From positions 731,300 to 795,299 of the forward strand of contig OX639990.1 of NCBI GenBank assembly GCA_951828535.1: a DNA stretch of 64,000 nucleotides. The letters are read 5' to 3'. Positions 1-64,000 of this stretch are shown piece by piece. Source of the DNA: an uncultured Candidatus Entotheonella sp. Lineage in GTDB: Bacteria > Tectomicrobia > Entotheonellia > Entotheonellales > Entotheonellaceae. The translations under genes and the position numbers were made by a program. The notes beneath the pieces are model-generated. The model was not told where the DNA came from, made no database searches, and worked only from the letters and a program-made list of their open reading frames with translations. Every line of letters starts with the position of its first letter. Position 1 is the first letter of the stretch.

Positions 1-833
1 AGGAAGCCCCGAGCGATCCCTACGACTACGACGCCTCTCCTGGCGAGTACGTCCTGTTCGAAGACAACGGCCAGACCCTGGTTCTGCACCCTGGCAAGAA
101 CGGTTTCAACCACGTGCACGAGCCGAAGAGCGGCAAGCCCGTGAACATTTACCCGGCCCAGAAGTCGCAGAACTGGACGAGCGGTTTCAATCTTGAAACG
201 GGCGAGTTCGAGAACATGCTGTGGCCCAAGGCTGGCGAGCGCACGCTGGTTTGCCCGGCTATCGACGGCGGCCATAGCTGGAATGCCGGTACTTACGATC
301 CGCAGAGGGGTCTGCACTATCGTGTGGTCAACGAATGGTGCATGTGGCTGACGGTTGCCCCCGAGGGCGGCGGCACCACCATCTCCTTCGGTACCGAGAC
401 GCGCGTGACCGAGCCGTTCGCGCAGGTGTTCATGGCTGCCGAATGGGTGGGCACGCATCCGCCGGGCGAGCAGGCGCACGGACGCATCACCGCTCGTAAC
501 CCGGTGACCGCCGAGCTTACGTGGGACAAGCGTTATGACATCATCCCGCACTCGGCGCTGATGTCCACCGCCAGCGGCCTGATTTTCAACGGCACCATGG
601 ACGGTTGGGCGGAAGCCCTGGATGCCGATAGCGGCGACACCCTGTGGCGTTTCAACAACGGTACCGGCCACAACGGCGGTATCATTTCCTACGACGCCGG
701 CGGCAAGCAGTACGTATCGATGGTAGTCGGTCATGGCACCTACGTTGCTGGCGCAGTGCTGGCCCTGTTCGGGGATGCAGACCTGATCAACTATCAGTCG
801 ACCGCAGCGCTCGTCACGTTCGCGCTCCCGTAA
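1..833 (+). CDS. PQQ-dependent alcohol dehydrogenase, C-terminal part (partial at window edge)
   Basis: The frame is open from base 3 to the TAA at 831-833, with no believable start, so the gene begins left of the window. The visible ~277 residues show the quinoprotein beta-propeller pattern: a W-A-E-A-L-D-A-D-S-G-D-T-L-W blade repeat followed by N-G-G-I-I-S-Y and G-K-Q-Y-V-S, as in the last blades of methanol/ethanol dehydrogenases. Known members oxidise alcohols in the periplasm with PQQ and Ca or a lanthanide and pass electrons to a c-type cytochrome; the next gene encodes one. The PQQ and metal ligands lie in the missing part, so methanol versus other alcohol cannot be decided here. Confidence 0.88.
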   Translation, partial: EAPSDPYDYDASPGEYVLFEDNGQTLVLHPGKNGFNHVHEPKSGKPVNIYPAQKSQNWTSGFNLETGEFENMLWPKAGERTLVCPAIDGGHSWNAGTYDPQRGLHYRVVNEWCMWLTVAPEGGGTTISFGTETRVTEPFAQVFMAAEWVGTHPPGEQAHGRITARNPVTAELTWDKRYDIIPHSALMSTASGLIFNGTMDGWAEALDADSGDTLWRFNNGTGHNGGIISYDAGGKQYVSMVVGHGTYVAGAVLALFGDADLINYQSTAALVTFALP

Positions 834-849
834 ACACGGGCTGACGACG

Positions 850-890
850 GCGGGGCTGGAAACGCAAGGCTTTCCGGTCCCGCTTTTTTT
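850..890 (+). terminator. Rho-independent terminator after the PQQ dehydrogenase
   Basis: A 13-bp stem (850-862 pairing with 871-883, including two G-T wobbles) closes an 8-nt loop and is followed directly by seven T residues (884-890). It lies between the dehydrogenase and its probable cytochrome partner, so it may lower expression of the downstream genes rather than end the operon completely. Confidence 0.8.
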
Positions 891-920
891 CTGTTTGCTG
901 TAGGGGAAGGAGAAACAGAC

Positions 921-1379
921 GTGATAACCAACTCGGGCATGACTCGGGTGGGGTTTCTTGCCACTGTTGTTTTGGTGCTGGGCGTGCTTATGCTTCACGG
1001 TCCCATGGACGCGCTGGCTGCCGAGGAATGCACGGACGGAACAAACACCCTGACGTTTCCTGAAAATCCGCTGCCGTCGTCGAATCCCTACTCGGGGCAG
1101 TGCGACGCGGCCCTCGAAGGGGGCAAGCTCTATTTTACCTGGTGCGTGCAGTGCCACGGGGTGAAAGCCGACGGCATCTCGCCGCGCTGGGGCGGCTATG
1201 CCAAGGACTTGCGCCGCTTCTGGGCCGGCTACAGCCAGTTCATGACCATCGTCATAGCCGGCAGACCCAAGTTGAAAATGCCGCCGTGGGCCGGCGTGCT
1301 GAATGCCAAACAGATTTCCTACATCGGCGTCTATCTGGAAACGCTCGCTCTGGACGGGGCCAACTGGAAAGACTACTAA
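921..1379 (+). CDS. Exported monoheme c-type cytochrome, partner of the PQQ dehydrogenase
   Basis: A 152-residue protein with an N-terminal signal peptide of about 33 residues ending near M-D-A-L-A. One heme site is visible, C-V-Q-C-H at about residue 74, and a K-M-P-P-W segment further on supplies a likely axial methionine. Start is GTG at 921 behind a purine-rich ribosome site (ggggaaggaga). The position directly after a quinoprotein dehydrogenase and the size fit the cytochrome cL / XoxG role of accepting electrons from reduced PQQ in the periplasm. The assignment as cytochrome c is firm; the partnership is inferred from order and strand. Confidence 0.85.
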   Translation: MITNSGMTRVGFLATVVLVLGVLMLHGPMDALAAEECTDGTNTLTFPENPLPSSNPYSGQCDAALEGGKLYFTWCVQCHGVKADGISPRWGGYAKDLRRFWAGYSQFMTIVIAGRPKLKMPPWAGVLNAKQISYIGVYLETLALDGANWKDY

Positions 1380-1403
1380 TTGCCGGAAGAAAGGGGGTGA
1401 GCC

Positions 1404-1826
1404 GTGGTGGGTCGTGTGAACATCGCAAGTCTCGCAATGCTGCTTATCGTTCTGCTAGTGGGGGGCGCTCAGGGCCACCACGACGATGACCGCCCGCACA
1501 CGCTGCTCGGCGGCTCGTGGGTTTGCGTCAGCCAAGCAGTCTACGGGCAAGCGGCGGCGGCGCAGCGCGCCGGCAAGGACGTTCAGGCGTTGCGGAAGGA
1601 ACTGCGCAACGAGAATGGCGAGGACCTTTGCATCTTTGTCGACAATGAAATACTTGAAGACATGATGGCCCCTTGGGTACGGGTGCTCGGGCAGGAGGGA
1701 GACCAAGTCCAAGTGGCCTTTACGGTAGAATTCTACCAGCGCCTCAACACCGTGCATCGCCGCTTTTCGCGTGTGCAGTTCACCGGCTGGACGGGCGCCG
1801 GTAATTTGGACATTTACATTCAGTGA
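1404..1826 (+). CDS. Small exported protein of unknown function
   Basis: A 140-residue protein starting at GTG 1404 after an aagaaagggggtgag ribosome site. It begins with a clear signal peptide (hydrophobic stretch L-A-M-L-L-I-V-L-L-V) followed immediately by a metal-binding-looking H-H-D-D-D. Two cysteines lie at about residues 41 and 76, which could form a disulphide in the periplasm. I do not recognise the family. Being sandwiched between the cytochrome and another exported protein, and overlapping the next gene by the sequence GTGA, it probably belongs to the same periplasmic oxidation unit. Confidence 0.6.
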   Translation: MVGRVNIASLAMLLIVLLVGGAQGHHDDDRPHTLLGGSWVCVSQAVYGQAAAAQRAGKDVQALRKELRNENGEDLCIFVDNEILEDMMAPWVRVLGQEGDQVQVAFTVEFYQRLNTVHRRFSRVQFTGWTGAGNLDIYIQ

Positions 1827-2278
1827 CGATCCACCGAGGGCTGCCTCAATTGGCGAGAATCGGGTTCATATGCGGTGTGTGCCTCCTTGTTGGGTGGCTG
1901 TTCAATGCTGCCGCCTGGGCGGCTGACGATTCGAAGAAAGCGATCCAGGGAACAATCCGCATCCGCGCCGACCTCGTCCAGCACCTCTCGCCGAGCGATC
2001 GGCTGATCATCAAGATGTTCCATCCGGGAGACGGCGTGGAACTTGACACAAAGTATTCCATCCTGCCTGCGTTTACCCTGCCTGTTGATTTCCGTATCAC
2101 GCCGACAATCGACATGTCCCGCCGCACCAAATGGAAATCCTACGTGGTGCAGGCATTCACCGACAAGGACGGCGACGTCCTCTCCGTGGTGCCCGGCGAA
2201 TTGCTTGCCAGCACACCGGGAGTGGTGCCCCTCGGCACGACCGGTGTTGTCCTTGAGCTAAATGCCCTTCGTAAGTAA
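1823..2278 (+). CDS. Exported protein with CcmI/CycH C-terminal-like domain
   Basis: A 151-residue protein whose GTG start overlaps the previous stop (GTGA, 1823-1826), indicating translational coupling. Residues 1-33 form a signal peptide (ends A-A-W-A-A). The rest, starting I-Q-G-T-I-R-I-R, with a central F-T-L-P-V-D-F and a D-M-S-R, resembles the Ig-like C-terminal domain of the cytochrome c biogenesis protein CcmI/CycH, without its TPR part. A stand-alone periplasmic domain of this type could help assemble the neighbouring cytochrome. The resemblance is by eye and moderate. Confidence 0.5.
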   Translation: MTIHRGLPQLARIGFICGVCLLVGWLFNAAAWAADDSKKAIQGTIRIRADLVQHLSPSDRLIIKMFHPGDGVELDTKYSILPAFTLPVDFRITPTIDMSRRTKWKSYVVQAFTDKDGDVLSVVPGELLASTPGVVPLGTTGVVLELNALRK

Positions 2279-2284
2279 AAAAAT

Positions 2285-2372
2285 GCCATTCCAGCGCATG
2301 CCGGAATGGCGTGACCTGCCATCAGCCATTACAAAACCCCTGGACCCCGGCCTGCGCCGGGGTGACCGACCT
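2285..2372. repeat. Two REP-like palindromes between convergent operons
   Basis: Two hairpin units stand between the convergent ends at 2278 and 2390. The first pairs gccattcc (2285-2292) with ggaatggc (2303-2310). The second pairs ccccgg (2345-2350) with ccgggg (2357-2362) inside a ggaccccggcctgcgccggg context. The first unit shares its gcgcatgccggaat core with the palindrome at 22606-22625. They may also act as a bidirectional terminator. Confidence 0.65.
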
Positions 2373-2389
2373 TTCCATCGATTGGGGAA

Positions 2390-3412
2390 TTATGGAACGG
2401 TCCGCAGACGGGTGTTGACGAGCACGGCTTCCAGCAGCACGAGCCCCAGGCCGGACAGCAGGAAGGCGGGGAAGAAGTCGATGTATTGCTGGTAGTGTTG
2501 TGCCACCGTGGTGGTCTTTTCCAAGCGGTCGATCTCCGAATAAATTTCCTTCAATGCTTCACTGTCCGTAGCTCGAAAATACAGCCCGCCGGTGAGGTGG
2601 GCAATCTGCCGGAGCGTCTTTTCGTCGATCGACACCTGCATGCGCCGAATCACTTTCCGGCCGTCATGTGTCCGCATGGCCACGGGGGCCGTTCCGCGCC
2701 TGCCGGTACCGATGGTGTAGATCTTGATCCCCAGCGCCTTGGCAATCTGGGCCGCTTCCAAAGGCTCCGTGAGGCCCGCGTTGTTGCTGCCGTCGGTCAG
2801 CAGAATCAAAACCTTGCTCGTCGTCTTGCTCTGGCGCAGGCGTTCCACCCCCAAGGCAATCGCCTCGCCAATGGAGGTGCCGTTGTCTTCCGGCTGGGTG
2901 ACGATCTCTATCTGATCGAGTAGCGACAACAGCATGTCGTGGTCCAGCGTCAGCGGACTGACACCGTCAGCGTATTTCGCAAACGTCACCATACCAATCA
3001 GATCCCCCTCACGCCCACCGGCGCTTTCGCCTTCACCCCCCACAAACTGGCGAAACGCATCCTTCACCACCTCCAGCCGGTCCTTTTCCTCGCCCTCCAA
3101 TTCCAAATCCTGCGCCGCCATGCTACGCGAGGTATCCACGACCATGTCGATGGCGATGCCCTGACGCCGCACCTCGGTGGTCTCGAACCCCCACTGCGGC
3201 CGGGCCAAAGCCACAACGCACAGAATCAGCGCCAGCGCTCGCAGGACCGGCAGCGCACGGTGCAGCCATACCGCAAACGACCGCGGCAGCCTGCGCAGGT
3301 CCTGGAGCGTCGGGTAGGATATAACCGCGGGCTGCTGGCGCCGGTAACGCAGGTAAAGCAGCAGCGGCACCAGTACCAAGAGAAACAGGGCCAGAGGATT
3401 GACCAATCGCAT
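2390..3412 (-). CDS. BatA-like VWA-domain membrane protein (MxaL/MxaC-like)
   Basis: The start chosen is ATG 3412, nine bases after a GGGAG ribosome site, which gives M-R-L-V-N-P-L-A-L-F-L, the usual beginning of BatA proteins; a longer reading exists but lacks support. Two N-terminal membrane helices are followed by a von Willebrand A domain with an intact MIDAS motif D-T-S-R-S, a T-D-G-S-N-N-A-G segment, and a last membrane helix near the C-terminus. Such proteins work with MoxR-type ATPases and DUF58 proteins in metal insertion or protein complex assembly. It is the last gene of the operon running down from 6351. Confidence 0.85.
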   Translation of the reverse strand: MRLVNPLALFLLVLVPLLLYLRYRRQQPAVISYPTLQDLRRLPRSFAVWLHRALPVLRALALILCVVALARPQWGFETTEVRRQGIAIDMVVDTSRSMAAQDLELEGEEKDRLEVVKDAFRQFVGGEGESAGGREGDLIGMVTFAKYADGVSPLTLDHDMLLSLLDQIEIVTQPEDNGTSIGEAIALGVERLRQSKTTSKVLILLTDGSNNAGLTEPLEAAQIAKALGIKIYTIGTGRRGTAPVAMRTHDGRKVIRRMQVSIDEKTLRQIAHLTGGLYFRATDSEALKEIYSEIDRLEKTTTVAQHYQQYIDFFPAFLLSGLGLVLLEAVLVNTRLRTVP

Positions 3413-3543
3413 GATGATGAACTCCCAAGGCAAGTGGGCACAAACGACGTCGACGAAATCAGCAGTCCCAGCGAAACGATGGCGAGGAAAAGGCGCCTAC
3501 AACCCCCCGTCGACGCCTTTTCATTACCTCGGCCAAATCAGAA

Positions 3544-4380
3544 TTACCAGTATCTCTCCACCTTGCTGTCGCGCATGCGAGCCTTCTTCCATTCCTGGCG
3601 CATTTCCGCGATCTTTTTCGCCCGATCACGAAATTCGTTTAGTTTCATTTCGGCCTCTTCCAGACTCAGGTCCTCGGGCATTTCCATGTCTTCCGGCGAC
3701 TCCTCCATACCGCTGTCGGACATGACGCTCCGTGATGCGTCGCTGCCCGCCTGACCCTCATCTTCCTGGCTGTCCTTCCGCGAGTTGCGTTGCTCGGATT
3801 CCCGCTGCTTCGATTCATCGCTTTCTGATTTCCGTTCCGAATTACGGCCATCATCGGCGTTATCTCGCCGGTCCTCTTGTAGTTCATCGTAAAGTTGGCG
3901 CAGCAGGCGATGCGCCAACTCCAGATTGTAGCGAGCGTTTTGTTGTTGCGGATCGACCGACAAGCTGTCGCGGTAGTACGTGATAGCCGACCGCAACAGC
4001 AGCATGGAATCCTGCGGCGTGCTCATCGCAATCAGGGCGCGGCGGTACTCGACGTTACCGAGATTGTACTTGACGCGACTTTCCAATACGCCTTTAACCG
4101 ATTGCAGAGCATTCGTGTAATGCGCCAGGGCCTGGAGGAATTTGCGCTGCTTGTAAAGCACGTTTCCCTGGTTGAAGTAAATCTCGGCGGCCTCGGGGAG
4201 GGTTTCGCTGGCGGTGGCATAATGCAGCCCTGCGGCGTCGTATTCACCCGCTTCGTAAAATTCATTGCCCCGTTGCACAGCCTTGTAAGGCGATTCAGCC
4301 TGCACGTGGAGCGGTAGCAACAGAACCACTAACGCCAACAGCATGGCTTTTCTCGTCATCTGTCCCTTCCTGTCTCTCAT
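3544..4380 (-). CDS. Exported TPR protein with acidic low-complexity tail (BatC/BatE-like)
   Basis: The ATG at 4380 overlaps the stop of the upstream VWA gene (ATGA, 4377-4380); an alternative start at 4359 has an excellent aggaaggg ribosome site and begins directly with the signal peptide (M-T-R-K-A-M-L-L-A-L-V-V-L-L-L-P). About three tetratricopeptide repeats follow, with Y-F-N-Q-G-N-V-L-Y-K-Q and Y-N-L-G-N-V-E-Y as clear examples. The last third is rich in Glu, Asp, Ser and Arg. An upstream extension is open but overlaps the VWA gene and is spurious. By position it is the TPR partner found in bat and mxa operons. Confidence 0.8.
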   Translation of the reverse strand: MRDRKGQMTRKAMLLALVVLLLPLHVQAESPYKAVQRGNEFYEAGEYDAAGLHYATASETLPEAAEIYFNQGNVLYKQRKFLQALAHYTNALQSVKGVLESRVKYNLGNVEYRRALIAMSTPQDSMLLLRSAITYYRDSLSVDPQQQNARYNLELAHRLLRQLYDELQEDRRDNADDGRNSERKSESDESKQRESEQRNSRKDSQEDEGQAGSDASRSVMSDSGMEESPEDMEMPEDLSLEEAEMKLNEFRDRAKKIAEMRQEWKKARMRDSKVERYW

Positions 4381-5405
4381 ATCTGCCTCTCCACGGGGAT
4401 TTTCCGCTCGCGCAGCAACATGTCGGCGGCAAGCAGCAGCACCGCAGCCAACACGAACCAGTGATAGCGGTGAATGAGGTGTTCGCGCTCGGAGACCTCG
4501 ATATTGCGCCGCGGCTTGTCGGCGATCTCGTCGCGGTAGAGCCGGTCGAGAGGCACTTCGCGGGCCCCGCCGGGGAGATAGGCGCCGTCCGTCAGCCGCG
4601 CCATTTCCAGTAGCAGGCTCTGGTTCATCTGCGAAAGTACCGCCTGCCCCTTGTACTTGGCGAAGTAGGGCAAACCTTCTTCCGTCCACTTGATCGGCAC
4701 CAGGTGACCCTGACTGGCGTCGCCGATGCCGACCGTGTAGAGGTTCATTTTCTTGGCTGCAGCCAGACGGGCGGCTTCCAGGGGGAAGCTGTTGTGATCT
4801 TCGCCGTCGGTGAGAATGATGATGTCCGTATATTCGTATTCAATCTTGCTGAAGCCTTCAAGAACCTGCCGGATGGCGGAGCCGATCGACGTACCATCAC
4901 GCGTAACGGTTTCCGGCCCAACTTGTTCGAGGCGTTTGAGAAAAAAGGGATAGTCCAGCGTCATCGGGGATTGCAGACTGGCCCTGCCGGCAAAGGCAAC
5001 CAGGCCCAACCGGTGCCCGCCCGTTTTCTGCAGATATTCCACCAGTTTCTTGACCGCCTGTTTGGCCTGTTCGAGGCGGTTCGGCAAAACGTCCTGGGCT
5101 TTCATGCTGATTGAAACGTCCAGAAGAATGATCAGATCGCGTCCGTGCCGCGGGATGTCCTGCCAATCGATGCCCCACTGCGGCTGCATCAGCGCCACCA
5201 CCAGGGCAGCCACGGCGCCAACCATGCACAGCGCCTTGGCCCATTGCCGTCTACGGCTGCGCCCGGGCAGAAGGCGCGAGATCAGCGACGGGTCCATGAA
5301 GGCTGTCAGGGCCTGGCGCTTGCGGACGAAGGCATAGACGTACAACGCCAGCACGACGGGCACTAGGACCAACAGATACGTGTAGAGTGAAGCGGCAAAA
5401 TACAT
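4377..5405 (-). CDS. BatB-like VWA-domain membrane protein
   Basis: Start is placed at ATG 5405, preceded by GGAG at nine bases, giving M-Y-F-A-A-S-L-Y-T-Y-L-L-V-L-V-P and a first membrane helix; ATG 5426 and GTG 5447 are possible alternatives. A second helix at about residue 60 leads to the A domain with MIDAS motif D-V-S-I-S, then I-I-L-T-D-G-E-D. A C-terminal helix (W-F-V-L-A-A-V-L-L-L-A) anchors the far end. The arrangement (two helices, periplasm- or cytoplasm-facing A domain, one helix) is that of BatA/BatB. It is translationally coupled to the TPR gene. Confidence 0.85.
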   Translation of the reverse strand: MYFAASLYTYLLVLVPVVLALYVYAFVRKRQALTAFMDPSLISRLLPGRSRRRQWAKALCMVGAVAALVVALMQPQWGIDWQDIPRHGRDLIILLDVSISMKAQDVLPNRLEQAKQAVKKLVEYLQKTGGHRLGLVAFAGRASLQSPMTLDYPFFLKRLEQVGPETVTRDGTSIGSAIRQVLEGFSKIEYEYTDIIILTDGEDHNSFPLEAARLAAAKKMNLYTVGIGDASQGHLVPIKWTEEGLPYFAKYKGQAVLSQMNQSLLLEMARLTDGAYLPGGAREVPLDRLYRDEIADKPRRNIEVSEREHLIHRYHWFVLAAVLLLAADMLLRERKIPVERQI

Positions 5406-5460
5406 ACGAGCAGGCTCCGATTGCATGACATGGGACAGCCAAGGCACTGCGGGTCTTACA

Positions 5461-6351
5461 TTACGCCCAGGCCCTGGCGCCGCGCCGCTCCCGCTGCCGG
5501 AAGAATCGCAGCAGGGGACGAATATAGGGCTCCTCCGTATTCACCTCAATGGAATCGACGCGCAGCGACTTGAACAAATGCTGGCGCTGTTCGACCGCGG
5601 TTTCCCGGCGCCGGTGGTAGTTCTCACGTACCGCATCGCTGGCCGTGTCAACCAGCATATATTCACCGGTCTCAAGGTCCTGCAGGGCGACCAGACCGAG
5701 TTGTGGGAGGCTGACGTCACGGCGGTCGGCAATGCTGATCGGGATCATGTCGTGGCGCCGGTGTGCGACACGCAGAGCCATGTCGTACCCCGACGTCATG
5801 AAATCGGAAACCAGGAAACTGACCGTGCGACGCCGACTGATGTGATGCAGGAAGTCCAGCGCAAGGCCCACGTCCGTGCGCCGCTGTTGCGGCTGAAAAT
5901 GCAGCAGGTCCCGCATGATCCGCATGCCGTGGCGCTTACCCTTCTGCGGCGGCACGAATTTTTCGATCTTGTCCGTGAACAGCAACAGCCCGACGCGGTC
6001 GTTGTTGGTGATGGCGCTCAGCGCCAGAACCGCGCACATTTCCGTCGCAATATCGGTCTTCAGACGGTTGACGCTGCCGAACTGCCCGGAGGCGCTGAGG
6101 TCAACCAGCAACATGACGGTCAACTCTCGTTCCTCCACGTATCGCTTGATGTACGGGTGTCCCCGTCGCGCCGTGACGTTCCAATCAATACTGCGCACGT
6201 CGTCCCCGGGTGCATATTCGCGCACCTCGGCGAACTCCATGCCGTGGCCTTTGAAGGCGCTCAGGTATTCGCCCCCAAATGTTTCGTTGACCAGTCGGTT
6301 TGTGCGGATGTGCAGGCGGCGTACCTGGTGGTAGAGTTCCGACGAAATCAT
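5461..6351 (-). CDS. DUF58 protein (MxaS-like)
   Basis: 296 residues from ATG 6351; upstream in-frame codons overlap the pyrC region and are ignored. The DUF58 signature is plain: F-A-E-V-R-E-Y-A-P-G-D-D-V-R-S-I-D-W-N and then the degenerate VWA core L-L-V-D-L-S-A-S-G-Q-F-G. In mxa and bat operons this protein sits beside a MoxR AAA+ ATPase and two VWA proteins. Here no moxR gene is adjacent. It is the first gene of the operon and has its own promoter (6465-6494). Confidence 0.85.
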   Translation of the reverse strand: MISSELYHQVRRLHIRTNRLVNETFGGEYLSAFKGHGMEFAEVREYAPGDDVRSIDWNVTARRGHPYIKRYVEERELTVMLLVDLSASGQFGSVNRLKTDIATEMCAVLALSAITNNDRVGLLLFTDKIEKFVPPQKGKRHGMRIMRDLLHFQPQQRRTDVGLALDFLHHISRRRTVSFLVSDFMTSGYDMALRVAHRRHDMIPISIADRRDVSLPQLGLVALQDLETGEYMLVDTASDAVRENYHRRRETAVEQRQHLFKSLRVDSIEVNTEEPYIRPLLRFFRQRERRGARAWA

Positions 6352-6464
6352 GGAAAAATCGGCACCGTTCTTTTGGGGGCTGCAGTGGGGAGCCTGGGTT
6401 GAGAACCTTAACGCTCGGATAACAATGTGGCAAGGGGTCAAAGACGACCTGTCACGAGGCCCTT

Positions 6465-6494
6465 TGTATACCACTAACATCAAAGCAGTGTCAA
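6465..6494 (-). promoter_or_regulatory. Sigma70-type promoter of the DUF58/VWA operon
   Basis: On the minus strand TTGACA (6494-6489) is followed after 18 bases by TATACA (6470-6465). The -35 box is a perfect match and overlaps the pyrC stop codon. The transcript would carry a leader of about 110 bases before the DUF58 start at 6351. Confidence 0.6.
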
Positions 6495-7504
6495 ACGGGC
6501 GGTTGCCCAGCGTCAAGCAATCGCCATGCCACGGTCCTGCCGGCGCCGAATGGTACGACCGTGCCATATTGCGACGGAACGACGGTTGCTTCCTTGACGA
6601 ATGAAACCGCCTTGGGCGCGGGCGTGAGGCGATAAATACGCCGGGCGTTCCCGGAAACGAAGGCTTGCAGGTTATGCAAAGCGTCGTGCTTGTCGAAGAG
6701 TTCCACAAGCATCGGCAGCGCGATCGGAGCCGTGAACACCCCGGCGGCGCAGCCGGCGCACTCCTTGCTGTGCCGCGGATGCGGCGCCGAGTCGCTGCCG
6801 AACATCAGATTGGGATGGGCGCTGAGGGCGGCGGCGAGCAAGGCGTCGCGGTCGTCCGGTCGTTTGGCGATGGGTTTGCAAAACAGGTGCGGCGCCAATG
6901 GCCCGCCTGCCACGTCGTCCAGCGTCAGCAAGAGATGGTGCAGCGTGACGGTGGCGAAGACGTTGGCATAGCGGTCCAGAAACGCCACCGCCTGCCGTGT
7001 GGTGATATGCTCCATCACGATACGCAGGCGCGGGAACGTTTGCGCCAGATGCTCGTACACCGGCATGAACTCCGCCTCGCGATCCATAACGAACCCCGTG
7101 CTTTCGCCGTGCACCAGCAGGGGAATATCAAGCTCCTGCATCAATCCCAGCGTCGGCTCGGCCTCTTGCAACGCCCGCACACCGGCCTCGCTGTTGGTGG
7201 TGACGCCGGCCGGATAGAGCTTGATGCCGATGATGCGCGATTGCATGGCCTCAAGCTCGTCCCCAGTGTACGGGCGGAAGAACAGCGTCATGTAGGGTTC
7301 AAAGGCCGCATCCCCCACAGCCGCGTCGATGGCGGAACGGTAAGCATCCAGGCGGGCCGCATTATCCACAGGCGGCACCAGGTTGGGCATGATCACCGCG
7401 CCGGCAAAGCTGTGGGCGCTCAGCGGCGCAACGAGACTCAGCAGGTCGCCCTCGCGCAGGTGCAGGTGCATATCGAGAGGCGATTGGAGTTGGAAGGGTG
7501 CCAT
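6491..7504 (-). CDS. pyrC: Dihydroorotase, short proteobacterial type
   Basis: 337 residues, the normal length of the E. coli-type enzyme. It interconverts carbamoyl-aspartate and dihydroorotate in pyrimidine synthesis in the cytoplasm. The N-terminal metal site M-H-L-H-L-R-E-G-D is present, the V-M-E-H-I-T-T segment supplies a further histidine, F-A-T-V-T-L-H-H-L follows, and F-G-S-D-S-A-P-H carries the catalytic aspartate. Start ATG 7504 has a taaggacgg ribosome site. It is divergent from the methyltransferase at 7629 with a shared 124-bp promoter space. Confidence 0.95.
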
Positions 7505-7628
7505 CCGCCGTCCTTACGCTGGCGCCGTCGGCGCACGCCAACCCTGTTGTCGATCATTTGGCTGATGTATATTAGCCGCGCCATTATAGTGCAGCTTACC
7601 CCCAACGGAAGGAATCCCCGAGGAGACT

Positions 7629-8306
7629 ATGGCAACCCATCAAAGCATCAGCGGCATGTCGGACACGGAATTCGTCGAGCGCATGGTCGACAGCCACGAC
7701 GAACGCCACGACCACGCCTTCCGGAGTTATTTTGATACGCACGTGTCACCACGCCTGCCGGGCCGACCCACTATTGTCGACCTTGGCTGCGGCCCAGGAC
7801 TGTTTCTCCGCGATCTCAGCCGACGTTTCCCCGGCTCCGCCTTGCACGGATATGACCTCACGCCGGCCATGATCACGTATGCGCAGGAAGAAGTGACCTA
7901 CGCGGGTCCCAAACCGACTCTCGCGGTGCACGACCTGACCGCGCAGCCCGTGCCGCTGGCCGACGGCTCGGTACATCTGATCAACATGACAGCCATCTTG
8001 CACCTTCTCGACGATCCGCTGCCGGTACTGGCGGAAATCCGTCGGCTGCTCGCCCCGGAGGGCACATTCTTCCTGAACGATTGGGTGCGCGCACCGCTGA
8101 CCGAGTACCTCGACTCGCGCGTCGAAGGGGAGGGCGAGGAGCGGCAGGACAGCCTGCGGCGTTGGTTCCGCCTCTTCCCGGTGCACAACAAGTACACCAC
8201 CGAGGATTGGCAATGGCTGCTGGCCGAGGCGGGCTTCGCTATCCTGCAGACGGAGTCGCTGCGCGCCAACTTCCGCGTTTTCGTCACCACGCCGATTGCC
8301 GGGTAG
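7629..8306 (+). CDS. Class I SAM-dependent methyltransferase
   Basis: 225 residues. SAM-binding motif I reads V-D-L-G-C-G-P-G-L-F, with the acidic residue of motif II in H-G-Y-D-L-T-P and a typical motif III region R-R-L-L-A-P-E-G-T-F-F-L-N-D-W. This is the small Methyltransf_25/11 type; substrate cannot be told. ATG 7629 is preceded by a cgaggagact ribosome site. The acyl-ligase-like gene follows by 26 bases, so both are probably cotranscribed. Confidence 0.85.
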   Translation: MATHQSISGMSDTEFVERMVDSHDERHDHAFRSYFDTHVSPRLPGRPTIVDLGCGPGLFLRDLSRRFPGSALHGYDLTPAMITYAQEEVTYAGPKPTLAVHDLTAQPVPLADGSVHLINMTAILHLLDDPLPVLAEIRRLLAPEGTFFLNDWVRAPLTEYLDSRVEGEGEERQDSLRRWFRLFPVHNKYTTEDWQWLLAEAGFAILQTESLRANFRVFVTTPIAG

Positions 8307-8332
8307 CCCCCACGCCGAGGAAGGAGAACCCC

Positions 8333-9847
8333 GTGTCCGTGCAGACATTCACGCTGTACGACATGCTGCTGCGCAACGCCGCACAATCTGGCGGACGGCC
8401 GGCAGTCATTCACGAACAGGGTGAGGTTAATTTCCGCGAACTTCTTGCCCGCGTCGATGCCTTGGCGGCGGGCCTGGCAACATTGCCGATCCGGAAAGGC
8501 CAGCGCATCTGCATTCTGGCACAGAATCACCCCGGTTACCTGGACCTCTACGGCGCCTGCGCTAAGCTGGGCGTTTTGGCCTATCCGATCAACTGGCGCC
8601 TGACGGCAGATGAGGTCCTCCGCATCGTCGAGCGGGCCGAGCCGAGCATGATGGTCGTCGATGCCACCACGCAGCCGGCGGTGGCGGACTGGCTAGGGAA
8701 CACCGACATTTCTCACTGGTATACCTTTGGATCAACCCTCTCCGGCCCGTTTGCCGCCTTCGACACACTCTACGCCGATACTGAGCCCGCCGATGCGCCC
8801 GGCGCGGTTATGGGCGACGACCCCTTCGCGGTGATCTCCACCGCCGCGGTAGACGTGATTCCGCGCGGCGCCGTGCTGACGCACAACAACCTGATGGCGG
8901 CCAACCTGCAAACAATGGTTTGCATGGGCCTGACCGAATCCGACTGCAATCTCCTGGCGCTGCCGCTGTTTCACATCGCCGCCTTGGGCGCGGCGCTCGC
9001 CACCATGCACGCCGGCGGCGCCAACGTGCTGACGGCCCGTTTCGACGCCACCCAGGCCGTACGGCTCATCGACGCGCACAACGTCACCTTTCTCACCAGT
9101 TTTCCCCCTGTTCTCGGATCGATTCTGGACGCCGCGGAGGCGGCAGATAGCCGTCTGCCCAGCCTGAAACACGTTGCCGGCCTCGAAGGGCCGGAGGTCA
9201 TCGGACGCCTGCAGGCCAATACCCAAGCGCAGTTCTGGACGGGCTACGGCCAGACCGAAACCAGCGGCTTCATTACCTTGCAACGTGCTGCCGATCGACC
9301 CGGCGCGGCGGGCAGGGTGGCGCCGCTATGCCGCGTTCGGCTGGTTGACGAATACGACCGCGAGGTACCGGTCGGCGAGGCGGGGGAAATTCTGGCGCGC
9401 GGATTCGTGGTGTTCCAGGGCTATTATGCGCAGCGTGAAGAAACCGACTACACCTTTCGCGGCGGCTGGCATCACACCGGCGACGTGGGGCGGTTTGACG
9501 AGGACGGTTTTCTACATTACGTCGGCCGCAGGCCGGAAAAGGAATTGATCAAGCCGGGTGGCGAGAACGTCTATCCCGCCGAGGTCGAGACCGTCATCAT
9601 GGAGATGCCGGGCGTGAGCGCCGTATGCGTCTTTGGCGTGCCCGATGCCCAGTGGGGCGAGGCCATCAAGGCCGTCGTCGAGAGCGACGGCGGTCTGAGC
9701 GCGGAACAGGTCATTGATCACGTGGCCGGCAGAATCGCCCGCTACAAAAGACCGAAGTGGGTCGTGTTTACCGATGCGCTGCCGAAGACGGACGCCCATG
9801 AGGTTGACCGGGAAGCCGTGAAGTCGCGCTGGGAGCACGAGGTCTGA
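8333..9847 (+). CDS. AMP-dependent synthetase/ligase-like protein with altered active-site motifs
   Basis: 504 residues from GTG 8333, placed by a strong gaggaaggagaa ribosome site; the open frame upstream overlaps the methyltransferase and is spurious. The fold of the acyl-CoA synthetase family is clear: Y-G-Q-T-E (A5), W-H-H-T-G-D (A7), G-R-R-P-E-K-E-L-I-K-P-G-G-E-N-V-Y-P (A8). However the phosphate-binding loop, normally T-S-G-T-T-G-x-P-K-G, reads I-S-T-A-A-V-D-V-I-P-R-G-A, and the C-terminal P-K-T-x-x-G-K lysine motif reads P-K-T-D-A-H-E-V. It may be a divergent ligase subfamily or have weak adenylation activity. Cotranscribed with the methyltransferase. Confidence 0.82.
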   Translation: MSVQTFTLYDMLLRNAAQSGGRPAVIHEQGEVNFRELLARVDALAAGLATLPIRKGQRICILAQNHPGYLDLYGACAKLGVLAYPINWRLTADEVLRIVERAEPSMMVVDATTQPAVADWLGNTDISHWYTFGSTLSGPFAAFDTLYADTEPADAPGAVMGDDPFAVISTAAVDVIPRGAVLTHNNLMAANLQTMVCMGLTESDCNLLALPLFHIAALGAALATMHAGGANVLTARFDATQAVRLIDAHNVTFLTSFPPVLGSILDAAEAADSRLPSLKHVAGLEGPEVIGRLQANTQAQFWTGYGQTETSGFITLQRAADRPGAAGRVAPLCRVRLVDEYDREVPVGEAGEILARGFVVFQGYYAQREETDYTFRGGWHHTGDVGRFDEDGFLHYVGRRPEKELIKPGGENVYPAEVETVIMEMPGVSAVCVFGVPDAQWGEAIKAVVESDGGLSAEQVIDHVAGRIARYKRPKWVVFTDALPKTDAHEVDREAVKSRWEHEV

Positions 9848-9852
9848 GGTTG

Positions 9853-9887
9853 AGGCGAGCGGGCCGTTGCGGTCCCCGCCCGCCTTT
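9853..9887. terminator. Hairpin terminator between convergent genes
   Basis: aggcgagcggg (9853-9863) pairs with cccgcccgcct (9875-9885) with one mismatch, followed by a short TTT. It separates the ligase-like gene from the convergent quinone reductase gene. Confidence 0.55.
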
Positions 9888-9898
9888 AGGGGCCGTAG

Positions 9899-9924
9899 GT
9901 CGGATTAGCTAAGCATAATCCGAC
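9899..9924. repeat. GTCGGATTA...TAATCCGAC intergenic palindrome
   Basis: A perfect 9-bp inverted repeat, gtcggatta (9899-9907) and taatccgac (9916-9924), around an 8-base loop. Palindromes with this sequence are widespread between genes in many Proteobacteria. It ends 11 bases before the qor-like stop. Confidence 0.7.
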
Positions 9925-9935
9925 ATTCCGCTGCA

Positions 9936-10904
9936 CTACGGAACCAACAACACCTTGCCAGTGGTCTTGCGCCCTTCCAGACTGCGATGCGCTTCCGCCA
10001 CGTCGGACAACGCAAAGGTGTGCTCCATGCGCAGCTTGAGGCTGCCGTCGGCGATCCAATTGAGGACGTCGCCGGCGCGTTTTTCGAGACTGGCGCGGTC
10101 GGCGATGTAGTGGAACAAGCTGGGGCGGGTGAGGAATAACGACCCCTTGGCATTGAGAATGGCGGCGTCGAACGGCGGCACCGGCCCGCTGGAAGCCCCG
10201 TAGAGCACCATGTAACCAAGCGGCGCCAAGCAGTTCAGGCTTTTGTCAAACGTCGTTTTGCCCACCGAGTCGTAAACGACCTGCACCCCCTTGCCGTCGG
10301 TCAGGCGTCTGACCTCAGCCTCGAAATCCTGCTCGGTGTACAGAATCACGTCGTCGGCCCCGGCCTCCCGCGCCAAGGCAGCCTTTTCCTCCGTCGAGAC
10401 GGTGCCGAAAACCCGCGCGCCGCACTGCTTGGCCATCTGCACCAGCAGCAGGCCCACGCCGCCAGCCGCGGCATGCACCAGACAGGCGTCACCGGCTTTA
10501 AGAGGGTAGGTGGTCGTAACGAGATAGTGCGCCGTCGTTCCCTGCAGCATGGCTGCCGCACCCACTTTGACGTCCAGCCCGTCGGGCAGGCGCACCAAGC
10601 GCTGCTCGGGCACCACCGCATACTCGGCGTAGGCGCCGGGGACGCCGGTCCACGTAACCGCATCGCCTTCCCTGAACCCTGTGACCCCGACTCCCACGCC
10701 CGCCACGGTGCCGGAGCCTTCCAAACCGAGGGTGTAGGGCAGGGCATTGGGATACAGGCCGGTGCGCTGGTAAACGTCGATGTAATTCAGGCCGCTGGCC
10801 GCCAGTTTCACCAACACCTGGCCCTCGCCGGGCGACGGGGTCGGGACCTCCTCATAGCTCATCGCCTCGGGCCCGCCAAACTCGTGGACACGTACAGCTT
10901 TCAT
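9936..10904 (-). CDS. qor: NADPH:quinone oxidoreductase, zeta-crystallin type
   Basis: 322 residues from ATG 10904, which has an AGGAG ribosome site eight bases upstream; the longer open frame translates degenerate repeats and is rejected. The protein begins M-K-A-V-R-V-H-E-F-G-G-P-E-A-M and contains the medium-chain dehydrogenase nucleotide motif V-H-A-A-A-G-G-V-G-L, then R-V-F-G-T-V-S-T. It lacks the structural-zinc cysteine cluster of alcohol dehydrogenases, as expected for one-electron quinone reductases. Cytoplasmic; exact substrate unknown. Confidence 0.88.
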   Translation of the reverse strand: MKAVRVHEFGGPEAMSYEEVPTPSPGEGQVLVKLAASGLNYIDVYQRTGLYPNALPYTLGLEGSGTVAGVGVGVTGFREGDAVTWTGVPGAYAEYAVVPEQRLVRLPDGLDVKVGAAAMLQGTTAHYLVTTTYPLKAGDACLVHAAAGGVGLLLVQMAKQCGARVFGTVSTEEKAALAREAGADDVILYTEQDFEAEVRRLTDGKGVQVVYDSVGKTTFDKSLNCLAPLGYMVLYGASSGPVPPFDAAILNAKGSLFLTRPSLFHYIADRASLEKRAGDVLNWIADGSLKLRMEHTFALSDVAEAHRSLEGRKTTGKVLLVP

Positions 10905-11288
10905 AAAACGGACTCCTGCTTGCATAACGCGTTGTCGTTTGAATTCCATGGCCTTACGGCCATGTAAGGTTCTTGAAAATAAGACCGTCATTCCCGCGAA
11001 AGCCGGAGCCCAAAACCTATCCGGCGGCCATGAGCCTGCACCTGCCTCGTGCGGGACCACTGGATTCCAGGCCAAGCCCAGAATGAGGAATAGGGGGCAT
11101 TGAACAGCCTATTTTCACAGCAATGAATGGGACTGACTGTCGAAGGCAGTCATCCTGCTTGCCACGGTATTCGGAGTCAACCGGAAAGTACGGTGTTGCC
11201 GGCTTGATGGCGTGTTGACAATCCCCGTGCTGTGCCATCGCCACTGTTTTTCTTTAATCCCGTCACCCTGCGAAAAGCGAGGCGCCCC
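10905..11288. other. 384-bp divergent intergenic region with degenerate REP-like units
   Basis: No gene is visible between the quinone reductase and the flavoenzyme. From about 10988 to 11065 there are decayed copies of the cattcccgcgaaagccggag and ctggattccagg type palindrome. Promoters for both flanking genes must lie here, but I cannot place them securely. Confidence 0.55.
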
Positions 11289-12713
11289 ATGTCGTCTGTG
11301 GACTACGACGCCATTGTGGTCGGTTCCGGTCCGAACGGCCTGGCTGCCGCTATCACGCTGGTGCGAGCCGGTTGCTCGGTTCTGGTACTGGAGGCCGCTG
11401 AAACGGTCGGCGGCGGGCTGCGTTCCAGATCGTTGACCCTGCCCGGATTTGTGCACGACGTCTGCGCGGCGATTCACCCGCTGGCCAAGGCTTCGCCGTT
11501 CTTCCGTTCCCTGCCACTGGCCCACCACGGCATGACCTGGATCGAACCGGACGCAGCATTGGCGCATCCCTTGGACGATGGGCAGGCGCTGCTGCTCGAA
11601 CGATCCTTGCAACGCACCGCCGCCGCGTTGGGGGCCGACGGCAGCGCCTATGGGGACCTGATGGCCCCGCTGGTACGGCACTGGCAGCCGTTGATGGAGA
11701 TGCTGCTGGGCCCTTTGCGCATACCGCGGCACCCTTTGCTTCTGGCCCGCTTCGGTCTGTCCGGTCTCCGCTCGGCGCGGGCCATGGCAGAAGGTACATT
11801 TGCTGGCTCAGCGGCGAGAACGCTTTTCGCCGGTCTGGCTGCACACGCCGTCGTGCCTCTCGATAAGCGGCCCACTGCGGCGTTCGGCTTGCTGCTGGGC
11901 ATTCTGGGGCATGCGGTCGGCTGGCCGTTGGTGCGCGGCGGCTCGCAGCGGTTGGCCGACGTCCTGACGTCGTATCTGACATCCCTGGGCGGGGAAATCC
12001 GAACGAATGCGCCGGTTGCCTCTGTGGACGACTTGCCGCCGAGTCGCGCCGTGCTCTTGGACGTGACGCCGCGTCAAGTGCTGCGGCTGGCCGGACACCG
12101 TCTGCCAAAATCCTACCGGCGCCAACTGGAACGCTATCGTTATGGCCCGGGCGTTTTCAAGATGGACTGGGCCCTCGACAGTGCGATCCCGTGGCGTGAC
12201 GAGGGATGCAAACGCGCCGCTACCGTCCATCTGGGAGGCACGCTGCCCGAAATTGCCGACGCCGAACGGGCCGCCTTCAGCGGTCAACGCAGCGAACGGC
12301 CCTTTGTGATTTTGGCTCAGCCGAGCCTGTTCGATGACACCCGAGCCCCGGCGGGTCGGCACACGGCCTGGGCCTACTGCCACGTGCCGCACGGCTCAAC
12401 GTTTGATATGTCTGAACACATTGAAAGCCAGATCGAACGCTTTGCCCCAGGGTTCCAAGAACGTGTGCTGGCTCGCCACATCATGGCGCCCGCGGCGCTG
12501 GAGCAATACAATTCCAACTATGTGGGCGGCGACATCAGCGGTGGCGCGCAGGATTTGCGCCAGCTTTTCACGCGACCCGCCGTACGGCTGACGCCCTACG
12601 CAACGCCGGACAGGAGGTTGTTTATCTGTTCCGCCTCCACGCCACCGGGCGGCGGAGTGCACGGCATGAGCGGCTATTTCGCCGCCCAAGCAGCCCTCCA
12701 GCGGACGCTGTAG
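11289..12713 (+). CDS. Phytoene-desaturase-like NAD(P)/FAD oxidoreductase
   Basis: 474 residues from ATG 11289; ATG 11232 upstream gives a 19-residue extension before the FAD fingerprint and is less likely. The dinucleotide-binding motif is [14 protein letters not shown], with [13 protein letters not shown] closing the FAD site, and the C-terminus has [16 protein letters not shown], the usual end of carotenoid-desaturase-like / PYROXD2-like enzymes. Substrate unknown. A second member of this superfamily is at 36085. Confidence 0.85.
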
Positions 12714-12773
12714 TCTGGTGACAGCCTACAATGGGAACCGGGTAAGAGTTTCCTCCAACTGTAAGGACAGCGC

Positions 12774-14396
12774 GTGAGCGATAGACGGGTTTTGGTGGTG
12801 GTTATGGATGGCGTTGGGGTGCGTGAGGAACGATTTGGCAACGCGGTACGGCTCGCCTGGACGCCGGCCATGGACTGGCTCAGGCAACACGGGCTCTATA
12901 CTACGCTGCAAGCCCACGGCACCGCCGTCGGCCTGCCGAGCGACGACGACATTGGCAACAGCGAGGTGGGTCACAACGCCCTCGGCGCCGGTCGCGTTTT
13001 TGCACAGGGCGCCACACTGGTCGGGCAGGCCATCGCTTCCGAACGCATCTTTTCGGGCCGCACCTGGCGCGACCTGCTGTCCTACGTCGGCTCGCACGAC
13101 CGAACGCTGCACTTCCTCGGCCTGCTGTCCGACGGCAACGTGCATTCGCATGAGCAGCACTTGTACGCCATGCTGGCGCGGGCCAAAGCCGATGGTGTCA
13201 AGCGGGTCCGGGTGCACATACTGTTCGATGGCCGTGACGTGGGCGAAAAGTCAGCCGAGACCTACGTGGAGCGTTTGGAACGAACCATGGCCGAGTTGCG
13301 CAGCCCCGATTTCGATGTGCTGACCGCATCCGGCGGTGGGCGCATGCGCATCACGATGGATCGTTACGAGGCCGATTGGGGCATGGTACAACGGGGCTGG
13401 CGGGTGCACGTGCTGGGCGAAGGGCAGGGCTTCCCATCGCTATCCGCGGCCCTGCAAGCCTTCCGCAAGGACACCGACGTGGGCGACCAGTATCTGCCCG
13501 AGTTCGTCATCACCGACGAGGGCGGCCAACCCGTCGGGCCGATTCACGACGGCGACGGCGTTGTCTTCTTTAACTTCCGCGGCGACCGCGCCATCCAGAT
13601 ATCAAGGGCCTTCTCTGATGCCGACTTTTCGCACTTTGATCGGGTTCGCCGTCCCAGCACCTTCTACGCCGGCATGATGTTGTACGACGGCGATCTCGCC
13701 ATCCCCGAACACTACCTCGTGGCGCCGCCGGAGATCGACCACACCCTGAGCGAGTTCTTCGTGGACCACAAGCTGCGGCAGTTCGCCTGCAGCGAAACGC
13801 AGAAGTTCGGGCACGTGACCTATTTTTGGAACGGCAACAGGTCCGGCTACGTCGACCGCACCTTGGAGGAATACCTCGAAATCCCATCGGACGCTGGCAT
13901 CAGCTTCGATCAACGGCCCTGGATGAAGGCCGCGGAAATCACCGACGCCACCGCGGCGTGCATGCGCAGCGGCAGCTTCGACGTTGGCCGTATCAACTTG
14001 GCGAATGGGGATATGGTGGGGCATACGGGCGATTTGCCGGCGACGGTGATGGCCGTCTCGACTCTGGACATGATGCTGGGCAGGCTGATCCGGGCGGCTG
14101 AGGCGAGCAACACCGTATTGCTCATCACCGCCGACCACGGCAACTGCGACGAGATGTTCGACGTCAAATCCGGCCAAGTGTCCGACTGGGAAGCCCTTGA
14201 CGCTGCGCTGCCGCCCAAGACCTCACACAGCCTGAGCCCGGTGCCGTTCTACCTGTACGACCCAGCGGGGGTCAATCACTACCAACTGCGGCAAGGGCAG
14301 GTCCACACGCTGGCGAACGTTGCCAATACAGTAATCCAACTCATGGGATTGGAGCCGTGCGAACGGTACGAGCCCGGCTTGATCACGGTGCCGTAA
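12774..14396 (+). CDS. gpmI: 2,3-bisphosphoglycerate-independent phosphoglycerate mutase
   Basis: 540 residues, close to the family length. It interconverts 3- and 2-phosphoglycerate in glycolysis. The alkaline-phosphatase-like metal site begins V-V-M-D-G-V-G, the phosphoserine site is G-N-S-E-V-G-H, and the second metal cluster ends A-D-H-G-N-C-D-E-M. The conserved N-F-R-G-D-R-A segment binds substrate. Start GTG 12774 follows a gtaaggacagc ribosome site. Confidence 0.95.
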   Translation: MSDRRVLVVVMDGVGVREERFGNAVRLAWTPAMDWLRQHGLYTTLQAHGTAVGLPSDDDIGNSEVGHNALGAGRVFAQGATLVGQAIASERIFSGRTWRDLLSYVGSHDRTLHFLGLLSDGNVHSHEQHLYAMLARAKADGVKRVRVHILFDGRDVGEKSAETYVERLERTMAELRSPDFDVLTASGGGRMRITMDRYEADWGMVQRGWRVHVLGEGQGFPSLSAALQAFRKDTDVGDQYLPEFVITDEGGQPVGPIHDGDGVVFFNFRGDRAIQISRAFSDADFSHFDRVRRPSTFYAGMMLYDGDLAIPEHYLVAPPEIDHTLSEFFVDHKLRQFACSETQKFGHVTYFWNGNRSGYVDRTLEEYLEIPSDAGISFDQRPWMKAAEITDATAACMRSGSFDVGRINLANGDMVGHTGDLPATVMAVSTLDMMLGRLIRAAEASNTVLLITADHGNCDEMFDVKSGQVSDWEALDAALPPKTSHSLSPVPFYLYDPAGVNHYQLRQGQVHTLANVANTVIQLMGLEPCERYEPGLITVP

Positions 14397-14416
14397 TGGC
14401 CTCCGGTCAGATGGCG

Positions 14417-15397
14417 CTAACCGGACGCCTCGGGATTGACCCATTGCCCCGCCTCGGGGCGACCGCCGGCCAACACGGCGAGAACGGCACGGGCCGCCAA
14501 CACGCCGGTTTCACGCAGGCCCTCCCGGCTATAAGCGGCGAGGTGAGGGGACAGCACAACGTTGTCGAGGCGACGCAGTGAGCTGTCCTGCAGGGGTTCG
14601 TCGTGAAACACGTCGAGGCCGGCACCGGCCAAGCGACCAGCCCGCAACGCTGCCGCCAGGGCGGCTTCATCGACCAGGTCGCCACGCGCCGTGTTGATGA
14701 GAAACGCCGTCGGCTTCATTGAGGCGAGGGCTTGCGCGTCGATGAGATGACGGGTGTCGCCCTGCAACGGGGCGTTGATCGATACGATGTCCGCCTGCCG
14801 CAGCAACTCCTCCAGCGTCACGTACCGCACGCCGTGTGCCTCGGCGAAAGCCTCATCCTGCACGACGTCGGTGGCCAGAATCGGCATGTCGAAGCCTCGC
14901 GCACGCCGCGCCACCGCCTTGCCGATCCGCCCCAATCCGATGATGCCCAGCGTTTTGCCGGCGATGTTGGTGCTGACCAACACCTCCCAGCTTCCGCCGC
15001 GTACCACGCGATCCGCCTGCGCCACCTGGCGCGCCACCGTCAATAACAAGCCAAACACGTAATCGGCGACGCTGTCGGTGAATCCCGGCGCCACCGCCAC
15101 CGGAACGCCGCGCGCCGTGGCCGCCGCCACGTCTACCGAGTCGTAACCCACGCCGCGCAGGGCGATAACCTTGAGCCGCGGCACTGCGTCGAGAACCGCT
15201 GCGGTAATGGGCATCGACGAAATAATCGCCCCATCCGCGTCGTGCAGAAGCTCAATGGCGCGGGCTTGTGGCACGTTGCCGTCGCCCAGGGTCCAATCAA
15301 TGTCCGGGTGGGTGATGACGCAGCCGTTGCGCTGCAACAAATCGAGGGGTTCGGGATCAACGGCAAAATATCGCGCGGTAATCAAAACGTTCGGCAT
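14417..15397 (-). CDS. D-2-hydroxyacid dehydrogenase (NAD-dependent, SerA/GyaR family)
   Basis: 326 residues. The Rossmann motif is L-G-I-I-G-L-G-R-I-G-K-A-V, followed by the catalytic-domain signatures N-T-A-R-G-D-L-V-D (arginine) and V-F-H-D-E-P (glutamate), and a final S-P-H-L-A-A-Y containing the catalytic histidine. No ACT regulatory domain, so it is a glyoxylate/hydroxypyruvate-type or other 2-ketoacid reductase rather than full SerA. Its ATG shares one base with the stop of the upstream hydrolase (TGATG), showing coupling. Confidence 0.88.
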   Translation of the reverse strand: MPNVLITARYFAVDPEPLDLLQRNGCVITHPDIDWTLGDGNVPQARAIELLHDADGAIISSMPITAAVLDAVPRLKVIALRGVGYDSVDVAAATARGVPVAVAPGFTDSVADYVFGLLLTVARQVAQADRVVRGGSWEVLVSTNIAGKTLGIIGLGRIGKAVARRARGFDMPILATDVVQDEAFAEAHGVRYVTLEELLRQADIVSINAPLQGDTRHLIDAQALASMKPTAFLINTARGDLVDEAALAAALRAGRLAGAGLDVFHDEPLQDSSLRRLDNVVLSPHLAAYSREGLRETGVLAARAVLAVLAGGRPEAGQWVNPEASG

Positions 15398-16200
15398 CAG
15401 GCATTGTCCAGAAAAACCACAACCCGTTCCACAAAGGCGTCAGCCTGTTCGATCTCCGGGTGATGTCCGCATTGGTCGAAAACGGCCAACTGCGCACCCG
15501 GAATCGACGCCTGATATACCTCCGCGGCGCTCAACGGCACGATGGCGTCCTGCCGGCCCCAGGCCAGAAGGGTAGAGTGCCCACGCAGCCGGCGCAGCAG
15601 ATGCGGCAGGCTCGGTGAGTGCATAAAAGGTCGCCAGCTCAACCGGCTGGCCATTTCGCGCGCCACTTCCCAGTTCTCCGTCTGCTCAGGCGTTGGGTCA
15701 GCGCCGTATATTTCCTGGTACTCCGCGCAGTTGGCGGCGTCGTGGAAGCTGGCGGCCAGGTAGTCCCTGGCAGTCACCAGGAACACGTCGTAGATCTCGC
15801 CGCTGGGAGGCTTGATGCCCGGCGCGCCTACCAGGACCAGCTTGCCGAACTGCCGCGGGCACATGGTGGCCATCTCTGCCGCCAACCAGCCGCCCAGCCC
15901 GACGCCGATGACCGGCACTTGATGCAGCCCCAGCTCGTCCAACGCGTCCAGGTACCAGCAGGCCAGATCCTGCATGCTCAGGATCCAGTCCGGACGGTCG
16001 GACTGCCCAAAGCCGGGATGCGACGGCAGATGCAGAGTGTAGTGCCGGGCCAGGGCCTCGTGATACCGCAGCCAGCCTGGATGCCCCAACTCGTCGTGCA
16101 GCACCAGCAGGGGCGGCCCGCTGCCGCCTTTCACAAGCTCGATCTTGAGGCCCGCCGCCTCGATCATGTCCGCCGTCCAGGGCGCCGAAAGTGTCGTCAT
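15397..16200 (-). CDS. Alpha/beta hydrolase-fold protein with Gly at the nucleophile position
   Basis: 267 residues. The fold is plain: L-V-L-H-D-E-L-G-H, then the nucleophile elbow, an acid strand W-G-R-Q-D-A-I-V-P and a histidine in C-G-H-H-P-E. The elbow, normally G-x-S-x-G, reads G-V-G-L-G-G, so the serine is replaced while the Asp and His are kept. The protein is a clear paralogue of the one at 52196-52990, which has the same change. It is coupled to the hydroxyacid dehydrogenase and divergent from the P450. Classical hydrolase activity is doubtful. Confidence 0.82.
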   Translation of the reverse strand: MTTLSAPWTADMIEAAGLKIELVKGGSGPPLLVLHDELGHPGWLRYHEALARHYTLHLPSHPGFGQSDRPDWILSMQDLACWYLDALDELGLHQVPVIGVGLGGWLAAEMATMCPRQFGKLVLVGAPGIKPPSGEIYDVFLVTARDYLAASFHDAANCAEYQEIYGADPTPEQTENWEVAREMASRLSWRPFMHSPSLPHLLRRLRGHSTLLAWGRQDAIVPLSAAEVYQASIPGAQLAVFDQCGHHPEIEQADAFVERVVVFLDNA

Positions 16201-16295
16201 GATGGATTGTCCTTACTGTTCAATGGTAAGCCGTCGGTCGCTTGAAGGAGGGCGGCATTGTCACACCTGGAAGGCGCGGTATCAAGTATGCACGG

Positions 16296-16304
16296 TGCTA
16301 TAAT
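16296..16304 (+). promoter_or_regulatory. Extended -10 promoter (TGCTATAAT) for the P450 gene
   Basis: TGCTATAAT at 16296-16304 is a perfect extended -10 element, about 75 bases before the P450 start. No good -35 box is present at 17 bases, as usual for this promoter class. An almost identical 18-base block recurs at 17741. Confidence 0.55.
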
Positions 16305-16378
16305 TCGCCTGCTGTCAGTGGTTTTGGAATTTGTACGCAAGGGCAACACACCCTGCCCGTCAGCGGAAGGAGGGGAGA

Positions 16379-17749
16379 ATGGCTTCTTCGACACTGCCCA
16401 TCGCGCGCGGCCTGCCTTTCGTCGGCAACGCCTTGAGTATGGCGAGGGACATCCGCGGCTTTCTCACGTCGCAGTACATAGAGCTGGGGCCGGTCTTCGG
16501 CATCCGCATGCTGCACCGGCGATTCACGGTGCTGGCCGGCGTGGAAGCAAACCGGTTCCTGATGAACGAAGGCGTCAGACATTTCCGCTCCTTCGAATTC
16601 TGGAAGGACATCGTCACGCGGTACGGCGCGTCGCGGTCGGTGATCAGTAGCGATGGTCCCGACCACGCAACGCTTCGAAAAACCTTGAGGCGAGGATATT
16701 CCAGGCAATACGCCGCGGATCGCATTTCCGACCTTGCCGACATCGCGCGCCAAGAGACCGCGGCCTGGCCGCTCAGCAGGGCTTGGCCGGTGGTGCCGGC
16801 ACTTCAACGCATCGCCGGCAAGCAGGTGGGCACCCTGGTTGGCGGCGTCTCCCCACACAGGTATATCGAGGATCTGGATTACTTCGTTTACGTGCTGCAG
16901 ACGAGCCGGTTCCGGGCGCGGCCCGCTCTCTGGTCGCGGCGGTTCCGACGGGCCGCCGAACGAATGCACGAGTTGTACCTGGAGGTTATGGCACAACACA
17001 CGGGAGAAAATCGGAATCGCAACGGCGACAAGCGGGACCTGATCGACGACGTTTTGGATTTACACGAGTCGGACCCGCAATTCCTTCCCGAAGCGGATCT
17101 GAAGGTGAACGTGCTCGGGCCTTTCCTCGTGGCACTTCACACGGTGGCTGCCACCTGTGCCTTCATGCTCTACGCGTTGTTGAAGCATCCCGAATTGTTG
17201 GCCCAGGTGCAGTCTGAGGCGGACCACCTTTTCGCCGGCGGGGAGCCAACCCGCGAGGGGCTCCGCAGTTTGAACGCAACGCATCGGACGGCGATGGAGA
17301 CAATGCGGATGTATCCCGTCGCACCCGTGCTGATCCGCACCGTAACCAATTCGTTCGAGTTCGCAGGGTACCGCATACCCGCCGGCGAAAACGTGATAAT
17401 CGCGACCTCGGTGCCACACTACTTGCCCGAACATTTTCCCGAGCCGGAGCGGTTCGACATCGAGCGCTATACCCCGGAGCGCGCCGAGCACCGGCAACCG
17501 GAAGTTTATGCACCCTTTGGCCTGGGCGCCCATCGCTGTCTCGGCAGTGGATTCGCGGAGGTGCAGATTGCGGTGACGATGGCAACCATCCTGCACGAGG
17601 CTGAGTTTGAACTGGTCCCGGTTGATTACACCTTGAGGACCGCCATGCTTCCGTTCCTCAGTCCGAACAAATCGTTCAGGGTCCGCGTCGTGCGGCGTCG
17701 CGGTACCGATCGTAACGTTCACCGGGGCCGGGAAGCAGCAGTGCTATAA
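16379..17749 (+). CDS. Cytochrome P450
   Basis: 456 residues from ATG 16379, set by the ribosome site ggaaggaggggag; the longer frame (from 16331) is less likely. The heme-thiolate motif F-G-L-G-A-H-R-C-L-G is intact, the K-helix E-T-M-R-M-Y-P gives E-x-x-R, and E-R-Y-T-P-E-R precedes the heme loop. No transmembrane anchor, so soluble and dependent on external ferredoxin or flavodoxin; none is encoded nearby. It begins a same-strand run with a flavin monooxygenase and a halogenase-like protein. Confidence 0.92.
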   Translation: MASSTLPIARGLPFVGNALSMARDIRGFLTSQYIELGPVFGIRMLHRRFTVLAGVEANRFLMNEGVRHFRSFEFWKDIVTRYGASRSVISSDGPDHATLRKTLRRGYSRQYAADRISDLADIARQETAAWPLSRAWPVVPALQRIAGKQVGTLVGGVSPHRYIEDLDYFVYVLQTSRFRARPALWSRRFRRAAERMHELYLEVMAQHTGENRNRNGDKRDLIDDVLDLHESDPQFLPEADLKVNVLGPFLVALHTVAATCAFMLYALLKHPELLAQVQSEADHLFAGGEPTREGLRSLNATHRTAMETMRMYPVAPVLIRTVTNSFEFAGYRIPAGENVIIATSVPHYLPEHFPEPERFDIERYTPERAEHRQPEVYAPFGLGAHRCLGSGFAEVQIAVTMATILHEAEFELVPVDYTLRTAMLPFLSPNKSFRVRVVRRRGTDRNVHRGREAAVL

Positions 17750-17750
17750 T
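17742..17750 (+). promoter_or_regulatory. Extended -10 promoter at the end of the P450 gene
   Basis: TGCTATAAT at 17742-17750 overlaps the P450 stop codon and lies about 75 bases before the next start at 17826, the same spacing as the matching element before the P450. Confidence 0.5.
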
Positions 17751-17825
17751 GCGCCCGCATGGCCCGCCGCCCGACCGCGGCAGCCGCCGTTTTCAACCGT
17801 ACCGCAACCACAGGGAGAACGACCG

Positions 17826-19130
17826 ATGTTTATCGGGTACTTCACCGAGCGCCCCTACCAGGACCCGGACTCCGGCTATTTCGGCGCCACCGGCAAGCCC
17901 ATCATGGATCTCACCGTCAGCAACGACCTCTATGACCCCAAGCTGGGCGCCGATCTTTACAACCGCTACCTCGACGAGAAAACCTACGCCGAGGAGATGG
18001 GCTTCGACGGCCTGATGCTCAACGAGCACCACGGCACGCCGTTCTGCATGGGCGGCGCCATGAACGTGGAAGCCTCCATTCTGGCGCGCATGACCAACCG
18101 CGCCAAGATCGTCCTGCTGGGCAACATCCTGCCGCTGTGGGACGACCCCATGTGGCTGGTGGAACAGCTCGCTATGATCGACATGATTTCGCGCGGCCGG
18201 TTGGTCTCCGGCTGGGTGCGCGGCACCGGACGGGAGAGCGTGTCGCACAACATCCCGCCGCACTACAACTGGGAACGCTTCCAGGAAGCACATGACTTCA
18301 TCGTCAAGGCGTGGACCACCTCCGGCCCGTTCCGTTGGGAGGGCAAGCATTTTCATTACCGCCACGTCAACCCGTGGGTGAAGCCCTACCAGAAACCCCA
18401 CCCGCCGATCTGGCTGCCGGGCGTGGTGAGCCGCGACTCGCTCATGTGGGCCGCCAAGCAGCGTATCCCCTACATCATGCTGGCCACCGAACTCGAACCC
18501 ACCCGGCAGGCGTTCCAGCTCTACCACGACACCGCGGCCGAGGAGGGCTACCAGTCCGGCCCGCAAAACATCGGCTACCTGTGGAAGGTGCACGTGGACG
18601 AGACAGAGGAACTGGCGGACCAGACCGGCCGCAAGTTCGTGCAAGGGCCGAGCAACCCGTTCCTGGCCGGCAACGAGGGGACGGTGAACCCGGCGTTGCT
18701 CAACCTGCCGGGCCTTACGTCCCGCAAGCGCGTGCTGCCGACGCAAACCGTAGCGACGCGGGCGCGAGGCGGCCTCGCCAGCGCGTTGGGGCGGCCGTAC
18801 GAGCAGCAGATCGAGGATTACACGGTGATCTCGGGCACGCCCAAGACCGTCATCCCCAAAATCCGCCACGTGCTGGAATACCTGCGCCCCGGCAGCATTT
18901 TCTTCTGGGACGGCGACGGCGCCATGAATCACGACGACGCCATGCGCAGCTTGCGGCTGATGGGCCAGGAGGTCCTCCCCGCGGTCAAGGAAATCGCTGA
19001 GGAACTGGAATTGCCCGGCCCCTTCGAGGTCGATCCGGCGACCGGCCAGCCGTTCACGGCCAATGATGACGCCGCGGACAGCCCGCATGCCGAAGCCGCC
19101 CCGGGCGCTGCCGAGCACGTTGCCGATTGA
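17826..19130 (+). CDS. Luciferase-like (LLM) flavin-dependent monooxygenase
   Basis: 434 residues with the bacterial luciferase TIM-barrel pattern: D-G-L-M-L-N-E-H-H-G-T-P-F-C-M near residue 60, L-L-G-N-I-L-P-L-W-D-D-P, I-S-R-G-R-L-V-S-G, and W-E-G-K-H-F-H-Y-R. These FMN/F420-dependent enzymes oxidise small organic substrates using reduced flavin from a reductase. ATG 17826 follows a cagggagaa ribosome site. The protein is a paralogue of the one at 51004-52143. Extra ~55 C-terminal residues are Ala/Asp-rich. Substrate unknown. Confidence 0.9.
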   Translation: MFIGYFTERPYQDPDSGYFGATGKPIMDLTVSNDLYDPKLGADLYNRYLDEKTYAEEMGFDGLMLNEHHGTPFCMGGAMNVEASILARMTNRAKIVLLGNILPLWDDPMWLVEQLAMIDMISRGRLVSGWVRGTGRESVSHNIPPHYNWERFQEAHDFIVKAWTTSGPFRWEGKHFHYRHVNPWVKPYQKPHPPIWLPGVVSRDSLMWAAKQRIPYIMLATELEPTRQAFQLYHDTAAEEGYQSGPQNIGYLWKVHVDETEELADQTGRKFVQGPSNPFLAGNEGTVNPALLNLPGLTSRKRVLPTQTVATRARGGLASALGRPYEQQIEDYTVISGTPKTVIPKIRHVLEYLRPGSIFFWDGDGAMNHDDAMRSLRLMGQEVLPAVKEIAEELELPGPFEVDPATGQPFTANDDAADSPHAEAAPGAAEHVAD

Positions 19131-19146
19131 TCTCGGCGCGCTGGGT

Positions 19147-20802
19147 ATGACAACCCCTCATCAACCTGACTTCGACGCCGACGTGGTGGTCATCGGCGGC
19201 GGCCCGGGCGGCAGCACCGCCGCCGCCATGCTGGCCCGCAAAGGCTGGCGCGTGCTGGTTCTTGAACGCGAGCGCTTCCCGCGTCACCACGTCGGCGAAT
19301 CCCTCCTCCCGGCCAGCCTGCCCGTCCTGGAAGAACTGGGCGTCCTGCCCGCCGTGCAAGCCGCCGGATTCCTCCCCAAATGGGGCGCCACCATGGTCTG
19401 GGGCAAGGACGACAAGCCCTGGAGCTGGTACTTCCGCGAGACCAATCCGAACAACCCGCACGCCTATCAGGTGTGGCGGCCCGTCTTCGATCAGTTACTC
19501 CTGGAAAATAGCCGCGCGTGCGGTGTCGAGGTGCGCGAGGGCCATCAGGTCGTCGAGGTCCTGTACGAGAACGGTCGGGCCGCCGGCGTGCGCTATCGCA
19601 ACGACACCGGACAGGACGGCACCGCCCGCGCCCGCTTCGTAGTCGACGCCAGCGGCCAAGCTGCGCTGCTGGGACGGCGCCTGCAATTGCGACGCTGGGA
19701 CCCATTCTTCCGCAACCTGGCGGTGTACGGCTACGTGACCGGCGCCAACCGCCTACCGGCCCCTGACGAGACCAACATTTTCATCGAAGCGCATCCGCAC
19801 GGCTGGTCGTGGATGATTCCCCTGCACACCGGATGGACGAGCGTGGGCACGGTACTTGACAGCCATAGCGGGCAGGAACACTTGTCGAAGGGTGACGTGC
19901 AGGAGGTTTTCCTGCGAGGGATGGCGGAGGCTCCATACACGGCCCGCCTGCTGCGGGACGCCGACTTGGTTTCCGGGCCGCAGGTGGTCAAGGACTGGTC
20001 TTACACCTCGGAACGGTTGGTGGGAGACGGCTACATCCTCGTCGGCGACGCGGCGTGCTTCGTCGATCCACTGTTTTCGTCCGGCGTGCACTTGGCACTG
20101 ATGTCCGGCGTACTGGCCGCGGCCTACGTAAGCACCGCCCTCAAAAAACCCGATATGGCCGAGGCGGCGGGGCAGGTCTACACCGAGATGTACGGCAAAG
20201 AGTACAACCACTTCCGCACCATGGCCCAGCTTTTTTACAGCAGCAACCGCACGGCGGAGTCGTATTTCTGGGAGGCGCGGAGACTGTTGGGCGATCAGGA
20301 GTCGCTATCGCCGCGCCACGCCTTCATCCACGCGGTCGCCGGGCAATCGCCGCGCGGCTATGAGCGGGCGGTGCTGGAACGGGGGGAGGCGCCGGACTTG
20401 TTCGCCCGCAACGTCCGCGCGGTGGAATCGGCCCGCGCCGCACGCCGGGCGCAACTGGCGGCGGCAGGGGCATCACAATCTCTGCTGGCAGCCGTACCCG
20501 GCCTCACCGCCGGTGTGGCAGTGAAGCGCAAACCCGTTCTCGGCGCCGGGGAGTTCGTGTGGGGCCACGTGCTGATAACGGACGGCTACCCGGAAGGTAC
20601 GCCGTGCAGCCCGTTGGCAGCGCAGGTGGTGTCGATGATCGACGGCCGCACGTCGGTGACCGAGCTATTGGAACGGCTGTGCGCTGGTCAAGACGAAGCA
20701 CAACACGCGGCAGTCGTGCCCGCCGTCCTCCAGACGCTGCGCATCCTGCACGTGGACGGCGCGGTGACGGGCCTGTTGGGGCAGGGGGGTAGGACAGCAT
20801 GA
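19147..20802 (+). CDS. FAD-dependent halogenase-like oxidoreductase with extra C-terminal domain
   Basis: 551 residues from ATG 19147, 16 bases after the monooxygenase; the open frame reaches back into that gene. The N-terminus has V-V-I-G-G-G-P-G-G-S-T-A-A (FAD) and the middle has H-G-W-S-W-M-I-P-L, the W-x-W-x-I-P signature of flavin-dependent halogenases, then G-D-A-A-C-F-V-D-P-L-F-S-S-G-V-H-L. The last ~85 residues (after G-E-F-V-W-G-H-V) contain M-I-D-G-R-T-S-V-T-E-L-L-E-R and resemble a PqqD-like peptide-binding module. Halogenation of a product of the P450/LLM enzymes is a reasonable guess only. Confidence 0.83.
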   Translation: MTTPHQPDFDADVVVIGGGPGGSTAAAMLARKGWRVLVLERERFPRHHVGESLLPASLPVLEELGVLPAVQAAGFLPKWGATMVWGKDDKPWSWYFRETNPNNPHAYQVWRPVFDQLLLENSRACGVEVREGHQVVEVLYENGRAAGVRYRNDTGQDGTARARFVVDASGQAALLGRRLQLRRWDPFFRNLAVYGYVTGANRLPAPDETNIFIEAHPHGWSWMIPLHTGWTSVGTVLDSHSGQEHLSKGDVQEVFLRGMAEAPYTARLLRDADLVSGPQVVKDWSYTSERLVGDGYILVGDAACFVDPLFSSGVHLALMSGVLAAAYVSTALKKPDMAEAAGQVYTEMYGKEYNHFRTMAQLFYSSNRTAESYFWEARRLLGDQESLSPRHAFIHAVAGQSPRGYERAVLERGEAPDLFARNVRAVESARAARRAQLAAAGASQSLLAAVPGLTAGVAVKRKPVLGAGEFVWGHVLITDGYPEGTPCSPLAAQVVSMIDGRTSVTELLERLCAGQDEAQHAAVVPAVLQTLRILHVDGAVTGLLGQGGRTA

Positions 20803-20814
20803 ACGGGCGGTGCA

Positions 20815-22530
20815 TCATTCCCGATACCACTCGTGGATATTCCACAGTTCGGCATCCCAGGCGTTGAGTCGAACCCCTTTGAGGTCATTGCTGACAGCCG
20901 ACGAAACGGTGGCGCGGTTGACCAAGGGGATCAGGACGTAGTTCTGCACCAACAGGTCGTTTAACTCGATAATCAAGTCCACGCGCTCGGACCCAAGAGG
21001 CGCGTCTTCCAATTCCATGTAAACGTCGTCATATTCCAGGCTGAACCAGCGGGGGATATTGCCGCCCTCCCAATCGTTCTCGGCGCGGGCAATTTCGCTG
21101 GTGCGCCAACCCGACAGGTAACCCTGCGGATCGATCCCGGGTCCACTGGCGTACATCTGAATGTCGGCATAGAAGCGGCCTACGGTGTCGCGATCGGGAT
21201 TCCCGCCGAAAAATTCGCCCGCATCAATGTCCTTCAATTCCGTCTCCACGCCAATCTCTTGCCACCACTCCTGAACCAACTCTTGCGTCTTCTGGCGGAC
21301 CGAGTTGGTGGAGGTCTGGTAGAGAATGCTCAATCGGACGCCGCTTTGTTGGCGGATGCCATCGGGACCAGGCAGCCAGCCAGCGGCGTCGAGCAGGGAC
21401 TTCGCCGCCGCGATATCCTGGTCTAAACAGGCTTGGTTATGGGGTGAAACATACCGCAGAGGCGTCGTAACCACGTTACAAGTCGGCTCACCCGTGGTGC
21501 CATAGAGTTGTTCCGCGACATGGTCGCGGTTAATTGCCAGGGACAAGGCACGGCGCAGGTCAAGTTCGCCCAGAAAGGGGTGGGGATTGGGGTCCGCCTC
21601 TGACCACTCGGAACGCTTGTCCCCCAGATCAGGGTCGGGATTGGTGAAGTTGACCACCAGCCGCTCAACGTTGGAAGCGAAAGCGGCCACCAAGGTTCCT
21701 CTGCCCGATACCTGCAGGGACTGCAAGACGTCCGGCTCAACTTGCAAGTTCCAAGCGTAGTCGGCGTTGCCTGTATCCAAGACGGACCGGGCCGCTTCGA
21801 TGGCGCTTCCACCACCTTTGAGGATCACCTCGGAAAAGAAGGGTTGGCCGGGCGTGCGGAAACGCCCGTTGATTTCGTAAACGATGTCGGAAGCCCCACT
21901 CGCCGCGTCGAATTGGAAATCAGCGATTTTGTAGGGACCCGTACCAATCGGGTACAAATTCTCCGTCTCACACCGTCGGGCGCCTTCGCCGAGACAGTCT
22001 TCAAACTGCGTTTTCTGAAGAATGACGCCGCCAGCGCCAACGAAGCTGTTATAGGGATACGATTGGGGAGCGCTGAAGGTGATTTGCAGCGTCAGATCAT
22101 CAATCGCCGCCACGTCTTCAATGGGTTCATTTTCACAGTTGCCTCCCGGAAGCGCGCAGTAGTACCGGTAGGTGAAGGCAGCGTCTTCGGCCGTGAGGGG
22201 TGTGCCGTCAGACCATAGGACACCCTCTTTCAGCTCCCAGGTGACCGTCGTCATATCGTCCGAAACCCCGCCGTTTTCCGCCGTTGGAATGGACGCCGCC
22301 AGGCGAGGGACCAACTCCCCGTTTTCGTCGTAGTTCGCCAGCGGCTCCAGCACCAACGCGGCGGCCTCGGTGTCTTTGTTCCCCCCGGACAGGTAGGGAT
22401 TGGCGATGGAGGGGGCCTGCCAGAACAACAGGGTCAGGGTCTCATGGACCCCATCACTGTCTCCGCAAGAACCCACCAACAGCCCGACAACCATCACAAC
22501 TACGCTGAACAACCACGTCATGCGTTTCAT
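20815..22530 (-). CDS. Solute-binding lipoprotein, ABC transporter family 5 (peptide/nickel type)
   Basis: 571 residues from ATG 22530. The signal peptide ends in the lipobox L-V-G-S-C, so the mature protein is a lipoprotein. Family-5 features follow: A-L-V-L-E-P-L-A-N-Y, L-K-E-G-V-L-W-S-D-G-T-P-L-T-A-E-D, and L-R-R-A-L-S-L-A-I-N-R-D. No permease or ATPase genes are nearby, so the rest of the transporter, if any, is elsewhere. Ligand unknown; convergent with the halogenase-like gene with only a 12-base gap. Confidence 0.88.
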   Translation of the reverse strand: MKRMTWLFSVVVMVVGLLVGSCGDSDGVHETLTLLFWQAPSIANPYLSGGNKDTEAAALVLEPLANYDENGELVPRLAASIPTAENGGVSDDMTTVTWELKEGVLWSDGTPLTAEDAAFTYRYYCALPGGNCENEPIEDVAAIDDLTLQITFSAPQSYPYNSFVGAGGVILQKTQFEDCLGEGARRCETENLYPIGTGPYKIADFQFDAASGASDIVYEINGRFRTPGQPFFSEVILKGGGSAIEAARSVLDTGNADYAWNLQVEPDVLQSLQVSGRGTLVAAFASNVERLVVNFTNPDPDLGDKRSEWSEADPNPHPFLGELDLRRALSLAINRDHVAEQLYGTTGEPTCNVVTTPLRYVSPHNQACLDQDIAAAKSLLDAAGWLPGPDGIRQQSGVRLSILYQTSTNSVRQKTQELVQEWWQEIGVETELKDIDAGEFFGGNPDRDTVGRFYADIQMYASGPGIDPQGYLSGWRTSEIARAENDWEGGNIPRWFSLEYDDVYMELEDAPLGSERVDLIIELNDLLVQNYVLIPLVNRATVSSAVSNDLKGVRLNAWDAELWNIHEWYRE

Positions 22531-22596
22531 CTCGAAGTCTTGCCTCCTCAGGAGTGTTGGGCGCCGCATAAACTGAGGCGCCAGTAAACTCTCTGC

Positions 22597-25290
22597 CTAT
22601 ACGTCATTCCGGCGCATGCCGGAATCCAGCGACCCTGTGTTCTGGGACAGGACATTGGCCCTCAAAAAATCTTCCAACTGCTGACGCACGTCTTTCCCGT
22701 TGACGAACTTCTCAACCACGACAAACAGGCCCTGGCCGTTGCTTTCTCGCTGCCACAGGGCACCGATGGTCCGCTTCTCAGCCGCATCGGACCCTTCGGC
22801 AATATGGGCGCCCTTGTATTCGACGACGAGCAGCCGGCCACCCGTCAGCCGAGCGACAAAGTCCGGGTAAAACCGGTCCGTCGCGGTGGGCAGCCAGAAC
22901 GAAGCCGGATGGCGTGCGACGTTGCGAATCCAGTACGTCACCTGTGGCAGGCTGTCAATGACCTGCGCGCACCGGACCTCCTCGCCGTCCTCGGCGCCGT
23001 CGAAAGCGGGCACGTTGTCCGGGCCCAGAAAGTGCTTGCGCGGCTTCCAGCGCCCGCGGTAGCGCCGCTGATCCTGGTACATGCCGTCCGTAAAGGTGAA
23101 AGCGTTGTCAAACGAGACTGTCGCGTTGGCATCGGGCGCGAAGAGGCACCGCTGGTAGACACCTTCACGTTCCTGCTGGCGGATGGCCTTGATCTTGCCC
23201 TCGATTTTATTGGCCAGCAGGAACTTGCACCGCATCAGCGCGGCGAGCGTCATGCCGCGCGTGTTCAGCAGGTGACCAACCAGGTCGCGCAGCCACTTGA
23301 GCAAGTCGCTCTGGGCAATGTAGGGTTGGCGCACCTGCCGGTCGAGCCACAGGACGAGGGCTTCCGGGGTCCAGCCGTCGACGCGGGTATCCAGAACCAA
23401 CTGCTCGGTTTCGCTGGCGAACTGGTAGGTGACATGCCTGCCGTCCAGGTCGATTTCAAAGCTGCGCGCCGTCTCGCGGATAGCGAACTCGTCCGCCCCC
23501 ATCCTGGGCGAATGATCCAGCAGCGACCAGTCGTGGTATTCCATCAACACGTCCGTATCGGCAAATTCCAGGGTGCCCTGGACTTCCGCCATCAGGCACG
23601 GAACGTTGAAGGGCTGCCCCTGCTCGGCGGGCGATAACCGGTCGCGGACTTCGGCGCGGTAGGCCGCGCAAGCCGCAGTAAACCGTGTCCGCTCACTGGC
23701 TGGCAGGGCCCTGTAGATTTCCTGCTCCAGGCCGCCGTCCACCCGCCCGGTGATCTCGACTTCGATCTGTCCGCCGGTTCCCTCGCGCGCCATGAACCCA
23801 TCGTGCGTCACCTCTTGGAGCGCGTACAAGACGTCTGACCCCGCCGCGACGGTGTGGGTGAACATCGGCTCCCGATTTTCACGCGGGCCGAATAAGTCCC
23901 CACCAATCTCGAATGTTCCCTGCACCGGCTCGATGTGGTCGCGCGCCTCGTCCTCCTCGAAGCCCATCGCCACCAGCTTGTCGGCCAAGGCGCGCGCCGC
24001 CTCGCCAAAGGACGGCTCGGACAGGAAGCTGTACGCCTTGTTCAAGTCGGCATGGCGGCGCCGCGTGGCGTAGGGCATGCGCAGCACGCGGCCGAGCAAC
24101 TGCTCCACGTCCGTGGCGCTGCGGATGCGCGACACGGAGCAGAAGACGTAGGCGAACGAGCAGTCCCAGCCTTCCTTGAGCGCCTCGACCGTGATGACGT
24201 AGTCGATGGGGCAGGCGCGGTCGAACAGGTCGATGCCGTTGAGCTCGCGCTGGCTGCCCGTGGCGACGGCAATTTTGCCGGCAGGAATCTGCTCGACGTC
24301 CACCAAGTGCGTTTTCAGCGCCCCAACCGTCACTTCCTGGTCTTTCGGCTGCGCCTGGAACAGGACAATGGGCCGGATGTAGTCGGGGTCGTCCTGCGCG
24401 GCCTCAGCAAGCGCGGCGCGGGCGGCGATGGCCCCGTGCACCGCATTTTGCCAGGAATCGTGCTCGGCAAGCATGATGGGCAGCTTGATCATGTCCGCGC
24501 GCTTGAGTTCCTGGGCAGTGACGCTATGCAGGATGTTCGACTTGCCCCGCGGCGTTGCCGTGAACTCGATAATGGCGCAGGGGTTGACTCGCGCCTGCAT
24601 GTCGCGCGTCAGGCCGGTGACGGCGTTGTGCGCCTCATCGACGATCATCAGGGGCCGGTGCAGGTGCAGCAGGTTGGCGAAGGAGAACTTGACGGCGCCG
24701 TCGTCCAGCCTTTCCAGGCCCGGCGCTAGTTGCGGCAGCGTGGCGAAGTGCGGCTCCATCTCCTCGTTGTGGGCGTAGACCTTGCGGCCCTCGGTGCTCT
24801 TGACGCGCAGCGTTTGGATGGTGCCGACCACCAGGCAGCAGCGGTCGCGCAGGTCGTGCGGCCGAATATGGGTGAAGTCGGCAATGTCGAACACCCGCAC
24901 CCGCCCGTCAAACGCGGCGTCCAGCACCTGCCGGTAGGCATGGCGGGGGTTTTTCAGCGCCTCGACCGTTTGCAGGCGGATGGTATTGCTCGGCACCAGC
25001 CACAGCACCAGCGGATAGTCCTTCTCGACCCAGACGTTGCGGGCGACGGACACGGCATGCGCGGCAAGGATGGTTTTGCCGCCGCCGGTGGGCAGGCGCA
25101 GGCAGACGTAGGGCACGTCCGGCAAATCGTTCAGCGGCGTGTAGGCCCCGGCGTAGCCGCCGAGCCGCCCGGCCTGCTCCGGCTCGCGGGTGATGGCCTC
25201 GTAAGCGTTCTTGGGGCCGGCGATGCGCGCCTCCTCGAAGAAGCGGCGCAGCACGGCGAGGGTGTCGGCTTGATACGGCTTCAACTGCAT
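22597..25290 (-). CDS. res: Type III restriction enzyme Res subunit (helicase-nuclease)
   Basis: 897 residues. The SF2 helicase motor has Walker A L-P-T-G-G-G-K-T-I, motif II V-D-E-A-H-N and motif III E-F-T-A-T-P-R-G. Motif VI is in the S-V-S-R-I-R-S-A-T-D-V-E-Q-L-L-G-R-V-L-R region. Near the C-terminus F-Y-P-D-F-V and V-V-E-Y-K-G give the PD-(D/E)xK nuclease core. It would cut DNA together with Mod, whose stop is three bases upstream. The last residues, D-S-G-M-R-R-N-D-V, are translated from a REP-like palindrome (22604-22630), so the natural C-terminus was replaced or extended. Confidence 0.9.
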   Translation of the reverse strand: MQLKPYQADTLAVLRRFFEEARIAGPKNAYEAITREPEQAGRLGGYAGAYTPLNDLPDVPYVCLRLPTGGGKTILAAHAVSVARNVWVEKDYPLVLWLVPSNTIRLQTVEALKNPRHAYRQVLDAAFDGRVRVFDIADFTHIRPHDLRDRCCLVVGTIQTLRVKSTEGRKVYAHNEEMEPHFATLPQLAPGLERLDDGAVKFSFANLLHLHRPLMIVDEAHNAVTGLTRDMQARVNPCAIIEFTATPRGKSNILHSVTAQELKRADMIKLPIMLAEHDSWQNAVHGAIAARAALAEAAQDDPDYIRPIVLFQAQPKDQEVTVGALKTHLVDVEQIPAGKIAVATGSQRELNGIDLFDRACPIDYVITVEALKEGWDCSFAYVFCSVSRIRSATDVEQLLGRVLRMPYATRRRHADLNKAYSFLSEPSFGEAARALADKLVAMGFEEDEARDHIEPVQGTFEIGGDLFGPRENREPMFTHTVAAGSDVLYALQEVTHDGFMAREGTGGQIEVEITGRVDGGLEQEIYRALPASERTRFTAACAAYRAEVRDRLSPAEQGQPFNVPCLMAEVQGTLEFADTDVLMEYHDWSLLDHSPRMGADEFAIRETARSFEIDLDGRHVTYQFASETEQLVLDTRVDGWTPEALVLWLDRQVRQPYIAQSDLLKWLRDLVGHLLNTRGMTLAALMRCKFLLANKIEGKIKAIRQQEREGVYQRCLFAPDANATVSFDNAFTFTDGMYQDQRRYRGRWKPRKHFLGPDNVPAFDGAEDGEEVRCAQVIDSLPQVTYWIRNVARHPASFWLPTATDRFYPDFVARLTGGRLLVVEYKGAHIAEGSDAAEKRTIGALWQRESNGQGLFVVVEKFVNGKDVRQQLEDFLRANVLSQNTGSLDSGMRRNDV
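22604..22630. repeat. REP-like palindrome inside the 3' end of res
   Basis: attccggc (22606-22613) pairs perfectly with gccggaat (22618-22625) around gcat. The res stop codon lies at 22597-22599, so the element is translated. Its core matches the unit at 2285-2310. Confidence 0.7.
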
Positions 25291-25293
25291 GAA

Positions 25294-26818
25294 TCAGGTC
25301 CACGCCTTGATGTGGTAGGGCACCTGCTTGAAGGTGATGCGCTCGCGGTCGAGGGTTGCCGGCATCAGGCGCGAGCGCTCGCCGTAGACCGTCAGCGGAC
25401 CGGCGAACCCCGCGTCCTGCCGCGCCAACGCCTCCCGAATTGCCGCCGGCCGGTCGCTTGTCGCCGAGGATGCCGTTGTACAGCAGCGCATACGCGCGTC
25501 CGTCGTGCAGGCCGAGAAAAGGCGACGCGCCGTTGCCGCGCCACGAACGCCCGGTTTCGCTGAAATAGACGTGGGCGGCCAGCACGGAAAAGGGGATGTC
25601 GGCGCGGATCTGCCCCGCTTCGTCGAACACCGGCGGGCCAAGGCGGTAGAAGCGAAATCCGCCGCCGCCCTGCCAGCCGACGTTTTTGGAGATGCCACCC
25701 TGTTCGCCGCCGATGACCTGATTCAGGCGCGGGACGCAATGGCTGACGGCGTGCGCGCCCATTTCGATGCCGACGTAGCGGCGGCCCATCTTGTGCGCCA
25801 CCGCCGCGGTGGTGCCGGAGCCGAGGAAGGAATCGAGGACGAGGTCGCCGGGGTTGGTGGCGATATGGAGAATGCGTTGCAGGAGGCGTTCGGGTTTGGG
25901 GGTTGAAAAGGGTGTTTCTCCCGGAAACAGCCCTGTGATTTCGTTCTTTGCTTCTCCGGTCGTACCGACATCTTGATAGAACCAGAGTGTAGACGGAACG
26001 AGGCCCTGTTGAACTTCCGACAAGAACTTCTTCACTCGGGGAACGTTAGCGCCTTCGCTTCCAAACCATATGCCGTTGTCCGCGACCATTTCTGCAAAAC
26101 GTTCTTCCGTGTACAACCAGCATCGCCCCGGAGGAGGGTCCACCGTGCGCCCTGATGGGGTTGTCACTGTAAAGAACTGTTCCTTCCTGCGTCCCTTCTC
26201 AGCTTTCGCATGAGCTGGAAGCGAAGACCAAGTTCCTCGTGGGTCGTCATCTGGATTCGTAAATCTCTCAAGCTGACTCTCGGATGCGGGTAGAGGATTC
26301 CGGATCTCTTTCCAGACTTCCCGATCCCGTGCGAAAAGCATCAAATGGTCATGCACGGCCGACACATCCGTTCGGTTCTCTCGTGTGAAGGTCTTTTGCC
26401 AAAATACGTTAGCCACGAAATTTCTTCTTCCAAACACCTCATCCATAACGACCTTGAGATAGTGCGCCTCATTGTCGTCAATCGACACCCAAATCGACCC
26501 ATCCTCCGCCAGCAAGTCGCGCAACAGTTCCAGGCGCGGCCACATCATCGCCAGCCACTTGCTATGTTCGAGATTGTCGTCGTAGTGCTCGAAGGCCGAG
26601 CGCGTGTTGTACGGCGGGTCAATGTAGATGCACTTCACCTGCCCGGCATAGAAAGGCAGCAGCGCCTTCAACGCTTCCAGGTTGTCGCCTTGGATGAGCA
26701 TGTTACCGGTGTCCAGGTCACCCGCGGAAAGGTCAGACGCTTCTTCCAGCAAACGGTAGGGCACCCGGGTGGCGGCATGAATGTCAGTATCGCGCGTCAA
26801 CCAGTTCAGAGTGGGCAT
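25294..26818 (-). pseudogene. mod: Type III DNA adenine methyltransferase Mod, frameshifted near its 3' end
   Basis: The N-terminal part is intact: G-D-N-L-E-A-L-K-A-L-L, catalytic Y-I-D-P-P-Y-N, and the SAM loop D-S-F-L-G-S-G-T-T-A-A-V. Around 25446-25453 the reading frame changes: the upstream frame runs on into res with meaningless sequence, while the other frame gives D-R-P-A-A-I-R-E-A-L and a proper end I-T-F-K-Q-V-P-Y-H-I-K-A-W-T at 25294, three bases before the res start. The site is a tandem CCGG-CCGG; removing one copy restores 506 residues. The change could be a true mutation, a phase switch or an assembly error. The catalytic half is unaffected. Confidence 0.8.
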
Positions 26819-28238
26819 CAGCTATCTTCCTTTGGACATCCGACATGGCTTTCTCGTACTCGGCAATCCACTGTTCCGCTTCTTCTTTGGTGTAGGGCTC
26901 TGTAGTGGCCTCGCTGCCTTCGGGTAACTCGTGGCTTACCGGCGCGTCTACATGCGATTCCAGTCTTGCTCGCAATACACTGAGCTCCTCATCGGACACA
27001 ATTTCGAGAATGGATGTTACATCCCGTTCCGTCAGGCCCCCCTGAAAAATCGCCCCGACCAGGCTGCCCTGCATTCCAATACGATCTCTGATGCGCACTT
27101 CCGGCGAACTGGAACCCCCGAAAGTGACTCCGCCCAAATACACGCCGTCAAGAGTGGCGGCTTGCAATTGTGCGCCAACAAGGCGCGCCGCTTGCAGTTT
27201 CACGTCAGTAAGGACGGCTAGCTGTAGCCGTGCTCTGGAAAGGTCAGCCCCCTGCATTTCTGCATGCAATATGAAAGCGCCCTGCATCCGCGCCTCGATT
27301 AGTTTAGCCCCTTGCATTTCTACCCCGCAGAGCTCGGCTTGGTTAAGCCTTACCCCGTTGAGACGGGCGCCCTGCATCTGCGTCCTCCTAAGACACGCTC
27401 TTTGCATTTGGGCTCTTGTTAAATCAGCCTTCTGCATTTTGACGTTCGTCATATCGGCTTCTTTCAAATCTGCATCAGCCAACTCAACCCCTCGCAGGTG
27501 GGCCTCGGAAATGACCGCCTTTTCTAAACGTGCTCGTCGGAGGTTAGCACCGTTCAGCCAAGTACCTTGCAGGTTGATTCGGAGACCTCTAAAAACCTCA
27601 TGATCCTGCACGAAAAGCAGGGTCAACAGGCTTTGGACCTCTTCCGAAGGTTTCGACTTGTACGTCTTTCGATAGTCGCTTTCGTCCGTCGCCCGACGGA
27701 TGTGGGCGCAGAGAATATCAAGCACCGTTTGGCGTAACTCTTTGGTGTCTTGCGCCAGATGAAAGAGTTCATAGGCCCCACCGAGACGTACAGAGGCCGA
27801 TGATTCGTGCCCCAGGTGTTCAATGGCGTTTTTCAGGCGCTCTTGCCGCTGGCCCTGCTCAGTATGCCAGTTGGCCTTTGCCTGTTCTTCCGTGGCTCCG
27901 GCTTGCGCTTTTGCGGCATTAGCTTGTGCCTGCGAAGCGTCGGCTTGTGCCTTTGCGGTCTGCTCCATCGCATTGGCGCGCTTGTTGGCAATCAGGGCCT
28001 GCAGGGCAATCAACACGCCACCCATACTGATTCCAATAAACTTCAGAACTTCGTACTTCGAATTTCCTGCAACCGTCTCTGGTCCTTCTGCTCTGGACAA
28101 TCCCAAAAGGTCGAAAATCCATCTGGGTTCGAAATACATCACAACCACGAACACCGCCAGCAATACGACAAGCAGGCAGACAAGCACTACCTGCAAGATC
28201 GAAGAGAGATTCTTTCTGAATTCAGCAGAGGGATTCAT
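26784..28238 (-). CDS. Membrane-anchored pentapeptide-repeat protein upstream of mod
   Basis: 484 residues. Two N-terminal hydrophobic helices (about residues 13-34 and 66-84) lead to an Ala/Gln-rich coiled coil (about 85-120), then the E-Q-G-Q-R-Q-E-R-L-K-N-A-I-E-H-L-G-H helix and V-R-L-G-G-A-Y-E-L-F-H-L, as in a known family of membrane pentapeptide proteins. Residues ~215-385 are A(D/N)LxxA-type pentapeptides (L-N-G-A-N-L-R-R-A-R-L), with an unusual run of M-Q-x-A units. The 3' end overlaps the start of mod by 35 bases, so the gene is built into the restriction operon. Function unknown. Confidence 0.85.
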   Translation of the reverse strand: MNPSAEFRKNLSSILQVVLVCLLVVLLAVFVVVMYFEPRWIFDLLGLSRAEGPETVAGNSKYEVLKFIGISMGGVLIALQALIANKRANAMEQTAKAQADASQAQANAAKAQAGATEEQAKANWHTEQGQRQERLKNAIEHLGHESSASVRLGGAYELFHLAQDTKELRQTVLDILCAHIRRATDESDYRKTYKSKPSEEVQSLLTLLFVQDHEVFRGLRINLQGTWLNGANLRRARLEKAVISEAHLRGVELADADLKEADMTNVKMQKADLTRAQMQRACLRRTQMQGARLNGVRLNQAELCGVEMQGAKLIEARMQGAFILHAEMQGADLSRARLQLAVLTDVKLQAARLVGAQLQAATLDGVYLGGVTFGGSSSPEVRIRDRIGMQGSLVGAIFQGGLTERDVTSILEIVSDEELSVLRARLESHVDAPVSHELPEGSEATTEPYTKEEAEQWIAEYEKAMSDVQRKIADAHSELVDARY

Positions 28239-28304
28239 CGTGAATCTTCCAGGGCAGGAAGCAGAACGTGGCTTCTACCTCCCCACACCACCACTTCCAT
28301 AGAC

Positions 28305-28550
28305 TCAGGTGACAGACCTGTCACAGACGCCGACCAGCAGGTTGGGAACACTGATGTCTTCGTCGATTTCGTCCCAGTGCAGGCCCGTGCCGCCACCGCT
28401 GATCTCAACCTTTTGTCTTTGCTGTCTCGTCGCTTGATGCAGGCGCGGAAAATAGACAAGGGGCACCGACAATTGCCGACCATCGGTAAGATTGAGGCAC
28501 ATGTTGTCTTCATCGAACCAGATTTTCGTGGCCCGTGTTTCAACGGTCAT
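28305..28550 (-). CDS. DUF2442 protein (antitoxin-like)
   Basis: 81 residues matching DUF2442: I-W-F-D-E-D-N-M-C-L, L-T-D-G-R-Q-L-S-V-P-L-V-Y-F-P-R-L, then the G-L-H-W-D-E-I-D-E-D-I-S-V signature. Family members often sit beside a DUF4160 toxin-like gene; none is present here, so this one is an orphan. Confidence 0.8.
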   Translation of the reverse strand: MTVETRATKIWFDEDNMCLNLTDGRQLSVPLVYFPRLHQATRQQRQKVEISGGGTGLHWDEIDEDISVPNLLVGVCDRSVT

Positions 28551-28595
28551 TGTACGTCTCGCGTCAGCCGCTGCGGGGCAGGGTGGGAATGGGTG

Positions 28596-28880
28596 TCAGA
28601 CGCCAGCAGGTTGCACTTGCCTGTCTATTTCCGCACCGCGGTCGCGTTCAACCCGGGCGATGTCGTATTGGCTCTGGAGTTCGAGCCAGAAGCGGGGGGG
28701 ATTGCCGAAATAGCGGCCAAGCCGCACCGCCGTCTCGGCAGTGATTGAGCGGCGGCCATTCAAGATGTCCGTAATGCGGCCGGAAGGAACGCCGAGGGCC
28801 AGGGCCAATCGGTTGGCGCTCAGGCGGCGCGCTTCCAACTCGCGCTTCAGCAGTCTGCCGGGATGTGAGACAGGAGGCAT
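28596..28880 (-). CDS. higA: HigA-family antitoxin (HTH, XRE type)
   Basis: 94 residues beginning M-P-P-V-S-H-P-G-R-L-L-K-R-E-L, with helix-turn-helix L-A-L-A-L-G-V-P-S-G-R-I-T-D-I-L-N-G-R-R-S and the characteristic L-G-R-Y-F-G-N-P-P-R-F-W-L. It should neutralise the HigB toxin encoded four bases upstream and repress their shared operon. Order toxin-then-antitoxin is that of higBA. Confidence 0.92.
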   Translation of the reverse strand: MPPVSHPGRLLKRELEARRLSANRLALALGVPSGRITDILNGRRSITAETAVRLGRYFGNPPRFWLELQSQYDIARVERDRGAEIDRQVQPAGV

Positions 28881-28884
28881 CGTT

Positions 28885-29172
28885 TCATCCTCTGTGGTAA
28901 TTGACGATCTCGACGTTAAACGCGTTTCCCTTACGGAACTCGAAACAGATCCGCCAAGGTCCGTTCACCGTCATGGCCCATTGTCCTTGTCGCTCCCCTC
29001 TGAGCTTGTGCAACCCGACGCTCTTGAGCGGGCTCAGGTCGCGAAGGGTCTCAGCGGCATTCAGGGCGAGCAACAGATCAACGGCCGCATCGAAATCCAG
29101 GCTGCGAAGTCGGTTTGGTCGCTCGCCTTCCCAAACTTTGCGACTTGAAGTATTGTGCCACGACTGTATCAT
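28885..29172 (-). CDS. higB: HigB-family mRNA endonuclease toxin (RelE/ParE fold)
   Basis: 95 residues: M-I-Q-S-W-H-N at the start, L-N-A-A-E-T-L-R-D-L in the middle, K-L-R-G-E-R-Q-G-Q-W-A-M-T-V-N-G-P-W-R-I-C-F at the core and a V-N-Y-H end, all typical of HigB/RelE plasmid-maintenance killers. Known members cleave mRNA on the ribosome. Length is normal and no lesion is visible, so the pair is probably active. Confidence 0.92.
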   Translation of the reverse strand: MIQSWHNTSSRKVWEGERPNRLRSLDFDAAVDLLLALNAAETLRDLSPLKSVGLHKLRGERQGQWAMTVNGPWRICFEFRKGNAFNVEIVNYHRG

Positions 29173-29291
29173 GGCAAGAACATACTACGCATAACGGTGA
29201 AGCGCCATCTTCCAGTTCGCAAGGGCGATTCACGATTTCAGTCACAAAGTAACCATCATCGGCAAGCGATTCGAGGGGATTTTAGGCTATA

Positions 29292-29561
29292 TCAATAGAC
29301 GGGTTGCACACGCAGCGCGTCGGCAGTGTCGCCTTGTTGAAGTTGCTCGCTGTAAGCTTTTTTGCGGCGTTGCCAAGTTTCGTAAATGCCTTTCCAGCGG
29401 CTGAAATCGGTCCGAGTTTCGTCGAAATCATCGTAGCGTGACAGCTTTCCCGCTTTCAGGGCGTCGTAAAAATCCCGGCTCAGAATGCCGTATTTCTCCT
29501 CGTAGAGCATGAGCCGCCGTTCAAGCTGCTTCATCTCAAGGACGAGTTCGTGAAGCTCCAT
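29292..29561 (-). CDS. Small coiled-coil protein, antitoxin-like
   Basis: 89 residues, nearly all helical and charged: E-M-K-Q-L-E-R-R-L-M-L-Y-E-E-K-Y-G, then F-Y-D-A-L-K-A-G-K-L and F-S-R-W-K-G-I-Y-E-T-W. This E-K-Y-G / F-Y / W-x-x-x-Y-E-x-W pattern is common in small proteins encoded beside toxin-like genes. No partner is seen here. Function not established. Confidence 0.65.
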   Translation of the reverse strand: MELHELVLEMKQLERRLMLYEEKYGILSRDFYDALKAGKLSRYDDFDETRTDFSRWKGIYETWQRRKKAYSEQLQQGDTADALRVQPVY

Positions 29562-29644
29562 CGCGGCTCTCCTTGTGGTTGGGTTACGGCGCTCCGATGA
29601 GGGTATCCTGACCGCGTTTCAGGGAATCCAGATACGGAAGCAAC

Positions 29645-29878
29645 TTATTGAGGAGCAGTCTCGTAAGCAATCTGCTCCAGGACTTCCCGCGCCATGTCCA
29701 GCGCCCTTATTGCCTGCTCGCGACTTACACTCGGGAAGTCGTCCTGATATTCGTCCAGACTGTACCCGCCCGCCAGGTAATCGAACAGGTTTTTGACGAC
29801 AACGCGGGTTCCCTTGAAAACGGGTGCACCGCTCATCGTGTCCTTGCGGCTGTGAATCACATTGTCCCTGATTGGCAT
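29645..29878 (-). CDS. DUF433 protein (antitoxin-like)
   Basis: 77 residues when started at ATG 29878. The DUF433 pattern is clear: V-I-H-S-R-K-D-T-M-S-G-A-P-V-F-K-G-T-R-V, then L-F-D-Y-L-A-G-G-Y-S-L-D-E-Y and F-P-S-V-S-R-E-Q-A. Such winged-helix proteins usually pair with a PIN-like DUF5615 toxin, which is missing here. The frame stays open upstream to 30046, joining a fragment of another gene (next entry), so a fused longer protein is possible. Confidence 0.78.
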   Translation of the reverse strand: MPIRDNVIHSRKDTMSGAPVFKGTRVVVKNLFDYLAGGYSLDEYQDDFPSVSREQAIRALDMAREVLEQIAYETAPQ

Positions 29879-30046
29879 GGACCCGCCTTCGCTTATTTGC
29901 GTCATGCTGCCATTCCGAGTGTTCCATTCTGGGATCGGATCATCAACGACCCGGCAAGGAAGCGCAATCTCGCTGCGCGCATGCGCAAGCACCTCCCCCA
30001 GTGCCGCCTCGATTTCTTCACCCAATGGGGTTCGTTCCGTCGTCAC
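29879..30046 (-). pseudogene. Remnant of an HTH antitoxin N-terminus fused in frame to DUF433
   Basis: The 5' part of the open frame (GTG 30046) encodes T-P-L-G-E-E-I-E-A-A-L-G-E-V-L-A-H-A-R and E-I-A-L-P-C-R-V-V, which resembles the segment before the helix-turn-helix of HigA/MqsA-type antitoxin regulators. The helix-turn-helix itself is absent, replaced by about 20 residues of no pattern and then DUF433. Looks like a deletion that joined two antitoxin genes. Confidence 0.45.
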
Positions 30047-30100
30047 GTAACTTTCTCCACTTCCTTAGTTCGCATGCAACCCTGGAACTCCGCAATCGTC

Positions 30101-30313
30101 TCAGGCACCCGCGGCAAACTGCCGAGCCTGATGGTCGAGTTCCTTGATGGCCCTCTGCACGGCCTCGACTTCGCGCCCCTCAAAGTATGCCTCACCGCAT
30201 TGGCTACAGACCCAAGCCGGGACTGCGTCGAACGTCAAGTGATAGCCGTTTCGATCGACAGGAAAGGGCGCTTGCGAACGCTGCATCCGCCCCCGACAGT
30301 GGGTGCAGTTCAT
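30101..30313 (-). CDS. YgiT-type (MqsA N-terminal-like) zinc-finger protein
   Basis: 70 residues from ATG 30313. Two C-x-x-C pairs, C-T-H-C near the start and C-S-Q-C about 30 residues later, form the zinc site of the MqsA N-terminal domain; the C-terminus is a short helix. Its ATG overlaps the stop of the upstream nucleosidase-like gene (ATGA). The usual partner toxin (DUF4258 or MqsR) is not beside it. Confidence 0.75.
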   Translation of the reverse strand: MNCTHCRGRMQRSQAPFPVDRNGYHLTFDAVPAWVCSQCGEAYFEGREVEAVQRAIKELDHQARQFAAGA

Positions 30314-30795
30314 CGCGGCCTCCCTGCGCCGTCCCGCAACCACCGCGCGAGGGCCTTGTCGGGGTCCGCGATCTCGTCGATCGAAGCGTACCAGTAGGCT
30401 TCCCAGCCGGTCTGCGGGAGGCCGGTGAACAGCATCAGGTTTAGCGGATACGACTCGCTGTCGGTACAACGGCGGAAGTCGTCCCGAAAGAGAAACACCG
30501 CCTTCTTCCAGGCGATGGCCATGCCCAACTCCACCATGACCCCCTCGTCCGGGGGACAGCCGTTGACCACCGCGAACAGTCCGTCGGCGTCGCGCACGTC
30601 GCGCAGGTCGGCCTGCCCGATGCGGTATGCCCAACCGGGGCTGGCGAGGTCGATCTGATTGTTGCGGGCAAATGGCTCCCACACCTCGGCGCCCAGCGCT
30701 TCCAGCGCCGCCGCGAGCACCGCCAAGGGCCCCTCGCGCTGTTGGGAAGAGAAGCCATAGGGGTTCGCCAGATACAACGTTTTTGCAGATGTCAT
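30310..30795 (-). CDS. Nucleoside 2-deoxyribosyltransferase family protein
   Basis: 161 residues. The fold markers are L-Y-L-A-N-P-Y-G-F at the N-terminus, D-L-R-D-V-R-D-A-D-G-L-F-A-V-V-N-G in the middle, and D-E-G-V-M-V-E-L-G-M-A-I-A, which holds the catalytic glutamate. Members move deoxyribose between bases or hydrolyse nucleotides (DNPH1-like). It heads the run of antitoxin-like genes and is coupled to the zinc-finger gene; whether it has a defence role is open. Confidence 0.82.
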   Translation of the reverse strand: MTSAKTLYLANPYGFSSQQREGPLAVLAAALEALGAEVWEPFARNNQIDLASPGWAYRIGQADLRDVRDADGLFAVVNGCPPDEGVMVELGMAIAWKKAVFLFRDDFRRCTDSESYPLNLMLFTGLPQTGWEAYWYASIDEIADPDKALARWLRDGAGRPR

Positions 30796-30910
30796 GTTCG
30801 GAGCTCCGTTATAAAGGTGGGCTGCGGTCGTGTTCCGGGAGAGACGTCACACAACCGCAGTATGGCAGGTCGGGGGGGAGGGCTGCAAAATCCGGTCAGC
30901 AGGGCATCTG

Positions 30911-30960
30911 GAGTTCTCCCTCTCCCTGACCCTCCCCGCTGAGGAGGGAGGAAAACGGGA
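30911..30960. repeat. CTCTCCC/GAGGGAG intergenic repeat
   Basis: ccctcc (30930-30935) pairs with ggaggg (30943-30948) within ctccctctccctgaccctcc. Related units occur at 59506-59528 and 62212-62250. The surrounding space 30796-31002 shows no gene. Confidence 0.5.
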
Positions 30961-31002
30961 AGGGCAGGGAGGGGGGCCAGCGACCACTGAGGTCAGGGAC
31001 CG

Positions 31003-32526
31003 CTACGCTTTAAGCACGACGTAGAAGCTGCCCCCGCCACGCTTGACAAGCAGAACGAGTGGCGATTCCTCGTCCGTCTCGGCCAGAACCTGCTTCACCT
31101 CGGCGATGGAGTCCACGGGCTTCTGGTCCACCTGCAGGATGACGTCGCCGCCGCGAATACCGGACGCCGCCGCGGGGCTTCCCGGCTGTACGCGGGTCAC
31201 CAAGACGCCATTGGCGAGCGCAGGGTCCTCTTCGCCGCGGGAGTCGGCCAGCCGGTCTCGCAAATGGAGGCCGAGATTGCCGCGGCCGGATTCCGGACTA
31301 TCGGTCGCCTGGGCCGTTTCGGCGTGCATCTTGCCGACGGTCACCGCGAGGTCAAGCGACTCGCCCTGACGCTGCACGGTGACGGTCACGTCATAGTCGA
31401 CCGGGGTTTCGGCGACCATGCCCGGCAGGTCTTGCGAGGTGGCAACAGGCTTGCCGTCAAACGCCGTAATGACGTCACCAGTCTGCAAGCCGGCCCGCGC
31501 CGCCGGGCTGTCAGGCATCACCTCGCCAACCAAGGCGCCCTGGGTTCCGTCGAGCTTCAGGGCTTCCGCCAAATCCGGGGTGATGGACTGAATGGAGACA
31601 CCGAGATAGCCGCGCGTCACGCTGCCGGTCGCCACCATCTGCGGAATCAACGGCTTGGCGGTGTCGATGGGGATGGCAAAGCCGATGCCGCGTCCGTGCG
31701 GCACCATGGCGGTATTGATGCCGATCACCTCGCCGTGCATGTTGAACAGCGGCCCCCCGGAGTTGCCGGGGTTGATCGAGGCGTCGGTCTGGATGAAGTC
31801 GTCATATGGGCCGGCGCCGATGATGCGGCCCTTACCACTCACGATGCCCGCCGTCACCGTATGACTCAGGCCGAACGGATTGCCGATGGCCATGACCCAA
31901 TCGCCCACCCGCAGGGTATCGGAAATGCCCAGCGTCGCCACCGGCAGCGGCTCGCCTGCGTCCACCTGCAGCACCGCCAGATCGGTCTTGGCATCACGCC
32001 CGACGACCCGCGCTTCATACTCGCGCCCATCGGTCAGCGTCACCCTGACTTCCTCGGCGTGCTGGACAACGTGATGATTGGTGAGAATGTGCCCCTCGGC
32101 ACTGATAATGACGCCGGAGCCGGCGCCCTGCCGACGAAAATCACCGCGCCGACGCCGTTCGGAATGACCGCGCCGACCATGACGCTCTCGGCGCTGACGA
32201 TGCTGGTCGTCGAAGAAGCGACGATTGAAGTGTTCAAACGGACCGTGCTCAAACCATTCGGGCATGTTCCAGGACACCCCGTCAGCCGACTTGGTGACCC
32301 TGATGTTGACCACGCTCGGCCCCAAATCGCTCGCCAATTTGGCGAAGGAGCCGGGAACCGCCGGGACTGCCGGCATGGACGGCGCAACGGCCGCGGCTGT
32401 CTCGCCGGCCGCTGGTATACGGCGCATCTCCTTGGCAATCACCAAGCCGCCCAGGAAACAGATCACCAGCGCCGTGGCCAAAACACCGATTCCCAATCGT
32501 TTGTTCAGAAAGACTCGGTATGACAT
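31003..32526 (-). CDS. degP: Periplasmic serine endoprotease, DegP/HtrA family
   Basis: 507 residues from ATG 32526, which has a strong cggagggtg ribosome site. An N-terminal membrane/signal segment ([16 protein letters not shown]) precedes a His/Arg-rich linker and the trypsin-like domain: histidine in T-N-H-H-V-V, aspartate in A-K-T-D-L-A-V, serine in G-N-S-G-G-P-L. Two PDZ domains follow (starting near G-Y-L-G-V-S-I-Q and near L-A-N-G-V-L-V-T). It degrades or refolds damaged envelope proteins. The two-component genes next door run in the same direction, upstream. Confidence 0.95.
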
Positions 32527-32699
32527 ATCACCCTCCGTTGATAAAGCATTGGATGCGGCCAACCAGCCCAGTTGGTCCGGCGTGCCGGTTGTGTTGCTCA
32601 TGGAGGGGAATATGACACCGCGGGGTGAAAACCAAATGAGAGGGCGTTAAGAAATGAATGAGAAAAGGCTTAGAAATTCTTAATAAAGCGGCAAGGGTA

Positions 32700-34106
32700 T
32701 CAAGCCGCATGCGGCAAGCACACCGTGAAGGTACTGCCTTCGCCGGGGCGGCTGACAACCTGAAGCGTGCCGCCGTGCGCCTCGACAATGGAGCGGGCGA
32801 TGCACAGACCCAGCCCGGAGCCTTGCGCGCCGTGGTCACGGGCCGAACCGGCGCGGTGGAAGCGCTGGAAAATGTGTTCCTGCTCAGCCTCCGACAGGCC
32901 GATGCCGGTGTCGCGCACCAACAGGCAAACACACCCGTCACGCTGCTGGAGCGCCAGGGTAACACGGCCCCCGGCGGGGGTGTATTTGATGGCGTTATCC
33001 ACCAAGTTGAGCAGCACGCGCCGCAGCCGCTCGCGGTCGCCGAGAACAAGATGCGGCTCAAGGGCTTCCAGGTCGAGGGCGATGGAGCGCGATTGCGCCA
33101 GAATCTGTGTACGTTCGAATACCTCGGCAAGCAACTGCGCCGCGTCCATCGGTTTCAGGTCCAGCCGCAGCATGCCGGCATCGGCGCGCGCCAGCAGTAA
33201 CAAGCCCTCCACCAAAACGGCCATGCGCTCGATCTCTTGCAGCGCACTCTGGATCGCCTCCCGATACGCCTCCGGGGTGCGCGGGCTGCGCAGGGCTACC
33301 TCCAACTCGCCCTGCAGAATGGTAAGGGGCGTCTGTAGTTCGTGCGAGGCGTCGGCGCTGAACTGCCGCATCTGACGAAACGACAGATCGAGACGTTCGA
33401 GCATGGCGTTCAGCACGCCGGAGAGGCGGTCCAGCTCATCACCGGTACCGCTTTCCTCAAGTCGCTCGGCCAGACGCTCGGCACCAATGCGCCGGGCTGC
33501 CTCCACCATGTGTTCAACCGGGGCGAGCGCCCGGCGCGCCAGCGTCCAACCGCCCCCGGCCGCCAACAGCAGACCCAGCGGCAACACCGCCGCCATGACC
33601 CACAAGAAACGGCGCCGCGTGGCGTACAGATTCTCCTGCGACATGCCTACCTGGATGACGTTTCGTATCCTTCCCCCGGCAAGCACCGGTTTGGTGAGCA
33701 CCCGTACCGGAAATTCCGCCAGGCCTTCCACGGTCTCGTACGTCTCGCGCCCGGCGGCGGCGTTGCGCCTCGCCTCGGCACTGAGCGGTAACGTGCCCGG
33801 ACGCGCTGCCTGGCGGCGTGGCTCGAGAGGGTTCAACAGATCACGGCGCTGCACGTAGCGGTCCCAGGGGGAAAAGCCGAAAAAGCGCCGGAACAGCGCG
33901 TCGACATCCGCGGGCACGAACGGGCTGCCGCGCCGTGGCGCTTGTTGCTCCAGCGCCCGCGCCACGCCTTGTAGGGCGTCGTCCATATCCTGCATGCTGC
34001 CGTACCACAGCAGGGCGTACGCGGCACCGGCAAGAATGAGCACGGTGACGGTCAGCAAGGCGGAAAACCACAGGGTGAGGCGGGCGCGAATGGAGAAGGC
34101 CGGCAT
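32700..34106 (-). CDS. Membrane sensor histidine kinase
   Basis: 468 residues. Two transmembrane helices (about 10-33 and 165-187) flank a periplasmic sensor region, followed by HAMP, the dimerisation box F-S-A-D-A-S-H-E-L-Q-T-P-L with the phosphorylated histidine, and the ATPase boxes D-N-A-I-K-Y-T-P (N), D-T-G-I-G-L (G1) and G-S-G-L-G-L (G2). Order of domains is that of the EnvZ/CusS class. The regulator gene is three bases upstream. The signal is not evident. Confidence 0.93.
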   Translation of the reverse strand: MPAFSIRARLTLWFSALLTVTVLILAGAAYALLWYGSMQDMDDALQGVARALEQQAPRRGSPFVPADVDALFRRFFGFSPWDRYVQRRDLLNPLEPRRQAARPGTLPLSAEARRNAAAGRETYETVEGLAEFPVRVLTKPVLAGGRIRNVIQVGMSQENLYATRRRFLWVMAAVLPLGLLLAAGGGWTLARRALAPVEHMVEAARRIGAERLAERLEESGTGDELDRLSGVLNAMLERLDLSFRQMRQFSADASHELQTPLTILQGELEVALRSPRTPEAYREAIQSALQEIERMAVLVEGLLLLARADAGMLRLDLKPMDAAQLLAEVFERTQILAQSRSIALDLEALEPHLVLGDRERLRRVLLNLVDNAIKYTPAGGRVTLALQQRDGCVCLLVRDTGIGLSEAEQEHIFQRFHRAGSARDHGAQGSGLGLCIARSIVEAHGGTLQVVSRPGEGSTFTVCLPHAA

Positions 34107-34109
34107 GGC

Positions 34110-34781
34110 TCAGGGCACTTTCATGACGTAGCCCACACCCCGCACGGTGTGGAGCAGCTTGGTGTCGTGCCCGGTGTCGATCTTTTTCCGTAGGTAATTG
34201 ACGTAGACATCGATGACGTTGGTGGTGGAGTCGAAGGTGTAGTCCCACACGCGGTTGGCGATCATGGTGCGGGTGAGCACCCGACCGGGGTTGCGCATGA
34301 AATAGTCGAGCAGGGTGAACTCGCGGGGAGTCAGCTCGATCTTCTTCTCGCCACGCGACACCACACGGCGTGCGGGGTCCAACGCCAGGTCGGCGACCTG
34401 CAGGATGGGCGGAGCGGTTTCAGCCCGGCGCCGCAGCAAAGCCCGCACGCGGGCAACGAATTCTTCAAAAGCGAACGGCTTGGTGAGGTAGTCGTCGGCA
34501 CCAGCGTCGAGCCCCAGCACCTTGTCCTCAATGGTGGCGCGCACGGTCAGCAGCAACACCGGCGTGGTGATGTTTTGCTGCCGCAACTGTTGCAAGACGC
34601 TCAGGCCGTCGAGCTTCGGCAGCATGACGTCCAGCACGATCACGTCGTGCAATCCCTCCAGCGCCATCTGCAAGCCGCTGGCCCCGTCGGCGGCATGGTC
34701 CACCGCGTAGCCTTCCTCTTCCAGGCCCTGCTTGATGAAGTTGGCCACCTTTTGTTCGTCTTCGATAACCAAAAGCCGCAT
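34110..34781 (-). CDS. OmpR-family response regulator
   Basis: 223 residues from ATG 34781 (M-R-L-L-V-I-E-D-E); the 18-codon upstream extension has no ribosome site. The receiver has the acidic pair E-D-E, phospho-acceptor D in V-I-V-L-D-V-M-L-P and lysine in Y-L-T-K-P-F; the winged-helix DNA-binding domain ends V-Y-V-N-Y-L-R-K-K-I-D and T-V-R-G-V-G-Y. It is close to the CusR/CopR/QseB group. Partner kinase is directly downstream. Confidence 0.93.
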   Translation of the reverse strand: MRLLVIEDEQKVANFIKQGLEEEGYAVDHAADGASGLQMALEGLHDVIVLDVMLPKLDGLSVLQQLRQQNITTPVLLLTVRATIEDKVLGLDAGADDYLTKPFAFEEFVARVRALLRRRAETAPPILQVADLALDPARRVVSRGEKKIELTPREFTLLDYFMRNPGRVLTRTMIANRVWDYTFDSTTNVIDVYVNYLRKKIDTGHDTKLLHTVRGVGYVMKVP

Positions 34782-34831
34782 GCCGAAGTCCCAAGCGGAG
34801 GTAAGCGCGTCTGGCCAGGATGGGAGCGCCG

Positions 34832-35500
34832 TCACACCGGCCAGGATTCAAGATTATATGCCATGTCCCAGAACATGTATTCCATCCGGCAACTGGTGAG
34901 GAAGTGATCCTCCATGCGCGCCTTTTCCGCCTCGTGGGCTTGCGCGGCGTAAGCGTCGAGCCGCCGCAGGAACAATTCGCTGATTTCCTCGCTGCCGTGC
35001 GCCGCGTAGAATTCGATCCAGGGCTTGAATGGATGGCTGTCGTCCGGCTTCACCTCCTGCTGCAGCTTGAGGCCGATCTCCCAATAGGTTAGCGGGCAGG
35101 GCAGCAGGACGGCGAGGAGCTCTCCCAATGTGCCGCTGTGGGCCACGTGCAGCATGTGGCGCGTGTAGTTGCGCGACGTGGGCAGCAGGTCGGCGTGTTC
35201 CAGATCCTCCAACTTGTAGCCGGCAACGTCGGCAAAATTGTGGTGCGGGTGCGTTTCGCTGTGCAGAATGAACGTCATGCGCTGGTGAAAAAAGGCCATG
35301 TCCTCACGCGTCGAGGATTTGGCAATGGCCAACCCGTAAATTTGACAGAAGACGTTGAGGTATTGAAAATCCTGCTTCACGTAATGGGCAAGCTGTTCGC
35401 TGGTGAGGTCGCCGTTGGCGATGCCGCGAACAAACGGGTGGGCGAAAATGGCCTCGAAAATGGGGTCAGCTTGTTGGCGCAAATATTTGGAAAACCGCAT
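34832..35500 (-). CDS. tenA: Thiaminase II / TenA family aminopyrimidine aminohydrolase
   Basis: 222 residues, normal length. It salvages the pyrimidine part of degraded thiamine. Catalytic cysteine is in L-L-P-C-P-L-T-Y-W-E-I-G, the acidic pair is in the E-Y-M-F-W-D-M-A-Y end, and H-P-F-V-R-G-I-A-N-G-D-L marks the N-terminus. No other thiamine gene is in the window. Confidence 0.93.
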   Translation of the reverse strand: MRFSKYLRQQADPIFEAIFAHPFVRGIANGDLTSEQLAHYVKQDFQYLNVFCQIYGLAIAKSSTREDMAFFHQRMTFILHSETHPHHNFADVAGYKLEDLEHADLLPTSRNYTRHMLHVAHSGTLGELLAVLLPCPLTYWEIGLKLQQEVKPDDSHPFKPWIEFYAAHGSEEISELFLRRLDAYAAQAHEAEKARMEDHFLTSCRMEYMFWDMAYNLESWPV

Positions 35501-35538
35501 GGTGCTTCCTTTTCTCGGGTGTACGCAATGGATCGTGC

Positions 35539-35952
35539 TCAGGGGCCGGCATCTCGGTTGATCAGGAACGTGGCGGTGTGGCGGAAGAATTCTTGCAGCA
35601 TCGTGGCGGTATCGGCAGGCAGCGCCGCGGCTTGCAAGGCGTTGTCCATGAGCGATATCCAGCGGTCACGGGCGCGTTGGTCGATTGGAAAGGGCGCGTG
35701 CCGCATGCGCAGGCGCGGATGGCCGCGTGCCTCGATGTAGCGCTGCGGACCGCCCAACCGGTATACCAGGAAATCGCACAGGCGCTGTTCCGAACCTCGC
35801 AGGTCGTCTTTGGGATACATCGGGGCGAGGAGGTCGTCGGTGGCGACTTGCTGATAGAACGCCCGAGTGATACGGGCGATACCTGCCTCCCCAATGGTGG
35901 CGTAGACAGCGTCGAGGGAGGCTTCACGCAGCGGCAGGTTGAAGGGGTTCAT
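35539..35952 (-). CDS. Group II truncated hemoglobin
   Basis: 137 residues from ATG 35952; the open frame upstream is a shadow of the flavoenzyme gene on the other strand. Features: I-T-R-A-F-Y-Q-Q-V, M-Y-P, F-L-V-Y-R-L-G-G-P-Q-R-Y-I-E-A-R-G-H-P-R-L-R with M-R-H-A-P-F-P-I containing the proximal histidine, and a final W-I-S-L-M-D-N-A-L. Such globins bind O2, NO or sulphide. Gap to tenA is 38 bases on the same strand. Confidence 0.9.
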   Translation of the reverse strand: MNPFNLPLREASLDAVYATIGEAGIARITRAFYQQVATDDLLAPMYPKDDLRGSEQRLCDFLVYRLGGPQRYIEARGHPRLRMRHAPFPIDQRARDRWISLMDNALQAAALPADTATMLQEFFRHTATFLINRDAGP

Positions 35953-36084
35953 GGGGTGTCGTCTGTCTGAGGAATCTGAGGGCAAGCCACATCGGTCATC
36001 GTTTGGCGAATTGAGCGTAGAAACATTGTCCGGCGGTGTCAACCCCGACGCGGCGGGATGACACGGGGACGGGGAGAACAGGAC

Positions 36085-37629
36085 GTGGGGAAAACCCAGT
36101 ACGACGCAATCGTCATCGGCGCCGGGCATAACGGCTTGGTATGCGCCAGTTATCTGGCCCAGGAAGGGCTGTCCGTGCTGGTGCTGGAACGCCTCAACCG
36201 CACCGGCGGCGCCATTGTCGGCGAAACGATTCATCCCGGCTTCACGGTGCCGTATTGCCCCTACGTTTGCCATATGTTCCAGGGCAAGGTGATCGAAGAA
36301 CTGGATCTGCCCCGCCACGGCTACGCCACCTATCCTTACGACCCGATGGCCTTCCAGCCCTTCCCGGACGGCTCGTACCTGATGTCCTGGCACGACGACG
36401 ACCAGACGCTGGACGGAATCCGGCGCCTGTCGGAACGGGACGCCAGGGCTTTTCCGGCGTGGAACGCCTTTTGGGAGCGCGCCGCCGGCATCCTGTACCG
36501 CTATTTCTTCACCGAGCCGCCCACCTTTGCACAGGTGACGGCGGACGTGCGCGGCACGCCCGACGAGGAGGTGTGGGAAACTATGCTGACCGTCGGCGTC
36601 AGCGACCTGCTCGACCTGTATTTCGAGGACGACCGGGTGAAAGCGTTCTTCGTTGAGGCGCAAGACATGGGCGACCCGAGCGCGCCGGGCAGCGTGTTCA
36701 GCGTGGCGTACATCATGTGGATGCGGCGGTTCAACAAACCTGAGTATTTTGGCATCCCGAAGGGCGGCATGAACGCCGTGGCCGCGGCGCTGACGGACGC
36801 AGCGCAAGCGCGCGGGGTCGAGATTCGCACCGGGGTGAGCGTCGAGCGGGTCTTGGTTGAGGATGGCGAGGCGTGCGGCGTCCGGTTGGTTGGCGGCGAG
36901 GAAATCTGCAGCGCGGTGGTGGTGTCGAACGCCGATCCCAAGCGCACCTACCTGAGCCTGGTGGACTCACAATCGCTTGATGACGGGTTCCTGCGGCGCA
37001 TCACCAACTTGCGAACGCGAGCCAACTGCGTCAAATTCCTGGCGGCGTTGAGCGACCTGCCCGACTTCTCCCGCTACCTGGGCCCGGGTTACGATCCGAA
37101 GCTGACGACATACGTACGCATCTGCCCGTCGGTCGGCTACTTCCAGGCAAGCTGGGATGCCTGCAGGCAGGGTCGGCCCGCCGCGCATCCCCTCATCCGC
37201 ATGCAGATTCCCTCGCTGTGGGACCCGAGCCTAGCACCGCCGGGGCAGCACGTCGTGTCGTGTTGGACCCTCTACTACCCGCGGCATCCGGTGGGCGAGT
37301 CGTGGAACGAGGCTCGTGAGCGGGTGACCGAGTCGATCATCTCCACGCTGTGCGACTACGCGCCCAATTTCCGGGATACCCTCGTTGCCTGGACGCTCCG
37401 CACCCCGGAGGATATCGAAACCGCCGTCGGCATGACCGACGGCAACATCCGTCACATCGACGTGGTGCCGAGCCAAGCGTTCTCGCGGCGGGTGGCCTAT
37501 CGGGCGCCGATCGCTCAGCTATATCTGTGCGGCGCCGGCACGCACCCAGGCGGCGAAATCACCGGCGCCCCCGGGCACAACTGCGCCCAGGCCATTTTGC
37601 GGGATATGCGACAAGAACAACCGCGCTGA
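36085..37629 (+). CDS. PYROXD2/phytoene-desaturase-like FAD oxidoreductase
   Basis: 514 residues from GTG 36085, preceded by ggggaga at seven bases; ATG 36058 has no ribosome site. FAD fingerprint A-I-V-I-G-A-G-H-N-G-L-V-C-A and V-L-E-R-L-N-R-T-G-G-A, C-terminal Y-L-C-G-A-G-T-H-P-G-G-E-I-T-G-A-P-G-H-N. The G-x-G-H-N-G start is typical of the PYROXD2 branch. Substrate unknown. Divergent from the globin. Confidence 0.86.
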   Translation: MGKTQYDAIVIGAGHNGLVCASYLAQEGLSVLVLERLNRTGGAIVGETIHPGFTVPYCPYVCHMFQGKVIEELDLPRHGYATYPYDPMAFQPFPDGSYLMSWHDDDQTLDGIRRLSERDARAFPAWNAFWERAAGILYRYFFTEPPTFAQVTADVRGTPDEEVWETMLTVGVSDLLDLYFEDDRVKAFFVEAQDMGDPSAPGSVFSVAYIMWMRRFNKPEYFGIPKGGMNAVAAALTDAAQARGVEIRTGVSVERVLVEDGEACGVRLVGGEEICSAVVVSNADPKRTYLSLVDSQSLDDGFLRRITNLRTRANCVKFLAALSDLPDFSRYLGPGYDPKLTTYVRICPSVGYFQASWDACRQGRPAAHPLIRMQIPSLWDPSLAPPGQHVVSCWTLYYPRHPVGESWNEARERVTESIISTLCDYAPNFRDTLVAWTLRTPEDIETAVGMTDGNIRHIDVVPSQAFSRRVAYRAPIAQLYLCGAGTHPGGEITGAPGHNCAQAILRDMRQEQPR

Positions 37630-37691
37630 TATGTGAATCGCGGCGCGACGCAAGGGCCGTGCCGCGAGGGGGGCGAGATAGTGAGGATGGG

Positions 37692-38957
37692 CTACGTGCC
37701 TTCCTGCCACGACGACAGATAGGCTTCCTGCTCCTCGGACAACGCGTCGAGCTTGACGCCCATGGCAGCGAGTTTGAAGCGCGCGATTTCCAGATCGATG
37801 TCGCGCGGCACCGGGTACACCTTCTTTTGCAGCTCCCCGTGATGGGTGTAGATGTACTTAGCGCCGAGGGCCTGATTGGCGAAACTCATGTCCATCACCG
37901 CTGCCGGATGCCCTTCCGCGGCAGCCAGGTTGACCAACCGTCCTTCCCCTATCAGACGCAGACGGCGGCCGTCGGCGAGTTCGTATTCGTCGACGAAATC
38001 TCTCGGCTGTCGAGTCACCACCGCCAATGCCTCCAGGGCTGGAATGTTGATTTCCACGTTGAAATGGCCGGAGTTGGCGATCACGCAACCGTCCTTCATC
38101 ACCCGAAAGTGCGCCTCATCGATGACGTGCTTGTCACCCGTGGCCGAAACGATGAAATCGGACTGCGCGGCGGCATCGATCATCGGCATCACCCGGTAAC
38201 CGTCCATCACCGCCTCCAGAGCGCGTAGGGAATCCACCTCGGTGACGATGACGTTAGCACCGGCGCCGCGGGCGCGCATGGCGATGCCTCTGCCGCACCA
38301 GCCGTAACCGCCTACCGTGAACGTTTTGCCCGCCAGCAGGATGTTGGTGGAACGTATCAGGCCGTCCAGGGTACTCTGGCCGGTGCCGTAGCGGTTGTCG
38401 AAGAAGTGCTTTGTCATGGCGTCGTTGACGGAAATGACCGGGAACTGCAGCGCGCCGTCCTCTGCCATGGCCCGCAGGCGAATGACGCCGGTGGTGGTTT
38501 CTTCCGTGCCGCCGATCACGTTTGGCAGCAATTCGCGGCGGTCCTTGTGCACCACGCTGACCAAGTCCGCGCCGTCGTCCATGGTGAGTTGTGGATGATG
38601 ATCCAGGGCGGCATGCAAATGCTGATAGTACACCTCATTGCTCTCACCCTTGATGGCAAACGTCGGGACGTCGTAGTGCTGCACGAGCGCCGCCGCCACG
38701 TCGTCCTGGGTGCTGAGCGGGTTACTGGCCGTCAACACCAGCTTCGCCCCTCCTGCGATGAGCGCGCGGGCCAGATTGGCCGTCTCGGTGGTGATGTGCA
38801 GACACCCACTCATGCGCACGCCCTCAAGCGGACGTTCGGCGTTGAACTGCTCCATCAAATGCCGCAGGACGGGCATTTCCTGAAGCGCCCAATCGATGCG
38901 CCGGCGTCCCTGGTCGGCCAGGGAGAGGTCTTTAACGTCAGATGCTGGTGTTGCCAT
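37692..38957 (-). CDS. ahcY: S-adenosylhomocysteine hydrolase, short archaeal-like form
   Basis: 421 residues from ATG 38957 with an AGGAG ribosome site; upstream in-frame codons are spurious. It splits S-adenosylhomocysteine in the methyl cycle. Key segments: [34 protein letters not shown] motif [10 protein letters not shown], and N-S-G-H-F-N-V-E-I. It lacks the C-terminal K-x-x-x-Y-R-Y tail of the ~470-residue mesophilic enzymes and ends [10 protein letters not shown], as in archaeal and thermophile enzymes. Confidence 0.94.
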
Positions 38958-39227
38958 GTCGGCTCCTCTTGCGCGGTAGCTTATGACGGACTGAGGGCAC
39001 AATTCATGGGCGTTGCGACCCGTCCAGCCCAGTTGTTTCGATGCGGAAACAATAGCGGATACGGCGATGGGGCTCAAGTTAGAAGGGGTGCTTGACATTC
39101 CCATTTTGGCTGGTAAGGTAAGCCCCATTAAATCATTCGGATGTTTTGGTCAGTTTCCGGGCCTTACTCATAACTTTCACAAAATGGCTGCGACCTTCGG
39201 AAAACCCGGCGAAATCAAGGAGGTCCA

Positions 39228-39800
39228 ATGACACGCCCCATCACCCAGTCGGCGCACACGGATGGACTGAGCCGCCGCCAAGTCCTCCACATGGGTACTC
39301 TTTTTATTGCGACGAGTCTCTCTCCATCCCTGGGGTGGGCACATCACATCAATCGATCCCTGAAGTTACGCAACGCATTGACTGGCGAAAGCATCAAGGT
39401 GGCGTATTGGGTGAAAGGCGAGTATGTGCCCGATGCGTTGAAAGCGCTCAACCATTTTCTGCGGGATCCTCATAACGGCAAGGTGACTGAAATCGACCCC
39501 GGACTATTTAACCTCATCCACGACATTGCCAGGAAACTCGAGGCCAAGGGGGCGATCAACATTATATCCGGCTACCGCTCACCGGCCACCAACGATCGGC
39601 TCCGACGCCGTAATTCGGCGGCCGCCAAGGGCAGTTTCCACGTCAAGGGCAAGGCGGTGGACATTCGCATTCCCGGACACAGCGCCAAGTCCGTTCGCCG
39701 TGTGGCTCTGAGGCTTAAGCAGGGTGGTGTTGGTTACTACCCGCGCTCCAAATACGTTCACATTGACACAGGACCCGTGCGCAGTTGGCGACACGCATAG
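39228..39800 (+). CDS. Tat-exported peptidase M15-like protein (YcbK/MepK, DUF882)
   Basis: 190 residues. The twin-arginine signal S-R-R-Q-V-L is followed by a hydrophobic stretch and cleavage near G-W-A-H. The catalytic zinc site is F-H-V-K-G-K-A-V-D-I-R (His and Asp) plus a late histidine in Y-V-H-I-D-T-G-P, as in murein endopeptidase MepK. The family trims peptide cross-links in the cell wall. A caaggaggtc ribosome site precedes ATG 39228. Confidence 0.88.
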   Translation: MTRPITQSAHTDGLSRRQVLHMGTLFIATSLSPSLGWAHHINRSLKLRNALTGESIKVAYWVKGEYVPDALKALNHFLRDPHNGKVTEIDPGLFNLIHDIARKLEAKGAINIISGYRSPATNDRLRRRNSAAAKGSFHVKGKAVDIRIPGHSAKSVRRVALRLKQGGVGYYPRSKYVHIDTGPVRSWRHA

Positions 39801-39943
39801 CCCTTGGCGTATGGATGAGGCCGGGTCATAGCACGGAAGAAGATTCGTTCTACGTAATTCCACCAACCGTCGTGCGGCGTCTTAACCGCTTCCCGCCCGC
39901 TCCCACCCGCCAGAATCGGTGTGCCGAGTCAGCCATTCTCCGG

Positions 39944-39967
39944 GCCTCTGGAAGAGGCATCCCTTTT
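39944..39967 (+). terminator. Hairpin after the YcbK-like gene
   Basis: gcctct (39944-39949) pairs with agaggc (39953-39958) around gga; a short run of four T follows at 39964. The rest of 39801-40051 shows no convincing gene. The core ctctggaagag recurs exactly at 40101-40111. Confidence 0.4.
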
Positions 39968-40051
39968 GCTTTGCGTACGGGAATCAGCTCTAATGCCATT
40001 GCTTCAAGGAAATTGTGCGCTGGTCAAGTGTCAATCAAACTGGAGATACCT

Positions 40052-40795
40052 GTGGAAACCGTGAGGCTTTATAAGCGGGTGGGTTGAAGTTCATGCCGCG
40101 CTCTGGAAGAGTTGCTTGCTTCGTGGAAGGTCGATTTCGAGGCGATTGATGTCGAGGCGCAGCCGGACGCCATGGATACGCTGCACGGGCATGGGATCAC
40201 GCGGGTGCCTGCGGTAATCGTTAGAGACCGCGCGGTACACGGATGGAATCCGGCGGCGGTGGCAGATTTGGTCGGGGTGACCTACGACGATGGCTTGGCG
40301 TTGCCACTGCCGGAACTGCAGGCGCGCCTCAACACGATTCTGCAGGCCGCGCAACGGGCCATCATGCAGGTTCCGGCCCAGCATATGTACATGCGGACGC
40401 CGGGGCGCGACCGCTCAGTGTATCAACTCGCCTACCACCTGTTCCGGGTCGGTCAGGCGTACCGCGACGCCATGGAGCAGGGCTATCTCCCGGAAGCCTG
40501 GTTTGAGGAGCAACCGCCGCCAGGTATGCCCGATATGGCAGCCATTGCGCAATACGGCGAGAGGGTGCGCCACCGTTTGCACGATTGGTGGGGTCGGCCC
40601 GAGGCGTTCGATGGTACAGTGGAAACTTATTACGGCCCACAGCAGGCAGCGGCATTCTTCCAGCGCACCGTTTGGCACACGGCGCAGCATCTGCGGCAGT
40701 TTTACGATCTGCTCGATCTGATGGGCGTAACACCCGAAGCGCCGCTCGCAGCTGAGGATTTCGCCGGATTGCCCTTGCCGCAGAGCGTATGGTAA
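40052..40795 (+). CDS. Probable selenoprotein: glutaredoxin-like domain fused to DinB-like domain, in-frame TGA
   Basis: Read from GTG 40052 (GGAG six bases upstream) the frame gives M-E-T-V-R-L-Y-K-R-V-G, then TGA (40085-40087), then S-S-C-R-A-L-E-E-L-L-A-S-W-K and onward to TAA at 40793-40795, 247 residues in all. The TGA falls exactly where a glutaredoxin has the first cysteine of C-x-x-C, giving U-S-S-C; sequence on both sides fits the fold, including the cis-proline strand T-R-V-P-A-V-I-V. Residues ~90-247 form a DinB-like four-helix domain with metal-ligand histidines in Y-Q-L-A-Y-H-L and W-H-T-A-Q-H-L. Without recoding only a start at TTG 40112 is possible, which lacks half of the redox motif. 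Alternatives are a nonsense mutation or sequencing error of TGC/TGT. Confidence 0.75.
40088..40115 (+). promoter_or_regulatory. Candidate bacterial SECIS hairpin
   Basis: Directly after the TGA, bases 40098-40104 (gcgctct) pair with 40108-40115 (agagttgc, one bulged T), with a G-T pair inside, closing the loop gga at 40105-40107. The loop begins 17 bases after the TGA and carries GG at its start; the E. coli fdhF element has its GG after 18 bases. The stem is short, so the call depends on the coding context. Confidence 0.5.
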
Positions 40796-40841
40796 CCCTT
40801 CACGATACGCAAATGCCGGAATAGGGAGGAGCTTCAGGACA

Positions 40842-41579
40842 ATGCAGAAACCGCCGCTGCCAGTCCTGCTCGGGCAGGCGATGCGCCTGGGCGTGGTTTT
40901 AGGACTACTGGGGCTGCTCTTATGGGTTGGGTTATCGGCACCGCTGCGGGAGGCGCTTTGGGCGCTGGTCACCAATCCCAACACCGAAGGCGTGCAACGC
41001 CTTCTCGCTTCCACTCCTGTTTGGCTCCCTCTTGTCATTATCGGACTGATGATCTTGCACACCCTGGTGCCCGTGCCGGCCGAGTTCCTGGCTTTGGCGG
41101 CGGGCATGGCGCTTGGGCCGCTGTGGGGGTTTGTCACCATTTGGGTCGGCGCCCTGCTGGGTGCATACCTGGGCTTCCTGCTGGCCCGTTCCTTCGGGCA
41201 GCCTGTGCTGCGCCTGCTGGTCAGCCCTGCCAGGCTTGAACGCTCGCAGCATTGGTTGCAGCAAATCGACATACCTATCCTGCTCGCCGTGCGCCTCCTG
41301 CCAATTATCTCCTTCAACCTGATCAATTTCGCCCTCGGCCTGACCACCATTAGCTGGTGGCAGTTTAGCTGGACCACGGCTATCGGCATCATCCCTGCAA
41401 CGATCTTGATGGTATCGTTCGGCGCCCATTTGAGCGACTGGCGGATGCTCGCCCTCATGGCGCTGGCGGCGCTGCTGTTATGCCTGGGCGGGTACGCCAT
41501 ATTGAACCGCCGCCGAGCGAGGCAACAGGCCGCCTTCAATCCAACGCCACAAAGATGCAATGGCGTATACGATCATTGA
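40842..41579 (+). CDS. TVP38/TMEM64 (DedA-superfamily) membrane protein
   Basis: 245 residues with five to six hydrophobic segments. The family core is P-A-E-F-L-A-L-A-A-G-M-A-L-G-P-L-W-G-F, then G-A-L-L-G-A-Y-L-G-F-L-L-A-R and V-R-L-L-P-I-I-S-F-N-L-I-N-F-A-L-G, a re-entrant-loop pattern of DedA-like lipid or ion transporters. A tagggaggag ribosome site precedes ATG 40842. Its 3' end overlaps the convergent cupin gene by 44 bases. Confidence 0.88.
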   Translation: MQKPPLPVLLGQAMRLGVVLGLLGLLLWVGLSAPLREALWALVTNPNTEGVQRLLASTPVWLPLVIIGLMILHTLVPVPAEFLALAAGMALGPLWGFVTIWVGALLGAYLGFLLARSFGQPVLRLLVSPARLERSQHWLQQIDIPILLAVRLLPIISFNLINFALGLTTISWWQFSWTTAIGIIPATILMVSFGAHLSDWRMLALMALAALLLCLGGYAILNRRRARQQAAFNPTPQRCNGVYDH

Positions 41580-41886
41580 TCGCCTTGCTCAGATGCCCTT
41601 TGCCCGTGGTGTCCTCGACGAGAACCACCTCGCCCGCCGCAATCGTGCGGGCCTCGCCGTCGCTGGCGGTAATTTGCACCCCGTTGTCGAGGTTGATGAT
41701 GTACTGGCGGCGCGGCGCCGGGTGCCAGTCGAGATCATAATCCGGCGGAACTTCCCGAAAGATAATACCCGTCGCCGGCAGGCGCCGCGACAGCCGTCCC
41801 GCGTGGGTCGTCTCTACGTATTCGATGTCAACGTCCTCAAAGTGCGAGATACCGTTTTCATCCTCGTACAGTCGGTGAATTTTCAT
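41536..41886 (-). CDS. Small cupin-domain protein
   Basis: 116 residues from ATG 41886 (M-K-I-H-R-L-Y-E-D-E), with ggagcaggg as ribosome site. The conserved barrel strands are D-L-D-W-H-P-A-P-R-R-Q-Y-I-I-N-L and A-A-G-E-V-V-L-V-E-D-T-T-G-K-G-H, with histidines that could bind a metal. Common beside catabolic genes; function unknown. Probably cotranscribed with the CoA transferase upstream (29-base gap). Confidence 0.8.
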   Translation of the reverse strand: MKIHRLYEDENGISHFEDVDIEYVETTHAGRLSRRLPATGIIFREVPPDYDLDWHPAPRRQYIINLDNGVQITASDGEARTIAAGEVVLVEDTTGKGHLSKAINDRIRHCIFVALD

Positions 41887-41915
41887 CCCTGCTCCTCCTG
41901 CGAATTCGCTGTGCA

Positions 41916-43115
41916 TCAGGCCACCGTGCCGGCCTGGCGCAATTCTCCCCGCTTGGTTTCGTCATACCCCAACACCCGCAAAACTTCATCGGTGTGCTCG
42001 CCCAGGGCCGGCCCGGCGCCGCGAATACTGCCCGGTGTGTCAGACAATTTGATGGCGATGCCGGCCTGGCGCACCGAGCCGTGACGCGGGTGGACCACAT
42101 TGACCGCCATCCGCCGAGCCAGGACCTGCGGATCGTCAAACGCCTCGTCCACTGCGTGCAGCGGCGCAGCGCTCACCTGCTGATCCCGAAAAATCGCAAA
42201 CCACTCATCCCTCGTCTTGCGTCTCAGAACCGCTTGCACGACCGCCTTCGCGGCTTGCGTCGTGCCATCGGCGGCACGGTCCGGACATGCCCCGTCGGGA
42301 CCGGTTTCGGCCGAACCCCCCAGCCCGATCACCTTGCAGAAGGCGTCCCACTGCTCCGCATCCGTGCAACCAACCGCCAGCGCCTTGTCGTCGGCAGTTT
42401 CGTACGTAGTGTAATGCGGATACGAGCCTCCTACCAGGCCAGTGCCGCGGCGGCTATCTGCACCGTTAAGAAGAAAGTCCTGCATCATCGGGGTGGCCGC
42501 CAGCAGGGCGAGGGACGTGTCCAGGTACGACACATCGACAAGCTGCCCGCGCCCAGTGTGCTGCCGCGCCAGCAGGGCGAGGAGAATGCCCACGACGCCG
42601 TGCAAGGAAGCACCAGCGTAATCGGCGATGAGATTGAGCGGAATCGCTGGCGGCCGGTCGCGTTCACCGATCAGGTTGAGTACCCCGGCGATGGATAGGA
42701 AATTGATGTCGTGTGCCGGCTGGTCGCGGTGCGGGCCGTCCTGTCCGTAGCCGCTGAGCGAGCAGTAAATAAGGCGTGGGTTGACGCGCTTCAACGTTTC
42801 GTAGTCGCCGCCAAGGCGCGCCATGACGCCAGGCCGGAAGCCTTCGACCAGCACGTCGGCGTTGGCTGCGAGTTGATGCAGCAACTTCTGACCGTCCGGT
42901 TGCTTCAGATTGATGGCGATACTGCGCTTGTTACGATTAACAAACTCAAAAGCCGCTCGCCGTTCAGCTTGTGCCGTCTGCTCCGGTGTCGCCGCCGCCG
43001 GCGTTTCGATCTTCACCACTTCGGCGCCCATGTCGGCGAGCATCATGGTGCAAAACGCGCCAGGGGGCACGCGGAGGAGTTCGAGGACCTTCAGTCCTTC
43101 CAAGGGGCCAGCCAT
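41916..43115 (-). CDS. CaiB/BaiF family acyl-CoA transferase or racemase
   Basis: 399 residues, normal length. Begins G-P-L-E-G-L-K-V-L-E-L, with M-L-A-D-M-G-A-E-V-V-K-I-E, N-R-N-K-R-S-I-A-I-N-L-K, V-E-G-F-R-P-G-V-M-A-R-L-G, and the catalytic aspartate in L-I-A-D-Y-A-G-A-S. Members move CoA between organic acids or racemise methylacyl-CoA. Which acid is unknown. Confidence 0.92.
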   Translation of the reverse strand: MAGPLEGLKVLELLRVPPGAFCTMMLADMGAEVVKIETPAAATPEQTAQAERRAAFEFVNRNKRSIAINLKQPDGQKLLHQLAANADVLVEGFRPGVMARLGGDYETLKRVNPRLIYCSLSGYGQDGPHRDQPAHDINFLSIAGVLNLIGERDRPPAIPLNLIADYAGASLHGVVGILLALLARQHTGRGQLVDVSYLDTSLALLAATPMMQDFLLNGADSRRGTGLVGGSYPHYTTYETADDKALAVGCTDAEQWDAFCKVIGLGGSAETGPDGACPDRAADGTTQAAKAVVQAVLRRKTRDEWFAIFRDQQVSAAPLHAVDEAFDDPQVLARRMAVNVVHPRHGSVRQAGIAIKLSDTPGSIRGAGPALGEHTDEVLRVLGYDETKRGELRQAGTVA

Positions 43116-43184
43116 GACTTCTCCAATTCTTTCTGGTTAACGGGCAGGTGGCGGTGAGAGGATGTCAATCGTGTCCCAAGGCAC

Positions 43185-43257
43185 AGGTGACATCTTGTGT
43201 GCGGACGTTGACAATTTTGTGCCGGACGTTGACAAAAAACGGCTTCGGATATATATT
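43185..43257 (+). promoter_or_regulatory. rpoD promoter with 21-bp direct repeats
   Basis: TTGACA (43229-43234), 17 bases, TATATT (43252-43257) is a near-consensus sigma70 promoter. The 12-base ggacgttgacaa occurs twice, at 43203-43214 and 43224-43235, exactly 21 bases apart, and a decayed third copy (ggtgacatcttgtg) lies one step upstream. The repeats overlap the -35 box and lie on the same face of the helix, suggesting an operator or tandem promoters. Confidence 0.65.
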
Positions 43258-43533
43258 ACCGCCGTATTCCTACCGGAAGTTTCATCACACACAAATCCAA
43301 CCGTACCAGTAGCAATCCTCAACATATCGCAGGACTTTACAGCCAGTTTTTTGCAGGCGGAGGGAAAGAAAAGAAGAGGTTATTTGTTTCCTTCGTGGGC
43401 GGAATCTAGCGGAATTCAGCAGGGTTGTAAAGTTGTTGTTCCCCCGTATGCCTTTACGGTTTTGTGCGTAGCAATAAGCTACGAGTCACAACAATGGCCA
43501 AGTTCCACGACTTGGTGAACAACGGAGTACCCG
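43258..43533 (+). other. Leader region of rpoD
   Basis: About 270 bases, more AT-rich than the surroundings, with no convincing gene. Small hairpins are ccgta/tacgg (43444-43459) followed by TTTT and cgtagc/gctacg (43467-43483). They could form an attenuator or thermosensor-like structure, but nothing recognisable. Confidence 0.4.
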
Positions 43534-45090
43534 ATGAAGCAACGTTCAAGGACTGCAAAGGTGAAGACGGCGCCTGAGTTCCAGGACAGTTCATTACCGG
43601 CAGACCTGCCAATGGTGGACCTGGAAATATCAGACACGCCTGAGGATACGGACGAGGCGGAAGACCTGTTCGCCTTGTTCGAGCAGAAGGACCTGGACAC
43701 CGAGACGACCGCACGGGAAAGTTATGCCATCGACGAGCCGGTGAGCAACAGCGCCGGAACCCCGGTGAGCGAGCAGCCCTCCGGGCCCGAGCCAAACTAT
43801 GAGGAGCGGACCGACGAGCCCGTGCTGGTTTATTTTCAGGAGATTCGCACGGTGCCTCTTCTTGACCGCAAGGGCGAGGTGGAAATCGCCAAGCGCATCG
43901 AGCAGGCCGAAAAGGACCGGTTGTTGCACGCCCTCGGGACGCCGTTCATCGCCCACAAGCTCCTGACCCGTTTGCAAGACGGTGAGTTGGCCCTGGAGGA
44001 CGTCTGCGAATTTCCTGACGACATGGAATATCCCGGCAGTGGCCACCTGGAAGAAGTACGCGCGGCCTTGGCGTCATGCGACCCCTGCGAGCCGGTAGGG
44101 GCATCCACCCCGGCAACGGCGGTATGCGAAGTGGCTACTCCGGTAGCAACCGAGGAGGTTCTGCAGCGCTTGCAAAGCCTGCACTTCAAGACCTCGGTGC
44201 TGCAGGAAGCGGTGGAAAATGCCAAGCAGCACTATCAAGCGCTCAACACCTTCAGACAGAGCACGCTTGACGCGCGCCAAACTGCTGATGAGACGTCCGA
44301 ATCGCTGGCGGAATACGATGTTCTGCATCATTTCGTCGAAGAACTGGACTCTATTGAGGAACGTCTCAAGCAAGCCAAACGGGGAATGGTGGAGGCGAAT
44401 CTGCGCTTGGTGGTCAGTATCGCCAAGAAATACATCAATCGCGGTTTGTCGTTCCTTGATCTCATCCAAGAGGGCAACATTGGCTTGATGAGGGCGGTGG
44501 ACAAGTTCGATTACCACCGCGGCTTTAAATTCAGCACCTACGCAAGCTGGTGGATTCGCCAGGCAATCACACGGGCGATTGCCGAGCAGGGCAAGACGAT
44601 CCGGATACCTGTTCACATGATCGAGATGCTCAACAAGGTCGTGCGCTCAACGCAGGCCCTAACCGTCGCACTGGGCCGCAAGCCGATGCCCGAGGAGATT
44701 GCCCAGGACACCGGCCTGCAGGTCGAAAAGGTCAAGAGTAGCCTGAAGGTCGCCAAACGCACGATCTCGCTGGAGAACCACATCGGCGACGGCGATACCG
44801 AACTGGGCTCGTTGATCGAGGATAAGAACTCGCCTTCACCTCTTGAGGCGGTCATCAACCACGATTTGCAGGATAAAATTCACAAGATGCTGAACACGCT
44901 GAGTCCGAAGGAGGAACGCATTTTACGGATGCGCTTCGGGCTGGGCGATGAAACGCCGCACACGCTGGAAGAGGTGGGGCAGATGTTTGGCGTCTCGCGT
45001 GAACGCATTCGGCAGATCGAAGCTCAAGCACTGCGTAAGTTGAAACACCCTACCCGCAGTGACCACCTTCGTAATTTCGTGGAAAATTAA
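43534..45090 (+). CDS. rpoD: Primary sigma factor (sigma70 / RpoD)
   Basis: 518 residues from ATG 43534 (GGAG upstream). An acidic N-terminus without a clear region 1.1 is followed by region 1.2 ([12 protein letters not shown]), a non-conserved insert, region 2 ([26 protein letters not shown]), region 3 and region 4 with the -35-binding helix [20 protein letters not shown]. Regions 2 to 4 are those of a housekeeping factor. A second primary-like sigma elsewhere in the genome cannot be excluded. Confidence 0.94.
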
Positions 45091-45096
45091 GAATCC

Positions 45097-45137
45097 GCCC
45101 TGTTGACCCGGACTCAGGTAAGCCAGGCCAACAGGGC
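45097..45137. terminator. Hairpin between convergent rpoD and mrp
   Basis: gccctgttg (45097-45105) and caacagggc (45129-45137) form a perfect 9-bp stem; no long T run follows on either strand. Probably the shared end of both transcripts. Confidence 0.5.
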
Positions 45138-45146
45138 AGACGGCCT

Positions 45147-46298
45147 TCAGTTGATAATTTTGACCGCCGGCCGCTGCGGTTTGTTGGTCAACACGTCCAC
45201 GACCGCGGCGGCGATTTGACGAAACTCCTGCCCGGCGCGTCCATCGGGTTGGCCAACCACGACGGGCACCCCGGCATCGCCAGCGTCGCACACGGCTGAT
45301 TCGAGCGGAATACGCCCGAGCAGCGGAATCCCCAGACGCTCACTTTCCTTTTGCCCCCCGCCGCGACGAAAAATCTCCGTCTCTGTGCCGCAATCAGGAC
45401 ACTGGTGGAAGCTCATATTCTCGACAATGCCCAACAGAGGTGCGTTGACGTGCTTGAACATCTCGGCGCCCTTCTGAACATCCAATAGCGCCAAGTTCTG
45501 CGGCGTGGTGACGAGCACCGCGCCGGTGAGCGGCACCGTCTGCACCAGCGTTAGTTGCACGTCGCCGGTGCCAGGGGGTAGGTCGATGACGAGAACGTCC
45601 AATTCTCCCCAATCGGTATCCTGCAAAAGCTGCTGCACAGCCTTCATCACCATGGGACCGCGCCAGATGACCGGCGTATTGTCGCTCAGGAAAAAGCCGA
45701 GAGACTGCATTTTGACGCCGTGGTTGAAGAACGGCACGATGCGGTTGTCGCCTGTGACTTCGGGCTTTTCGTCCACACCCATCAGCAGGGGTATGTTCGG
45801 CCCGTAGATGTCGGCGTCCAGCAGGCCGGTGCGCAATCCCGCCAGACCAAGCGCCACGGCCAGATTGGTAGCAACCGTGCTCTTGCCCACGCCGCCCTTG
45901 CCGCTGGCCACGGCAACGATGCTCTGCACACCCGGCAATGGCTGTGCCTCTTGCGTGGGAAACGGCGGCGCTTGGCGGCCGTGACCATGATCGTGATGGT
46001 CGTGCCCATGATGCTCGTGTTCCGCCTGGGGGGCGGGCGCCGGCGGCATCTCCAGGTCGACCTGTAGGTTGCCCACGCCCGGCAGGCTGCGCAGGGCGGC
46101 AGAAACGGATTGGCGAACTTCGTCGGCAATCTGAGGTTGATGTTCCGTCAGCCTGATGAGCACGCCGACGTTTTTGCCTTCGATGCTGATATTCTTGACC
46201 ATTCCAAAGGAAACGATGTCGCGGCTGTAACCTGGATACGTAACGGTCTTCAAAATATCATGCACTTGGGCTTCGGTCAGCTTTTGGCGTCTGAACAT
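45147..46298 (-). CDS. mrp: Mrp/ApbC iron-sulfur carrier ATPase with His-rich linker
   Basis: 383 residues. An N-terminal MIP18/DUF59-like domain (residues 1-85) is joined by a linker with H-E-H-H-G-H-D-H-H-D-H-G-H-G to the P-loop domain, deviant Walker A G-K-G-G-V-G-K-S-T, V-L-I-V-I-D-L-P-P-G-T-G-D and the C-x-x-C cluster site C-P-D-C. The protein carries Fe-S clusters to targets. The dense histidine linker is an oddity that may bind Ni or Zn. Confidence 0.93.
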   Translation of the reverse strand: MFRRQKLTEAQVHDILKTVTYPGYSRDIVSFGMVKNISIEGKNVGVLIRLTEHQPQIADEVRQSVSAALRSLPGVGNLQVDLEMPPAPAPQAEHEHHGHDHHDHGHGRQAPPFPTQEAQPLPGVQSIVAVASGKGGVGKSTVATNLAVALGLAGLRTGLLDADIYGPNIPLLMGVDEKPEVTGDNRIVPFFNHGVKMQSLGFFLSDNTPVIWRGPMVMKAVQQLLQDTDWGELDVLVIDLPPGTGDVQLTLVQTVPLTGAVLVTTPQNLALLDVQKGAEMFKHVNAPLLGIVENMSFHQCPDCGTETEIFRRGGGQKESERLGIPLLGRIPLESAVCDAGDAGVPVVVGQPDGRAGQEFRQIAAAVVDVLTNKPQRPAVKIIN

Positions 46299-46522
46299 GA
46301 GGTAGGTTCCTCGGGCTTAAATGCTTAAACGTATCTCCGCTCCGGGCGCCTACGTATACCGTAGACGTGTTAAGTGTAGCAAAAAACGGCAGGGCAGGGG
46401 GTTTTACAATCGGCTGCCTTGCAGTAGCATGCGTCTTCAGGCTTTCTCACTGTCCATCAGCCCCAAAATCAGCTATCGAGGGGCACTTCGTGGCATACAA
46501 ACACGGGCCGCACTTGAGTCAT

Positions 46523-47008
46523 ATGAGCGACCGGGACTACCACGTACAAGTCATCCAACACCTCACGGCGCGGCTACACGAGGAGCCCGGTGACCGGCGC
46601 GCCTATTTCCTGCGCGGCAACGCTTACCTGGACCACGGCGAGTTTCAGGCGGCCATCGACGACTACAGCCGGGCCATCCACCTGCAGCCCGATGCAGTGG
46701 CCTACAACAACCGCGGCATCGCCTACCGTAACCTCAAGGACCCGCAACGCGCCATGGCCGATTACCGCCAAGCGCTGGTGCTCGACATCGATTACCGCGA
46801 CGCATACAACAACCTCGGCCTCGTGCTGTCCGATCAAAGCGCATTTGAAGAAGCGATCCGCTGTTTCAACCGTGCCATCGACCTCGACCCGACCTACTGG
46901 TACGCCTACAACCATCGTGCCACCGCCCTGTGGGCCCTAGGGCGAAAAGAGGAAGCACGGCGCGACTACGAGACCGTCAGAAATCTCTTGAACCCCACCA
47001 GCCCGTGA
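46523..47008 (+). CDS. TPR-repeat protein
   Basis: 161 residues if started at ATG 46523; the frame is open further up but without pattern. Four tetratricopeptide repeats cover almost all of it, for example A-Y-F-L-R-G-N-A-Y-L-D, A-Y-N-N-R-G-I-A-Y-R-N and A-Y-N-N-L-G-L-V-L-S-D. No signal peptide in this version. A protein-interaction scaffold of unknown partner. Confidence 0.75.
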   Translation: MSDRDYHVQVIQHLTARLHEEPGDRRAYFLRGNAYLDHGEFQAAIDDYSRAIHLQPDAVAYNNRGIAYRNLKDPQRAMADYRQALVLDIDYRDAYNNLGLVLSDQSAFEEAIRCFNRAIDLDPTYWYAYNHRATALWALGRKEEARRDYETVRNLLNPTSP

Positions 47009-47021
47009 ATGATCTCCGGAC

Positions 47022-47708
47022 CTAAAGACCGAGAATTTCCGGCAGCGCGCTCAAAGCGCCGACTTCCACGTTCGGCTCTGCCGTCAGCCGCTCGCGTTGT
47101 TGCCCGTAGCGGTTACACCACACCACCCGCATACCGAAGGTCGCCGCCGCCACCGCGTCCCAGGCGTTGGACGACTGAAAGCTGATCGCCGACAGCGGCA
47201 CGCCGAATTCCCGCGCGGCCAATTCGTACACCGACGGATGCGGCTTATAAACTCCCACCGCCTCTACCGATAACACGGCATCCAAATCGCCCCCGATTCC
47301 CGTGTGTCGCACCGCCGCATCCAGCATGTCCGGCGAACCGTTGGACAGGATGGCTGTGGCGATGCCCGCCTGCTTCAGCCTTCGCAGCACCCCCGGCACC
47401 TCGGGAAATGCTTCAATTCGGTCATACAACTCCATCAATCGATTGCGCAGCGCTGGGTCGCCCACTTCGAGCGTCTGCAGAGCGAAATCCAGCGCATCGC
47501 CCGTCACCTCCCGGAACGGCTTGTGCTTGCCCATCAAGCCCCGCAGCCAGGTGTATTGCAATTGCTTGCTGCGCCACAGGGCCGACAACTCATCGGTCTT
47601 GTCGCCGAGGGCGTCACGGCAACGCTCGGCCGCCGAGTTGAAATCGAACAAGGTGCCGTAGGCGTCGAACACACACACCTTGATGTCGCGAAACAGGCTC
47701 TCAACCAT
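47022..47708 (-). CDS. L-2-haloacid dehalogenase (HAD type II)
   Basis: 228 residues with every signature of haloacid dehalogenases: nucleophile F-D-A-Y-G-T-L-F-D, motif II L-S-N-G-S, lysine in V-Y-K-P-H-P and motif III S-S-N-A-W-D-A. Known enzymes hydrolyse L-2-chloro- or fluoro-acids to hydroxyacids. Its presence in the same window as a halogenase-like gene (19147) is suggestive but the two are 27 kb apart. Confidence 0.92.
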   Translation of the reverse strand: MVESLFRDIKVCVFDAYGTLFDFNSAAERCRDALGDKTDELSALWRSKQLQYTWLRGLMGKHKPFREVTGDALDFALQTLEVGDPALRNRLMELYDRIEAFPEVPGVLRRLKQAGIATAILSNGSPDMLDAAVRHTGIGGDLDAVLSVEAVGVYKPHPSVYELAAREFGVPLSAISFQSSNAWDAVAAATFGMRVVWCNRYGQQRERLTAEPNVEVGALSALPEILGL

Positions 47709-47831
47709 AAAACGGTGTCTCCTGACAGAGCGGGTTTAAGACCAGAGTGGATACGGCCCATCATAGCAGGCGCCGCTGCACCTGTGGTAGACTTCGGGCC
47801 TCGTGGCTACGTCAGACAAGGAGGATAAGCA

Positions 47832-48227
47832 TTGTCCAATTGGGAGAAGGTGATCGATTTCGACAAAGCAGGCGGGATGGTGCCCGTTATCACGCAGGAC
47901 GAGGCCACCGGCGAGGTGCTGATGATGGCCTACATGAACCACGAAGCCTTCGCCGAAACCCTGCGCACAGGCCGTGCGTGCTACTTCTCCCGCAGCCGCA
48001 ACCGCCTCTGGCGCAAAGGGGAGGAGAGCGGCAACGTGCAGGAGGTACGGGGGGTTTACGTGGATTGTGACGCCGACACCCTGCTTCTCAAGGTCCGACA
48101 AACCGGCGGCGCGGCCTGTCACGAGGGTTACCCAAGCTGTTTCTTTCGCCGCGTGGCAGACGACAAATTGCAGGTCATCGCGGGACGCGTCTTCGATCCG
48201 CGGCAAGTTTACAACACCAACGCATAG
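47832..48227 (+). CDS. hisI: Phosphoribosyl-AMP cyclohydrolase
   Basis: 131 residues from TTG 47832, chosen because of the caaggagg ribosome site and the fit to HisI. Third step of histidine synthesis. [17 protein letters not shown] is the family signature, with metal ligands in V-D-C-D-A-D and T-G-G-A-A-C-H. No HisE domain is fused. hisG begins immediately after its stop. Confidence 0.95.
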
Positions 48228-49118
48228 ATGGCCGACATGACGCAACCCCAGGTATTGAAGCTTGGCATCCCGGCCGGCAGCCTGCAGGAGGCCACCGCCG
48301 GGCTGTTCCGCAAGGCCGGTTATCAGATCAGCTTTCCCTCGCGTTCGTATTACCCCAGCATCGACGATCCGGAAATCACCTGCATCCTCATCCGCGCCCA
48401 GGAAATCGCCCGCTACGTGGAAGACGGCGTGATGGACGCCGGCCTGACAGGCCACGACTGGATCGTCGAGAACCGCGCGCAGGTCGTCGAGGTGGCCGAG
48501 TTGGTGTTTTCCAAAGTCAGCCGCCGTCCCGTGCGTTGGGTGCTTGCGGTGCCGCAGGATTCGCCCATTCAGGACCCGCGTGACCTGCAAGGCAAGCACA
48601 TTGCCACGGAAGCGGTCAACCTCACCACGGATTACTTGAAGAACCACGGCGTGCAGGCGCACGTGGAATTTTCCTGGGGCGCCACTGAGGTCAAGCCGCC
48701 GCAACTTGCCGACGCTATCGTTGAGGTGACTGAGACCGGTAGCTCGCTGCGGGCCAACAACCTTCGTATCGTTGACACCATCCTCGAGAGCACGCCGCGT
48801 CTGATCGCCAACACTGCGGCATGGGAGGATGGCTGGAAACGCAGGAAAATTGAAAACATCACCCTCATGCTGCGCGGCGCCATCGCCGCCGAGGGCAAGG
48901 TGGGGTTGATGATGAATGTCCCCGAAGCCCACCTCGGCGAGGTGCTCAAGGCCTTGCCGGCGTTGCAGAAGCCGACCATCTCGTCGCTGGCCAACGGCGA
49001 CTGGGTGGCGGTCAACACGGTCATTGATGAGTCGGTGGTGCGCGACCTCATCCCGCGCCTCAAGGCCGCGGGGGCGAGCGGCATCGTCGAATATCCGCTG
49101 AACAAGATCATCGATTGA
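48228..49118 (+). CDS. hisG: ATP phosphoribosyltransferase, long form
   Basis: 296 residues: first step of histidine synthesis. G-I-P-A-G-S-L-Q at the start, [10 protein letters not shown], the PRPP region [14 protein letters not shown] and a C-terminal ACT-like domain for histidine feedback ([14 protein letters not shown]). Starts one base after the hisI stop, so the two are coupled. The other his genes are not here. Confidence 0.95.
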
Positions 49119-49136
49119 ATTTGCAAGGAGGGCAAC

Positions 49137-49601
49137 ATGTCGCGGGAAAGCAAGAACTACCGGCTGGTGGTCAGTCGCGCGGACGGCGCCGAGTACGAAA
49201 CGGACGGTTTGCGGCAGGAATTCGTTTACCGCGACCTCGGCCTCGCCGACGCCACCGGCGGCGATTTCCACGCCCACGTGATCAAGGCCAAGCATCTCAA
49301 CGGCGGTCGCAACGGATTGCACCGGCACGTCGTCGATATGCAATTCGCCTTGGTGCTCAAGGGGTGGGTGAGTTTTTACTACGCCGACCGTGATGAGGAA
49401 CTCGTTTATCGCGAGGGCGATGCCGTCACCGTGCCGGGTAATCTGCTGCACGAATTGCGCGATTATTCCGAGGACCTGGAACTGCTCGAACTCACCAGCC
49501 CCGCGACCTACGCTACCATCCGGGCGGACGGCTCCTCCATGCCGACGCCAGGGCAGAAGGAGAGAATCAACGAGCGGCTGCAGCAACCCGCCGGCGCTTG
49601 A
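49137..49601 (+). CDS. Cupin-domain protein
   Basis: 154 residues with ribosome site caaggaggg. The cupin strands include G-L-H-R-H-V-V-D-M-Q-F-A-L-V-L-K-G-W and G-D-A-V-T-V-P-G-N-L-L-H, with the metal-ligand histidines H-R-H...H. Likely a mononuclear metal enzyme or sensor; substrate unknown. In the same run as hisI-hisG and the following hydrolase. Confidence 0.85.
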   Translation: MSRESKNYRLVVSRADGAEYETDGLRQEFVYRDLGLADATGGDFHAHVIKAKHLNGGRNGLHRHVVDMQFALVLKGWVSFYYADRDEELVYREGDAVTVPGNLLHELRDYSEDLELLELTSPATYATIRADGSSMPTPGQKERINERLQQPAGA

Positions 49602-49635
49602 GACGCCACCGCCCGGCACCGCTTCAGGAGGAACG

Positions 49636-50505
49636 ATGTCCGCACCACTCGTATATCGTGATCTGGATCAGCAGGCCCTCGACGCCCAATACAACAACCG
49701 CCGGCGCTTCCCGGACTACAAGGAGCGCTTCAATGCCTGGACCGAGCACAGCGTCAAGACGCGTGCCGCGCTGGAGGGGCATCTTGACGTGGCATTCGGG
49801 CCGCGGCCCAAGGAGACCCTCGACATCTTCCCGGCTGACGGCAAGGGCGCGCCGGTCTACGTGTTTGTGCACGGCGGCTACTGGTTCTCCCTGGACAAGA
49901 CCGACTGCAGCTACGTGGCTCAGGGCATGCAGCCGCACGGCGTCATGACGGTGGTCAACAATTACGACCTAGCGCCTACGGTGGATATGGACGAGATCGT
50001 GCGCCAGAACCGGGCGGCCATTGCCTGGTTGTATCGCCACGCTGCGGAGTACGGCGGCGACCCGGATCGCATCTACGTCTGCGGCCACTCGGCCGGCGGC
50101 CATCTGGCGTGCATGATGCTCGCCACTGATTGGCCAACGTTCGCACCCGGCGTGCCCCAGAACGCGGTGAAGGCCGTCTGCGCCATTAGCGGGCTGTTCG
50201 ATCTCGAGCCGATTCAGCTTTCCTACCTGAACGACACGCTGCGCATGACCCCGCAAATGGCTGCCCGCAACTCGCCGGTTCGCCAATCCTACGCGACCCA
50301 GGCGCCGCTGCTGCTCATCGTCGGCGCCGACGAGTCCGAAGAATACCACCGCCAGACCCACCTGATGGCCGACTTCTGGCGCGCCCGCGGCGCCCCCACG
50401 GAGGTCATCGTACCCGAAAATCTCGACCATTTTTCAATTGTCGATTCGCTGTATGACCCTGCCGCCGGGCTGGTGCACAAGCAGCTCGGGCAGTTTCCGG
50501 CCTAG
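49636..50505 (+). CDS. Alpha/beta hydrolase, arylformamidase/HSL-like
   Basis: 289 residues from ATG 49636 (aggaggaacg upstream); the open frame further up is a shadow of the cupin. The oxyanion motif V-H-G-G-Y-W and nucleophile G-H-S-A-G-G-H match kynurenine-formamidase-like and hormone-sensitive-lipase-like enzymes, with a final L-D-H-F-S-I. The triad is complete, unlike the two glycine-type hydrolases in this window. Partner cupin suggests a small catabolic unit. Confidence 0.86.
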   Translation: MSAPLVYRDLDQQALDAQYNNRRRFPDYKERFNAWTEHSVKTRAALEGHLDVAFGPRPKETLDIFPADGKGAPVYVFVHGGYWFSLDKTDCSYVAQGMQPHGVMTVVNNYDLAPTVDMDEIVRQNRAAIAWLYRHAAEYGGDPDRIYVCGHSAGGHLACMMLATDWPTFAPGVPQNAVKAVCAISGLFDLEPIQLSYLNDTLRMTPQMAARNSPVRQSYATQAPLLLIVGADESEEYHRQTHLMADFWRARGAPTEVIVPENLDHFSIVDSLYDPAAGLVHKQLGQFPA

Positions 50506-50521
50506 CAACATCCAGTCCGCC

Positions 50522-50986
50522 TTACCCGCCGGGGAAAATTTCCGCCAACCGATGTTGCCGGTAATCGAAGATACGTTTCAGCGCATGACGCACCAACAAC
50601 CAGTGCGCCAATGCGCCCAAGAAACCAAAGGGCAGGGAATAAGTCACCCGGTCCATGACCAGCGTGCCACCGGGGGCGGCCTGGAATTCATGCAGATGGT
50701 GCCAGTAGCGGTATGGGCCGGAGAGTTGCACGTCAACGAAGCGCAGCGGTGCGTCGAACGTTTCGATGCGCGTTCGCCAGCGCATGGGGATCCCGCCTAG
50801 GCTGATACGGTAGTCGATGAGGGTGCCGCTGCGCATGTCCAGCGGCGGAGGGGTGAGAATACGAAAGTTGAGAAAAGCCGGGGTGAGCATTTCGAGGTTT
50901 TGGGCCTCGGCGAAAAACGCGAATACTTCGTCGCGCGGACGCGCCACGAATTGCTGCCGTTCCAGCCGATGCACCGCGTCCCTCAC
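50522..50986 (-). CDS. SRPBCC (START-like) protein, polyketide cyclase/dehydrase-like
   Basis: 154 residues. The pattern A-R-P-R-D-E-V-F-A-F-F-A-E-A-Q-N-L-E, M-R-S-G-T-L-I-D-Y and F-V-D-V-Q-L-S-G-P-Y-R-Y-W-H-H is the helix-grip ligand-binding fold. Start is GTG 50986. The stop of the flavin monooxygenase is 18 bases upstream, so both are in one transcript. Confidence 0.83.
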   Translation of the reverse strand: MRDAVHRLERQQFVARPRDEVFAFFAEAQNLEMLTPAFLNFRILTPPPLDMRSGTLIDYRISLGGIPMRWRTRIETFDAPLRFVDVQLSGPYRYWHHLHEFQAAPGGTLVMDRVTYSLPFGFLGALAHWLLVRHALKRIFDYRQHRLAEIFPGG

Positions 50987-51003
50987 CCCTGATCAAGCCG
51001 TTG

Positions 51004-52143
51004 CTACGCGTCGCGCAGAGCCGGCAGCACCTCTTTGCCAAACAACTCGATGCTCCGCACCGTGTCCTGATGGGTCATGTAACCGTCTTGGCTCCATAGG
51101 CACATGTGGCCGACGCCGAGCAAGTCGCGCACGTAGCGAAGCTTCTCGATAACCTGATCCGGCGTGCCGATCACCACTTGGTAATTCTTCTGCGCCTCCT
51201 CGTAAGCCAGGGAATCGAAGGCGCGCGACACCGCCCGCAGGCGCCGAATCCCCGCCACGTTGACGGTGGCGTATCCCGGCGGCGCCATCCATTCGCGCGG
51301 CTGTTTGTTCAGCGCGCCGTTCTGCCAGAAGAAGTTCTTGCCCTGCTCCTGGGCGTGCTCCTCGGTATCCGATACAAAACAGCGAATGAGATAGCCGATG
51401 TTCTCCGGCTGCATCTCGTAGCCCACCTCCTCAGCCGTCTCACGGTAGATCTGAATCAGTTCCTGGGTTTGTTCCAGGAACGATCCGAGCACGATGTAGG
51501 GGTAGCGGTGCTTGGCGGCCCAAATGACCGTCTCCGGGCTGGCGGTGCCGGGCACCATCATGGGTGGGTGCGGTTTCTGCAGCGGCAGCGCCCACGGGTT
51601 CACCACGCGGTATTGAAAATGCTTGCCCTCCCAGCGAAACGGCCCGGGGCGCGTCCAGGCCGCGATGATGAGGTCGTGGGCTTCCTCAAAACGCTCGCGG
51701 TTGTGCGCCGGGTTGACGTTGTTCGCCAAGCTCTCCACACCGCCGCCACGCACCACCCCGGAAACCAACCGACCGCGCGAGATACAGTCGATCATGGCCA
51801 GTTCCTCGGCCAGCCGCAGCGGGTTGTCCACCACCGGCAGAGGATTGCCCAGCATGATGATCTTGGCGCGCCGGGTGATCTTGGCCAGCACCGCGCCGGT
51901 AATGTTGATCGACGCCTGCATGCAGAACGGCGCCGTGTGGTGCTCGTTGATCATGATGCCGTCGTAGCCGACCTCGTCCGCAACCTGATATTCGTCGTGA
52001 TAGCGGTTGTAAAGCTCGCTGGCAAGCCGCGAGTCGTACAGGCTATTCGGCAGGGTGAGGCGCAGGGCAGGGTGCTCTTCCTGCACCGCGGGGTCGTAGC
52101 CGGTGTAGGGTTGCTCGGTAAAATAGTAGTACTGGGTGGCCAT
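51004..52143 (-). CDS. Luciferase-like (LLM) flavin-dependent monooxygenase, second copy
   Basis: 379 residues, paralogue of 17826-19130: M-I-N-E-H-H-T-A-P-F-C-M, L-G-N-P-L-P-V-V-D-N-P, I-S-R-G-R-L-V-S-G-V-V-R-G and W-E-G-K-H-F-Q-Y-R-V-V-N-P-W. It is shorter at the C-terminus. The alpha/beta hydrolase gene lies 52 bases upstream and the SRPBCC gene follows, forming a three-gene unit. Flavin reductase and substrate unknown. Confidence 0.9.
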   Translation of the reverse strand: MATQYYYFTEQPYTGYDPAVQEEHPALRLTLPNSLYDSRLASELYNRYHDEYQVADEVGYDGIMINEHHTAPFCMQASINITGAVLAKITRRAKIIMLGNPLPVVDNPLRLAEELAMIDCISRGRLVSGVVRGGGVESLANNVNPAHNRERFEEAHDLIIAAWTRPGPFRWEGKHFQYRVVNPWALPLQKPHPPMMVPGTASPETVIWAAKHRYPYIVLGSFLEQTQELIQIYRETAEEVGYEMQPENIGYLIRCFVSDTEEHAQEQGKNFFWQNGALNKQPREWMAPPGYATVNVAGIRRLRAVSRAFDSLAYEEAQKNYQVVIGTPDQVIEKLRYVRDLLGVGHMCLWSQDGYMTHQDTVRSIELFGKEVLPALRDA

Positions 52144-52195
52144 GGAGCGCTCCTTACGGTAGTGGGTACGGTGTAGGCAGGTCCGAAACCCGCCC

Positions 52196-52990
52196 CTACG
52201 GGGCCAGGAACGTTTGGATTACGCCGGCAAGCTCCTCAGGTCGCTCGAAGTGCGGCCAGTGTCCGCAACGCTCGATCTGGTGCAGGGTAGCGCCGGGGAT
52301 GGCTTGCCGGTAAAGCCGGCCGCATTCCGGCGGGATAATGTGGTTATCGGCGCCCCACACCACCAGGGTCGGCAGCGTAACCTTGCCCAGCATGCCCGGC
52401 AGTGACAAGTCGTACATGAAGGGCCGGAAGCACATGCGGATAGACATGGTACGCCCGGCCTCGCGCGGACCGCCGAACTCCTGCCACTCGCCGCCGTATA
52501 GCCGGTGATACTCCGGGCACGCCTCAGCGTCGTAGAAGCCACGTTCGATCACTTGCTTCCAGGGAAGGATGAAGATGTCGAGGATGTCACTTTCCTGTGG
52601 GTGAATTCCGGCGGCGTTCACTAGAACCAGACGGCGCAGATTCTGCGGGCACATGACGGCCATCTGCGCGGCGATCCAGCCGCCGATGCCGAAGCCGACG
52701 ACGTCCAGCCCGGCCAAACCCGCCCGCTCGATGAACCAGTGATAGAAGACCGCCTGGTGCACGATGGTTTCCAGCCACTCGGGCCGAGCCGTCCCGCCGT
52801 AGCCCGGATGCGCCGGCACATACACGGTCGCGTTAGCCGCCAGGGCATCGTGGAACGGCAGCCAGCCCTCGTGCCCCTCGACGCCGTGCAGCACCAAAAA
52901 CGGCCGGCCATTACCACCCTTCAAGAGGTACAACTCGGTGTCGGCAAGCGCCATGCGTTCTTCCTGGTAAGCCTGTTCCGCCATCGTCAT
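52196..52990 (-). CDS. Alpha/beta hydrolase-fold protein with Gly at the nucleophile, second copy
   Basis: 264 residues from ATG 52990 (52984 also possible). Shares fold and sequence with 15397-16200: L-V-L-H-G-V-E-G-H-E-G-W, elbow G-F-G-I-G-G-W (Gly instead of Ser), V-W-G-A-D-N-H-I-I-P (acid) and C-G-H-W-P (His). Upstream in-frame codons have no ribosome site. It sits beside a luciferase-like monooxygenase. Possibly a C-C bond or decarboxylating enzyme that does not use serine, or a binding protein. Confidence 0.83.
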   Translation of the reverse strand: MTMAEQAYQEERMALADTELYLLKGGNGRPFLVLHGVEGHEGWLPFHDALAANATVYVPAHPGYGGTARPEWLETIVHQAVFYHWFIERAGLAGLDVVGFGIGGWIAAQMAVMCPQNLRRLVLVNAAGIHPQESDILDIFILPWKQVIERGFYDAEACPEYHRLYGGEWQEFGGPREAGRTMSIRMCFRPFMYDLSLPGMLGKVTLPTLVVWGADNHIIPPECGRLYRQAIPGATLHQIERCGHWPHFERPEELAGVIQTFLAP

Positions 52991-53186
52991 TCGCCTTGCT
53001 CTCCTTGTCTGGATGCCCGCTGCTTCGATGCGCGGCAGTTTATCCGCAAGCCGCCACCAGCGCAAGACGCCTTGCCACAGCGGTTTGACAGCACCCCAAC
53101 CGCCCCTTATAGTCTGCGCAACCCTGCCCGCAAGGCTGGAAGCCGCGCGCTACAGGCACGGTCCCAATACCATAGAAACGGCAATC

Positions 53187-54230
53187 ATGACCCCAGCACC
53201 CTACCTCACCGACGTGTTCGACCGGCCCATGACCAATCTGCGCCTGTCGGTCACCGACCGCTGCAATCTGCGCTGCCAGTATTGCATGCCTGAGGAGGAT
53301 TACCTCTGGCTGCCGCGCGAGGACCTGCTGACGTTTGAGGAGATGAACACCCTGGTTGGCCTGTTTGCCGAATTGGGGGTGGAAAAAATCCGCCTCACCG
53401 GCGGCGAACCGCTGTTGCGCCGCGACCTGCCGCTACTCATCCGCATGCTGGCCACCAATCCCCGCCTTAACGATCTCGCGCTGACCACCAACGGCGTGCT
53501 GCTTGCCGACCAAGCCGCCGACCTGTTTGCAGCAGGGCTACACCGCGTGACCATCAGCCTCGACACCTTGCGCCCGGATCGTTTCACAGCTCTGACCCGG
53601 CGCACCACGCATGCCCGCGTTCTGCAGGGCATCGAGGCGGCGCGGGCGGTCGGATTCAAGGGCCTGAAGCTCGACACCGTGGCCATGCAGGGGTACAACG
53701 ACGACGAACTCATTGACCTGATCGAATACGGCAAACAGGTTGACGCGGAAGTACGCTTTATTGAATACATGGACGTCGGCGGTGCTACCCATTGGCGCAT
53801 GGACAAGGTGCTGACGCGCGCCGACATTCTCGGCACGCTTTCCCACCATTACGGTCCCATTACCCCGCTCAACGAGAACAGCCGCGCGCCCGCCGAGCGC
53901 TTGATGCTGCCCGACAAAACGGTCTTCGGCATCATCGCCTCCACCACGGCGCCGTTTTGCCGCTCGTGCGACCGCAGCCGCCTGACCGCCGACGGCATGT
54001 GGTACCTGTGCCTGTATGCCACCGACGGCCTCGACCTCCGCCAACCGCTGCGCGCCGGAGCCTCCCCGGAGGCGCTGAAGTCGCTGGTTACGCGCACTTG
54101 GCAGGGCCGCACGGACCGCGGCGCCGAGGAGAGGAAAGCCCTTGAGAGGAACGGTGTCCGCGGCGCCCTCGTTCAGCTCGAAGGATTGCGTCAGGACCCG
54201 CACCTCGAAATGCACACCCGCGGCGGCTGA
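53187..54230 (+). CDS. moaA: GTP 3',8-cyclase, molybdenum cofactor synthesis
   Basis: 347 residues from ATG 53187. Radical-SAM cluster C-N-L-R-C-Q-Y-C, second cluster F-C-R-S-C-D and Y-L-C, T-G-G-E-P-L-L-R, and the essential C-terminal G-G. First step of molybdopterin synthesis. No other moa gene is in the window. The upstream open frame (53013) has no ribosome site. Confidence 0.95.
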   Translation: MTPAPYLTDVFDRPMTNLRLSVTDRCNLRCQYCMPEEDYLWLPREDLLTFEEMNTLVGLFAELGVEKIRLTGGEPLLRRDLPLLIRMLATNPRLNDLALTTNGVLLADQAADLFAAGLHRVTISLDTLRPDRFTALTRRTTHARVLQGIEAARAVGFKGLKLDTVAMQGYNDDELIDLIEYGKQVDAEVRFIEYMDVGGATHWRMDKVLTRADILGTLSHHYGPITPLNENSRAPAERLMLPDKTVFGIIASTTAPFCRSCDRSRLTADGMWYLCLYATDGLDLRQPLRAGASPEALKSLVTRTWQGRTDRGAEERKALERNGVRGALVQLEGLRQDPHLEMHTRGG

Positions 54231-54365
54231 CGGCCCCTGCACAGGCGTTTTCCATCCCCCCTACCCAAATTGAATTTTCCTTTCGCCTAATACTCGTATA
54301 TAGTCAGCCTTTCAGCCCCTCGCTGGCCCCTGCCTGCCAGCAACGCCGCCGATTGTGGAGGGACC

Positions 54366-56006
54366 ATGGTAAGACAACGAGCGAAGGGGGGCTTGAACTT
54401 CAAGCGGTGGTTCAAGTTTCATGTGTGGAGCGCCCTGGCTACCTTCGTCCTGATCGTATTCCTCGCCATCACCGGTGTCTTCATCTATCCCCTCGACCAG
54501 TTCCGACTACGCGACATCCACATCCAATCGGCCTTGCTGCCGCCGCGCTACGAAGTCAACACCTGGGGCGAACACGTCAAGTCCATCGCCGTCACCGAAA
54601 AGGGTTGGTTCGCCACGCATCGGCAGGGCGTTTTCCGCAGCCGCGACAGGGGCCAGACGTGGCAGGACGTAACCGACGACATCCCCGGCAACTTCGTGGC
54701 TGGGGAGGGTCTGTACCCCCCGGTGTTGGCCGTCAATCCCAGCGATACGCAGATGATAATGGTCAGCGAGGGCCGCGGCATTTCCTTGTCTATGAACGGC
54801 GGCGAGGATTGGACGCCGTACGGGGAGTCGTACGATGAGGACCTGTCGACCAGCGGCATCGTGCAACTCATCTTCGCGCCCAGGGGCGTGGCGGTGGCCA
54901 TCGACGAGAACGGTTTCGTCTACCAGCGCTTTATGGATCCGGACGAGGACGAAGGCTGGGAACTCACCTCTTTCGCCCCGCCTTATGGTGAAGAAAGCGG
55001 TGTCGGCAGGCTGGATTGGATGACCGTAGCGCTCAATCTGCACAACGGTCAGGTGTTCCTGGAGAACGATTGGTGGTGGGTGAACCACACGTTTGCGCTG
55101 CTGCTCGGTGTGCTCGCCTACACGGGCGTGGCGCTGTGGTGGCACCGCAGGCAAAAACGGCGCTACGCCGTGAACGCGCCGCGACCGGCAAGCCACTGGT
55201 ATTTCCGTCACCTGCATCGCGTCGGCGGCCTGGTCAGTTGGCCCCTGCTCTACCTCTTGCCGATCAGCGGTATCCTGCTGCTGCACATCGTGGATTTCTC
55301 CGTGTTCGCCAACCACGGCCCGCCGGCTGCGTGGTTCCCCGAACAATTCGACACGAACCGCTGGAAGGGTCCGGTCTATCTGAATCTGCGGACCCTTTCA
55401 ATCAGCCGCAGCAACCCCGCCCACATGTGGGTCGGCCATACCTACGGCCTGTTCGCTACCGAGGACGGCGGGCAGACCTGGGCTCCGGAGGGCGAAACGT
55501 TCAGTTCCGAGGTCCTCAAGCACGTCGATCACCTGTACGTCGGCCCCGGCTGGGTGAATTACCTATACATCGGCAACGAGCACGGCCTGCAGGTGAGCCG
55601 CAACTTCGGCGGCCAGTGGACACACCTGCTGGAGCAGCCCATCGACGCCCTGTACGCCGACCGTCAGGCGATGCACGTGGTTTCCGGCAATACCCTTTTG
55701 TCGCAAAGGATGACCAGCCTTATCGCCCTCAAGCCTCCTCTATGGGAGGAAACGCCGCTGGCGCCGCCCTACGGCCCGCAACGCTCGGTGCGGGCCACCA
55801 CGCTGTACCAGCTGCTGCACGACGCCCACAGCGGCGAGTTGTTTGGAACCTGGTTCAAGTACGTATTGGACGTTGTCGCCATTCTCATGATCGTGCAATC
55901 CGTTACGGGTCTGGTATTGTGGGTTGTGCCGCGCTGGCGCCGCCTGCGCACTCGGCATCAGACTCACGAAAGGAGATTCGCGCATGCAACCCATGCCAGT
56001 AATTGA
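54366..56006 (+). CDS. PepSY-type membrane protein with two BNR/sortilin-like blocks
   Basis: 546 residues. Four hydrophobic helices: ~17-38, ~238-255, ~285-305 and ~510-530; the first (F-H-V-W-S-A-L-A-T-F-V-L-I-V) and third (H-L-H-R-V-G-G-L-V-S-W-P) resemble the PepSY-associated helices of iron-regulated membrane proteins. The two large loops carry S-x-D-x-G-x-T-W-type repeats (S-R-D-R-G-Q-T-W, M-N-G-G-E-D-W, T-E-D-G-G-Q-T-W), as in BNR/VPS10 propellers. Conserved histidines in the helices could bind heme. It starts an operon with the next two genes. Confidence 0.8.
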   Translation: MVRQRAKGGLNFKRWFKFHVWSALATFVLIVFLAITGVFIYPLDQFRLRDIHIQSALLPPRYEVNTWGEHVKSIAVTEKGWFATHRQGVFRSRDRGQTWQDVTDDIPGNFVAGEGLYPPVLAVNPSDTQMIMVSEGRGISLSMNGGEDWTPYGESYDEDLSTSGIVQLIFAPRGVAVAIDENGFVYQRFMDPDEDEGWELTSFAPPYGEESGVGRLDWMTVALNLHNGQVFLENDWWWVNHTFALLLGVLAYTGVALWWHRRQKRRYAVNAPRPASHWYFRHLHRVGGLVSWPLLYLLPISGILLLHIVDFSVFANHGPPAAWFPEQFDTNRWKGPVYLNLRTLSISRSNPAHMWVGHTYGLFATEDGGQTWAPEGETFSSEVLKHVDHLYVGPGWVNYLYIGNEHGLQVSRNFGGQWTHLLEQPIDALYADRQAMHVVSGNTLLSQRMTSLIALKPPLWEETPLAPPYGPQRSVRATTLYQLLHDAHSGELFGTWFKYVLDVVAILMIVQSVTGLVLWVVPRWRRLRTRHQTHERRFAHATHASN

Positions 56007-56688
56007 CGTTCACCATTCCCTTCGCGCCCGGCTGGCCCGCATCGCCGGCATCACCTGTGCGGCACTCCTGTTGGTGTCAGCCACCGTCAGCTTTGTCAAC
56101 GCCGCCAGACGGCCGGCCCCGCCTGCGCAGGCCGTCAAGGATTTCGCGGCCGCCAAAGACAGCGGCGAGGCCGCGGCCATCCTCGCCCTGTTCGACCAAT
56201 ACGCCGCACAGGATGACAAAGCAGGTGCCTTGGCGATTCTGTATGCCGGGCTAGGGGATACCGTGCTAGGGGATGTCGACGATCAACAAGCCCGGCCGCT
56301 CCTCGACGCGGCGGAAGCGGCGTTGCTAAACATGACAGAAAAGTCCGCCCGTAAGGAAATCTACAAGGCGGTGCGCAAACATCTCGATTGGCGCGTGCGC
56401 CACATGTTGCTGAACGTCGCCCGCATTCGTTTCCACGAAGAAAAACGAGCCGAAAAGGCCATCCTCATCGCGCTCAACGATCACGTGGACGCCATCGCCA
56501 TCCGGGCCGTTGAGATTGCCATAGAACTGGAGATCAAGCGCGCCGTACCCAAGCTCATCAAGCTGGTCATGGACAAGTGGGGGCAGCACGTCGGGGTCGG
56601 CGCCGCCAAGGCCAAGGTGGCCCTGGAGCAGATCACCGGCCACACGAAACCTACGGCGTGGTACGAGTGGGTCAGCCAGAATCTGTGA
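55984..56688 (+). CDS. Exported HEAT-like helical repeat protein
   Basis: 234 residues from ATG 55984 (23-base overlap with the PepSY gene). A signal peptide (I-T-C-A-A-L-L-L-V-S-A-T-V-S-F-V-N-A) leads to helical repeats such as W-R-V-R-H-M-L-L-N-V-A-R-I and I-A-I-R-A-V-E-I-A-I-E-L-E, with a C-terminal A-A-K-A-K-V-A-L-E-Q-I-T-G. Probably a periplasmic scaffold. Confidence 0.68.
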   Translation: MQPMPVIDVHHSLRARLARIAGITCAALLLVSATVSFVNAARRPAPPAQAVKDFAAAKDSGEAAAILALFDQYAAQDDKAGALAILYAGLGDTVLGDVDDQQARPLLDAAEAALLNMTEKSARKEIYKAVRKHLDWRVRHMLLNVARIRFHEEKRAEKAILIALNDHVDAIAIRAVEIAIELEIKRAVPKLIKLVMDKWGQHVGVGAAKAKVALEQITGHTKPTAWYEWVSQNL

Positions 56689-57683
56689 CGCGACGGCGTG
56701 CCAAAGGCATGGGCCATTGGCTGGTTATCCTGGTCGCTTTGGCATACTGCGTCGCCTTCGGGGACCCCGCTTGGGCCGACACCGGCTGGTTCGGAGAGCG
56801 CATGCCCGAAACGTTGGTCACCGGAGCGACGCACGGCGATTACGTTAACGGCGGGGACGATGCCACCATGGTGTACGTGCCGGCGGGGTATTTTCTGCGT
56901 GGCACCACCAAGGCGAGGGCAGACGCTTTGAGCGGGCAGTTCGGTGACTTCTTCATGGTGGAAACGCCGCAGCGCTCGATTTACCTGTCGGCCTATTACA
57001 TCGACAAGTTCGAGGTCACCAACCGGCAATACGGCGTGTTTCTGGACGCGCTCAAAGCCGGCGAACGTCACTCCATGCATCCCGACGCGCCACCCGACAA
57101 GGACTACACCCCAACGTATTGGCGCGACAGCCGCCTAAACGGCCCCAACCATCCGGTGACTGCGGTGGATTGGTATGATGCCTACGCTTACTGCCGCTGG
57201 GCTGGTAAGGTTCTGCCCACCGAGGCGCAGTGGGAAAAAGCGGCGCGCGGTCCGGACGGGCTGACGTATCCCTGGGGCGATACCTGGCAGGTAGCGTATT
57301 CCAACAACGTTGAATTCACGTTCGGGAATCCGGTTCTCAGCGATCGGCAGTGGGTGCTGCTGCTGGGGAATCTGGACCTCGACGGCGTGACGGTTTTCAC
57401 CCAGCCGGTGGGCAGCTTCCCGGAAGGTGCCAGCCCTTACGGCGCCCACGACATGGGCGGCAACCTCTGGGAATGGGCCCGGGACCGTTACGTCAGGGAC
57501 TACTACCACACGGCGCCGTCACACGACCCGTCGGGACCAACGGACGCCTCGCCCTATCGCGTGCTGCGCGGCGGCTGCTGGAGCAGCCATCGGGGTAAAA
57601 TTCGCGCCGCCTACCGCAATTACGACCTGGCTGCCGACCGCCACCTCGAAATCGGTTTCCGTTGCGTCTTGGGGGCCGAATAG
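56685..57683 (+). CDS. Exported SUMF1/FGE-fold protein lacking the catalytic cysteines
   Basis: 332 residues from GTG 56685, which overlaps the previous stop (GTGA) and gives a better signal peptide (R-R-R-A-K before the hydrophobic core) than ATG 56709. The formylglycine-generating-enzyme fold is clear: V-Y-V-P-A-G-Y-F-L-R-G, F-E-V-T-N-R-Q-Y, V-D-W-Y-D-A-Y-A-Y-C-R-W, L-P-T-E-A-Q-W-E-K-A-A-R-G, N-L-W-E-W and R-G-G-C-W. The two active-site cysteines of true FGE are not in place (S-S-H-R-G-K instead), so another role is likely. Confidence 0.83.
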   Translation: MTRRRAKGMGHWLVILVALAYCVAFGDPAWADTGWFGERMPETLVTGATHGDYVNGGDDATMVYVPAGYFLRGTTKARADALSGQFGDFFMVETPQRSIYLSAYYIDKFEVTNRQYGVFLDALKAGERHSMHPDAPPDKDYTPTYWRDSRLNGPNHPVTAVDWYDAYAYCRWAGKVLPTEAQWEKAARGPDGLTYPWGDTWQVAYSNNVEFTFGNPVLSDRQWVLLLGNLDLDGVTVFTQPVGSFPEGASPYGAHDMGGNLWEWARDRYVRDYYHTAPSHDPSGPTDASPYRVLRGGCWSSHRGKIRAAYRNYDLAADRHLEIGFRCVLGAE

Positions 57684-57728
57684 GGCGAGTTTCAACTCGC
57701 GCAACGCTTATTCACAGGAGAGAATCCC

Positions 57729-58379
57729 ATGCCAAGCAAGGGCAACGCCATCTTCCTCATCTACACGGACGTCGACGCGCGGCACGAAGACGAGTTCAAT
57801 GACTGGTACAACACCGAGCATCTCCCCGAGTTGCTCGCGGTGCCCGGTATTGTGTCCGCAGCGCGTTACGAAGCCGTCAAGGGCGGCCCGAAGTACCTCG
57901 CCGCCTACGAGATCGAAAGCACCGACGTACTGCAAACCCCGGCGTTCAAGAACCGGCCCCGCACCCCGTGGGGCGAACGCGTGTCGCCGACCGTTATCGG
58001 CAAGAACCTGACCCGCGTGGTCGGCCAGCAAATTTTCCCGGAGCAAGTGGAAATGCCGGGCCGCGGCATGGCGCCCTGCCTACAGATCGGCCGCATGTCG
58101 GTGCCGCAGGCGGTGGACGCCGAATGGAACGCCTGGTACAGCGGCGAATACGTGCCCGGCTATCGTAAGGTACCGGGCGTCATCTATGCCCGCCGGTACC
58201 GCGTCATCGACGGCACCACCGGCTATGCCACGGTTTACGAGTTCGAGAACGAGGAAGTCCCCGAAACCGATGCCTGGCACGACCAACGCCAGAATTCCTC
58301 GCCGAACTCCGAACGCATGCGGCAGGCCATGACGCACGCCGAGGGTTCGCCCGGCGTCTATCGCCGCATTGATCCCTAG
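57729..58379 (+). CDS. Dimeric alpha-beta barrel (Dabb-like) protein, duplicated domain
   Basis: 216 residues. Two halves each contain the pattern D-W-Y-N-T-E-H-L-P-E-L and A-W-Y-S-G-E-Y-V-P-G-Y, followed by V-P-G-(I/V) and a beta strand, so it is an internal duplication of a ferredoxin-like stress or catabolic domain. A ribosome site aggaga precedes ATG 57729. Members include small monooxygenases and cyclases; exact role unknown. Confidence 0.78.
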   Translation: MPSKGNAIFLIYTDVDARHEDEFNDWYNTEHLPELLAVPGIVSAARYEAVKGGPKYLAAYEIESTDVLQTPAFKNRPRTPWGERVSPTVIGKNLTRVVGQQIFPEQVEMPGRGMAPCLQIGRMSVPQAVDAEWNAWYSGEYVPGYRKVPGVIYARRYRVIDGTTGYATVYEFENEEVPETDAWHDQRQNSSPNSERMRQAMTHAEGSPGVYRRIDP

Positions 58380-58442
58380 GCATTTGGGCTGGGGCGCCAG
58401 ACCGGTCCCAGCCTTTCTGTTTCGTCACCTGGAGGCCACTCC

Positions 58443-59462
58443 ATGCCGACCCAACTCTACGTCTCCTCGCAAGGCGATGATTGCATCCGCCGTTTCGCCC
58501 TGGATCCGCAGACCGGCAAGCTTGACCCTCTCGATCCGGTCACCATTTCGGGCGGGCCAGCCCCCATGGCGGTCGATCCGCGGGGCCAATTTCTGCACGT
58601 CGGCCGGCGCGGGGTCTGCGAGGTGTCCAGCTTCCGCATCGACCCGCACACCGGCAACCTTGTCCCCATCGGCGCTGCGCCGCTCGACGCCGAGCCTTGC
58701 TATCTGGCCATGGACCGTCAGGGCAAATTTCTGTTTTCCGCCTACTACGCCGCCGGCAAGGCCGCCGTGCACGCCATCGGCAGCGACGGCGCCGTCAGCG
58801 CCCCGCCCGTCGAATGGCTGAGTACCGCCACCGGCGCGCATGCCTTGCAAACGGATCCAAGCAATCGATTTGCCTTCGTGCCACACATCGCAGGAAAGGG
58901 TCCCAACGCGATATTTCAGTACCGCTTCGACGCGCAGACGGGCCGTCTGACTCCCAACACGCCCGCCCGGCTCACCCCACCCGAGCCCGTGGGGCCCCGG
59001 CACTTCTGCTTTCATCCCCACAAGGACATCGTGTACTTTTCCAACGAGCAAGGCTGCAGCGTCACCGCTTACGCCCTCGACACCGCAGCGGGCACGCTGA
59101 GCGCCCGACAAACGGTTTCCACCGTGCCAGATAATTTCGACGGCGACAACACCTGCGCACAAATCCACATGACGCCATCGGGCCGCATGCTCTTCGCCCC
59201 CAATCGCGGCCACAACAGCATGGCCTGCTTCGCCGTGGACCCCGACACGGGCACCCTGAGTCCCACCGACCGCATTGCCACCGAACCCGTGCCGCGCGCC
59301 TTCGGAATCGATCCCAGCAGCAATTTCCTCTACGCCGCCGGCCTCGAATCCGGCCGCCTTGCCGCCTACCGTATTGACGCCGGCAACGGCACCCTGCACC
59401 ACCTGGGAACATACGACGTGGGCAGTACTCCCATGTGGGTGACGATTCTGTCACGTCCGTAA
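58443..59462 (+). CDS. Seven-bladed propeller lactonase (6-phosphogluconolactonase-like)
   Basis: 339 residues with repeated V-D-P-x-G/T-G-x-L blades: F-A-L-D-P-Q-T-G-K-L, I-D-P-H-T-G-N-L-V-P, V-D-P-D-T-G-T-L-S-P, and the H-F-C-F-H-P-H-K-D-I-V-Y segment typical of the family. It may hydrolyse a sugar lactone; the xylulokinase-like gene is convergent 84 bases further. Start ATG 58443. Confidence 0.87.
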   Translation: MPTQLYVSSQGDDCIRRFALDPQTGKLDPLDPVTISGGPAPMAVDPRGQFLHVGRRGVCEVSSFRIDPHTGNLVPIGAAPLDAEPCYLAMDRQGKFLFSAYYAAGKAAVHAIGSDGAVSAPPVEWLSTATGAHALQTDPSNRFAFVPHIAGKGPNAIFQYRFDAQTGRLTPNTPARLTPPEPVGPRHFCFHPHKDIVYFSNEQGCSVTAYALDTAAGTLSARQTVSTVPDNFDGDNTCAQIHMTPSGRMLFAPNRGHNSMACFAVDPDTGTLSPTDRIATEPVPRAFGIDPSSNFLYAAGLESGRLAAYRIDAGNGTLHHLGTYDVGSTPMWVTILSRP

Positions 59463-59505
59463 GATTGGCTGTGGGCAAGTTGCATAGGCGGGGCGCCCTT
59501 GAACC

Positions 59506-59528
59506 CCTCTCCCCAGGCGAGAGAGGGT
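59506..59528. repeat. CCCTCTC/GAGAGGG palindrome
   Basis: ccctctc (59506-59512) pairs with gagaggg (59522-59528) between two convergent genes. Same family as 30911 and 62212; it may act as terminator. Confidence 0.55.
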
Positions 59529-59546
59529 CAGGGAGTGGGGCTTCGA

Positions 59547-61031
59547 TCACATCTCAAGCACAGAGCACCAGCGCTCGTACGCCTCCCCGTATGCCGGCAA
59601 CGCGCTGGGATCCGGTGCGAAGGCCCGCAGCTGCCGCTGGCCGCGCAGCGCCTCAGTCGCATCACCGTACAAACCGGCGCCAAGGCCGGCGGCGCGGGCA
59701 GCGCCCTGGGCTCCGTCGGTATCGTACAACTCAAGGCGGGTGTCGGTGAGGGTGGCGAAGGCTGAACAGAAAAGCGGACTGAGGAACAGATTGCCCGCGG
59801 CGGCACGCACGGTCCGGGTTTCCAGGCCGAGGCTGCGCATCATCCGCAAGCCGTGATGTAAAGCGAAGACGATACCCTCTTGAGCGGCCCGCAGCAGGTG
59901 CGCGCGGGTGTGGCGGTTGAAATCGAGACCGTCGAGGCGCGCGCCGGTATGGCGGTTCTGGAGCAGGCGCTCGGCGCCGTTGCCGAACGGCAGCAGGGAC
60001 AGCCCATCGGCGCCGACAGGAGCGGTAGCCGCTAAGCGGTTCATGTCGGCGTAGTCCGTTCCCAGCGGCATCACCGTGTGCCGCAGCCAGCGGTACAGGC
60101 TGCCGGCGCCGTTGATGCATAGCAGGGTGCCATAACGCGGGCGCTGCCGCTGATGGTTCACGTGCAGAAACGTGTTGACGCGCCCTTGGGCATCCGCCCG
60201 CGGCGTGTCGCTCACGGCATAGACGACCCCAGACGTTCCCGCCGTTGCCGCCACCTCGCCCGGCTCCAGCACGTTGAGAGACAGCGCATTGTTGGGCTGA
60301 TCACCGCTGCGATAGGCCAGCGGGATGCCGGCTGGCAGCCCCAGGTCGGCGGCAGCGGGGGCCTGCAAAGCGCCCTGGGCCGAGAAGACCTCCACCACCG
60401 GCGGGATATAGGCTGCCGGAATGCCGTAATGCGCCAGTAGCACTTCGGCCACGCTCTCCGTCTGAAAATCCCACAGGATGCCCTCTGAGAGGCCAGCGGG
60501 CGTCGTCACCGCCTCGCCGGTCATCCGCAGCGCCACGTAGTCCCCCGGCAGCATCGCCTTGTGCACGCGGGCAAACACGTCCGGTTCGTTGTCCTTCACC
60601 CATTTCAGCTTCGAGGCCGTGAAATTTCCCGGCGAGTTGAGCAGCCGCTGCAGACACACGGCCTCGCCCAACGCCTCGAAGGCGCGGCGGCCAATGTCCG
60701 CCGCGCGGCTGTCACACCACAGGATGGCCGGGCGCAGCACCCGCAGAGCACGGTCCACCAGCACCAATCCATGCATCTGGTACGACAGCCCAATAGCCTT
60801 GACCGCCCGCAGCGCCGCCGGGTGCGCGGCAGCCAATTGCCGGGTGGCTGCACACACATGCGCCCACCACACCTCGGGGTGCTGCTCCGCCCAACCGGGC
60901 CGCGGCCCCTCGATGGGCAGCTCGTCAGCCGGTGAGACCGCCGAACCCATCAACGCGCCACTGTCCGCTTCAACCAGCGCCGCCTTGATCGCCGAACTGC
61001 CGATGTCGTAGCCCAACAGGTAACCCGCCAT
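59547..61031 (-). CDS. xylB: FGGY-family sugar kinase, xylulokinase-like
   Basis: 494 residues. Begins Y-L-L-G-Y-D-I-G-S-S-A-I-K-A-A, contains L-S-Y-Q-M-H-G-L-V, I-L-W-C-D-S-R-A-A-D-I, M-L-P-G-D-Y-V-A-L-R-M-T-G, S-G-D-Q-P-N-N-A and A-T-A-G-T-S-G-V-V-Y, a xylulokinase pattern. It phosphorylates a pentulose such as D-xylulose with ATP. No isomerase or transporter is near. Confidence 0.9.
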   Translation of the reverse strand: MAGYLLGYDIGSSAIKAALVEADSGALMGSAVSPADELPIEGPRPGWAEQHPEVWWAHVCAATRQLAAAHPAALRAVKAIGLSYQMHGLVLVDRALRVLRPAILWCDSRAADIGRRAFEALGEAVCLQRLLNSPGNFTASKLKWVKDNEPDVFARVHKAMLPGDYVALRMTGEAVTTPAGLSEGILWDFQTESVAEVLLAHYGIPAAYIPPVVEVFSAQGALQAPAAADLGLPAGIPLAYRSGDQPNNALSLNVLEPGEVAATAGTSGVVYAVSDTPRADAQGRVNTFLHVNHQRQRPRYGTLLCINGAGSLYRWLRHTVMPLGTDYADMNRLAATAPVGADGLSLLPFGNGAERLLQNRHTGARLDGLDFNRHTRAHLLRAAQEGIVFALHHGLRMMRSLGLETRTVRAAAGNLFLSPLFCSAFATLTDTRLELYDTDGAQGAARAAGLGAGLYGDATEALRGQRQLRAFAPDPSALPAYGEAYERWCSVLEM

Positions 61032-61223
61032 GCCACATCCTCCGCTCGCAGGGTTCAGGGACGTATTTCAGGATATTTTACATCCGTTGCATAACGCCTG
61101 CGGGGAGAATCATTCGACGGATCAGATCAAGGATTGCGTAGTTTTGGCGAATTGTGGTTTGATGGCTTTGGTTAGCGATGCGTCGACGCACAGGGTTTTG
61201 AATGAACAACGAGAGGAGAAGCA

Positions 61224-62138
61224 ATGCGTGTTGGGTACGCCCCGAAAAGCAGGCGTCGATCCGTCACTGTGTTCCTTACCCTGATGCTTTGGTTTTCGGT
61301 CGGGACAGCAACAGGGCAGGAGAGTCTGTCGGTGGAGCGCGGCACCTACGTGTTCCGTGCTGCGGGCGGCTGCAGTTGTCACACTGACGTGAAAAACGAA
61401 GGGGCCTTCATGGCCGGCGGGCGGCCTATCGCAACGCCGTTTGGAACAATCTACAGCACGAACATCACACCCGACCCGAAGACCGGCATCGGCGCCTGGA
61501 GCGATGAGGATTTCGTCCGCGCCATGACACTGGGCGTGGGGCCGTCAGGTGAACAGTACTTCCCCGTCTTTCCATACACCTCCTTCACCCGCATGACCCG
61601 GCAGGACGTGTTGGACCTGAAAGCCTACCTCTTCTCGATTTCTCCCGTTGAACAAGCGAACAAAGTGCACGACCTGCAAGCCCCCTTCGGTTGGCGCTTC
61701 GGCGTGCGGGTGTGGAAATGGCTGTACTTTCAGCCCGGCACTCTGCAACCGGACCCCGATCAATCCTCGCACTGGAATCGGGGCTCGTATCTCGCGCAGG
61801 CCCTCGGGCACTGCGGCGAATGTCACACCCCGCGCAACCTGATGGGCGGCCTGCGAAAGGGCAGGCGACACGCCGGAACCGTTGACGGCCCGGACGGCGA
61901 ACTGGCACCGAACATCACGCCTGATGCGGACACCGGGATTGGCTCCTGGAGCCCTGCGGACCTCGTCTGGTTCCTCCAAATGGGGCTGAAACCCGATGGC
62001 GACGATACCCAGGGCCTGATGAGCGAGCTCATCGAAACGGGCTATAGCCATCTCAACGAGACCGACCTGGAGGCGATAGCGGTTTACATCCGCTCGCTGC
62101 CCCCTGTTCACAACAAGGTTGTTCCACGAGAGAAGTAG
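61224..62138 (+). CDS. Diheme c-type cytochrome with one C-x-C-H motif
   Basis: 304 residues from ATG 61224 (gagaggagaagca upstream). A signal peptide (T-V-F-L-T-L-M-L-W-F-S-V) is followed by G-G-C-S-C-H-T-D at about residue 50 and H-C-G-E-C-H-T-P-R at about 195, each followed by an N-I-T-P-D block, the usual arrangement in cytochrome subunits of alcohol/aldehyde dehydrogenases. The second heme site is canonical C-x-x-C-H; the first has only one residue between cysteines. No dehydrogenase partner is adjacent. Confidence 0.85.
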   Translation: MRVGYAPKSRRRSVTVFLTLMLWFSVGTATGQESLSVERGTYVFRAAGGCSCHTDVKNEGAFMAGGRPIATPFGTIYSTNITPDPKTGIGAWSDEDFVRAMTLGVGPSGEQYFPVFPYTSFTRMTRQDVLDLKAYLFSISPVEQANKVHDLQAPFGWRFGVRVWKWLYFQPGTLQPDPDQSSHWNRGSYLAQALGHCGECHTPRNLMGGLRKGRRHAGTVDGPDGELAPNITPDADTGIGSWSPADLVWFLQMGLKPDGDDTQGLMSELIETGYSHLNETDLEAIAVYIRSLPPVHNKVVPREK

Positions 62139-62211
62139 GCCGGAGCCAACCGTGGTATCGGCTTCGCGGTACGTCGTACAATGCACCCCAACCGGGAGTC
62201 GTGTCTCACTT

Positions 62212-62250
62212 CAGACTCTCCCTCGCCCCAATCCTCTCCCGCCAGAGGAG
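62212..62250. repeat. CTCTCCC-type intergenic repeat
   Basis: cctct (62233-62237) pairs with agagg (62244-62248) within ctctccctcgccccaatcct. Third copy of this family in the window. Confidence 0.5.
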
Positions 62251-62305
62251 TGGCTGCAGCAATTTGCTTCGGGGCGTCAGCGCCGCGCCGCCATGAAAGG
62301 TCGTT

Positions 62306-63481
62306 ATGAACGACACACCGATCATCGAGCGAATCCAGCTCACCCGCTACCGCTTTCCGTTCAAGAACGTCGGATACGACCTCAGCTTCGCCATGGGGGC
62401 GTTTTACGAGCCCGGCCAGCAGGGCGCCCGCTCAGCCTTGGGCATCCGCATCCATACGGATGTGGGCGTGACCGGCGAATACGTCAGCATCGCGCCCGCC
62501 ACCTTCGAGCAGATCAACCTGTTCGCGCCGTTCCTGATCGGCAAGAACGCCCTCGAACGCGAGCGTTTTTACAACCAGGCCAAGGTGATCCTGCGCAAGA
62601 ACGACCGCATGGGCATCGGCCCCATCGACATCGCCCTGTGGGACCTGGCGGGTAAGGTGCACCAGGCGCCGATCTACCGGCTGCTGGGCGGTTATCGCGA
62701 AGGCCTGCCGACTTACGCCAGCACCTACCACGCCGACCGCACGTCCGGCGGTCTCGACTGCCCGGAGGCATTTGCCGACTTCGCCGAGCAGTGCCTCGAA
62801 ATGGGCTATCAGGGATTCAAGATTCACTCCTGGGGGGAAGGCCCCATCGCGCAGGAGGTTGCTACGGTGCACGCCGTCGGACGCCGCGTCGGCGGCAGAA
62901 TGGCCCTGATGCTCGATCCGTGCTGCGCTTACAACACCTACGCCGACGCCTTGCGGGTCGGGCGCGCCTGCGACGCCGAAGGGTTTTTCTGGTACGAGGA
63001 CCCGCTCAAGGACGGCGGCGTGTCGCACTACGCCCACCGGCAACTGCGCCGCGCCCTGACCACACCATTGCTGCAGGGTGAGCACCTGCACCTCGTCGAG
63101 GCGCACGTCGACATGGCAGCCGCCGAGGCCACCGACTTCGCGCGCGCCGATCCGGAGTACGACGGCGGCATTACCGGGGTGATGAAAATCGCCCACGCCG
63201 CCGAAGGGTTCGGCATGGACCTGGAACTACACATCGCCGGCCCAGCGCAGCGACACTGCATGGCCGCCATGCGCAACTCCAATTTCTACGAAATGGGCCT
63301 GGTGCACCCGAAGCTGGACAACATCGTATCGCTGCCCATCTACCAGGACGGCTACGCTGATGAGCTTACGAGCATTGACAAAACCGGCTGTGTTCGGGTG
63401 CCGCAGGGGCCGGGCCTCGGTGTCGGATACGACTGGGCCGCGGCGGAGCGCTTCCGGGTGGATGAGGTGGTGATCAAATAG
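62306..63481 (+). CDS. Enolase-superfamily enzyme (mandelate racemase/muconate lactonizing type)
   Basis: 391 residues. Barrel ligands are in M-L-D-P-C-C (Asp), W-Y-E-D-P-L (Glu) and Q-G-E-H-L-H (Glu); the general bases are the lysine of F-K-I-H-S-W (K-x-H) and the histidine of L-E-L-H-I. The N-terminal capping domain has D-I-A-L-W-D-L-A-G-K. Acid-sugar dehydratase, racemase or lactonising activity cannot be told apart here. ATG 62306 with aaaggtc upstream. Confidence 0.9.
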   Translation: MNDTPIIERIQLTRYRFPFKNVGYDLSFAMGAFYEPGQQGARSALGIRIHTDVGVTGEYVSIAPATFEQINLFAPFLIGKNALERERFYNQAKVILRKNDRMGIGPIDIALWDLAGKVHQAPIYRLLGGYREGLPTYASTYHADRTSGGLDCPEAFADFAEQCLEMGYQGFKIHSWGEGPIAQEVATVHAVGRRVGGRMALMLDPCCAYNTYADALRVGRACDAEGFFWYEDPLKDGGVSHYAHRQLRRALTTPLLQGEHLHLVEAHVDMAAAEATDFARADPEYDGGITGVMKIAHAAEGFGMDLELHIAGPAQRHCMAAMRNSNFYEMGLVHPKLDNIVSLPIYQDGYADELTSIDKTGCVRVPQGPGLGVGYDWAAAERFRVDEVVIK

Positions 63482-63499
63482 GCGATGACCTGCCACCGC

Positions 63500-64000
63500 T
63501 CAGACGATTTGCGGCCCGGTGTAGCGCTCGTCCCACGGTTTGCCGCCACGCACTTGCCGCATGGCCGCCGGCAGCGCCCGCAGGATGTCCGACGCCACCA
63601 GGCCGTCGGCGCCGGTTTCGGCAGCCGCCAGGTCACCGGCCACGCCGTGCACGAAAACTCCCATGCGCACCGCCCCGGGAATCGCAAGACCCAACCCGAA
63701 CATGGCGGCAATGGCGCCCGTCAGAACGTCGCCCGAGCCCGGGGTGGCCATACCGGAGTTCCCGCTGAGGTTGATGAATACCCGCCCGTCGGGGGTAGCA
63801 ATCAGCGAGTGCGCGCCTTTCAGGACGATTAACGCCCTGAGCCGCGCCGCGGTTTCCTGGACGGCAGCGATGCGGTCGGCTTCTACCTCGTTGGCAGAGC
63901 GGCCGGTCAGGCGGGCCATCTCGCCGGTGTGCGGGGTCAGAATGGTCGGTTGCTGTCGATTAGCGAGGATTGACGGTTCCCCGCACATGGCCGTGATGCC
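63500..64000 (-). CDS. nnrD: ADP-dependent NAD(P)H-hydrate dehydratase (partial at window edge)
   Basis: The frame continues beyond 64000, so only the C-terminal ~166 residues are here. T-P-H-T-G-E-M-A-R-L, L-K-G-A-H-S-L-I-A, N-S-G-M-A-T-P-G-S-G-D-V-L-T-G and H-G-V-A-G-D-L-A-A are the ribokinase-like signatures of YjeF C-terminal domain / CARKD. It repairs hydrated NAD(P)H. Whether an epimerase domain is fused at the N-terminus cannot be seen. Confidence 0.9.
   Translation of the reverse strand, partial: GITAMCGEPSILANRQQPTILTPHTGEMARLTGRSANEVEADRIAAVQETAARLRALIVLKGAHSLIATPDGRVFINLSGNSGMATPGSGDVLTGAIAAMFGLGLAIPGAVRMGVFVHGVAGDLAAAETGADGLVASDILRALPAAMRQVRGGKPWDERYTGPQIV

Follow-up and report, generated by a model that had tools for sequence, protein, structure and literature searches.

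The window, i.e., the whole 64,000-nucleotide stretch of Candidatus Entotheonella DNA analyzed here, contains a reading frame of 248 codons that runs from GTG 40052 to TAA 40793–40795 and has one internal stop, a TGA at codon 12, followed in frame by codons for Ser-Ser-Cys. The initial annotation had described a single frame broken only by this TGA, which would give U-S-S-C, with glutaredoxin (Grx) and DinB domains after it. On re-reading, the frame proved to be correctly described, and two Pfam models score above their cut-offs: Glutaredoxin (PF00462) at residues 4–61, with 33.5 bits against a cut-off of 22.9, and DinB_2 (PF12867) at residues 106–216, with 26.3 bits against 24.8. The features of the locus are collected in Table 1.

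Table 1. Features of the predicted Grx-DinB selenoprotein gene (window coordinates) and DinB-only paralogues in other genomes; A1 is a 17-sequence alignment
Feature	Position	Strand	Details	Basis
Shine-Dalgarno-like motif GGAG	40042..40045	+	6 nt 5′ of the GTG start	sequence
Predicted Grx-DinB selenoprotein CDS	40052..40795	+	247 aa, Sec at residue 12, ~28 kDa	single in-frame TGA; full-length homologues; dN/dS ~0.13
Glutaredoxin/NrdH-like domain (predicted)	40052..40291	+	residues 1–80	PF00462; model vs 3zit, 7c10, 1h75
TGA, predicted to be read as selenocysteine (Sec12)	40085..40087	+	first position of UxxC	TGA in 39/39 Sec-type loci; TGC/TGT in Cys homologues
Possible bSECIS hairpin	40086..40122	+	apical stem 40100–40112; apical AAG-AGUUG-CUU 40107–40117	RNA fold
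TGC, resolving Cys15 of UxxC (predicted)	40094..40096	+		invariant in A1
DinB/STL four-helix metal-binding domain (predicted)	40295..40750	+	residues 82–233	PF12867; model vs 6iz2, 2nsg, 8f5v
His129	40436..40438	+	first His of the DinB metal triad	invariant in A1
His209	40676..40678	+	second triad His	invariant in A1
His213	40688..40690	+	third triad His	invariant in A1
DinB-only paralogues	G125:C6:15174-15683; G126:C21:27101-27622; G123:C96:6525-7028; G127:C109:27430-27930			

An AlphaFold2 model of the protein, built from 14 sequences, has a mean pLDDT of 90.5 and a pTM of 0.84. Compared with the PDB, its residues 2–77 resemble the redoxin BC3987 (3zit, Z 13.5), cGrx1 (7c10, Z 11.9), and NrdH (1h75, Z 11.6). 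Residues 82–233 match the DinB protein 6iz2 (Z 14.9, rmsd 2.4, 140 residues aligned), the mycothiol-dependent maleylpyruvate isomerase 2nsg (Z 12.1), and the mycothiol S-transferase structure 8f5v, which contains mycothiol and Zn (Z 11.8). Among the columns invariant in A1 are U12, C15, P53 (the cis-Pro), H129, H209, and H213, and the residues around the three histidines are likewise invariant across phyla. As predicted from these comparisons, the product is a two-domain protein in which an NrdH/Grx-like module is joined to a DinB/STL bundle with an intact His triad. Membership in the GST family was considered and rejected: the GST rows of the full-chain fold search have an rmsd above 4 over ~130 residues, and these rows are treated as reflecting the thioredoxin fold plus helical bundle that GSTs and the model appear to have in common.

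In our opinion, it is very probable that UGA codon 12 is recoded to selenocysteine (Sec) and that the two domains are those named above; the host SelB and tRNA-Sec would decode the codon. The first line of evidence is the conservation of the TGA itself: 39 Sec-type loci, the window included, were read singly, and each has it at this very codon. These loci come from Entotheonella relatives, Rokubacteria/Methylomirabilota, a SAR324 genome, and gammaproteobacterial MAGs, at 27–91% identity. At the upper end of this range is the sister locus OY282375.1 (“uncultured Candidatus Entotheonella sp.”), which encodes a 91% identical protein with the same TGA. In Methylomirabilota, 48 of the 95 genomes match at E ≤ 1e-92 with a TGA inside every match, one of which, an incomplete one, also has a TAG. 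The gene is carried by the bacterium of the window, which is of a sponge-symbiont type, and about 50 uncultured relatives; no relatives were found among viral contigs.

The second line of evidence is selection. When the window is compared with its sister (NG86), codons 13–247 have a dN of 0.041 and a dS of 0.312, and the 11 codons 5′ of the TGA differ by one nonsynonymous and two synonymous changes. To judge from these substitutions, the codons 3′ of the TGA are under purifying selection, and gene decay is excluded because their dN/dS is only ~0.13. A nonsense mutation or a sequencing error in a decaying gene would fit a lone stop in one gene, which resembles early decay, and would fit the weak hairpin that follows the TGA in the window. 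Yet all 39 loci, drawn from several phyla, have the same TGA, and this, together with the selection acting after it and the Sec machinery of the genome, leaves decay or error with virtually no probability, in agreement with the initial annotation, which had argued for recoding rather than decay.

The third line of evidence comes from homologues in which the TGA is replaced. A look at this column, proposed together with the claim of recoding, found either the TGA or, in a separate set of homologues, a Cys codon. These Cys forms, with TGC or TGT at codon 12, include Roseomonas, two Caballeronia, Variovorax, and Rhizobium plasmid genes and one gammaproteobacterial genome, and their alignments span all or nearly all of the protein; the sample comprised five loci with TGC/TGT, plus L100 with TGC. 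Three RefSeq Cys forms (WP_207446294.1, WP_244817409.1, and WP_162571355.1) give full-length two-domain matches at 31–34% identity. Were the TGA a true stop, it would end a short leader ORF, and a DinB-like protein with only part of the Grx would start further on, for example, at TTG 40112. Such a 227-aa ORF (40112–40795) does exist, but a glutaredoxin first strand conserved with relatives is encoded by the 11 codons that precede the TGA, the UxxC and the codons after it are conserved as protein, and the Cys homologues continue through the site, which makes termination here extremely unlikely. Conservation of the TGA, purifying selection, and the Cys homologues together rule out a pseudogene, a sequencing error, and a plain stop.

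The fourth line of evidence is the decoding machinery. The genome of the window (3.6 Mb, one contig) encodes a tRNA-Sec with anticodon TCA (73.9 bits, above cut-off), overlapping selA (606 bits) and selB (363 bits) genes, with winged-helix domains in SelB, and selD (319 bits); thus, every component that the initial annotation had suggested looking for was found. More broadly, selB is present in all five Entotheonella-group genomes, and selA is above cut-off in 83 of the 95 Methylomirabilota genomes. It should be noted that selA was undetected in a few carriers of the gene (G061, G127, G143, and G152) and is represented by a mere fragment in G119; we attribute this, without proof, to gaps in the MAGs. 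The identity of the inserted residue is not readable from sequence alone, and the UGA might specify a standard amino acid through near-cognate read-through or a reassigned code. This is very unlikely, given that TGA is the ordinary terminator of the same gene in some relatives (e.g., L018), that the genome has SelA, SelB, and SelD besides a tRNA-Sec reading UGA, and that the homologous column holds Cys, forming the classic Sec/Cys pair.

The selA-selB pair lies at L101:6761-10098 (G000:C1, about 3374760-3378097), with a CMD/AhpD-like gene downstream of it. SelA/SelB homologues were placed in a putative RiPP operon in a 2025 Entotheonella paper (PMC12858407). The pair in the genome of the window looks like a canonical Sec operon, since its neighbors are ordinary housekeeping genes.

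The weakest point of the case for recoding is the window's own weak hairpin. The segment 40085–40125 folds with a z of −0.4, no better than 78% of its synonymous shuffles, although the gene retains the apical AAGAGUUGCUU found in relatives. Most Rokubacteria, as well as L019 and L020, have a strong hairpin that starts ~10–14 nt after the TGA and has a short apical loop; in Rokubacteria, it surpasses its synonymous-codon controls. Across the 39 TGA loci, the helix after the TGA forms a mean of 10.1 of 12 pairs, compared with 7.5 in synonymous shuffles; in five Cys loci, the same helix has a mean of 5.4, compared with 4.5. The named helix fits 75% of cells, as opposed to 41–53% when it is slid, a contribution that comes mostly from Rokubacteria. 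RNAalifold returned no consensus structure across all 17 sequences.

In a tree of these proteins, two Sec/Cys changes are required, a count to be read with a small sample, an arbitrary rooting, and the very long branch of L021 in mind. Sec and Cys have probably been exchanged at codon 12, because the tree places the Sec clade of gammaproteobacteria together with the Cys forms. The long-branched sequence is a very diverged Grx-DinB homologue (L021:1495-2256 in G003) with 27% identity and a TGA at the same codon. The genome of the window also contains a second, stand-alone NrdH/Grx-like gene of ~75 aa (L024:1495-1722; G000:C1:3394119-3394337), which has an in-frame TGA at its UxxC and a good hairpin 3′ of it; the same is seen in G001, G002, and G003. 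Some Rokubacteria have DinB-only paralogues without Grx that match residues ~75–248 (Table 1).

The protein can be compared with several known families. Selenoprotein glutaredoxins (PF00462, UxxC; e.g., that of Clostridium sp. OhILAs) share with it the Grx fold, a Sec at the first position of UxxC, and Cys homologues, but they are listed as single-Grx-domain proteins, whereas here the Grx is fused to DinB/STL. The UXX-star (seleno)proteins (NF041212, NF041211, NF041114, and NF047338) have a Grx-like domain whose Sec is at the equivalent position. Assignment to this family was nevertheless rejected, as the scores are far below every NCBIfam cut-off: 30.4 bits against 66 for NF041212, 24.3 against 100 for NF041211, 24.5 against 97 for NF047338, and 12.7 against 72 for NF041114. 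The HUGP/GUXX-star protein NF045501 is also a Sec-Grx-like fusion, but its partner domain is not DinB. STL enzymes (BstA-H, mycothiol S-transferase, and mycothiol-dependent maleylpyruvate isomerase) share the four-helix bundle and three conserved histidines (PMC5815605); unlike the present protein, DinB/YfiT STL enzymes use a diffusible thiol and have no Grx domain, and their known second domains differ from Grx. The same two-domain layout occurs in RefSeq entries named “glutaredoxin domain-containing protein” or “DinB family protein,” which have Cys (TGC/TGT), not Sec, and for which no characterization was found.

The initial annotation had called the selenoprotein undescribed. In the sources consulted, this holds for the fusion, with two reservations: Sec-glutaredoxins with UxxC were known before, and RefSeq already annotates the fusion in its Cys version. 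Among the 119 prokaryotic selenoprotein families and subfamilies of a 2026 inventory are Sec-Grx and UXX-star but no DinB protein, and NCBIfam has no model for a Grx-DinB fusion. A search of the open-licence literature returned nothing relevant that joins selenoprotein or selenocysteine with DinB. The fusion would give the prokaryotic selenoproteome a further domain architecture, one that several uncultured phyla have conserved: it occurs in about half of the Methylomirabilota genomes that were searched and also in the Entotheonella group, SAR324, and gammaproteobacterial MAGs. Automated annotation that halts at the TGA would miss the gene or label it a truncated DinB protein.

If the reading of codon 12 is right, selenium chemistry would be linked to the DinB/STL thiol-transferase fold, and a function can be tentatively proposed. 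The Sec12 selenolate would attack a disulfide or thiol adduct, Cys15 would resolve the selenenylsulfide, and the thioredoxin system would supply electrons; the STL domain would bind a divalent metal together with its substrate, a thiol or an electrophile. The fusion might in this way couple metal-assisted thiol transfer, or thiol-dependent isomerization, to Sec-based reduction. Three histidines are likewise the only residues conserved throughout the eight STL enzymes of B. subtilis, each of which is a metal-dependent bacillithiol transferase (PMC5815605). The protein could also be a plain redox reductase, in which all of the chemistry on protein disulfides, peroxides, or mixed disulfides would fall to the Grx-Sec module and DinB would only bind substrate or be structural. 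The Grx half is nearest to NrdH and cGrx redoxins, and a review presumes an oxidoreductase function for most thioredoxin-fold proteins that contain Sec (PMC13188914). This seems rather unlikely, however, as the invariance of H129, H209, H213, and nearby residues across phyla suggests an active metal site.

A further possibility is that the Sec12 selenolate (or a thiolate) acts in cis at the DinB metal site as nucleophile or thiol donor and replaces the diffusible thiol that DinB enzymes normally require (PMC5815605; PMC10950700). Neither BshC nor glutathione synthetase was found in the genome of the window, and neither is above cut-off in G000–G003 or in the Rokubacteria tested (the genomes in which neither was found being G000–G003, G060–G062, G066, G116, and G128); among 12 genomes tested, BshC occurs in one (G004) and glutathione synthetase above cut-off in one (G063). 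These searches covered two thiol pathways only, though, and the gammaproteobacterial Sec form coexists with GshB and G004 has BshC, so that action in cis appears improbable. Were it true, the protein would be a self-contained thiol (selenol) transferase working without a glutathione-type diffusible cofactor, in lineages without detected glutathione or bacillithiol synthesis genes. The coupling of thiol transfer to Sec-based reduction, which we prefer, raises the question of which thiol is used in such bacteria.

No gene neighbors conserved across phyla were found. In Rokubacteria, an enoyl-CoA hydratase gene is often upstream; an amidase gene adjoins in two gammaproteobacterial MAGs and in Roseomonas, where an isochorismatase is also present; and the Entotheonella neighbors encode an M15-type peptidase and a VTT-domain protein. 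Because the neighbors differ between phyla, they suggest no single pathway, and a function based on an operon was rejected on the same ground. The VTT-domain (DedA/TVP38-type) membrane protein is encoded at 40842–41579 of the window, starting 47 nt after the gene, and adjoins it in the sister genome too, though not in other phyla.
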